Positions 1 through 34,263 of a DNA stretch of 34,263 nt are shown in pieces (the stretch's first letter is position 1; each line of letters opens with the position of its first letter). The notes under the pieces were generated by a model, which was given only the letters and a program-made list of their open reading frames with translations, was not told where the DNA came from and ran no database searches. Source of the DNA: Actinomycetes bacterium (GTDB taxonomy: Bacteria; Actinomycetota; Acidimicrobiia; Spongiisociales; SHLN01); NCBI GenBank assembly GCA_024638625.1, contig JAHEJY010000009.1, positions 8,111 through 42,373 on the forward strand. Reading direction: 5' to 3'. The position numbers and the translations under genes were made by a program.

Positions 1-59
1 TGCTGACGACCCTCTCCTGGCCGACGATGCCTCATCCTGGCTGACCAGCCGGGCGGCTG

Positions 60-1091
60 CTAGTCGACCAGGGAGCGCGCAACACCGATGAGCCGCTCTA
101 CGTCGGCGTTGTCGACATCTTGGTGGCAGACAATCCGCATGACGTGAGAGGAGAGCTTCCCACACAGGATGCGTTCGCTCTCCAGGGCCGCGAGGAAGGT
201 ATCGATCCCAAATGGCAGATCCTTCTGTTCGAGGAGCACCATGTTCGAATCCACTGCACCGATCTCACCGACTCCTGGCACGGAAGCAAGGGCCACCGCC
301 AAATCGGTCGCAAGCCGGTGATCTGCTTCGAGGCGGCGCCATCCGCCGAGGGCAACCCGCGCGGCTGCGGCCAGGACACCTGCCTGCCGCATTCCGCCAC
401 CGAGTCGTTTTCGAATCCGGCGTGCTTGGCGGATCGCTTCGGCAGTTCCGCAGATGACCGAACCGACCGGGGCCCCCAGGCCCTTCGAAAAACAAAATGA
501 CACCGTATCCGTACCGGCAGCGACCTCGGATGGCTCGACGCCTGCGGCCACGGCGGCATTGAACAATCGAGCGCCGTCGAGATGAACGAGAGAGCCGGCC
601 TCGCGTGCGAGTTCGATGGCGCGGTTCATGTGTGCGATGGGAACCAGGTTTCCATTGAACGTGTTCTCCAGGCTGAGAAGTCGATAGACACCGATGTGAT
701 CATCTGGCCGGCGGTGGAGATAAGCCGCCAGCTCATCGAGGTCGATGGCTCCCCGGAGTGCGCCAACCTCCCGGATGGCAACGCCGCTATTGGCCTGGGC
801 TGCCGACGCCTCCCATTGACGGACGTGAGCCCCGCGGGCTACGAGCACCTCATCGCCGATACGTGTGTGAACTCCCACTGCGATCTGATTGGCCATCGTT
901 CCTGAAGGTACGAACAGCGCCGCCTCCTTATCGACCATCGCAGCAGCCTCGTCCTGAAGAAGGTTGACTTCCGGGTCCTCCCCGTAGACGTCGTCCCCTA
1001 CCTCGGCCTCCGCCATTGCTTTTCTCATCGCAGGCGTCGGCCTGGTCACGGTGTCGGACCGAAAATCGGCTATGCCGTTGCCAAAAGCCAT
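60..1091 (-). CDS. ltaE: low-specificity L-threonine aldolase
   Basis: Fold-type I PLP enzyme that cleaves L-threonine/allo-threonine to glycine and acetaldehyde in the cytoplasm. The N-terminus has the family's [10 protein letters not shown] and the [10 protein letters not shown] segment. [11 protein letters not shown] (Asp about residue 172) and [13 protein letters not shown] with the PLP lysine near residue 203 follow. Length is about 343 aa, normal for the family. The open frame extends upstream to 1157, but the ATG at 1091 is preferred: homology begins directly after it and a GGAAAGG lies 12 bases upstream. It diverges from the phosphorylase gene across about 100 bases. Function is confident; the exact start is not. 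Confidence 0.92.
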
Positions 1092-1191
1092 GAGTTTGCG
1101 CTGCCTTTCCGTCGATGATCCTAAAGTCAGCAGCGAACCCTTCATCTCGAATCGCACCTATGATGCCCGCTTCACAAATCCTGGATGCTGT

Positions 1192-3306
1192 ATGACTAAC
1201 ACCGACATTCCGATCGTAGGCGGCGCCACGCTGTCTCTCCCCACGTCCTTTGAACGCCTGTGGGACCTGGCAACCAATATCTGGTGGACCTGGGACCACG
1301 AGGCCAAGGAACTCTGGCGCCGCATTGATCCACAACGCTGGGCCGAAGGCGGCAACCCCGTGGCTCATCTTCATGGCATCGAACCCGAGGTGTGGGATAC
1401 GCTCGAGACCGATGTCGCATTCGTCGATTTGTACGAACGCGTCGTCCGACGGTTTGATGGCTACATGAAAACCACCGACACCTGGTTTGAGGAACGGGGT
1501 GTCGAATTGGAAGGTCCCATTGCGTACCTGTGCACGGAATATGGCCTCCACAACAGCCTTCGTTTCTATTCAGGAGGTCTCGGCGTTCTGGCCGGGGATC
1601 ACCTCAAGTCGTCATCAGATCTGGGGATCCCCCTGGTTGCGGTCGGATTGTTCTACCGACGCGGCTATTTCCACCAGGCGATCGACCCCCACGGCGACTC
1701 GCAGCACTACTACGCGCCGGCTGACCTAGGTGGTATGCCGGCATACCCGGTAGCCGATCGAACGGGCGCTCCGCTCCGTATCCCTCTCGAGTTTCCTGGT
1801 CGGATCGTCGAGGTTGCCGTATGGAAGTTGCAGGTCGGCCGCGTACAACTGTTGATGCTCGACACCGATCTTCCGGAAAATGAGGCGTTCGACCGCTCGA
1901 TTACCCACTTGCTCTATGTGCGCGGTCGGGACGCCCGTCTGGCTCAAGAGATCGTGCTCGGATTCGGCGCTGTGAGGTTGCTCGAGCATCTCGGCATAGC
2001 ACCCAGCACCTGGCACGTGAACGAGGGACACGCGGCGTTCTCCTTGATCGAGCGCCTGGACCGCCAGCCCGGCGAATCGATCGAAGAGCGTATTGCTGCG
2101 GTCAAACACAACACCCTCTTCACGTTGCACACGCCGGTGCCGGCTGGAAACGAGAAATTCGACATGAACTCGGTACTCCGGTACACCGACTATCTCGTTC
2201 CAGATCTCCCACGGGAGCTCGTCGCCCATCTGGGCCGCGTAGACGATTATGACCAGGCGCCATTCGATATGGGTGGTCTCGCCATTGCTCTCGCGTCAAA
2301 GGTGAATGGCGTCAGCAAACGGCATGGTCTCGTGGCCTCTGACACATGGCGGCATCGCATCGGGGATGAGGCCGTGGCCATCACAAACGGCGTTCACGTT
2401 CCGACGTGGATCGGCACGTCGAATGCGCGGCTGTTCAAAGAGGCTGTCGGGACCGATTGGGAACGCAAACTGACCCACGCAGATGCGTGGGACGCGATCA
2501 GGGACCTTGATCCGCACGAGGTATGGGCCGCCCACAACACACAAAAGCGGGTCTTGCTCCGTTCACTTCGGGCCCGGATTCGCAGCCAGTTCGCCCGTCA
2601 CGGAGCCGGACCCGACTGGTTGAAGGAAATCAACGACATGCTGCCGGAAGATCGCCTGACGATCGGGTTCGCACGCCGGTTTGCCACCTACAAACGCGCA
2701 ACCCTCGCCCTCTCCGATCTTCCGCGGCTCCAACACATCCTCACGAATCCTGAACGACCGGCCCAGATCGTGTTTTCGGGCAAAGCCCACCCCGCCGACA
2801 AGGGAGGGCAAGAACTCATCGCCCGCATCCACGAGCTCGCACAGAGGCCGGAGTTTCGCGGGCACCTCTTCTTCATAGAGGATTACGACATGGAACTCGG
2901 TCATCTCCTCACCTCCGGATGCGACGTTTGGCTCAACAACCCCACGCCACCGAAAGAGGCAAGCGGCACCTCCGGGATGAAGGCTGCCATCAACGGGTGT
3001 CTCAACCTGTCGATTCCGGATGGGTGGTGGGCCGAAGCGGTCGATCATGGTGTAAACGGCTGGACATTTGGTCCCCAGGGTCTCGATCCCAACGACGACT
3101 TTCACGACGCGGACAGTCTGTATCAAGTCCTGGAAAAGGAAGTGATCCCGACGTACTACGAACGCAACGCCGACGGAGTACCGGAGTCTTGGATTCAGAT
3201 GATGCTGAACTCGATGGCCGCGTGTACGCACCAGTTTTCCAGCCACCGCATGCTCGCCGAATACACCAATGAGGCCTACCTGCCGCTTGGAACCAACCTC
3301 TCCTAG
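1192..3306 (+). CDS. glgP: alpha-glucan (glycogen) phosphorylase, GT35
   Basis: Releases glucose-1-phosphate from the non-reducing ends of glycogen or maltodextrin; cytoplasmic and PLP-dependent. The N-terminus (LPTSFERLWDLATNIWWTWD) is the short helical domain typical of the bacterial/archaeal alpha-glucan phosphorylase branch. The PLP-lysine motif EASGTSGMKAAING is seen, with Lys near residue 597, followed by IPDGWWAEA. From the ATG at 1192 the protein is about 704 aa, as expected for this shorter branch. The open frame runs back to 1051 but the extra residues are unlike the family and overlap the divergent ltaE, so the later start was chosen. Its TAG stop overlaps the stop of the convergent lipoprotein gene by 4 bases, leaving no room for a separate terminator. 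Confidence 0.92.
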   Translation: MTNTDIPIVGGATLSLPTSFERLWDLATNIWWTWDHEAKELWRRIDPQRWAEGGNPVAHLHGIEPEVWDTLETDVAFVDLYERVVRRFDGYMKTTDTWFEERGVELEGPIAYLCTEYGLHNSLRFYSGGLGVLAGDHLKSSSDLGIPLVAVGLFYRRGYFHQAIDPHGDSQHYYAPADLGGMPAYPVADRTGAPLRIPLEFPGRIVEVAVWKLQVGRVQLLMLDTDLPENEAFDRSITHLLYVRGRDARLAQEIVLGFGAVRLLEHLGIAPSTWHVNEGHAAFSLIERLDRQPGESIEERIAAVKHNTLFTLHTPVPAGNEKFDMNSVLRYTDYLVPDLPRELVAHLGRVDDYDQAPFDMGGLAIALASKVNGVSKRHGLVASDTWRHRIGDEAVAITNGVHVPTWIGTSNARLFKEAVGTDWERKLTHADAWDAIRDLDPHEVWAAHNTQKRVLLRSLRARIRSQFARHGAGPDWLKEINDMLPEDRLTIGFARRFATYKRATLALSDLPRLQHILTNPERPAQIVFSGKAHPADKGGQELIARIHELAQRPEFRGHLFFIEDYDMELGHLLTSGCDVWLNNPTPPKEASGTSGMKAAINGCLNLSIPDGWWAEAVDHGVNGWTFGPQGLDPNDDFHDADSLYQVLEKEVIPTYYERNADGVPESWIQMMLNSMAACTHQFSSHRMLAEYTNEAYLPLGTNLS

Positions 3307-3980
3307 AGCAACTCGGTCGAGTCGAGAATCGTTCGGAGGTTGTCGAAAACGTCGGCGTCGTCGAGGGCATTGCCGGACGGAACGATGACGATATATCCGT
3401 CCGCCACCCTGTGGTGACCGGATATCTCGGTGATCCCCCCGTCCTCGAATCTGCTGGTGTCGGGAAACTCGTCGCTGATGAAAAAAGGCTCCTCGCCACA
3501 CCGGCCGAAGAGGTCACACGCGAAGGGCTGATCCCCGCTCCCGATCGTCACGGTGATCGTCGCCCCGGGATTTTCGAGCGAGAAAGCATCCCCGCCAAGA
3601 AGTGGGGTCGTTACGTTCTTGCACGTCCACCCGGTCGGAATGATCACCCGCAAGCCGACGCCGGGCGACGAGCAGTAGTCACTCGCCACCCCAGGCTCGT
3701 CGGGTTCTGGGGAGATAGTCGTCGACACCGGGCTCTCGGGAGCCAGGGTCGTCGGCGTCAGCGTCGTAGAGCTGCTCGAGACCACCGTAGACGTCGGCTC
3801 GACCGTTGTCGTGGTTTCCGGATCGCCCTGCGCTTCGCCTGCGGTTGTCACGGTCGACGTCGACTCAGTCGGGAGGGCAGCCGCCCGGTCGGCGGCTGTC
3901 ACCAGCGGATCGGATCCCGTATTGGCTCCGCAAGCAGCCGCCATCAAGGCAACGAACAGCGCAAAGATCAACCGTCGCAT
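3303..3980 (-). CDS. predicted lipoprotein with Ser/Thr-rich linker
   Basis: A 225-aa protein of unknown function. It begins with a lipoprotein signal peptide (MRRLIFALFVALMAAAC; lipid-anchored Cys about residue 17). A Thr/Ser/Pro linker of about 70 residues follows, then a C-terminal globular part with four cysteines (DYCSSPG, GWTCKN, FACDLFGRC), which could form disulfides outside the cell. The rest resembles small secreted domains of actinobacteria with alternating beta strands, but no family was recognised. It starts 3 bases after the stop of the upstream aminotransferase gene, so the two are probably co-transcribed. A lipoprotein is confident; the role is unknown. Confidence 0.75.
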   Translation of the reverse strand: MRRLIFALFVALMAAACGANTGSDPLVTAADRAAALPTESTSTVTTAGEAQGDPETTTTVEPTSTVVSSSSTTLTPTTLAPESPVSTTISPEPDEPGVASDYCSSPGVGLRVIIPTGWTCKNVTTPLLGGDAFSLENPGATITVTIGSGDQPFACDLFGRCGEEPFFISDEFPDTSRFEDGGITEISGHHRVADGYIVIVPSGNALDDADVFDNLRTILDSTELL

Positions 3981-3983
3981 CGG

Positions 3984-5165
3984 CTATCCCGTCCCGTGCT
4001 CGCTCAATACCGTCCGAATACCCTTTACCGCCTGGCTGATGCGCTGATCGTTCTCGACCAGGGCGAACCGAACGAAACCCTCGCCAGACGGCCCGAACCC
4101 GATTCCGGGACTCACGGCCACCCCCGCTTCACGAAGCAGCATTTTGGCAAACTCCAGGGACCCCATGTCGATGAAGGAACGGGGCATGGGTGCCCACACG
4201 AACATGGTTCCGCGGGGTCGGGGAATCACCCACCCTGCCCGGGCTAGACCGTCGATCAACGTGTCACGCCTGCCTTTATAGATGGCCGAGATCTCACGCG
4301 GGTAGTGATCGTGTTCGTTGAGCGCGATGATCGACGCAATCTGGATTGGTTGAAACGTTCCGTAGTCGAGGTAGGACTTCAGTTTCGCCAGTGCCGCGAT
4401 CATCTCCGGATTGCCCGCGAGAAATCCGACCCTCCATCCAGCCATCGAGTGGCCCTTCGTCAAGGTATACAGCTCCACGGCTACTTCCTTGGCGCCGGGA
4501 ACCTGCAGGATGCTGGGGGGTTCATAGTCGTCATAGACGAGATCCGCGTATGCAAAGTCATGCACGATCTTCACATCCCGGTCACGGGCGAGCTCGACGA
4601 GTTTCTCGAAGAATCCAACGTCCACGCATAAACCGGTCGGGTTGTGGGGGAACGAGACGACGATCACCCGGGGCTTGGGCAGGATTTCGTTGAAGGCTGC
4701 CTCGAGCCGGAAGAAGAAGTTTCCGTCATGGTCGAGGGTTACCCGCCGCACTTCGGCACCGGCCATCACGGGGGCATAGATGTGGATCGGATACGAGGGC
4801 TCGGGAACGAGCGCGGTATCGCCTGGTTCCACCAATGTCCACATGAGATGGGCAAGCCCCTCTTTGGCACCGATGGTGGTTATGACTTCGCTGTCGGGGT
4901 CGAGCGCGACCCCGAAACGCCGGTCATATCGATCCGCCAGGGCTTTGCGAAGATTGGGGATTCCCCGCGAAGCCGAGTAACGATGATTGGTTGGCTTCTG
5001 CGCGGACTCAATCAGTTTCTCCACCACCGCAGGAGGCGATGGCAGGTCCGGGTTACCGAAGCCCAGGTCGACGATATCGCGCCCGTTCTGTCGAGCTTCG
5101 ATTTTGAGCTGGTTGACTTCCGCAAAAACGTAGGGCGGCAAATTTCCGACGCGTCGAAATTCCAT
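3984..5165 (-). CDS. class I/II aminotransferase, AlaC-like
   Basis: PLP-dependent aminotransferase of fold type I, 393 aa. Visible hallmarks are FPHNPTG (Asn about 175), HDFAYADLVYD (Asp about 203) and the PLP lysine in LTKGHSMAGWRVGF (Lys about 237). C-terminal GFVRFALVEN carries the substrate-carboxylate Arg. The N-terminus (LPPYVFAEVNQLKIEARQ) matches the alanine-synthesising AlaC/YfdZ branch, so glutamate-pyruvate transamination is the likeliest reaction; a related LL-diaminopimelate or methionine aminotransferase cannot be excluded. The ATG at 5165 is the natural start by homology. It sits 101 bases downstream of the DUF1232 gene and directly upstream of the lipoprotein gene. Confidence 0.85.
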   Translation of the reverse strand: MEFRRVGNLPPYVFAEVNQLKIEARQNGRDIVDLGFGNPDLPSPPAVVEKLIESAQKPTNHRYSASRGIPNLRKALADRYDRRFGVALDPDSEVITTIGAKEGLAHLMWTLVEPGDTALVPEPSYPIHIYAPVMAGAEVRRVTLDHDGNFFFRLEAAFNEILPKPRVIVVSFPHNPTGLCVDVGFFEKLVELARDRDVKIVHDFAYADLVYDDYEPPSILQVPGAKEVAVELYTLTKGHSMAGWRVGFLAGNPEMIAALAKLKSYLDYGTFQPIQIASIIALNEHDHYPREISAIYKGRRDTLIDGLARAGWVIPRPRGTMFVWAPMPRSFIDMGSLEFAKMLLREAGVAVSPGIGFGPSGEGFVRFALVENDQRISQAVKGIRTVLSEHGTG

Positions 5166-5266
5166 CCGAAGAGGTTACGTCGACCGTAGAAACACCCGAC
5201 GGATTGGTGCCGGCGAATCCGCACGTTGGTCGTGCTCCGCCATGTGGTGCCGGACGCCGACGAAGT

Positions 5267-5677
5267 TCAGTTGTGGAGGTAACGCCGGACGGCCTTACGA
5301 ACCGTCCACGGAACCATGTTCGAACCCCAGTCGATGAGGCCTTCGATGACCTCGAGGACGTCGCTCGATCCCTCCCAGTACTCGCGAACGACCACTTCGC
5401 CCGCCGCGTCCATGAGGTATTGGAGCGCGAGTATGAGCAGCAAGATGTCATCGAGCTGGCCGATAACCGGGATCCACCCTGGTAGTACATCGAACGGTGA
5501 CATGGCGTAGGCGACCGCCACGCCGGCAAACACGCGTGCCTTGAAAGGTATCCGGGGATCTTTGGTGAGACGCCAGCCGAGTTTGACGAGATTCGGCAAC
5601 AGGGCGAGGGCCTCCTCGGCCGCGCGATATGGCTTCGTTGGTTGCGAAGCCGCAGCCGATGATCTGAAAACACCCAT
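5267..5677 (-). CDS. DUF1232 (YkvA-like) membrane protein
   Basis: A 136-aa protein with the DUF1232 core between about residues 45 and 85: a hydrophobic helix, then AYAMSPFDVLPGWIPVIGQLDD and a second hydrophobic helix (ILLLILALQYLM). The family is widespread and has no established biochemical role; members are small helical membrane-associated proteins. A charged tail (VRKAVRRYLHN) follows. It lies 12 bases after the stop of the 58-aa small gene and is probably in the same transcript as the ArsA-like ATPase. Family assignment is firm, function is not known. Confidence 0.8.
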   Translation of the reverse strand: MGVFRSSAAASQPTKPYRAAEEALALLPNLVKLGWRLTKDPRIPFKARVFAGVAVAYAMSPFDVLPGWIPVIGQLDDILLLILALQYLMDAAGEVVVREYWEGSSDVLEVIEGLIDWGSNMVPWTVRKAVRRYLHN

Positions 5678-5689
5678 GAAGACGCCAGA

Positions 5690-5866
5690 TTACCCGTCCA
5701 CAGAGATTCGCTGGATCGAGCGTTTGTCCCGGGAAGAGGGCTCGTGGCCGGCATCGGGACGGGCCAACTCTGCGAGGATGACCTGCACCGCTTTCAGTAC
5801 TTCCGTCAAGGCCAGACCCATATGAATACCTGCCCGCATCAGAGCTTTTCGGGTTCGAGCATCCAT
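5690..5866 (-). CDS. small helical protein, 58 aa
   Basis: Starts with ATG at 5866 and ends with TAA at 5690. A GGAG lies 5 bases upstream of the ATG, a good ribosome-binding site. The product begins MDARTRKALMRAGIHMG and continues into an amphipathic helix (LALTEVLKAVQVILAELARP), then a charged tail. No family was recognised. The reading frame fills the gap between the ArsA-like gene (52 bases upstream) and the DUF1232 gene (12 bases downstream), all on the same strand. This spacing plus the ribosome-binding site supports a real gene that standard length cut-offs would skip. Confidence 0.6.
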   Translation of the reverse strand: MDARTRKALMRAGIHMGLALTEVLKAVQVILAELARPDAGHEPSSRDKRSIQRISVDG

Positions 5867-5918
5867 CTGGTCTCCGTCTGCTTGGCGTAGGTCGTCCCAT
5901 CGCCTACCGGAGTGGCGA

Positions 5919-7079
5919 TTACGTGAACGTAACCGTCAGCAGCCCTTCTGACAACTTCGCGCCCTTGACTTCCCGACGTTTGAGTGAGTCCGGAAGAATA
6001 AATGCCCGCCGATAAGGGCCAACGGTGACGATGATCTCATCACCAACCCGGATGACATCGACATCGCCTTTTTCTGCGAACGGAATCGCCAGAGTCATGA
6101 TCACGTTCTTGCCGACCTCCGTCACATTGAACGGCTCGGACATCGAGAGACGATCAGCCGGGTCTACCCCGGCGTACAGCTCCTCGCACAGCAGACGCAA
6201 CTTGTCCACGCCGACCATCTCCTCATCGAACAGCCTCAGCCTCCGCCGGTCTACTTCGGCGAAGCCTTGCTCTACCGTCTCGAGGTGAGCTGCCTGGATC
6301 TCCTGCCACCGTTTGAAGTAGGGGTCCGTTATCGCATCCGGCAGAATCCGGTTGACGATCACCGAATCGACGGCATAGCCGAATAACCCCAGGTACGTGT
6401 AGGTACGACGGGCTTCAGAAATCACCATCTTCTCGGGGTTGACCACAAGTCGCGCACTCGTTATCTCGGGATTTGTGAGGATGTCGCGAACTCCGCTGAT
6501 ACGGCCATAGAAACCCTCGACCGACTCCAGAACCTCATTGCCGGCGATCGGCATCGACGTCATGCGACTGATCACGGGCCTGACCGCTTTATGGAACTTC
6601 TTGCCGGCGGGAAATATCTTCTCCATGTACCAGGCGAGGACTTCGGGCAGTGAAAGCAGTCGAAGGGTCTCGGCGGTGGGAGCGCAGTCGATAACCAATA
6701 CGTCATAGGCCTTCGACGTCGTGTGATCCTTGACGTCGGCCAGGGCAAACAACTCATCCATGCCGGGAAAGACCGCCATCTCCTCAGCCTCGACACCCGA
6801 CAGCCCCGACCAATCGAAGAGGTCGGACAGGTAATCGCGCACTTCGCCCCAATACTGTTCGAGGCGGCGTTGTGAGTCGATCTGTTGAGCATGGAGGTTG
6901 TCCAGAATCCGGGTCGGGGCATCGCCGAGTGGCACACCAAATGCGTCGGCGAGGCTGTGGGCCGGATCAGTTGACATCACGAGCGTGCGGTGTCCTGCAT
7001 CAGCGGCGCCCAGCGCACTGGCAGCAGCCACGGTCGTTTTGCCTACTCCCCCTTTGCCCGTTACCAGGAGTACGCGCAC
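5919..7079 (-). CDS. ArsA/GET3-family ATPase
   Basis: A 386-aa P-loop ATPase of the ArsA/Get3 group. The deviant Walker A GKGGVGKTT is at residues 8-16, followed by the switch-like STDPAHSLADAF. A second nucleotide-site motif is VLVIDCAPTAETLRLL. The last 75 or so residues (IPFAEKGDVDVIRVGDEIIVTVGPYRRAF) form the HSP20/alpha-crystallin-like domain found at the C-terminus of many bacterial ArsA-like proteins. No ArsB pump or ars regulator is nearby and the CxC ligands of true arsenite ATPases were not noticed, so arsenite transport is doubtful; a role in protein targeting or handling of hydrophobic ligands is an inference. Start is a GTG placed directly after the TAA of the SRPBCC gene, implying translational coupling. 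Confidence 0.85.
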   Translation of the reverse strand: MRVLLVTGKGGVGKTTVAAASALGAADAGHRTLVMSTDPAHSLADAFGVPLGDAPTRILDNLHAQQIDSQRRLEQYWGEVRDYLSDLFDWSGLSGVEAEEMAVFPGMDELFALADVKDHTTSKAYDVLVIDCAPTAETLRLLSLPEVLAWYMEKIFPAGKKFHKAVRPVISRMTSMPIAGNEVLESVEGFYGRISGVRDILTNPEITSARLVVNPEKMVISEARRTYTYLGLFGYAVDSVIVNRILPDAITDPYFKRWQEIQAAHLETVEQGFAEVDRRRLRLFDEEMVGVDKLRLLCEELYAGVDPADRLSMSEPFNVTEVGKNVIMTLAIPFAEKGDVDVIRVGDEIIVTVGPYRRAFILPDSLKRREVKGAKLSEGLLTVTFT

Positions 7080-7517
7080 TTACGTCTTCCCTGCTCGCTT
7101 CACGAGTGCTTTCAGAGCCGAATTGGTGATCTGCTTCTCGACCTGGCGTCGGAGCAGTTTGGGAACAGGAAAAGAGGGTTCTACGGTCAAGGAATACTCG
7201 ACTGCCGTACCGCCACCTTCGAGGTCGAAGAACTCGTAAGCACCGTCGAGGCTCTTGACGTCCTTCGACTCCAGAAGCGTCCACGCGACCCTGGCAATGC
7301 CCTCGTATTCGTAGGTCAAGATGTAGGTGATCTTCTTTCCGAACGACTCGAGCCGAAATTCGGCACGCACCGGAAGGCCATCCGCCCCTCTCTCCTGCAC
7401 GTCGACACTCTCGACTCCGTCCACCCATTCCGGATATCGAACGAGATCGACGACCACGTCGAACAGCGTTTCTGCATCCATGTCACAGGAGATTTCTGCT
7501 CTCGTCGCCTCAGACAC
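7080..7517 (-). CDS. SRPBCC (polyketide cyclase/START-like) protein
   Basis: A 145-aa single-domain protein with the helix-grip hydrophobic-ligand fold. Typical features are an N-terminal strand, then ETLFDVVVDLVRYPEWVDGVESVDV, the strand pattern AEFRLESFGKKITYILTYEYE, GGTAVEYSLTVEPSFPVP, and a long C-terminal helix. The family binds lipids or other hydrophobic molecules; the ligand here cannot be told. Start is a GTG at 7517 with an AGG six bases upstream. Its stop codon abuts the GTG of the ArsA-like ATPase with no gap, so the two are likely made together and may work together. Confidence 0.8.
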   Translation of the reverse strand: MSEATRAEISCDMDAETLFDVVVDLVRYPEWVDGVESVDVQERGADGLPVRAEFRLESFGKKITYILTYEYEGIARVAWTLLESKDVKSLDGAYEFFDLEGGGTAVEYSLTVEPSFPVPKLLRRQVEKQITNSALKALVKRAGKT

Positions 7518-7605
7518 GCCAACCTGGATTCGATTGCTGATCGTTGAATGGTGACTTCATGGGGAGAGCCTACGCCGGGCGTGACAGGGGGAGGTTACGA
7601 GAGGC

Positions 7606-8376
7606 CTATCGAAGCAACCGTTCGTGTCGAAAGGGGCGGCCAGTTGCCCGGAAGTATCCGACATTTCGACACAACGTCTTTCCTATACGCCATGAAACAG
7701 CCTGGGGTTGGTGGATATCGCCAAAGTAATGAAATGCGGGCTGGTGTCGAAGCAGGTAGTCGAGCACCGGCCCCGAACCCTTGTTGGTCCCGGCGACGAC
7801 ATCCGTCGACAACTGCGGAATCGCGGGGGGTACGTGGGTACCGAGGACATCAACAGGTCCGATGGCCGCAAGGCGCTCCGCAAGAACATCCTCGGTGACT
7901 TCTCCAGGGACGCCAAGTCGTGAGGGCACTCCCCCGCCGACAATGCCCATCGTGAGCCCCTCGATTTCAATGACCCCGCTTTCGATGTAGGTAGCTGACT
8001 CAGGGAGGTGATGCTGAAGGCGATCCGGGCGGTCGACGTTTCCGAATGTCACGAACGCTTCTTCCCCGGCCATGGCCTCACAGATCGACGAGTATGCGGC
8101 TTCGATTCTCTGTTGGAATTCTCGCCGCAATGCGTCGGGTTCCCATTGGGACCGGAGTACCTCCCAGTGCGATGAGACGCTGTCCCAATCCTCAGCCGTG
8201 CGATGGATGATCATATCGGCCACCCAGGCGTGTCCCGCGACGTCGGCCAGAATGCCATCGGCGGTGCGATAGTCGATGTAGTTGATGAGATCTCCCAGCA
8301 CAACCACTGGCTCCCCCATCTGAAAGGTGCGGCGGAGGGCATCGACGTTTCCGTGCACGTCTGCAACGATCAGCAC
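7606..8376 (-). CDS. calcineurin-like metallophosphoesterase
   Basis: A 256-aa predicted phosphoesterase with the metal-binding signature in order: ADVHGN near residue 5, VLGDLINY near residue 25, FGNVDRP in the middle (Asn ligand), LGTHVPP and FGDIHQPQ near the C-terminus. The family hydrolyses phosphomono- or diesters using two metals; the substrate is not evident. An insertion of about 70 residues after the second motif carries helical, acidic sequence. The GTG start at 8376 overlaps the end of the queG frame by 7 bases, so translation is probably coupled. Next downstream on the strand is the SRPBCC gene after 88 bases. Confidence 0.8.
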   Translation of the reverse strand: MLIVADVHGNVDALRRTFQMGEPVVVLGDLINYIDYRTADGILADVAGHAWVADMIIHRTAEDWDSVSSHWEVLRSQWEPDALRREFQQRIEAAYSSICEAMAGEEAFVTFGNVDRPDRLQHHLPESATYIESGVIEIEGLTMGIVGGGVPSRLGVPGEVTEDVLAERLAAIGPVDVLGTHVPPAIPQLSTDVVAGTNKGSGPVLDYLLRHQPAFHYFGDIHQPQAVSWRIGKTLCRNVGYFRATGRPFRHERLLR

Positions 8377-9380
8377 CGTGCCTCGATCTCGGCAATAGCC
8401 CAGGATGCGTGCTCGCGCAGCATTGCAGAATCATGGTCGAGATACGTCGCTGCTATGGCCGACGCTTCGTGGCCACCGGTATTTCCGAGCGCAACCAGCG
8501 CATTGCGGCGCAGGTAGTCCGGATCTCGCTTTGGTATATAGAAGTGCTGGTAATCGGTCAGCAGGTCCTCATCGGACGCATTGAGCATCTCGGACAACGA
8601 AGGGTTGCCACGCGGCACCTTGGAGGTGGCCAACCAGCGTTCGCCCGGCGGACAGGCGTCGAGGCAGTCATCGCAGCCATACACCCGATCCCCCACAGAT
8701 CGTCTCAACTCGACCGGAATGGGCCCGGGCGCTTGCAGGATTGCCGCCAGGCACCGGCGTGCGTCGATGACACCGGGTGCGACTATGGCGTCGGTCGGAC
8801 AGGCAGGGATGCAGGCGACGCAGGATCCGCAGCTTCGCTCCATCGGGGCATCCATCGTCAGCGGCGCATCCGTGATGACGGATCCGAGAAGGATCCACGG
8901 CCCGTATCTCGGTGTCAGCACCATGGAGCTCTTGCCCCACCACCCGACCCCGGCACGAACGGCTGCGGCCCGATCGACCAGACGGTTGTCATCCACCAGC
9001 ACCTCGGCTTTCCAACCTTTTTGGGTGAAAAACGCGGCGATGTCTGCGAGACCCGATCGGAGCGACTGATAGTGGTCGCCGGTAGCGAACCGCGCGACGC
9101 GCCCGGTCCCGTTGGAAGCCTTGTCCGGAGAGCCGGCGGCAGGCAGATACGTCACGGCGCCAACCACGATCCGCTCCGCCCAGGGAAAAGAGGCACGGAC
9201 ATCGGTCGACACCGAAGGACGGTTGTAGGTGAATGTCAGTTGCGACGACAACCCCGCGGCCCTCCGGCGTTCGAGCTCGAGTTCGACGTCCGGAAACGGA
9301 TCCGCTGAACACACCCCGAGGCCAATCAATTCCGGCCCACCGATGTCCCTGAGCGTGTCGATCGTTATTTCTGACGCCAT
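8370..9380 (-). CDS. queG: epoxyqueuosine reductase
   Basis: Cobalamin-dependent iron-sulfur enzyme that reduces epoxyqueuosine to queuosine in tRNA anticodons. From the ATG at 9380 the product is 336 aa. The catalytic-domain segment RAGVGWWGKSSMVLTP matches the family. Two 4Fe-4S motifs follow: CGSCVACIPACPTDAI (Cys about 184, 187, 190, 194) and CDDCLDACPP (Cys about 236, 239, 243). The C-terminus has HEAT-like helices (LRRNALVALGNTG and REHASWAIAEIEA). The frame is open to 9488 but those extra residues do not look like the family and would overlap ilvD's leader. No queA, tgt or other queuosine gene is in the window. Confidence 0.9.
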   Translation of the reverse strand: MASEITIDTLRDIGGPELIGLGVCSADPFPDVELELERRRAAGLSSQLTFTYNRPSVSTDVRASFPWAERIVVGAVTYLPAAGSPDKASNGTGRVARFATGDHYQSLRSGLADIAAFFTQKGWKAEVLVDDNRLVDRAAAVRAGVGWWGKSSMVLTPRYGPWILLGSVITDAPLTMDAPMERSCGSCVACIPACPTDAIVAPGVIDARRCLAAILQAPGPIPVELRRSVGDRVYGCDDCLDACPPGERWLATSKVPRGNPSLSEMLNASDEDLLTDYQHFYIPKRDPDYLRRNALVALGNTGGHEASAIAATYLDHDSAMLREHASWAIAEIEARC

Positions 9381-9487
9381 ACCACGCCACAGTCTGGCAT
9401 CCTCTTTGCCGGCAGTGACGACATTGCTCGTCGACCCGCGCCGGCAGTCTCGGTGTCCGAACGGCAACGGTGCGGTAGCCTCGCGCA

Positions 9488-11149
9488 ATGGTCAACAAGA
9501 TTCACTCTCAGGACGTGACTGAAGGCCCGGCGAAGGCGGGAGCTCGCGCCATGTTGCGCGCCGTCGGCCTCACCGAAGAAGACTTCTCGAAACCACAGGT
9601 CGGTCTGGTTTCAGCCGGAAACGAAGTCACCCCGTGCAACATCACCGGACCGATGCTCGCCGAGCGTGCGAAGACCGGTGTTCGGGCCGCAGATGGTGTC
9701 GGCCTTGTGTTCACAACCATCGCTGTGTCGGACGGCATATCGATGGGCCACGAGGGCATGCGGGCATCACTGGTGAGCCGTGAAGTCATAGCCGATTCCG
9801 TCGAACTGGTCATGCATGCGGAGCGATTCGATGCCATGGTCACGATCGCAGGTTGCGACAAATCACTTCCGGGAATGCTTATGGCAGCAGCCCGGATCAA
9901 CCTCCCCGGTGTGTTTCTCTACGGCGGATCTTCGTTACCGGGTCGCTGGAACGGCAAGGACATCTCCATCGTCGACGTTTTCGAAGCCATCGGCGCCGTT
10001 TCTGAGGGACGCCTCCAGGCCGAAGATCTTTTGGAGATCGAACGGCATGCGTGCCCGGGCGTGGGTTCTTGTGCCGGCATGTTCACCGCCAACACCATGG
10101 CATCGGTCGGCGAGGCCATCGGCATGTCTTTGCCTGGATCGGCGACGGTTCCGGCAATCGATCCGAGGCTCGAGGATTTCGCAGTTCGTTCAGGAACAGC
10201 AGCCATGAACTTGCTTCAGAACAACATCCGCCCCCGCTCGATCATGACACGGGAGGCTTTCGAAAACGCGATCACGACCGTTATGGCCCTGGGAGGATCT
10301 ACGAACGCCGTTCTCCATCTTCTGGCGATTGCTCGCGAGGCCCGCGTCGAGCTAGACCTCGAAGACTTCGATGCCATCTCTCGCCGTACTCCACACGTCG
10401 GCGATCTCAAGCCTTTCGGTAACTATCACATGGTTGACCTCGACCGGATTGGAGGCGTGCCCGTTGTGCTCAAAGCTCTGCTCGACGCCGGACTCCTCCA
10501 CGGCAACGTCATGACGGTCACGGGAAGAACGATGGCGGAAAACCTCGAGGGCATCACGTTTCCGGACGACCAGAGCGTCATACGCAAACTCGACGAACCG
10601 ATCGCCACAGAAGGCGGCATCGCCGTGCTGAGAGGCTCGCTCAGCCCCGAAGGTGCAGTCGTGAAGATGGCCGGCATCGAACTCGACGTGTTCGAGGGTC
10701 CTGCCCGGGTATTCGACGACGAAAAGGACGCCCTCGACGCGCTCTTCAATCATCAATTGAACCATGGCGACGTGGTCATCATTCGTTATGAGGGCCCAAA
10801 GGGTGGTCCCGGTATGCGGGAGATGCTTCAGATCACGGCCGCCATCAAGGGAGCTGGATTCGGCAAGACGATCTTGCTCATCACGGACGGTCGATTCAGC
10901 GGAGGAACCACTGGCCTCTGCATCGGACATGTCGCTCCGGAGGCTATGGCGGGTGGCCCGATCGCCCTCATCGAAGAGGGCGACACCATCCGGGTGGACA
11001 TTCCTGGCAGAACGCTCGACATTGTCACCGACAACCTCGATGAGCGACGGGCAAACTGGAAGCCCATCGAACCACGCTACACAACTGGCGTTCTGGCGAA
11101 ATACGCCAAACTGGCGGGCTCCGCAGAGTCGGGTGCGAGCCTCGAGTAG
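9488..11149 (+). CDS. ilvD: dihydroxy-acid dehydratase
   Basis: Dehydrates 2,3-dihydroxy-isovalerate and -methylvalerate to the 2-keto acids, the step after IlvC in valine and isoleucine synthesis. The 553-aa length is normal. The three expected iron-sulfur cysteines are present in [20 protein letters not shown] and [15 protein letters not shown]. The C-terminus has the family segment [24 protein letters not shown] start at 9488; the ribosome-binding site is weak. It diverges from queG across about 107 bases. It stands about 5 kb upstream of ilvBNC on the same strand, separated by unrelated genes, so it is probably a separate transcription unit. Confidence 0.97.
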
Positions 11150-11202
11150 CTGAGACGACCTCCGTTCGGTGGGCGGGATGGCCTGCACACGTCGGTCTTG
11201 CC

Positions 11203-11520
11203 TCAGGAGGCGCGCGAGTCTCCGGGCTCGGACGGAGGAGACGGCGGCGGTTCGGCGACCGGGTGGGAAACCACCGGTCCAGCCGGACCATGCTCAGCCG
11301 GACCGTCCCCAGTCGCGACGTCGTTCCGGCGCACCAGCTTCAGAGAAGGAACCAAACCGGAGTCGGCCAGATTGTCGAGCGCCTCTAGCTCACAGTCATT
11401 GACGTTCAACCGGCTTCGTTCACTTGCACCCGGGCCCAATTCGTCGAGCAAGATGGTCACGATGCAATCGTCACACGCATCGGAGTGCTGCATAACACAA
11501 GTGTTGCAATCAATCAGCAT
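11203..11520 (-). CDS. small four-cysteine protein, 105 aa
   Basis: The product begins MLIDCNTCVMQHSDACDDCI, giving two CxxC pairs (Cys 5, 8, 16, 19), a likely zinc- or iron-binding knuckle. A helical middle part (CELEALDNLADSGLVPSLKLV) and a Pro-rich disordered tail follow. It looks like a short conserved actinobacterial protein of unknown function. The open frame runs back to 11823, but the ATG at 11520 has an excellent ribosome-binding site (AAAGAGGTG, 4 bases upstream), and residues before it are composition-poor and overlap the divergent LLM gene. Convergent with ilvD, 53 bases apart. Confidence 0.75.
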   Translation of the reverse strand: MLIDCNTCVMQHSDACDDCIVTILLDELGPGASERSRLNVNDCELEALDNLADSGLVPSLKLVRRNDVATGDGPAEHGPAGPVVSHPVAEPPPSPPSEPGDSRAS

Positions 11521-11664
11521 CGAACACCTCTTTCTGTACAGGTCGAACGGTATGGACCGGGTGTGACACGTTTGCCTGGTTAGGGGTAGCGAGCGGTCTG
11601 GATGAACGGCCGTCCGGCCAATTCCTCCCATGCGCATCCACCGAGGTGCTAGACATCGGATCAC

Positions 11665-12696
11665 ATGAGGATCTCGACAATCCTGGATTATGCGGGCAAC
11701 CCGCGCGAAGCGGCCGACGACGTCATCGCCTACGAAGCCGCTGGTCTCGATCTCGTCTGGGTGGCGGAAGCCTGGACGTTCGACGCCGTGAGCCTGCTCG
11801 GCTTTCTGGCGGCGACAACCCAAAATGTTCAGCTCGGCTCCGGGATTTTCAACGTGTACAGCCGGACGCCGGCGGTTCTGGCCATGACAGCTGCCGGCCT
11901 CGACAGTCTGTCCAATCAGCGCTTCAACCTCGGAATCGGGGCGTCAGGACCGCAGGTGATCGAGGGTTGGCACGGCGTCCCTTACGACGCTCCTGTTGGC
12001 CGCACCGACGAGGTCATCGACATCTGCCGTCAAATTTGGCGCCGGGAGGAACTCCGCCATGATGGGAAGCACTATCAACTCCCGCTGGCAGGCGGCACGG
12101 GATTGGGCAAGAGCTTGAAGCTCATCAATCGACCGGCCCGGGCCGATATCCCCATCTACAACGCAGCCCTCGGGCCCCGCAACGTGTCCCTCACCGCAGA
12201 AAAGGCTGACGGATGGATACCTGTCTTCTTCTACCCCGAAAAGTCAGACGCTATCTGGGGCGATGCGCTCCGGAAAGGCATGACCAGGCGAACGCTGCCT
12301 CCACTCGACATCGTCGCGGGAGGCCATCTGGCGATCGGATCCGGCGTATCGAATCTGATCGATCAAGGTCGGCCCATGGCCGCCCTCTACATCGGTGGCA
12401 TGGGTGCACGAGAAAAGAACTTCTACAACAAACTGGTATCTGACTACGGATTTGGGACCGAAGCGGAAGAGATTCAGAATCTCTACCTTGCAGGCAAGAA
12501 GATGGAAGCCATGCGGGCAGTGCCGGAGGATCTCTTGCAGAACATCAGCCTCATTGGCGACATCGGCTTCATCAAAGAGCGCGTCGCCGCATATCAGTCA
12601 GCGGGGGTGACCACGCTCAACGTCACACCGATAGGTAGAACTCGTGAAGAACGAGCGGCTCAGATTCGAGCTCTGGCCGAGATTGTGAAGTCGTAG
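11665..12696 (+). CDS. LLM-class (F420-type) flavin-dependent oxidoreductase
   Basis: A 343-aa luciferase-like TIM-barrel oxidoreductase. Family signs are the N-terminal ISTILDYAGNPREAADD, LDLVWVAEAWTFDAVSLLGFLA, NVQLGSGIFNVYSRTPAVLAM, RFNLGIGASGPQVIEGWHGVPYD, and the C-terminal FIKERVAAYQSAGVTTLNV. Members of this branch in actinobacteria generally use coenzyme F420 rather than FMN; that cofactor is inferred from the family. The substrate is unknown. ATG start at 11665 with a weak GGAT upstream. The stop is followed after one base by the ATG of a small membrane protein. Confidence 0.85.
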   Translation: MRISTILDYAGNPREAADDVIAYEAAGLDLVWVAEAWTFDAVSLLGFLAATTQNVQLGSGIFNVYSRTPAVLAMTAAGLDSLSNQRFNLGIGASGPQVIEGWHGVPYDAPVGRTDEVIDICRQIWRREELRHDGKHYQLPLAGGTGLGKSLKLINRPARADIPIYNAALGPRNVSLTAEKADGWIPVFFYPEKSDAIWGDALRKGMTRRTLPPLDIVAGGHLAIGSGVSNLIDQGRPMAALYIGGMGAREKNFYNKLVSDYGFGTEAEEIQNLYLAGKKMEAMRAVPEDLLQNISLIGDIGFIKERVAAYQSAGVTTLNVTPIGRTREERAAQIRALAEIVKS

Positions 12697-12697
12697 C

Positions 12698-12877
12698 ATG
12701 GGATCGAGCAACCTCATCCGCGCAGCCGTCCTCCTCATCGCCGCTCTCATTCTCTTTGCCGTGGTCAAGGCGATCGTGGCGAAGGTCTTTTTTTTGGCGA
12801 TGGCGGGCGGAGCGGTATACCTTCTCGCCAGGTCTCTGTCGTCACCCAGACAGAAACCCCCCGATAGGAAGCCATAG
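12698..12877 (+). CDS. small membrane protein, 59 aa
   Basis: ATG at 12698 lies one base after the stop codon of the LLM oxidoreductase, and the frame ends with TAG at 12875-12877, 21 bases before fba. The product has two hydrophobic stretches: RAAVLLIAALILFAVVKAIV, and KVFFLAMAGGAVYLLARSL, followed by a basic Pro/Lys/Arg tail, consistent with a two-helix inner-membrane peptide. No family was recognised. Tight spacing on both sides supports translation within an LLM-small protein-fba transcript. It could also be a chance frame, but its hydrophobic pattern and basic tail make that less likely. Confidence 0.6.
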   Translation: MGSSNLIRAAVLLIAALILFAVVKAIVAKVFFLAMAGGAVYLLARSLSSPRQKPPDRKP

Positions 12878-12898
12878 CTACAACAGAGGAGGCTTCGG

Positions 12899-13921
12899 AT
12901 GCCGATAGCAAGTCCCGAGCAATACCACGCCATGCTTGATACCGCCAAGGCAGGCAGCTACGCGTACCCGGCAATCAACATCACGTCTTCAGAGACCGCC
13001 AATGCAGCTCTCCGGGGATTTGCTGACGCCGAATCCGACGGAATCATCCAAATATCCACGGGAGGCGGAAAGTTTGCTTCGGGTACCGCGATCGGTGATA
13101 TGGCATACGGCGCCATCGGTCTTGCCGACTTCGTGCGACATATGGCGGCTCGATACGACATCCTCATCGCTCTTCATACTGATCACTGCCAGCCGGACAA
13201 GGTCGACACGTTCCTGCGGCCCATCATCGAGGAATCCAAACTCAGACTGTCGGAAGGACGACCGGCAGTGTTCAACAGCCACATGTTCGATGGCTCGGCC
13301 ATATCGCTGCCGGACAATCTCGACATTTCCGCCCGGCTCTTGGACGAGCTCGCCCCCCTCGACATCATCCTGGAAGTCGAGGCTGGAGTCGTCGGCGGCG
13401 AGGAGGATGGGGTCTCCGCAGCTGAATCCGGTGATCACCTCTACACCAGCCCCTCAGACGTGATGTCGGTCGTCGACAAACTGGGGACCGGCGAAAACGG
13501 ACGCTATCTGCTCGCAGCGACGTTCGGAAACGTCCATGGATCGTACAAACCCGGCAACGTCCAGCTCAAGCCCGAGATCTTGCGCGAGTGCCAGGAGACT
13601 TTGTCTGAAGTGGTCCCGGGCGCCTCGTTCGACTACGTGTTTCATGGTGGCAGTGGATCTCTCCTGTCGGAGATCCACGAAGCCGTCGATTACGGCGTGG
13701 TGAAGATGAACGTTGACACCGACAATCAGTATGCATTCACCCGGACCATCGCCGGCCACATGTTCAAAAACTATGACGGCGTTTTGAAGATCGACGGCGA
13801 GGTCGGCGATAAGAAGACGTACGACCCCCGGGTCTATCTGGCCCAGGCCGAACAATCGATGGCGGCCCGGGTAGTTCGCAGCTGTGAGGACCTCCGATCG
13901 TCGGGCAAGTCCATTCAGTAG
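12899..13921 (+). CDS. fba: class II fructose-bisphosphate aldolase
   Basis: Zinc-dependent aldolase that interconverts fructose-1,6-bisphosphate with dihydroxyacetone phosphate and glyceraldehyde-3-phosphate. The 340-aa product has the class II marks: YPAINITSSETANAAL, ALHTDHCQPDK (zinc His and catalytic Asp), EVEAGVVGGEEDGV (zinc Glu region), ATFGNVHGSYKPGN (zinc His), FHGGSGS (zinc His and phosphate binding) and GVVKMNVDTDNQYAFTR. A strong ribosome-binding site GAGGAGGC lies 6-7 bases before the ATG. The downstream neighbour is convergent. Confidence 0.96.
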   Translation: MPIASPEQYHAMLDTAKAGSYAYPAINITSSETANAALRGFADAESDGIIQISTGGGKFASGTAIGDMAYGAIGLADFVRHMAARYDILIALHTDHCQPDKVDTFLRPIIEESKLRLSEGRPAVFNSHMFDGSAISLPDNLDISARLLDELAPLDIILEVEAGVVGGEEDGVSAAESGDHLYTSPSDVMSVVDKLGTGENGRYLLAATFGNVHGSYKPGNVQLKPEILRECQETLSEVVPGASFDYVFHGGSGSLLSEIHEAVDYGVVKMNVDTDNQYAFTRTIAGHMFKNYDGVLKIDGEVGDKKTYDPRVYLAQAEQSMAARVVRSCEDLRSSGKSIQ

Positions 13922-13953
13922 CTTCTCAAGAGCCGGCCTACTCGCCTGTTTCA

Positions 13954-13967
13954 ACCGGCCGGCCGGT
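13954..13967. terminator. 14-bp GC palindrome between convergent genes
   Basis: ACCGGCCGGCCGGT is a perfect 14-bp palindrome in the 61-base gap between the convergent stops of fba and the unknown minus-strand gene. A further CCGG-type repeat (GCCGG) lies about 10 bases downstream. No T-run follows, so it would not be a classical intrinsic terminator; a bidirectional stop or simple GC-rich spacer are both possible. Confidence 0.35.
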
Positions 13968-13982
13968 GATTCGATGCCGGTT

Positions 13983-14765
13983 TCAGCTCTGCGAAGCGCC
14001 CGATTGGGCGTATCCCTTCAAGCCGGCAGGGTTCTTGCGCCCGGCCGAAAAGTACTCGGCTTCTCCGAACGGCCGAATCCTCACATCGTCGGCCAGTTCC
14101 CTCGCCCAGTCGATGATCCGATCGAGACTCATCAAATCGTCCGGAGTGCGGGTATGAACGAGATGGTCTCCAAGGTATGTCTCGGTGTGCGCGAGGACCT
14201 TGATTCCCGGCACCTCCTCGGAGACCCATGCGATTGCCAGCTGTGGAGCGGCATTCGGGGCTTCTTGGCACTCCCAGGCATCGATCTCGATTCCGGTCTC
14301 GAGCCGGCGAACCCGGTGGTCGATCTCCTGGCCGATCTGCAGATCCACCAGGATGCCGGTCTCGAGGTCGAAGGCGAGCCGGACCGGTTGCGGGAAATCG
14401 ATCGAAACCGGACAGTGCACCAGGGCGGATTCCCTGCCGTCGATTTCGGTCGCTTGAACGTCGAGTGCATAGAGCGGGAGATGGGCCTCGACGGGGTGAA
14501 GCATGTGGGACAGCTTGGTCGGTATCACCGGATGGCCCTGGGCCGTGCGCATTCGACACTCTCCCATCGTCTTGACCTCGGTGTGGACACCGTCGGTTGT
14601 GTAGCCGTCGAGTCGGTCTTCATTCGTGAAGAGACGCCACAATCCCGGAGGTTCGTGCTCGAAAAACAGTCGGTGGGGCTCACCGCGGCTCATCCACTCA
14701 AAGGAACCCGCGATGGGTTGCTCGATCCTCCGGCTCCGCAGATCCTCCCAGGTCGAGTTATCCAA
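13983..14765 (-). CDS. hypothetical protein, LolA/RseB-like pattern
   Basis: Unknown 260-aa protein. Its middle (GRESALVHCPVSIDFPQPVR, then LAFDLETGILVDLQ) resembles the beta-sheet pattern of LolA/RseB-like lipid-binding proteins of actinobacteria, in which a strand ending in a D-ETG turn is typical; this is an impression only. No signal peptide is visible, so it is probably cytoplasmic. The frame begins with a TTG at 14765 that overlaps the last 8 bases of the NYN-domain gene; an AAGGAG sits 10 bases before it, supporting this start and translational coupling. A later ATG (Met 25) is an alternative start. Confidence 0.6.
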   Translation of the reverse strand: MDNSTWEDLRSRRIEQPIAGSFEWMSRGEPHRLFFEHEPPGLWRLFTNEDRLDGYTTDGVHTEVKTMGECRMRTAQGHPVIPTKLSHMLHPVEAHLPLYALDVQATEIDGRESALVHCPVSIDFPQPVRLAFDLETGILVDLQIGQEIDHRVRRLETGIEIDAWECQEAPNAAPQLAIAWVSEEVPGIKVLAHTETYLGDHLVHTRTPDDLMSLDRIIDWARELADDVRIRPFGEAEYFSAGRKNPAGLKGYAQSGASQS

Positions 14766-15990
14766 TTCTCATCCACTCCTTCATCGCCTCTGACCACAAT
14801 CCGATGGCACCGTGTCGTTCTGCCCCGTCACGAACAACCCGATCGCTGGATACGACGATTACCTCTTCGTCGGCCAGTTCCTCCGCCAGTCCAAGGATCT
14901 CATCATCGGCGCTCGATGCCGAAGATGCAAATCGAATTTCGACGCCGCTGGGACCCCGATAAGAATCTCCCAAACGAGAAACAGACGAGTCGAAAACTAC
15001 GATCACGCGGGCGACTGTCCTGGTATGGAGTTTCAGCCTCGCCAAGGCGTGTGCGATCTCGTCACGCGTGTCCGCTGATGCGGGGTCCCCGGGTCGAATC
15101 TTGTGTGCAAGATTGTGACCGTCCACGATGAGCACAAACGGCCGTGGCTGCTTCATGAGCCATTCGATCGAGTTCGCCCCATCTGGTAACGCCCCTGGAG
15201 GAAGTTTCCATGGACCCAGTTGATAACCCATTGTTTCGTGGAAGTACTCTGCGACCCTGGAGCCAGAGCCGGCCACCACCGAAGCAACGTCGTCGAGATG
15301 ACGCGCCAGGACAACAGGGTCACCGCTTCCCCATCCGATGCCGCCGGATGCCTCGAACTTCTTGAGCACTTCTGCTCTCTCAGTACGTGCTTGCCTCAGT
15401 TTCGCCTCGGTCTTTTTTGCCCTATCCGCCAAAGCGGCGTGCGAGGCCTCTGCCGCACCCTGGGCCGCTTCCAGCGCAGCAATCTTCTCCTCCAGGTCCG
15501 ATGAGACATCGATCGACGGCTGCGAGTCCTTCCGGGGTTTCCTCGCGAGCTGGCGGGCTCTGGTCAACTCCCGGCGCAATTCGCCAACCCGGCGTTTTCC
15601 TTCTGACGCCTCCTTTTCTGCCTGCGCCAGACGCCCGGTGAGGGCCGCTACCTCTGCCTGGGCGGACATCGCTTCATGGCGAGCGACAACCTTGCCCAGA
15701 AGGAACTGCCAATGCTCTGGACGAATGAGGTAGAGCGCAGAGGCGCCGTCGGGTCCGGAAGACATCAGGTCGGCCGTGTCCCACTTTTCGAGCGCTCTCG
15801 AGCGCAGACTCTCATCCTTGTCCAGGGCAGCAGCGAGTGAGCGCGCCAGCGGTGGCGGCAGCGAACCCCCCGAATAGGCAACGACCTTTCGTAACTTGTG
15901 AGGGATCTCATCGTCATCCAGATCGCGCAACGCCGATCGTCCGGCCTCGAGTGCCGGGATCAGGAGTTCGGCGGGAATGTGGTCATACAT
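14758..15990 (-). CDS. NYN-domain (YacP-like) protein with central coiled coil
   Basis: A 410-aa protein. Residues 1-100 are helical and unrecognised. Residues about 105-220 are a long Ala/Glu/Lys/Arg-rich coiled coil (AEVAALTGRLAQAEKEASEG onward). The C-terminal 130 residues are a NYN nuclease-like domain: FVLIVDGHNLAHKIR (first acidic residue), RVIVVFDSS, ASSADDEILGLAEELA and VIVVSSDRVVRDGAERHGA with further acidic positions. This matches the YacP/Rae1 type of metal-dependent ribonuclease, suggesting RNA cleavage; a homologous RNA-binding role without catalysis is possible. It overlaps the start of the unknown gene downstream by 8 bases. Confidence 0.8.
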   Translation of the reverse strand: MYDHIPAELLIPALEAGRSALRDLDDDEIPHKLRKVVAYSGGSLPPPLARSLAAALDKDESLRSRALEKWDTADLMSSGPDGASALYLIRPEHWQFLLGKVVARHEAMSAQAEVAALTGRLAQAEKEASEGKRRVGELRRELTRARQLARKPRKDSQPSIDVSSDLEEKIAALEAAQGAAEASHAALADRAKKTEAKLRQARTERAEVLKKFEASGGIGWGSGDPVVLARHLDDVASVVAGSGSRVAEYFHETMGYQLGPWKLPPGALPDGANSIEWLMKQPRPFVLIVDGHNLAHKIRPGDPASADTRDEIAHALARLKLHTRTVARVIVVFDSSVSRLGDSYRGPSGVEIRFASSASSADDEILGLAEELADEEVIVVSSDRVVRDGAERHGAIGLWSEAMKEWMRIG

Positions 15991-16377
15991 GGCCAGACCA
16001 AATTAGCGGGCCTCCGAACACCGGCGTGAGTGATGAGCGATCAGGTCTCTTGCCACGAATCAAAACCACTCCCTCCTGCGCGGGCTCGCGCCGGCGAAAC
16101 CTCGCAGTGGGAAACCGACTCCCCGGACTCACCTCGTCGTGTCAGATCTGCGTGACAGATCTGGGTGACAGAAGCGCCATAGCTACCCGCCATCGATACG
16201 GTAAACGTGCGCCCCACTCGTGCCTTCGCGCCTCCTTCGCCGCCACCCGGGATGAAGCTCCGACGCCAAACGCAGGTTTTTTTGTTTCAATATGGCATAG
16301 CATCCAATAAGTTGATTCCTCTACATTGATATTTACAGTCATCGACGATCCCCCCGGACAATGAGCAGGTCGAAAAC
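15991..16377. promoter_or_regulatory. ilvB upstream region, no confident gene
   Basis: A 387-base gap between the divergent NYN-domain gene and ilvB. The last 100 bases are clearly more AT-rich than the surroundings and are the likeliest promoter zone. A weak TTGATT at 16312-16317 is visible but no well-spaced -10 box was found. No T-box, riboswitch or attenuator hairpin was recognised. Two copies of the palindrome CAGATCTG occur about 215-235 bases upstream of the start codon (listed separately). Short reading frames here are discussed under rejected items. Confidence 0.4.
16141..16171. repeat. tandem short repeat with two CAGATCTG palindromes
   Basis: GTCAGATCTGC then GTGACAGATCTGG then GTGACAGA: a 13-base unit repeated about two and a half times. 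Each full unit holds the self-complementary octamer CAGATCTG (16143-16150 and 16156-16163), centres 13 bases apart. It lies between two divergent genes, ahead of ilvB. It could be a regulator binding site; no known operator consensus was matched. Confidence 0.5.
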
Positions 16378-18099
16378 GTGGAACGTATAAGCATTTCCCA
16401 GGCATTGATCAAAGCCCTCGAATTCGAGGGCGTTGACGTGATGTTCGGCCACCCGGGCGGCGCCATACTCCCCGCCTACGACCCCCTCTATGACAGCAAC
16501 ATCAGACATATTCTCGCTCGCCATGAGCAGGGAGCCGGTCATATGGCAGAGGGCTATGCCCAGGCAACCGGCAGGGTCGGGGTCTGTATGGCCACCAGCG
16601 GACCCGGTGCCACCAACCTCATCACGTCGCTCGCCAATGCCTATATGGATTCGATTCCGATTGTTGCGATCACCGGACAGGTCCCAACGACTGCGATCGG
16701 CAACGATGCCTTTCAAGAAGCCCATACCTGGGGCATCACCATGCCGACGACGAAACACAACTACCTGGTGACCAACGCCGCCGAAATCCCCGACGTCGTT
16801 CACGAAGCGTTCCATCTTGCTTCCACCGGTCGCCCAGGTCCCGTGCTGATCGACCTCCCCAAAGACATTCTGAACACCGAGGTCGTCTGGCATGATCCGA
16901 CCGGCGTGGTGGACTTGCCCGGCTACAAACCGACGACGCAAGGACATCCGCTCCAGGTCAAAACCGCGATCGAGCTCATACAACAATCCGAGCGTCCTGT
17001 CCTGTACGCGGGAGGCGGAATCATTGCCTCGGGCGCACATGCCGAGCTCCTGAAGTTTGCCGAGCTCGCCAATCTGCCGGTAGTAACGACACTGATGGCC
17101 CGGGGCGCCTTTCCCGATACGCACCCGCTTCATCTCGGCATGCCGGGGATGCATGGGTTCTACTCTGCCATCACCGCCATGCAGAAATCGGACCTCCTCA
17201 TCGCGATCGGTGCCCGCTTTGACGATCGCGTGACGGGGGATCCATCGCATTTCGCCACCGGCGCCAAAGTCATCCACGTCGACATCGACCCAGCCGAAAT
17301 CGGCAAGATCCGAAAAGCAGATGTACCCATCGTGGGGGACGCCAGAACCGTGCTCGGCCAGCTACTCGCGAGGCTCACAAAGGTTCTGGGATCCGACGAT
17401 CCTCCGGCCCGATCTGGATGGATGGAAACGGTGAGCGGTTGGAAATCGGCACATCCGATTTCGTCGTACGAACAAGAGCCGGGGGGACTCCTCAAGCCGC
17501 AATATGTCATCGAAGAGCTCTTCAAGACAACCGGTGGCGACGCCATTGTGGTTGCAGGCGTCGGACAGCACCAGATGTGGGCCGCCCAGCTCTGGAAATA
17601 CACAAAGCCGCGGACGTGGATCAACTCGGGCGGAGCGGGCACAATGGGCTTCGCAGTTCCTGCTGCGATCGGGGCCAAGATGGGAATGCCTGACGAGAAC
17701 GTGTGGGCTATCGATGGCGACGGTTGTTTCCAGATGACCATGCAGGAAATGATCTGCGCTGCAACCGAAGGGATCCCCGTCAAAGTCCTCATCATCAACA
17801 ACCACAACCTCGGGATGGTGCGGCAATGGCAGCGGCTTTTCTATAACGAGAGGTTCTCCGCCTCAGAGCTAACCGACCACACGCCCGACTATGTGAAGTT
17901 GGCAGAGGCAATGGGGTGCGCAGGCTTTCGCGCCGAGACAGCCGATGAGGTCGCTCCGGTTCTCGAGAAGGCGAACTCGATCAACGACCGGCCCGTCATC
18001 GTGGAGGCACGGGTCGACCCCGATGAGATGGTATTTCCGATGGTTCCGGCCGGTGGATCGAACGACGTTGTCATTCTCAGCAAAGAGGATTTGGAGTGA
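16378..18099 (+). CDS. ilvB: acetolactate synthase, catalytic subunit
   Basis: Thiamine-diphosphate enzyme joining two pyruvates (valine/leucine branch) or pyruvate and 2-ketobutyrate (isoleucine branch). The 573-aa length is standard. FGHPGGAILPAYD opens the protein; the catalytic Glu is in ILARHEQGAGHMAEGYAQ (about residue 50); GPGATNLITSLANAYMDS and the FAD-site region follow. The thiamine-diphosphate/Mg motif is AIDGDGCFQMTMQEM with NNHNLGMVRQWQ. The start is a GTG with an AGCAGG 8 bases upstream. It overlaps ilvN by 4 bases (GTGA), so the subunits are translated in balance. Confidence 0.97.
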   Translation: MERISISQALIKALEFEGVDVMFGHPGGAILPAYDPLYDSNIRHILARHEQGAGHMAEGYAQATGRVGVCMATSGPGATNLITSLANAYMDSIPIVAITGQVPTTAIGNDAFQEAHTWGITMPTTKHNYLVTNAAEIPDVVHEAFHLASTGRPGPVLIDLPKDILNTEVVWHDPTGVVDLPGYKPTTQGHPLQVKTAIELIQQSERPVLYAGGGIIASGAHAELLKFAELANLPVVTTLMARGAFPDTHPLHLGMPGMHGFYSAITAMQKSDLLIAIGARFDDRVTGDPSHFATGAKVIHVDIDPAEIGKIRKADVPIVGDARTVLGQLLARLTKVLGSDDPPARSGWMETVSGWKSAHPISSYEQEPGGLLKPQYVIEELFKTTGGDAIVVAGVGQHQMWAAQLWKYTKPRTWINSGGAGTMGFAVPAAIGAKMGMPDENVWAIDGDGCFQMTMQEMICAATEGIPVKVLIINNHNLGMVRQWQRLFYNERFSASELTDHTPDYVKLAEAMGCAGFRAETADEVAPVLEKANSINDRPVIVEARVDPDEMVFPMVPAGGSNDVVILSKEDLE

Positions 18100-18599
18100 G
18101 CAATCACCACCTGATCACAGTCTTGGTAGAGGACAAGCCCGGCGTGCTGGCCCGGGTCGCGACGATGTTCGCCCGACGAGGCTTCAACATCCATTCACTC
18201 GCGGTCGGGCCCGCAGAGGAACCCAATCTTTCTCGTATGACGATCGTGGTCGAGGCACCTGATGTCGAACAGGTGACGAAGCAACTTCAGAAGCTCATCA
18301 ACACTCTCAAGGTCGTCGAACTGTCGGGAACCGACGCGATCGAACGCGAAGTGATGCTGATACGCGTCAATGCGGAGGTAGAGAAACGGAGTTCTGTTCT
18401 CGACGCCGCGGCGGTGTTCAAGGCGAAGCCGGTCGACGTCGGCGCCACCACCATCACATTCGAAGTGGTGGGGGACCCTCAGAAACTCGCGGACTTCCTC
18501 GAGTTGATGAGGCCGTACGGGGTTGTTTCCCTTGTCAAGTCGGGCCGCATCGCGTTGGCCAGAGAGCCGAAAGCTCGTAATCTGCGAGCCATCGGATAA
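18096..18599 (+). CDS. ilvN: acetolactate synthase, regulatory subunit
   Basis: Regulatory subunit that activates IlvB and confers feedback inhibition, usually by valine. The 167-aa length matches the longer, two-domain type (often called ilvH). The N-terminal ACT domain (LITVLVEDKPGVLARVATMFARRGFNIHSLAVG) is followed by a DAIEREVMLIRVNAE segment and a C-terminal domain ending GRIALARE. The GTG start overlaps the ilvB TGA by four bases. A 30-base gap leads to ilvC. Confidence 0.96.
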   Translation: MSNHHLITVLVEDKPGVLARVATMFARRGFNIHSLAVGPAEEPNLSRMTIVVEAPDVEQVTKQLQKLINTLKVVELSGTDAIEREVMLIRVNAEVEKRSSVLDAAAVFKAKPVDVGATTITFEVVGDPQKLADFLELMRPYGVVSLVKSGRIALAREPKARNLRAIG

Positions 18600-18629
18600 C
18601 ACGCTTTTCCCGCGAACTGAGGACGCTCC

Positions 18630-19643
18630 ATGCCAACCATCTCATATGACGCCGACGTGAACACAGATCTCATCAAGAACAAACGTGTTGCCGTGATCGG
18701 GTATGGAAGCCAGGGCCACGCCCATGCATCGAACCTCAAGGATTCGGGGGTGGACGTGGTGGTCGGACTCCGCGAGGGATCCGCCCGCATCCAACGAGCT
18801 GAGGCGGACGGCCACAAGGTGATGTCTCCGGCAGACGCCGTGCACCACGCCGATGTCATCATGATCTTGTTGCCGGACCAGCACCAGGCAAAGTTCTACG
18901 ACGACGTGATTGCTCCCAACATCGAGCCAGGAGACCTTCTGCTGTTCGCCCACGGATTCGCCATACACTTCGGTTATATCTCTCCACCCGACAGTGTGAA
19001 CGTTGCGATGGTTGCGCCGAAAGGTCCAGGGCACCTGGTGCGGAGAACGTACCAGGAATCGAGCGGGGTTCCCGCTCTTGTCGCCGTGGAACGAGACCCC
19101 TCTGGCGATACTCTCGCCCTTGCGTTGTCCTACGCATCGGCCATTGGTGCGGGCCGGGCCGGCATCATCGAAACGACCTTCCGCGAAGAAACCGAAACGG
19201 ATCTCTTCGGGGAACAGGTCGTTTTGTGTGGCGGCCTCTCTGAGCTGGTGAAAGCCGGCTTTGAAACGTTGACCGACGCCGGCTACGCACCGGAAATGGC
19301 GTACTTCGAGTGTTTGCATGAACTCAAACTCATTGTGGATCTCATGTACGAGGGTGGCCTCTCATGGATGCGCCACTCCATCTCGGATACGGCCGAGTTC
19401 GGCGACTATCACACCGGTAGCAAGATCGTGACCGACGAGACACGAGCGACCATGCGGGCAGTTCTCGAGGAAATCCAGTCCGGGGAATTCGCCCGCCAAT
19501 GGATGGATGAGCATCGGGCGGGGGAAAGCTCGTTCCGGGAGCGCCGAGCGGCCGAGCTCGATCTCCCCGTCGAAGAGGTAGGCGCCCGGCTCCGGGATCT
19601 GATGCCGTTCCTCAACGCCAAGCACCCATCCGACGACGTCTGA
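18630..19643 (+). CDS. ilvC: ketol-acid reductoisomerase, class I
   Basis: Converts acetolactate/acetohydroxybutyrate to the dihydroxy acids using NAD(P)H and Mg. The 337-aa length is that of the short class I enzyme. The Rossmann motif is [20 protein letters not shown]; the cofactor loop reads [14 protein letters not shown], where the position usually Ser in NADPH enzymes (GS-x-S) is Arg (about residue 53). Catalytic Asp/Glu residues are in [13 protein letters not shown], with further acidic residues in [20 protein letters not shown] start at 18630. Middle of the ilvBNC-leuB operon. Confidence 0.96.
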
Positions 19644-19654
19644 GGCCAGGCACC

Positions 19655-20725
19655 ATGAACGCCGAGATCGTCCTACTCCCGGGGGACGGGATCGGACCCG
19701 GGGTCATCGATCAGGCCGAGCGAGTTCTCGCGGCCGTCGCCGACCAATATGCACACAATTTCAGCCTGTCGCGTGAGCTCATCGGCGGCATCGCTATCGA
19801 CAAACTCGGCGTCGCCTTGCCAGGACAAACTCTGGAAGCATGCCTGGCATCTGACGCTGTCTTGCTTGGTGCGGTCGGGGGACCGAAATGGGACGACCCG
19901 AGCGCCGCAGTGCGTCCGGAACAGGGGCTGTTGAGCATCCGCGCCGAGATGGGACTTTTCGCCAACCTGCGACCCATCGCGGTGTTTCCCCAACTGGCCG
20001 ACGCCTCACCCCTGCGCCCCGAGCTCATGACCGGCGTCGACATTCTGTTCGTGCGAGAGCTCACCGGAGGTATCTACTTCGGAGAACAGAAACAGGCTCC
20101 TCACACCAGCGGGCACATCGCCCATTCAACCATGACCTATACGACGGGCGAGATTGAGCGGATTGTCCGGGTTGCTGCCGACGCAGCCCGGCTGCGCCGT
20201 GGTCACCTGACATCTGTGGACAAGGCCAACGTGCTAGAGGTGTCACGACTGTGGCGCAGAACGGCCGCAGCGGTGGTGGGTTCAGAGTATCCGGACCTCG
20301 ATTACGACGTTGTATTGGTAGATGCCATGGCCATGCATCTGATCTCGCGGCCCTCATCCTTCGATGTTGTTGTCACGGGCAATCTCTTCGGAGACATTCT
20401 GACCGACCTGGGTTCGATGATGACCGGGTCCCTCGGCATGCTGCCATCTGCCTCTCTGGGAGATAGCGGCCCCGGGCTGTTCGAGCCCATTCATGGATCC
20501 GCCCCAGACATCGCGGGTCAAGACGTCGCCAATCCACTGGCGACGATTCTGGCGGCCGCCATGCTCCTGCGCCATGGACTGGGACTAGAGCTGGAAGCAA
20601 CCGCAGTGGAAGCCGCCGTCAGCACGGTGCTCGATCACGGTCTCAGGACCGCCGATATAGCCTCAGGCGACGAGCCGATCGTGGGCACGGCTGCCATGGC
20701 ATCGGCCGTCTTAGAAGCCCTGTAG
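19655..20725 (+). CDS. leuB: 3-isopropylmalate dehydrogenase
   Basis: NAD-dependent oxidative decarboxylation of 3-isopropylmalate, third step of leucine synthesis. The 356-aa product shows LLPGDGIGPGVIDQAE at the N-terminus, LLGAVGGPKWDDP, the substrate-binding Arg/Tyr region RELTGGIYFGE, DAMAMHLISRPSSFDVVVTGNLFGDILTDLGSMM with metal-binding Asp, and the NAD-binding GSAPDIAGQDVANPLATILAAAMLLRHG. It starts 11 bases after ilvC, so it is the last gene of the operon; leuA and leuCD are not in the window. Its stop codon lies within a strong hairpin. Confidence 0.96.
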   Translation: MNAEIVLLPGDGIGPGVIDQAERVLAAVADQYAHNFSLSRELIGGIAIDKLGVALPGQTLEACLASDAVLLGAVGGPKWDDPSAAVRPEQGLLSIRAEMGLFANLRPIAVFPQLADASPLRPELMTGVDILFVRELTGGIYFGEQKQAPHTSGHIAHSTMTYTTGEIERIVRVAADAARLRRGHLTSVDKANVLEVSRLWRRTAAAVVGSEYPDLDYDVVLVDAMAMHLISRPSSFDVVVTGNLFGDILTDLGSMMTGSLGMLPSASLGDSGPGLFEPIHGSAPDIAGQDVANPLATILAAAMLLRHGLGLELEATAVEAAVSTVLDHGLRTADIASGDEPIVGTAAMASAVLEAL

Positions 20726-20766
20726 CCCGTTTCGTCCTGAAGCGGGCCTGGGCTCTACCAGGGCTT
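20715..20766. terminator. nested hairpin at the leuB end
   Basis: An inner stem pairs GCCCGTTTC (20725-20733) with GAAGCGGGC (20739-20747), 9 pairs including one G-T, around a 5-base loop. An outer stem pairs AAGCCCTG (20715-20722) with CAGGGCTT (20759-20766). The leuB stop codon is inside the structure. There is no T-run, so it may act as a bidirectional terminator between convergent leuB and mscS or protect the operon's 3' end. Confidence 0.6.
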
Positions 20767-20780
20767 GACCATCAGCACAC

Positions 20781-21620
20781 TCAGGCGTCCTCTGTTCGGT
20801 TGAGGTGAACAACCCGCTGGGGAAACGGAATCTCGATGCCTGCTTGATCCAGCGCGGCTTTGACGGCCTTGGCCACACTGTCCCGAACTCGCCACTCATC
20901 AGAAATGGCGGGCTGATGCCAGAAGCGGACCGCAATATCGATCCCAGAATCGCCAAAGGCATGGACGAACGCTTCGGGACCAGGATCCGGGCTGACCCCC
21001 TCGACCGATGACGCCGCTTCGACGATTGTGGTCGTGGCTACTTCCAAATCGGATTGATAGCCGATTCCGATATCAATCGTCGTGCGTCGAATCCCGAGCA
21101 GGGTGTGATTGACGATCGGCTCTTTCCAAACCATCGCATTGGGTATGAAGACTCGCTCTCCGGCGAAGGTTCGCAGGTCGATGGTGCGCAGGTTGATGTC
21201 CTCGACCACACCACTGAAACCGACCGTGGTCACTTGATCTCCCGACTCAAACGGCTTGCGTATCGACATGAGGATGCCGGCTATGAAGTTCTCGAGGATG
21301 TCCTGGAAGGCAAACGCGAGTGCCAGGCCGAAGAGCCCAAAAATACCGAGGAGCGGGGCGATCGACACACCCACTCTGCTCAGGGCGTACACGAATCCGA
21401 TCGAGAAGACGACAAACGCCGCGAGCCTGCCAAGCAGCGTCCCGACGTATGGATTGGACGCATTGGAGAGAAGACGCTGAACAACCCGGCGTGCGGCTAT
21501 GGCCAGGAGTACAGCACCCACGATGAGGCCGGCCGCCCACAGCCAGTCTGCCAGTGTCAACTGCGTCAGCTGAGAAAGGGTGTCCGTCGTCGCATCCGCA
21601 GCGTTCGCATCCGTAGCCAT
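20781..21620 (-). CDS. MscS-family mechanosensitive channel
   Basis: A 279-aa inner-membrane channel that opens on membrane tension. Three hydrophobic helices are seen: about residues 24-44, 63-84 and 85-115. The last is Gly/Ala-rich (IAPLLGIFGLFGLALAFAFQDILENFIAGI), as in the pore helix TM3 of MscS. The beta domain FESGDQVTTVGFSGVVEDINLRT and VFIPNAMVWKEPIVNHT are typical. The cytoplasmic C-terminal domain ends with IEIPFPQRVVHL. The ATG at 21620 has GGGAG about 8 bases upstream; a TTG one codon earlier is possible. Convergent with leuB. Confidence 0.9.
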   Translation of the reverse strand: MATDANAADATTDTLSQLTQLTLADWLWAAGLIVGAVLLAIAARRVVQRLLSNASNPYVGTLLGRLAAFVVFSIGFVYALSRVGVSIAPLLGIFGLFGLALAFAFQDILENFIAGILMSIRKPFESGDQVTTVGFSGVVEDINLRTIDLRTFAGERVFIPNAMVWKEPIVNHTLLGIRRTTIDIGIGYQSDLEVATTTIVEAASSVEGVSPDPGPEAFVHAFGDSGIDIAVRFWHQPAISDEWRVRDSVAKAVKAALDQAGIEIPFPQRVVHLNRTEDA

Positions 21621-21648
21621 CAATCAAACTCCCATCTATGGGCTTTCG

Positions 21649-21679
21649 GCGTCAGTTGTCGGCGAGTCGCGTCAGTTGT
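21649..21679. repeat. 11-base direct repeat upstream of mscS
   Basis: GCGTCAGTTGT occurs at 21649-21659 and again at 21669-21679, exactly 20 bases apart (two helical turns), 29-59 bases upstream of the mscS start. A CCCATctATGGG inverted repeat follows at 21630-21641. This spacing suits a dimeric or paired regulator in the promoter/leader of mscS; no known consensus was matched. Confidence 0.5.
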
Positions 21680-21752
21680 AGATAGATAAGTCGGTGAGAT
21701 CGTGCGGACCAAGTTGCTCGCTGTGGACGCCCAGGATCAGACAACACCAGAA

Positions 21753-22484
21753 TCAGACATTCGCAAGAAAGAGGACCGCTCCGGTTGGCTGTGGAGATCC
21801 GCCCGCAGGTTCAATGGTTACCCCGAAGGCCACGCCCGGTTCCGGCACTCCGGCCAGCTCGACCGTCACGAACCCGGATTCGTCGGGCCGGAAGAGCCCC
21901 GCAGATACGGGTCCGTCTGCGCCGATCAGCCACATCTGGTAGGTGGCTTCCGAGCCAAGCGGGTCGAGCCCGGTGGCGATCATCACGGCTCCGCGCTCCT
22001 CGTCTGAGTAGGTGAGCGACATCTGATTCTCATCGGATGGCCCCAGCGTTGGTTCGACGGCGAGGACCACCGCGTCGGAGGCCCCGGTGATCTGCTCTAT
22101 TCGATCCTGAAACAGCTGCGGAAGAACCCCTACGCCGACAACCAACAGCACGACCGCTGCCGCGGCTGCCAGCGTGAATCTCCGCATCCGCCAGGTCCGA
22201 TCCCGGCGCTCGGGTATAGGCACCACGTCTGCTACCGGTTGTTCTTCGAGGCCGAACCCGGCGGTCGGCGCCGTTGCCTCCACCGCAGCCATCACACTCT
22301 CGCGGAGGCCGGGCGGCGGCTCCTCGTCCTGCGAGAAGAACAATGCTTCGAGGCCACCGGCCAGTTCATCGATTTGGCGAATGCATGATGCACACTCATC
22401 GAGGTGCTGTTCAAAGGCATGATGGTCGGCATCGGTGAGGGTTCCAAGGAGGTAGTCGGACACGAGGTCATGTAGTTCGTTCAC
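21753..22484 (-). CDS. RskA-family anti-sigma factor
   Basis: A 243-aa single-pass membrane protein that would hold its partner sigma factor inactive. The N-terminal zinc-type anti-sigma domain has the H-x3-C-x2-C motif (HLDECASC; His 27, Cys 31, Cys 34). A transmembrane helix spans about residues 103-123. The extracytoplasmic C-terminal part has the RskA-type sequence YQMWLIGADGPVSAGLF and VTIEPAGGSPQPTGAVL. The GTG start overlaps the sigma gene's TGA by 4 bases, an arrangement usual for a sigma/anti-sigma pair. Confidence 0.9.
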   Translation of the reverse strand: MNELHDLVSDYLLGTLTDADHHAFEQHLDECASCIRQIDELAGGLEALFFSQDEEPPPGLRESVMAAVEATAPTAGFGLEEQPVADVVPIPERRDRTWRMRRFTLAAAAAVVLLVVGVGVLPQLFQDRIEQITGASDAVVLAVEPTLGPSDENQMSLTYSDEERGAVMIATGLDPLGSEATYQMWLIGADGPVSAGLFRPDESGFVTVELAGVPEPGVAFGVTIEPAGGSPQPTGAVLFLANV

Positions 22485-23158
22485 GTTGCTTCCCCCAGGG
22501 CGGTTTCGAGGCGCAACAAACCGTCACGAATGCGAGATTTGATGGTGCCCAGGGGCACGCCGAGAATATTCGAGATTTCTGCCTGTGTCCGGTTCTCGTA
22601 GAAAGCCATATGCACAGCTTCACGCTGGAGTTCGGTGAGCGAACCCAGGCTCCGGGCTATTTGTTGGTCTTGGGAACGATCAATCACCGCATCCGCCACA
22701 ACATCGACATCGGGCTCATGGGAGGAAGCTGCGACCGACTCAACCCGCGTTCTGGCGGATTGCTCGCTGCGCACCCGGTCGATGGCCCTGCGACGGGCCA
22801 TGACCATGATCCATGTCACAGCGGATCCGCGGCTCCGATCCCAACTTTCTGCCTTGGTCCAGATCTCGAGGAGCACGTCGTGAGCAACTTCTTCGGCAAT
22901 GGAATGATCCCTCACGATGCCGCGCACCGTTCCGAACACCGGACCCGAAATCGCGTCATAGAGATCAGTGAATGCCTCTCGATCACCGGTTGCTGTGCGT
23001 CGGAGGAGTCCATCCAGGTCGGGTTTCACGTTGGCAGCAATGGCTGCACCTCTCTCACCGAGGTAGGCCGGCGTCATCAGGCTACGCACCAGTGAGATTA
23101 CCCGGGAAGGTATGGGAGATTGGCGAGGTGACCATCGCAGGGCGCAGGTGATCGTCAT
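22481..23158 (-). CDS. ECF-type sigma factor (SigK-like)
   Basis: RNA polymerase sigma factor of the extracytoplasmic-function group. Region 2 is seen in FTDLYDAISGPVFGTVRGIV and EEVAHDVLLEIWTKAESWDRSRGSAVTWIMVMARRRAIDRVR; region 4 in QREAVHMAFYENRTQAEISNILGVPLGTIKSRI. The whole frame gives 225 aa. Its first ATG at 23158 overlaps the stop of the cupredoxin gene (TGATG), which suggests coupling, but an inner ATG at 23077 would give a more usual N-terminus; neither has a clear ribosome-binding site. Paired with the RskA-like anti-sigma gene downstream. Confidence 0.88.
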   Translation of the reverse strand: MTITCALRWSPRQSPIPSRVISLVRSLMTPAYLGERGAAIAANVKPDLDGLLRRTATGDREAFTDLYDAISGPVFGTVRGIVRDHSIAEEVAHDVLLEIWTKAESWDRSRGSAVTWIMVMARRRAIDRVRSEQSARTRVESVAASSHEPDVDVVADAVIDRSQDQQIARSLGSLTELQREAVHMAFYENRTQAEISNILGVPLGTIKSRIRDGLLRLETALGEAT

Positions 23159-23586
23159 CAGCTGAGGTTTTCGACGGTGATGGTGCCGCGCATGTGAGGG
23201 TGGATACTGCAGAAATATGCATAGGTGCCGGGCTCGTCGAAGGAAACAACAGCGGTAGCGCCTGCTTCCGGCAATGTCATGTCGAAGCGCCCGGTAGGCG
23301 TATCAGGGACTCCGGAGGTGACGGTGTGATCGATCCGGTCGCTGTTGAGCCACGTGACAGACTCGCCTGCCTGGATAGTGAGTTCGCCAGGCGTGAACTG
23401 AAACACCTCAATGGTGACGTCGGCAGCCTGCCCTGAACCGGACTCGGACGAACTGGGGAACGAAGAATCAGAAATCGTCGAGGTGGTGGATGCCGGCGAT
23501 TCGGGAGCTATCGACCCAGTGGATGTGCAGGCAGCCAAAAGAAGCATGAGAAGCAACCCGAGGCTGGTGATGGTGGAGCGTTTCAT
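23158..23586 (-). CDS. plastocyanin-like cupredoxin lipoprotein
   Basis: A 142-aa exported protein with a type I copper site. A lipoprotein signal peptide (LLLMLLLAAC, lipid Cys 20) is followed by a Ser/Thr/Gly-rich linker to about residue 55, then a cupredoxin domain. Copper ligands are seen as His 87 (DHTVTSG), Cys 126, His 129 and Met 132 (YFCSIHPHM). The ATG at 23586 is chosen because the signal peptide starts there; the frame is open to 23676. It probably carries out electron transfer or copper binding on the outer face of the membrane. It leads the operon with the sigma and anti-sigma genes and overlaps the sigma frame by one base. Confidence 0.88.
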   Translation of the reverse strand: MKRSTITSLGLLLMLLLAACTSTGSIAPESPASTTSTISDSSFPSSSESGSGQAADVTIEVFQFTPGELTIQAGESVTWLNSDRIDHTVTSGVPDTPTGRFDMTLPEAGATAVVSFDEPGTYAYFCSIHPHMRGTITVENLS

Positions 23587-23641
23587 GGTGTCTCTTTCTC
23601 GTGGTGGTCGAATGTGATATTGGCTGAAAGGGGTGGAGAGC

Positions 23642-23684
23642 TGAGGGAGGTGGGGCGGTCGGAGGAGACGCCCCACCTCACTCA
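23642..23684 (-). terminator. strong hairpin after the two-domain lipoprotein gene
   Basis: GAGGTGGGGCG (23647-23657) pairs perfectly with CGCCCCACCTC (23669-23679) around an 11-base loop; TGAG/CTCA adds four more pairs outside one mismatch. On the minus strand it lies 10 bases after the stop of the two-domain lipoprotein gene and before the cupredoxin gene, so it would separate the two transcripts. The downstream stretch is C/T-rich without a clean T-run. Confidence 0.65.
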
Positions 23685-23693
23685 GTGTTCGGA

Positions 23694-24971
23694 TCAGCCT
23701 TCGAGGCCGAACTGTTCTGCGATGCCTCCGGCGAGGGTGGCAGCAGTGTTCGGCATGACGTTGGCCGCAACCTTGAGCTTGTCAAACGCATCAGCGTCGC
23801 CATCGACGACCGCGTCGATCGCAGCAAACACCGTCATAACGTGCGGCTGCAACTCTTCGATAACCGCTTCCTTCGGAAGATTCGGATTAGCCGACTCCAG
23901 GAACGCACCGAAGTCTTCGCGGTACTGACCGAGAGCTTCCTTGGCTGCATCCTGTCCGGCCTGGTCGCCGGAAGCACGGGCGGTCGTGTAGTCCACGAAG
24001 AACCCGATGTGGGTACGCCAGAGGGCGAGGAACGCCTCACCGGCGGGGTCGCCATACACCGAAGCGATCGAAGCCGCCAGATCCTGACTGTTCTGATCCA
24101 ACGTTGCTGCAGCGGCGTCAAAGAAGCCAGGGGCAGCGACTGCTGAATAGACCGCGATGCCGGCGAGGTATACGTGCTCCTGCAACTGAGCGGTCAAAAG
24201 TGAACGCAGATCCGAGGCGGCAGAACCAGGATCGCCATCGAAGGTCTCCGGCATTTGCGCCGCGATGCCTCCGGCGAGGGTGGCAGCAGTGTTCGGCATG
24301 ACGTTGGCCGCAACCTTGAGCTTGTCAAACGCATCAGCGTCGCCATCGACGACCGCGTCGATCGCAGCAAACACCGTCATAACGTGCGGCTGCAACTCTT
24401 CGATAACCGCTTCCTTCGGAAGATTCGGATTAGCCGACTCCAGGAACGCACCGAAGTCTTCGCGGTACTGACCGAGAGCTTCCTTGGCTGCATCCTGTCC
24501 GGCCTGGTCGCCGGAAGCACGGGCGGTCGTGTAGTCCACGAAGAACCCGATGTGGGTACGCCAGAGGGCGAGGAACGCCTCACCGGCGGGGTCGCCATAC
24601 ACCGAAGCAATCGAAGCCGCCAGATCCTGACTGTTCTGATCCAACGTCGCCGCCGAGGCTTCGAAAGCCGGAGGGTTGTTGACAGCGTTGAATACGGCAA
24701 TGCCGGCCAGGTAGACGTGCTCCTGTAGTTGGGCAGTCAGTAATGATCGCAATCCCGCGGCGCCGCTCTGAGTTGCAGCCGCACCGGTGAGGATGGTTTC
24801 TTCCATTTCTTCGTCGACCATGGGCGCGGTCGTTGTGGTTTCTGGCATGGTGGTGGTGGTTTCTGCGGGAGTCGTCGTAACTGTGGTCTCGGTCCCGGCG
24901 TCTCCGTCTCCACATGCAGCGGCCGTCAGGGCCAGGGCGAGTAGGAACGCGATGAGTCGCTTCTTCTTCAT
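23694..24971 (-). CDS. lipoprotein of two tandem helical domains
   Basis: A 425-aa exported protein. A lipoprotein signal (RLIAFLLALALTAAAC) is followed by a Thr-rich linker, then two copies of a domain of about 180 residues. Each copy has LRSLLTAQLQEHVYLAGIAV, SVYGDPAGEAFLALWRTHIG, FFVDYTTARASGDQAG, FLESANPNLPKEAVIEELQ, PHVMTVFAAIDAVV and a final NTAATLAGGI segment. The pattern resembles a poorly understood helical-bundle family of Gram-positive bacteria; the conserved Glu-His, Arg-Thr-His and Pro-His positions could bind metal. A ribosome-binding site AAAGGA lies 8 bases before the ATG at 24971. The frame is open upstream to 25022. Function unknown; location next to a cupredoxin hints at a redox or metal role. 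Confidence 0.8.
   Translation of the reverse strand: MKKKRLIAFLLALALTAAACGDGDAGTETTVTTTPAETTTTMPETTTTAPMVDEEMEETILTGAAATQSGAAGLRSLLTAQLQEHVYLAGIAVFNAVNNPPAFEASAATLDQNSQDLAASIASVYGDPAGEAFLALWRTHIGFFVDYTTARASGDQAGQDAAKEALGQYREDFGAFLESANPNLPKEAVIEELQPHVMTVFAAIDAVVDGDADAFDKLKVAANVMPNTAATLAGGIAAQMPETFDGDPGSAASDLRSLLTAQLQEHVYLAGIAVYSAVAAPGFFDAAAATLDQNSQDLAASIASVYGDPAGEAFLALWRTHIGFFVDYTTARASGDQAGQDAAKEALGQYREDFGAFLESANPNLPKEAVIEELQPHVMTVFAAIDAVVDGDADAFDKLKVAANVMPNTAATLAGGIAEQFGLEG
23719..24104. repeat. near-identical intragenic repeat, copy 1
   Basis: The 386-base segment recurs at 24262-24647, offset 543 bases (181 codons), with a single difference seen (G at 24066, A at 24609). It covers about the C-terminal 130 residues of each domain of the two-domain lipoprotein. 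The neighbouring 5' part of each domain-coding copy has diverged at many synonymous sites. Confidence 0.85.
24262..24647. repeat. near-identical intragenic repeat, copy 2
   Basis: Partner of the segment at 23719-24104 in the same reading frame. It encodes the C-terminal part of the first (N-terminal) domain of the lipoprotein. Identity ends abruptly at 24648. Confidence 0.85.
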
Positions 24972-25073
24972 GATGTACGTCCTTTCGATGATGAGTACGG
25001 GCCTGGTTCGGACCGGGCCCACGGACGGATGGGTGTGAGTTCAGAAAAAGCTCGACGTGCCGATAGTTCGGGC

Positions 25074-25610
25074 ATGTCGACCGATGACCTCATCGATGCG
25101 GCCCGCAGAGGAGAGCAAAACGCCTGGCTCGATATCGTCTCCGAGTTGGGACCTCAAATCCAGGGGTATGCGAGAACCAAAGGCGTCGAGGATGCCGAGG
25201 ATCTGTTGCAGGACGTTCTCACCGCGGTCGCCACAGGAATTCATGATTTCGAAGGCGGCTGGAGCAATTTCCGGTCGTGGGTGTTTTCGATTGCGTACCG
25301 GCGCATCGCCGACACCCACCGAAGTGGCTTCCGAAGGCCCCGACATGTGCGGTACGACAGTTTCGCAGACTCCGGGCATGCGTCCTCGAATCCGGAATCC
25401 GTTGTTCTGGTCGACACCATGACCGATGCATCACTCGAGGCGCTCAACGTCCTCAACGACGTGGAACGAGAAGTGATCGTGTTGCGCGTGATCGCCGATC
25501 TCGATACCGAAGAGGTTGCTGCGGTAGTCGACAAGAAGCCCGGAACCGTACGAGTCATCCAGTCGAGAGCAATGAGCAAGCTACGCAAGGAACTGGAGGC
25601 ATGGTCATGA
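25074..25610 (+). CDS. sigma-70 family (ECF-like) sigma factor
   Basis: A 178-aa sigma factor. Region 2: DLIDAARRGEQNAWLDIVSE, EDAEDLLQDVLTAVATGI and FRSWVFSIAYRRIADTHRSG. Region 4: VLNDVEREVIVLRVIADLDTEEVAAVVDKKPGTVRVIQSRAMSKLRKEL. The ATG at 25074 gives a typical N-terminus and leaves about 100 bases to the divergent lipoprotein gene for promoters; an ATG at 25029 is in frame. Its stop TGA is part of an ATGA overlap with a 41-aa frame. It has no recognisable zinc-type anti-sigma gene next to it. Confidence 0.88.
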   Translation: MSTDDLIDAARRGEQNAWLDIVSELGPQIQGYARTKGVEDAEDLLQDVLTAVATGIHDFEGGWSNFRSWVFSIAYRRIADTHRSGFRRPRHVRYDSFADSGHASSNPESVVLVDTMTDASLEALNVLNDVEREVIVLRVIADLDTEEVAAVVDKKPGTVRVIQSRAMSKLRKELEAWS

Positions 25611-25732
25611 CGTCATTGACAATCGTGGTGGCGCGAATCACAGCGCAGGCGGTTTCCCGAGGACCGGTCGCCAAAGCCACCAAGAAATGTTGTAACGATT
25701 CTGCCGATCGAGCGATTACGTGGTTGATATGA
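25607..25732 (+). CDS. 41-aa microprotein between sigma and membrane genes
   Basis: ATG at 25607 overlaps the sigma stop (ATGA) and has GGAGG 7 bases upstream, inside the sigma gene. Its own stop TGA at 25730-25732 overlaps the ATG of the next gene (ATGA again). The product starts MTSLTIVVARITAQAVSRG, has a basic middle (VAKATKKCCND) with a Cys-Cys pair, and ends RAITWLI. No family was recognised. The double overlap and ribosome-binding site are the evidence; it may serve mainly to couple translation of the next gene, or act on the sigma factor. Confidence 0.55.
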   Translation: MTSLTIVVARITAQAVSRGPVAKATKKCCNDSADRAITWLI

Positions 25733-26541
25733 GTCAGCAGTCGCAATCACATGATCCGTTGGAAGAGTTTCCCGAATGGTCGGCGAACCTCAAGGCGTCG
25801 GTCATCCCTGATCTCGATCCACTGGCTGTGGCCGAAACGGCACAGCTGGCGGCTCGGGCGGCGGCTGCTGCCTCGCTGACCACGGCCGCCGGAAGTACCG
25901 GCGCCATCATTTCAGGAGGTACATCAACCATGACAAGTGCAACCATGAGCGCAGCAACCGCCACGAATGTGTCGATCCTCTCCACGCTCGGAGGAAAGAT
26001 TGGAGCCGCCATCCTGGCGACCGCAGTCGTTGCCGGCGGAGCAGCCGTCACAGGCAATCTTGCGGTGCCCGCAACATCGGATGTGGCGCCCGTTACATCC
26101 CTCCTCGACGGTACTGTCGACGGAACGGTGAAGATCGTGGAGACGGCATCCGGATCCTTGTCGCTCGACCTGACCGATGAGGGTCTCCAGATCATCGACC
26201 TCGTCGCCCTGGAGGGGTGGACGGCCACCGTCACCAACCAAACGACGTCAGAACTGTCGGTTGCGTTCAGCGATGCCACTGGCACCGTCACCGTCGACGC
26301 CGCCATCGACGAGGCCGGCACCATCGTCACGACCGTTTCTGACAAGGTCGCAGCCCAGGTCGATGAGGCTCGGAACCTTCTCCCCGAGCCGGTCCTAGAA
26401 GCACCGCAGGTCGGCGGCAATGCCGGTGCCGGAACCGATATCACGATCGGGGCCGGGGTAGCAGGCGATTCCACTGCCGGATCAGCAGAGGGCTCGGCTC
26501 AAACCGATGTGTCGATCGACACGGGGCTTTCCCTCAACTAG
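25729..26541 (+). CDS. single-pass membrane protein, possible sigma regulator
   Basis: A 270-aa protein of unknown family. An N-terminal part of about 90 residues is acidic then Ala/Thr/Ser-rich (DPLEEFPEWSANLKASVIPD at the start). A hydrophobic helix lies at about residues 91-113 (KIGAAILATAVVAGGAAVTG), then a predicted external part rich in Thr, Val, Asp and Gly. Sigma factor followed by a membrane protein suggests an anti-sigma role, but no zinc-anti-sigma motif is present. The ATG at 25729 overlaps the 41-aa frame's stop; a GTG three codons earlier (25720) is possible. Confidence 0.65.
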   Translation: MSQQSQSHDPLEEFPEWSANLKASVIPDLDPLAVAETAQLAARAAAAASLTTAAGSTGAIISGGTSTMTSATMSAATATNVSILSTLGGKIGAAILATAVVAGGAAVTGNLAVPATSDVAPVTSLLDGTVDGTVKIVETASGSLSLDLTDEGLQIIDLVALEGWTATVTNQTTSELSVAFSDATGTVTVDAAIDEAGTIVTTVSDKVAAQVDEARNLLPEPVLEAPQVGGNAGAGTDITIGAGVAGDSTAGSAEGSAQTDVSIDTGLSLN

Positions 26542-26542
26542 C

Positions 26543-26603
26543 GGGGCGAAGTAGATCCTCAGCATGTGGCCCCTCCGTTCGGAGGGGCCACATTGTTCGC
26601 CCC
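26543..26603. terminator. strong intrinsic-type hairpin
   Basis: TGTGGCCCCTCC (26565-26576) pairs with GGAGGGGCCACA (26581-26592), 12 perfect pairs around a GTTC loop, followed by TTGTT. An outer repeat pairs GGGGCGAA (26543-26550) with TTCGCCCC (26596-26603). It sits directly after the membrane-protein stop and would end the sigma operon. Confidence 0.85.
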
Positions 26604-26725
26604 GATGCGGCCGATGCCGGGATCAACAACGCTGGACCATCGGGGACAGAAGCGTCGAGCGAAGCAGCTCCGACAGCGAGGCCGATCCCTACGATCATGA
26701 ACGTCAGCGGAATCAGGAATTGGCT

Positions 26726-26754
26726 GTCACGAACCCCTCGATGAGGCTCGTGAC
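26726..26754 (-). terminator. hairpin after the SDR-DUF2867 gene
   Basis: GTCACGA (26726-26732) pairs with TCGTGAC (26748-26754), with inner CCTC/GAGG pairing, 5 bases beyond the stop of the minus-strand SDR gene. No T-run follows on that strand. The remaining bases 26604-26725 between the convergent genes hold nothing I could assign. Confidence 0.5.
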
Positions 26755-26759
26755 ACTCA

Positions 26760-28244
26760 TCAGCCGATGGTGCCGTCTCCCGCCGAACTCAACCCGGCCT
26801 TGTTTCGCGTGCGGGCTGCTTCCACGATCTTGCGGGCCATGGGACCGAAGATTGCCATATGGAACGGCAGCAACGCATACCAATACATCCGACCCAACAA
26901 ACCTCTGGGCGCGAAATATGCGGTTTGGACGAGCGTGGTGGTCTCGTCGCCCTCATCGATCACCCATTCGAGAAAAGCTTGGCCCGGCAGCTTCATTTCT
27001 GCAAGAAGCAGTAGCCGGTTGGGCGGATCGATGACATTGACGCGCCAGAAGTCGAGCGACTCTCCTTCATGCAGCCTTTCAGGGTGCCTGCGGCCACGAC
27101 GCAAGCCGATGCCACCGAACAGCAAGTCAAGCCAGCCCCGCACGGCCCAGGCCCAGTTGAAGGTGTAATAGCCGACCTCACCACCGATGCGACTCACGGC
27201 CCAGAACACGTCTTCGGCCGATGCAGTCGTCGCAACCTCCTGCCGATCGATTTTGACACTCCCCCCGGCCCACTCAGGATCTGACGGAATCGGCAACGCC
27301 GGGCTGCTTCCCGCATCGCTCCAGCGGGTCACTACTTCCCCGTCCACATAGCGCGCCAACGCCAATTCGACCGACTCTCTGAATGTCAGTGGATCGGCCA
27401 CGAGTTCAGCCATGACACGTCCATCTTTGACGACCACATCGTGCTTCAGACTGTCAACCAGTGGGCGCGCAACCCCGGTCGGCAAGGGTGTTACCAGACC
27501 TATCCACAGCGACGAGAGGCCCGGGCTCAGAACGGGTACAGGCACGATGAGACGCTTCCGAAGTCCTGCTACTTCCGCATACGTCTGCATCATGTCCTGA
27601 TAGGACAAGACGTCTGGTCCTCCGATCTCGACAACTTGATCTTCCGAAGCAGGCCTTTCGAGCAAGGCCAGCAGGATGCGAAGCACATCTCTGATTGCGA
27701 TCGGCTGGCATGACGAACGGACCCACTTTGGCGTCGTCATCGCCGGTAACACTTCGGTGAGGTACCGCAACATTTCGAATGAGACCGAGCCCGACCCGAT
27801 AATGACCGCAGCCCGCACTTCGGTCACAGGCGTGGTACCCGCCGCCAGGAGTCTGCCTACTTCGTGACGGCTGTCGAGATGTGACGAAAGCTCCGTGTCG
27901 TCCTCCCCCAGGCCTCCCAGGTAGATGATCCGGCCGAGGCCCACCGCATCGGCTGCGCTTTGAAAATTCCTGGCACCGGTCCGGTCGGCTTCCTCGAAGT
28001 CTGCTGCCGAGCCCATCGAATGAACGAGGTAGTAGGCCACATCACAGCCGTCGAGGGCCTTTTCGAGAGAGTCACGATCGAGCACATCGCCCTGCACGAC
28101 CTCGACCTGGTCCCGCCAGGGATCGAGATCGAGACGCGAGGACACCCGCGTCATACAACGTACGTCGTGCCCGGCTTCGAGAAGCTGGGGCACGAGCCGT
28201 CCTCCGATATAGCCGGTCGCGCCGGTTACCAATACACGAGTCAT
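26760..28244 (-). CDS. SDR-family NAD(P)-binding protein with DUF2867 domain
   Basis: A 494-aa two-domain protein. The N-terminal 300 residues are an atypical short-chain dehydrogenase: VLVTGATGYIGGRLVPQLLE (nucleotide-binding Gly-rich loop), GDVLDRDSLEKAL, YYLVHSMG and IIYLGGLGED. The C-terminal part from about residue 330 (VATTASAEDVFWAVSRIGGEVGYY through FFAPRG-like segments) is the DUF2867/SRPBCC-like domain. This fusion is widespread in actinobacteria, but its substrate is not established. ATG start at 28244. Convergent with the second sigma operon and followed by a hairpin. Confidence 0.85.
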   Translation of the reverse strand: MTRVLVTGATGYIGGRLVPQLLEAGHDVRCMTRVSSRLDLDPWRDQVEVVQGDVLDRDSLEKALDGCDVAYYLVHSMGSAADFEEADRTGARNFQSAADAVGLGRIIYLGGLGEDDTELSSHLDSRHEVGRLLAAGTTPVTEVRAAVIIGSGSVSFEMLRYLTEVLPAMTTPKWVRSSCQPIAIRDVLRILLALLERPASEDQVVEIGGPDVLSYQDMMQTYAEVAGLRKRLIVPVPVLSPGLSSLWIGLVTPLPTGVARPLVDSLKHDVVVKDGRVMAELVADPLTFRESVELALARYVDGEVVTRWSDAGSSPALPIPSDPEWAGGSVKIDRQEVATTASAEDVFWAVSRIGGEVGYYTFNWAWAVRGWLDLLFGGIGLRRGRRHPERLHEGESLDFWRVNVIDPPNRLLLLAEMKLPGQAFLEWVIDEGDETTTLVQTAYFAPRGLLGRMYWYALLPFHMAIFGPMARKIVEAARTRNKAGLSSAGDGTIG

Positions 28245-28462
28245 TGGAAGCTATACGTTACGAGGCCGACATCGGATTGCATAGATTCCGCGAGAGGTCA
28301 TCAACCAGCGTCCCATCATTGATGGGCATCTGTCAGGTACAACCCAATTCTGTCGCATTTTTCACAGACCCCGCAACCGGCCTGAACCGTGTGTTTTCGA
28401 TTATTGCGTTTACGATCTCCTGAGTCGTGATCGGCGGTCTTGGCCCTCATGTGACAAGAAGC

Positions 28463-28549
28463 GTGAAAGCCGAAACGCTTGTTCGATCGCTGAGTTGGTT
28501 GTTCATGGTGGTTGGCGCCATCACGCTCGCCGAAGCTGCGGTTGGTTGA
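28463..28549 (+). CDS. possible 28-aa hydrophobic peptide
   Basis: GTG start at 28463 with AAGAAG just upstream; stop at 28547-28549, 17 bases before the hydrolase start. The peptide is mainly hydrophobic (LVRSLSWLFMVVGAITLAEA), resembling a single membrane span. It may be a leader peptide or a chance frame. The rest of 28245-28462 is relatively AT-rich and holds no convincing gene; it is probably the promoter region for the divergent SDR and hydrolase genes. Confidence 0.25.
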   Translation: MKAETLVRSLSWLFMVVGAITLAEAAVG

Positions 28550-28566
28550 ATCGAGAGGAGTCACGA

Positions 28567-29805
28567 GTGCGATCCGAGAACGTTAACTTCGAGAACCTGA
28601 AAGGCCAGGCGCTGGCCGGCCGGATTGACTATCCACTGATCGACGATCCGATTGCGTTCGCGATCTATGCCCACTGTTTCACCTGCAGCAAGAACCTGAA
28701 AGCGATCGGACGCATCACGTCGGCTCTTGCTCGCCACGGCATCGCCACGCTGCGCTTCGATTTCGCAGGCCTCGGCCAGAGCGAAGGAGATTTCGCAGAC
28801 ACCAACTTCACGACAAACGTCGAAGACCTCCGAGCGGCAGCAAACTATCTTCTCAAAACGAGAGGTACCCCTGAGATCCTGATCGGTCATTCCCTGGGAG
28901 GCGCAGTGGCCATGGCCGGCGCCACTGAACTCCCGCAGGTGCGGGCCGTTGCGACCGTCGCCGCCCCGTCGTCTCCGTCTCATATTCGGAGGCACCTGGT
29001 TGACGACCTCGAGAGGATCCAAACGCACGGAGAAGCCGATGTCACGTTGGCCGGCCGCAGTGTCCCGATTCGTCAGCAGCTGTTGGACGATATCGAACGC
29101 CATGATCTCGAGAACATGATTGCCGATCTGCGGCGACCACTCCTCATCCTCCATTCTCCGATCGACAACACCGTCGGCATCGAGAACGCTGCCACCCTGT
29201 TCGCGGCCGCCCGTCACCCGAAGAGTTTCGTTGCGCTCGACGGTGCCGACCATCTGTTGACCGTCGATCGTGACGCAACCTACGCGGCCGACGTCATCGC
29301 GGCCTGGGCAAGCACATACCTCAGCGGCGAGATGGCCGACCGGGCACAGCCCGATTTCACGACCGATGCACCGGAGAGTGTTACGACCGTGAGAACCGAA
29401 TCCGGTTTTCGCACCGAGGTCATCTCAAATGGTTTTGGGCTGGTGGCGGATGAGCCGATTGCCGTCGGTGGCACCAATACGGGCCCAACTCCTTACGACT
29501 ATCTGCTCACTGCGCTCGGTACGTGCACCTCTATGACGCTCCGGATGTACGCAGACCGGAAACAATGGCCACTGGCGGCGGTCACAGTCACTCTCAAGCA
29601 TGCCAAGGTCCATGCCAGCGACTGCGCTGAGTGCGACACCCGCGAGGGCGTGGTTGATCATGTTGATCGTCAGATCACCCTGGAAGGCGATCTGGACCAG
29701 GGCCAGCGAGACCGTCTCCTCGAGATCGCCGATCGGTGCCCGGTCCACCGGACGCTCCACGGCGAGGTTGTGATCAAAACCGTGCTGATCGAGCCTGCTC
29801 CCTGA
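28567..29805 (+). CDS. alpha/beta hydrolase-OsmC fusion protein
   Basis: A 412-aa bifunctional protein. Residues 1-250 are an alpha/beta hydrolase: nucleophile GHSLGG (Ser 109), acid LHSPIDN (Asp 200) and His in GADHLL (His 229). Residues about 275-412 are an OsmC/Ohr-like domain with two redox cysteines, Cys 320 (GTCTSMTLRMYADRK) and Cys 391 (DRCPVHRTL), used in such enzymes to reduce organic hydroperoxides. Known bifunctional proteins of this type exist in many bacteria; substrate unknown. The GTG at 28567 has GAGGAG 7 bases upstream and is preferred to the ATG at 28495. Confidence 0.88.
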   Translation: MRSENVNFENLKGQALAGRIDYPLIDDPIAFAIYAHCFTCSKNLKAIGRITSALARHGIATLRFDFAGLGQSEGDFADTNFTTNVEDLRAAANYLLKTRGTPEILIGHSLGGAVAMAGATELPQVRAVATVAAPSSPSHIRRHLVDDLERIQTHGEADVTLAGRSVPIRQQLLDDIERHDLENMIADLRRPLLILHSPIDNTVGIENAATLFAAARHPKSFVALDGADHLLTVDRDATYAADVIAAWASTYLSGEMADRAQPDFTTDAPESVTTVRTESGFRTEVISNGFGLVADEPIAVGGTNTGPTPYDYLLTALGTCTSMTLRMYADRKQWPLAAVTVTLKHAKVHASDCAECDTREGVVDHVDRQITLEGDLDQGQRDRLLEIADRCPVHRTLHGEVVIKTVLIEPAP

Positions 29806-29865
29806 TCCACGTCGCCCCGCCAAGGGCGCTAGAAGACATCATGACCGGGGTAGGGCCGCTCGGAT

Positions 29866-31026
29866 ATGATCATCAGCACTATGACGATCCAGCCCGGTGG
29901 CGCCGTAGTCGCGCAGCTTTGTGCTGTTCTGGTGAGCCTGATCGTGGCCGGCCTCATCGGTAGCGCCTGCTCCGACGCAATATCGTCAACAACGGCTTCG
30001 ACCGGTATGACTGCGGCCACCGCTCCGACAACTCTGTCGCCGACAACTCTGTCGTCTACAACCGGGCCATCGAACGATCCCGGCTCGAGCACCACCGCTG
30101 CGGAACCTTTTGATCAGCGCGTGCCACTCAAGGCGCCGCTGGACGCCGATCTGACACGGTGGCTGGACGGCTTGCTGCTTTCCGGAGTTATACATGGCAC
30201 CCGGGACGACGAGGCAGTCGGCGTCGCATATGAAATCCTGGATGACACAGCGGGTTTTCGGTCGGTGTGCTGCCCCGGACCATGGTCGGGAACAGCATTT
30301 GATGGCGGACCCGGCCAGCTTCTTTACACATCCGAAGACGGCGGAATCATCTCGGTCGAGGATATGGCTGTCGTCGATTCGACCCCTGTTGCGCCGACAT
30401 TCCTTCACGCCCGGGGAATGATCGCAGACTCGTCCTCGCTCGCGGGCCGGCCGACCGCGCTCATCACCAACGATGCCTTCGGCGGCACCACTGCCATGTT
30501 GCTCGACCTCGAAAGCGGCGCGATGACCGATCTCACAACTGTCGAGCGAGGGATCATCAACGACATCTCACACGGACGTGAACACGTGTTACTGACCGTC
30601 GGGGACGACACGTCGTCCATACGGTTGTTGGTTGTGACACTCGACGGATCCGCGCCCTCTCTGGATCCTCCCACAGCTTCCGATATCACAGCCTCAGCCT
30701 TCCGCACGGCGGCGCTCTCCCCTGACGACACAACTATCGCTGTTGCGACAGAGGGACCCGGAGGCACCGAAGTCGTCGTGTGGCAGGATGGTGTCACAGC
30801 CCGATTTGCCGGGATCGCTCCAGATAGCGACACATTTGTGCACCGGCTGGACTTTGACGGAACGAGAATCGTGGCCGAGATCTGGACGACGAGGGAGGAA
30901 GCTCACCCGATTGGCATCGCCGTGATGGACACCAGCGATGGCGAGTGGCGATTCTTCGCGGAGCTTGTACTCGGAGCGGACCTCCGCCTCGAAATCCGAA
31001 CTGCGTCGTTCTTGTCGAGACGCTGA
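29866..31026 (+). CDS. predicted exported lipoprotein, beta-propeller-like
   Basis: A 386-aa secreted protein of unknown function. The signal region (VVAQLCAVLVSLIVAGLIGSAC) ends in a Cys at about 35, a non-classical lipobox. A Thr/Ser linker of about 40 residues follows. The remaining 270 residues have short repeats of beta-strand type with Asp-Gly turns (TSEDGGIISVEDM, LTVGDDTSS, VATEGPGGTEVVVWQDG), suggesting a TolB/YVTN-like propeller; not confirmed. ATG at 29866, with ATG at 29881 as the alternative. Convergent with the M20 peptidase. Confidence 0.65.
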   Translation: MIISTMTIQPGGAVVAQLCAVLVSLIVAGLIGSACSDAISSTTASTGMTAATAPTTLSPTTLSSTTGPSNDPGSSTTAAEPFDQRVPLKAPLDADLTRWLDGLLLSGVIHGTRDDEAVGVAYEILDDTAGFRSVCCPGPWSGTAFDGGPGQLLYTSEDGGIISVEDMAVVDSTPVAPTFLHARGMIADSSSLAGRPTALITNDAFGGTTAMLLDLESGAMTDLTTVERGIINDISHGREHVLLTVGDDTSSIRLLVVTLDGSAPSLDPPTASDITASAFRTAALSPDDTTIAVATEGPGGTEVVVWQDGVTARFAGIAPDSDTFVHRLDFDGTRIVAEIWTTREEAHPIGIAVMDTSDGEWRFFAELVLGADLRLEIRTASFLSRR

Positions 31027-31033
31027 TGCGCTG

Positions 31034-32338
31034 TCAGCCGGTGGGCTGATTCGTCAACCAACGCGCCAACACTTCAGCGCATTCAACCACCTCGTCGATG
31101 GCGACATGCTCGTCGGCGGCGTGCGCCATTTTGACGTCGCCGGGACCATACATCACGGTCGGAGTGGATCCCTGGTTGATGAACAACCGCATGTCCGCGC
31201 CATAGGGAGCACCAACCGCGGCCGGGATGTGGGCCCCGACTTCTCGAGCCGCCGACCGGAGTGACGTGACAAGCGGGTCATCTGACGTGATCGACGAGGA
31301 GCCGAAACGGCCACCCCACATCGATACTTTGGGCGGATGGGTCGCCAGGAATTCGTGTTCGCCGGCTGCGGCGTCGATCGCCGCTCGCAGATCCGACGAA
31401 GCTTCGTCACAATCCTGGCCGAGCATCACGCCGTAGCGACCGTGGGCAACGATCCGATCCATGACTGTCGATGCCCAGGAGCCTCCCTCGACCTGGCCGA
31501 TGATCGTTGGATACGGGAGCCCGATCGCCGTCATCTCCGGCCGGGTCTCGGAGGCATTGCGGGCCGCCTCGTCGGCCTCGAGCGCATCGATGAGATATCG
31601 CAAGTTGCCGAGGGCCGATACCCCTTCTCTCCGCACGGACGCATGAGCAGCTTTGCCCGGCACATCGAGCGTGAACGTGATCGCCCCGCCATGGGCGATC
31701 ACCACCTCCAGTCCGGTCGGTTCCGGAATGATGCACGCATCGGCCACGTACCCGGCCCGGATCGCGGCAAAGGCTCCACTGCCGCCATCTTCTTCGGACG
31801 GCACGGCCAGGACGACGACTTCGCCCGACAGCTCGGCCGGATCAACCATCCTCACGGCTTCGATGGCCGCCACCAGACCGCCCTTCATATCACACGCTCC
31901 CCTGCCGTAGAGAATCCCATCTCTGATTTCGGGCTGGAAGGGAGGACTGGTCCATGAAGCAGGATTACCGGCAGGTACCACGTCCACGTGACCGCACAGC
32001 ATGACGGTCGGGCCGGGGTGACTGCCCCGGAGCCGTCCGGCGACGATGGGGAGCTGGTCGCGGTCAACCTCAATCCCGGGAAAATCAGGGTCGGACGAGA
32101 TTTCGGCCAGGGCAACGGAGCGTCGCTCGACCACGAGTCCTGCGTCAGCCAGGATGCCCGCCACAGCGTCCTGTATGGCGTCTTCGTCCCCCGTCAGTGA
32201 CGGCACGGAGACGAGGCTCGCGAGGTCCCGCTCGACCCTGGTCCGGTTCGCAGTCAAGAGCGCAACCGCATGCTGCGGCTGGCCGCACGTCTGGAGATCC
32301 TCGGCTGCTGTCGCACGTGACGAGCCTATCCATTCCAT
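31034..32338 (-). CDS. M20-family zinc deacylase (ArgE/DapE-like)
   Basis: A 434-aa metalloenzyme that hydrolyses N-acyl or peptide bonds. The zinc ligands are seen in order: CGHVDVVP (His), GRGACDMKGG (Asp), PSEEDGG (catalytic Glu plus ligand Glu), IPEPTG (Glu) and MAHAADEHV (His). It looks like the ArgE/DapE group with acetylornithine or succinyl-diaminopimelate type substrates; which one cannot be decided. The open frame extends to 32395, but the ATG at 32338 leaves 73 bases to the divergent flavoprotein gene and starts close to where the family's homology begins. The last 8 bases are separated from the convergent lipoprotein stop by a few bases. Confidence 0.85.
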   Translation of the reverse strand: MEWIGSSRATAAEDLQTCGQPQHAVALLTANRTRVERDLASLVSVPSLTGDEDAIQDAVAGILADAGLVVERRSVALAEISSDPDFPGIEVDRDQLPIVAGRLRGSHPGPTVMLCGHVDVVPAGNPASWTSPPFQPEIRDGILYGRGACDMKGGLVAAIEAVRMVDPAELSGEVVVLAVPSEEDGGSGAFAAIRAGYVADACIIPEPTGLEVVIAHGGAITFTLDVPGKAAHASVRREGVSALGNLRYLIDALEADEAARNASETRPEMTAIGLPYPTIIGQVEGGSWASTVMDRIVAHGRYGVMLGQDCDEASSDLRAAIDAAAGEHEFLATHPPKVSMWGGRFGSSSITSDDPLVTSLRSAAREVGAHIPAAVGAPYGADMRLFINQGSTPTVMYGPGDVKMAHAADEHVAIDEVVECAEVLARWLTNQPTG

Positions 32339-32411
32339 GATCGCAGGCAGGAATTGGAATACGATGTCCTCCGCCGGCGGTTGCACCAGCGACACCTGAA
32401 AGAGGACTTTT

Positions 32412-33806
32412 TTGAATACCGACTACGACGTACTCGTGATTGGCGCAGGCCCCGCAGGCGAAAACGCAGCAGCGCGCTCCCAAAGCACCGGGCTCAGTGC
32501 AGCCATCATCGAAGCCCACCTCGTTGGCGGGGAATGCTCGTATTACGCGTGCATGCCGTCCAAAGCTCTGCTTCGACCCGGAGAAGTGATGACGGCTGTC
32601 GGACGGGTGCCGGGTGCAGCCGCCGCCGTGACCGGAGACATCGACATCGAGGCTGCCCTGTCCAGGCGAGATTCGTTATCCGCCAACTTTGATGATTCCG
32701 GACAGGTCGGGTGGCTCGAGAGCGAGGGCATCTATCTCATTCGCGGTCATGGTCGGATCACCGCCGAGCGCCGCGTCGCGGTGGCACACGAAGACGGGAC
32801 GGTGAACGAATATCAGGCGAGCACAGCCGTCATCGTCGCCACCGGAACCGGGGCAGCGTGGCCCCCGATTCCCGGACTCGATCAGGTAGGAGCATGGGAC
32901 AACCGGGATGTGACAACCGCCAAGGAGGTACCGAGGCGGCTCGTGGTCCTGGGTGGTGGTGTCGTTGGTGTCGAGATGGCACAGGCGTGGAAAAGCCTCG
33001 GCTCCGAAGAGGTGACGATCATTGAAGCCGAGCAACGCCTGTTGCCGCGGGAGGAGCCATTCGTCGGCGAAGAGCTGGCAGCCGCCTTTGAGCGGTTGAG
33101 CATCGATGTCAAGGTGGGCACGAGAATGGTTGCCGCGTCCCGGCAAGCTTCTGACGGCCCCGTCACAGCCACCCTCGAAGATGGAACTGAAATCGTCGGA
33201 GATGAGTTGCTCGTTGCAGTCGGTCGGCGGCCGCACACCCGTGATATCGGTCTCGAAACCATTGGTTTGGAGCCGGGCGGTTACCTGACCGTGAACGATC
33301 ATATGCAGACCACGACGCATCCATGGCTGTACGCGGTGGGTGATGTCAACGGCCGGGCGCTTCTCACGCACACCGGCAAATACCAGGCGCGGATCGCCGG
33401 CGATCATATCGCCGGAAAGACCGACAACATCACTGCATATGGCGACGTCAAAGCCGTACCCCGCGTGGTGTTCACCGATCCGCAGATCGCAGCCGTTGGC
33501 CTGACCGAAGCCGAGGCACGAGCCAAGCATGATCGCGTGACAACCGTCAGCTACAACATCGGGCACACCGCCGGAGCTGCTGCGCTCGGCCGTGGCATAC
33601 GCGGGACAGCACAGCTCGTGATCGACGATGGCCGACGGGTCATTCTGGGAGCTACGTTCGTTGGTCCCGGTGTTGGTGAGATGCTGCACGCAGCCACCAT
33701 TGCCATCGTCGGTGGCGTCACGCTCGACCAGCTTTGGCACGCCGTCCCATCGTTCCCGACCATGAGCGAAGTCTGGCTGCGATTCCTCGAGGAATACGGG
33801 CTCTGA
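32412..33806 (+). CDS. FAD-dependent disulfide reductase-like oxidoreductase
   Basis: A 464-aa pyridine-nucleotide-disulfide oxidoreductase. FAD motif GAGPAGENAA near residue 11; redox pair Cys 42 and Cys 47 in GGECSYYACMPSKALLRP (C-x4-C as in dihydrolipoamide dehydrogenase); NAD(P)-binding VVLGGGVVGVEMAQAW; FAD motif WLYAVGDVNG; dimerisation domain PRVVFTDPQIAAVGLTE. The C-terminal catalytic dyad reads PSFPTMSE, with Phe 448 where the family has His (HPTLSE) while Glu 453 remains. TTG start with AGAGGA 5 bases upstream. Related to dihydrolipoyl dehydrogenases, but the reaction is uncertain. Confidence 0.85.
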   Translation: MNTDYDVLVIGAGPAGENAAARSQSTGLSAAIIEAHLVGGECSYYACMPSKALLRPGEVMTAVGRVPGAAAAVTGDIDIEAALSRRDSLSANFDDSGQVGWLESEGIYLIRGHGRITAERRVAVAHEDGTVNEYQASTAVIVATGTGAAWPPIPGLDQVGAWDNRDVTTAKEVPRRLVVLGGGVVGVEMAQAWKSLGSEEVTIIEAEQRLLPREEPFVGEELAAAFERLSIDVKVGTRMVAASRQASDGPVTATLEDGTEIVGDELLVAVGRRPHTRDIGLETIGLEPGGYLTVNDHMQTTTHPWLYAVGDVNGRALLTHTGKYQARIAGDHIAGKTDNITAYGDVKAVPRVVFTDPQIAAVGLTEAEARAKHDRVTTVSYNIGHTAGAAALGRGIRGTAQLVIDDGRRVILGATFVGPGVGEMLHAATIAIVGGVTLDQLWHAVPSFPTMSEVWLRFLEEYGL

Positions 33807-33940
33807 CGTTTCTACCGTACGAAAGAGCGTTGTTGGGTCGTGCTCGGCCCCGTGCATGAAACTATATGGCCACCATGCCAACATATCATCGTTACTCTGT
33901 CGCCCACACCAACCTTTCGAACTCGACCCTGCGGAGATCC

Positions 33941-34263
33941 ATGACTATCGAACCACACGGCGGCGCCCTCAAAGACCTCATGGCTGCTGGGGAGCGCCTC
34001 GAATCCATCAAAGAACTAGCCGGCGATCTCGCTTCTTGGGACCTGACGGACCGGCAACTGAACGACATCGAACTCCTCCTCAACGGGGGATTTTCGCCAC
34101 TGGATCGGTTCATGACGGAGGACGATTACCTTTCGGTCCTGCAGGACATGCGCCTTCCAGATGGAACGGTGTGGCCAATGCCGATCACCCTCGACGTCTC
34201 CGAGGAGTTTGCACAGGATCTCGAACCCGGTGTACAGGTTGTGTTGCGCGACCAGGAGGGCGT
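33941..34263 (+). CDS. sat: sulfate adenylyltransferase, 5' part (cut by window end)
   Basis: The first 107 codons of ATP sulfurylase, which makes adenylyl sulfate from sulfate and ATP. Features: GGALKDLMAAGERLESIKELA, ELLLNGGFSPLDRFMTEDDY and the segment LPDGTVWPMPITLDVSEEFA. The FSPLDRFM form is common in bifunctional enzymes carrying a C-terminal APS kinase, but the end is outside the window. A GGAGA lies 4 bases before the ATG. The 134 bases upstream (33807-33940) hold no gene I could recognise. Confidence 0.88.
   Translation, partial: MTIEPHGGALKDLMAAGERLESIKELAGDLASWDLTDRQLNDIELLLNGGFSPLDRFMTEDDYLSVLQDMRLPDGTVWPMPITLDVSEEFAQDLEPGVQVVLRDQEG

Follow-up and report, generated by a model that had tools for sequence, protein, structure and literature searches.

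The window analysed here is a 34,263-nt stretch of contig JAHEJY010000009.1 from an uncultured Actinomycetes bacterium (assembly GCA_024638625.1), and the features discussed lie within its positions 21,753-26,541. The minus strand encodes hel, a helical lipoprotein with two domains, together with a cupredoxin lipoprotein, a SigK-like ECF sigma factor and an RskA/zf-HC2 anti-sigma factor. Divergently, the plus strand encodes a ShbA-like ECF sigma factor (sigma 2), followed by mem2, a one-TM-type protein. The features are as follows.

21753..22484, minus: RskA-type anti-sigma factor with a cytoplasmic zf-HC2 domain (HxxxCxxC), one TM helix and an extracytoplasmic RskA_C domain (Pfam RskA_C 3e-25, zf-HC2 2e-8)
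22481..23158, minus: SigK-like ECF sigma factor (Sigma70_r2/r4; best NCBIfam model SigK)
23158-23676 (ORF; probable ATG 23586), minus: cupredoxin lipoprotein (PF00127 1.2e-11; amicyanin model 1e-12)
23641..23685, minus: strong RNA hairpin with no T run, between the hel stop and the cupredoxin start (from folds)
23694-25022 (ORF; probable ATG 24971), minus: hel, two-domain helical lipoprotein of 425 aa with lipobox LTAAC, family unnamed (alignment, model)
23697..24224, minus: hel domain 2, 93% identical to domain 1
24231..24767, minus: hel domain 1, seven helices (model pLDDT 96.0; alignment)
25007..25032, minus: putative promoter of SigK type, CCATCC-N16-CGAA, starting 61 nt upstream of the hel ATG
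25029-25610 (ORF; start probably 25077), plus: ECF sigma 2, ShbA-like (best NCBIfam model ShbA)
25607..25732, plus: 41-aa frame, unconserved and probably no gene
25729..26541, plus: mem2 membrane protein (one TM segment predicted by reading), which travels with sigma 2 in two genomes of the same family, G004 and G006

Except for the 41-aa frame, the open reading frames and domains agree with the gene content and families given in an earlier, sequence-only reading of this DNA. The true start of hel is probably the ATG at 24971 (MKKKRL...LTAAC), which would place the gene at 23694..24971, and that of the cupredoxin gene is probably the ATG at 23586 (MKRSTITSLGLLLMLLLAAC). The SigK-like sigma gene overlaps the start of the anti-sigma gene by 4 nt and, if its first ATG is used, also the cupredoxin stop (TGATG). 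No sigma-70-type promoters were found, against 1.0 expected.

The anti-sigma factor scores 162 bits with the NCBIfam anti-sigma equivalog (cut-off 100) and 89 bits with PF10099, RskA_C (cut-off 29), and it adjoins the SigK-like sigma. The latter reaches 220.2 bits with the NCBIfam SigK model, whose cut-off is 226; relatives of it lie above that value (264 bits in L047, 251 in L069 and 228 in L038). Its single Cys is residue 5, outside the sigma domains, and there is no Cys pair.

By sequence searches and a PDB fold search, hel matches no Pfam, NCBIfam or PDB family. The window protein gives no Pfam match at E 0.001, and its relatives give only stray weak ones, the best being DinB_2 at 0.0067. 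In Foldseek searches with the hel models, the best E values were 0.12 and 0.07, and no natural metal protein was matched. As profile and fold searches were negative, membership in a named helical metal-binding family (DinB, hemerythrin, ferritin-like) was dropped. The full-length structure model has a pLDDT of 95.8. In an alignment of 67, three His per domain are invariant and four are usual, although this invariance is partly selected, since the loci were recovered with peptide patterns containing the conserved His. In domain 1 the conserved His are domain positions 17, 72 and 128, and in the predicted model they sit mid-helix in helices 1, 3 and 5; the window genome and its family have Val in place of the fourth His that is common elsewhere. 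Distant single-domain relatives were recovered without His-containing patterns, and two of them also adjoin ECF genes. The family ranges over Actinomycetota, Bacillota, Chloroflexota, a haloarchaeon and Alphaproteobacteria.

The duplication within hel, proposed from the sequence at the outset, has a period of 543 nt with 300 nt 100% identical, and across nt 23719-24104 the two copies, 543 nt apart, disagree only at 24066. The two domains evolve in concert. Unique stretches between the copies, together with contig breaks that fall inside hel in both G004 and G001, a member of the sister genus, suggest that the repeat is real; an assembly artefact appears less fitting. Among relatives the domain has been re-duplicated repeatedly, with up to four tandem repeats. 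Their anchors always lie outside the cell, being a lipobox, an MPxTG sortase signal, or an SLH or Cu_amine_oxidN1 domain. Bacillales forms carry the MPxTG signal, with a class F sortase adjoining and mostly without an adjoining cupredoxin; in total, 32 hel loci have a sortase match.

The minus-strand genes recur together well beyond the window. Among 80 related loci from Actinomycetota, Chloroflexota and Bacillota, 59 have the sigma and/or anti-sigma factor, 27 the cupredoxin and 69 at least one of these three partners. In an independent sample of 39 Actinomycetota loci, a cupredoxin was present in 19, a sortase in 7, an anti-sigma in 7 and a sigma in 8, whereas 20 random 12-kb control regions gave 0, 0, 0 and 3, respectively. 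The sigma alone shows a small excess over the control (8/39 vs 3/20), 30 of the 39 loci lack an adjoining sigma or anti-sigma, and the cupredoxin is the steadier hel partner in this sample. The order hel-cupredoxin-sigma-anti-sigma is kept in G001 and, over two contigs, in G004. These results uphold the claim that the ECF/RskA pair and the neighbouring lipoproteins form a unit. Since the set turns up in widely different bacteria, it seems to be a genuine, so far unstudied envelope copper/redox response and not a chance grouping. Searches of mainly open-access literature found nothing relevant on the combination of hel, cupredoxin and sigma.

The same check of gene order went against the other half of the original grouping, in which two sigma systems around the lipoprotein gene made up one locus. 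In the window hel and sigma 2 are divergent, with about 60-105 bp between their starts, an arrangement that might suggest a single two-sigma circuit around hel, with sigma 2 and mem2 included. Nevertheless, the sigma2/mem2 pair occurs at other sites in G004 (downstream of purB) and G006, never beside hel; in G004 a different gene precedes hel; and mem2 has no match in G001, an assembly that is 77% complete and whose contig breaks inside hel. Such a circuit is therefore highly improbable. The pair was dropped from the module on conservation and is, on these gene positions, probably a separate sigma/anti-sigma system that neighbours it by chance. By reading, mem2 has a cytoplasmic N-terminus, one predicted TM segment and an extracytoplasmic C-terminus, and it is a candidate for the cognate anti-sigma factor of sigma 2. 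The 41-aa frame, once counted in the divergent operon, had no tblastn match in the hel loci tested or in sigma2/mem2 relatives, and only a short gap separates sigma 2 from mem2 at its place in G004. Thus, it is probably not a gene and was dropped as unconserved.

The sequence-only reading did not include the SigK-type motif at 25007-25032, in front of hel. Its CCATCC presumably matches the SigK -35 hexamer. Searches of papers did not turn up the SigK promoter consensus. The motif precedes hel in 12 of 33 high-GC relatives, where 0.06 is expected from shuffles, at 61-87 nt from the start and in one case at 195; it also stands before the cupredoxin gene in 5/21 upstreams. The same promoter is present in Cellulomonas (L081, L082). 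No such motif was seen ahead of hel in G004, and in the independent Actinomycetota sample it lies near a module gene in only 5/39 loci. The genome contains the pattern 46 times, against 8 in the backward control, so the evidence lies solely in where it stands and how far it is conserved. By the presumed M. tuberculosis consensus, hel is preceded by a candidate SigK-type promoter that is kept in relatives. This conservation supports regulation of hel by the sigma, which may transcribe it. The hairpin between the hel stop and the cupredoxin start is in the same place in G001 and G004 and folds also in most relatives. It is a candidate attenuator or 3′ stabiliser that would give more hel than sigma and anti-sigma.

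Taken together, the minus-strand genes may constitute an envelope switch of the ECF19 type, with a surface-anchored His-cluster protein (hel) and a cupredoxin as its outputs. The outputs would probably deal with copper or redox outside the cell, and we consider this reading as a whole somewhat probable. In this scheme, the SigK/ECF19-like sigma would be held by the membrane RskA-type anti-sigma and then released to transcribe hel from CCATCC-N16-CGAA. Transcription would run past the hairpin into the cupredoxin, sigma and anti-sigma genes, producing positive feedback with far more hel than regulator. On the cell surface, each hel domain would bind a metal, with copper as the likeliest, and hel and the cupredoxin would buffer or pass copper or electrons outside the membrane. 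We infer metal binding by each domain from the invariant His set and from fusion to cupredoxin, which occurs in two Chloroflexi loci. The copper link proposed earlier is strengthened by these fusions and by cupredoxin adjacency.

Two other roles for hel were weighed. The protein could be a structural or adhesive wall component, a helical spacer with structural His and the cupredoxin as an unrelated passenger. Tandem repeats on a sortase, lipid or SLH anchor suit such a spacer, surface proteins built of repeats commonly evolve in concert, and the Foldseek result agrees with this. However, the polar set H-N-H-H (three His and an Asn) persists in the distant single-domain relatives, which lack other invariant residues, and the cupredoxin is both enriched (19/39 vs 0/20) and twice fused, so we regard a spacer as unlikely. 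Alternatively, hel could be a sensor that binds metal or a ligand and touches RskA_C, releasing the sigma. This would be in line with the surface anchoring of all hel forms, the repeated re-duplication of the domain and the presence of an RskA-type anti-sigma in the same stretch in 57/80 loci. Yet hel has its own SigK-type motif in many relatives, a strong hairpin parts it from the regulator genes as is typical of an abundant output, and in many loci no RskA adjoins hel and the cupredoxin; a sensor is thus doubtful. Of the roles first suggested for the lipoproteins, outputs or sensors, outputs are the likelier, given the recurrence across phyla and the motif before hel.

For the signals and purposes of SigK/RskA-type systems, the conserved partner set of a His-rich surface protein, a cupredoxin and, in many cases, a class F sortase points to a specific hypothesis, namely envelope copper or redox defence under the proposed switch. 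In addition, hel is a widespread, unnamed surface protein. Pfam and NCBIfam contain no model for its broad family, and in some genomes the protein goes by a misleading enzyme name. It is possible, if short of probable, that hel is the founding member of a new and widespread class of extracellular metalloproteins. Their repeated unit would be a seven-helix domain bearing a site of three or four His and an Asn, tethered by a lipid, sortase, SLH or wall-binding domain. They would relay copper or electrons at the surface, either alongside a cupredoxin or fused to one, and would commonly be under ECF/RskA control.

Among the nearest known systems is SigK-RskA of M. tuberculosis (ECF19), with which the window has in common a membrane anti-sigma with RskA_C, here next to a SigK-like ECF sigma whose score lies just under the model cut-off; the anti-sigmas of ECF19 have been described as a group (PMC7406223). 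M. tuberculosis SigK is redox-switched through a Cys pair (PMC8103513), whereas the window sigma has one Cys. M. tuberculosis RskA does not depend on a zinc motif (PMC7406223), while the window anti-sigma carries zf-HC2. The signal of SigK-RskA is still unidentified and its regulon is mpt70/mpt83 (PMC7509140). These outputs are of the fasciclin type; the window neighbours are instead hel, cupredoxin and MscS, none with a fasciclin family match in Pfam or NCBIfam. Sigma 2 is nearest to the ShbA model among ShbA/SigD-type ECF sigmas but under its cut-off (119 bits against 209), and mem2 has no Pfam match, RsdA-type anti-sigmas included. Planococcus proteins named 'copper amine oxidase' have the same hel domains at 38-41% identity. 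The name most likely stems from Cu_amine_oxidN1 (PF07833), C-terminal in some Paenibacillus members; window hel has no catalytic or N1 domain match by Pfam and no sign of an amine oxidase, and that identity was dropped. Finally, the window cupredoxin shares with amicyanin and plastocyanin the PF00127 domain and the full H, C, H, M ligand set of type-1 copper cupredoxins, read from its sequence as a complete, amicyanin-like H...C-x2-H-x2-M. Unlike them, it is lipid-anchored, has no tie to methylamine dehydrogenase or photosynthesis, and has relatives that are encoded with hel or fused to it.

The gene list of the sequence-only reading is right, save for the following revised starts and a 41-aa frame that it listed and to which relatives show no match:
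23586, minus strand, revised start of the cupredoxin gene
24971, minus strand, revised start of the two-domain helical lipoprotein gene (hel)
25077, plus strand, probable start of the divergent sigma gene (sigma2)
The window's contig, C72, belongs to a draft genome of 2.8 Mb, the nearest kin of which are Acidimicrobiia MAGs, as seen in the genome scan for hel relatives. Downstream of the anti-sigma gene is an MscS-type channel (20781-21623, minus strand); the adjacency to leuB is also seen in the sister genus member G001 (locus L032).

In total, 84,980 genomes were scanned, yielding 161 hel relatives, the best 80 of which come from Actinomycetota, Chloroflexota, Bacillota, and one haloarchaeon. 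Among the loci of these best 80 of 161, profile searches found sigma and/or anti-sigma in 59, cupredoxin in 27, and at least one of the three in 69, and a class F sortase match is close to hel in 32 loci. As these 80 represent the closest relatives, Actinomycetota genomes were sampled independently, and hel occurs in 36 of 297; 39 loci from them were examined, with 20 random 12-kb regions from six of those genomes as the control. Cupredoxin was found in 19 of the 39 loci, and sortase and anti-sigma in 7 each, compared with none of the control regions, while sigma was found in 8 compared with 3. Thus, cupredoxin is the most constant partner of hel, and the ECF/RskA pair is a frequent one; sigma by itself is hardly above background in this sample. 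Single-domain relatives on Methylocystis and Nocardioides plasmids adjoin ECF sigma genes. Rossellomorea loci, among them L084 (7763-8860), have a gene for a bacterial nitric oxide synthase about 2.3 kb from hel, probably as local synteny only.

No Pfam or NCBIfam model covers hel, either in the window protein or in the 66 relatives searched, and a structure sequence search found no related solved structure. Each domain comprises seven helices, five long and two short. Despite very confident models (pLDDT 95.8 and 96.0), a fold search against solved structures gave no relative, a negative that is suggestive only because fold comparison is weak for all-helical bundles. Alignment of 67 sequences shows three invariant His in each domain, along with an equally invariant Asn, Trp, and Tyr. 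Since the search patterns included some of these residues, a fairer test comes from distant relatives identified with profiles or tblastn; these retain the three His and the Asn, and most have lost both Trp and Tyr. In the window genome, G001, and G004 (a further genome with a relative), Val takes the place of a fourth His that is common elsewhere.

The two domains within one protein have a median identity of 67%, compared with 47% for like domains of different proteins, and unlike ones are no less similar; across the family, the two domains thus undergo concerted evolution, the repeat being renewed or converted repeatedly. The window copies share 93% identity and, over 386 nt (23719-24104 versus 24262-24647), differ at a single base, whereas 16% of sites differ between window and sister genome across 707 nt of the gene. 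This near-identity reflects a recent conversion; an assembly effect is the less likely cause.

A lipobox is found in most actinobacterial members, the usual C-terminus in Bacillales is MPxTGxGG-TM-K/R with a sortase adjacent, one member has SLH domains, and several from Paenibacillus have a Cu_amine_oxidN1 domain, most likely the source of the 'copper amine oxidase' annotation of relatives. Every one of these anchors puts hel outside the membrane. In two Chloroflexi proteins (L034:5956-8736 and L040:5881-8637), a cupredoxin domain is fused C-terminally to four hel repeats. Most Bacillales loci, L086 and L096 included, have an ECF/RskA pair followed by a hel with an LPxTG-like signal and, directly 3′, a class F sortase, so that hel and sortase are apparently a dedicated sortase-substrate pair. 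Jeotgalibacillus L109 has two full-length hel genes in tandem (2727-4136 and 4536-5957), 5′ of the sortase.

A candidate promoter motif precedes hel in the window:
25032-25007, minus strand, CCATCC-N16-CGAA, upstream of hel
Taken alone, it means little, with two occurrences in the window against 0.7 expected and 46 genome-wide against 8 in the backward control. However, of 33 high-GC relatives, 12 have C[CA]ATCC-N16/17-CGAA 5′ of hel, in most cases 61-87 nt from the start (shuffled hel upstreams average 0.06), and it occurs 5′ of cupredoxin in 5 of 21; in three of these five (L042, L046, and L047), cupredoxin comes before hel on the same strand. In the independent sample, it is near a module gene in 5 of 39 loci, in some of them within coding sequence, and in none of the controls. 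A curated model assigns the sigma of L038, L047, and Cellulomonas L069 to SigK. In most relatives, as in the window, G001, and G004, a strong hairpin follows the hel stop; it would raise hel output relative to the regulators encoded downstream.

Positions 21753-26541 had been read as one envelope locus of two sigma systems facing away from each other, of which one half is a real, conserved module and the other is probably not part of it. Sigma2 and the membrane protein gene mem2 are located elsewhere in G004 (3′ of purB) and in G006, another genome with relatives, and the gene 5′ of hel in G004 differs from that in the window; therefore, the layout is best read as coincidence. Judging from pairing and topology, mem2 probably serves sigma2 as its anti-sigma. 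A hairpin read by eye 3′ of mem2, GTGGCCCCTCCGTTCGGAGGGGCCAC (26560-26600), is likely the sigma2 operon terminator. In L149 (G021:C13, 6328-6822 and 8428-8628), the top non-family relative of sigma2 (50% identity) has a cupredoxin-like gene about 1.6 kb away.

Hel represents an uncharacterised, widespread family, for which a putative metal-binding, copper-linked role is the best reading, and the regulator of its module is of an already known kind.
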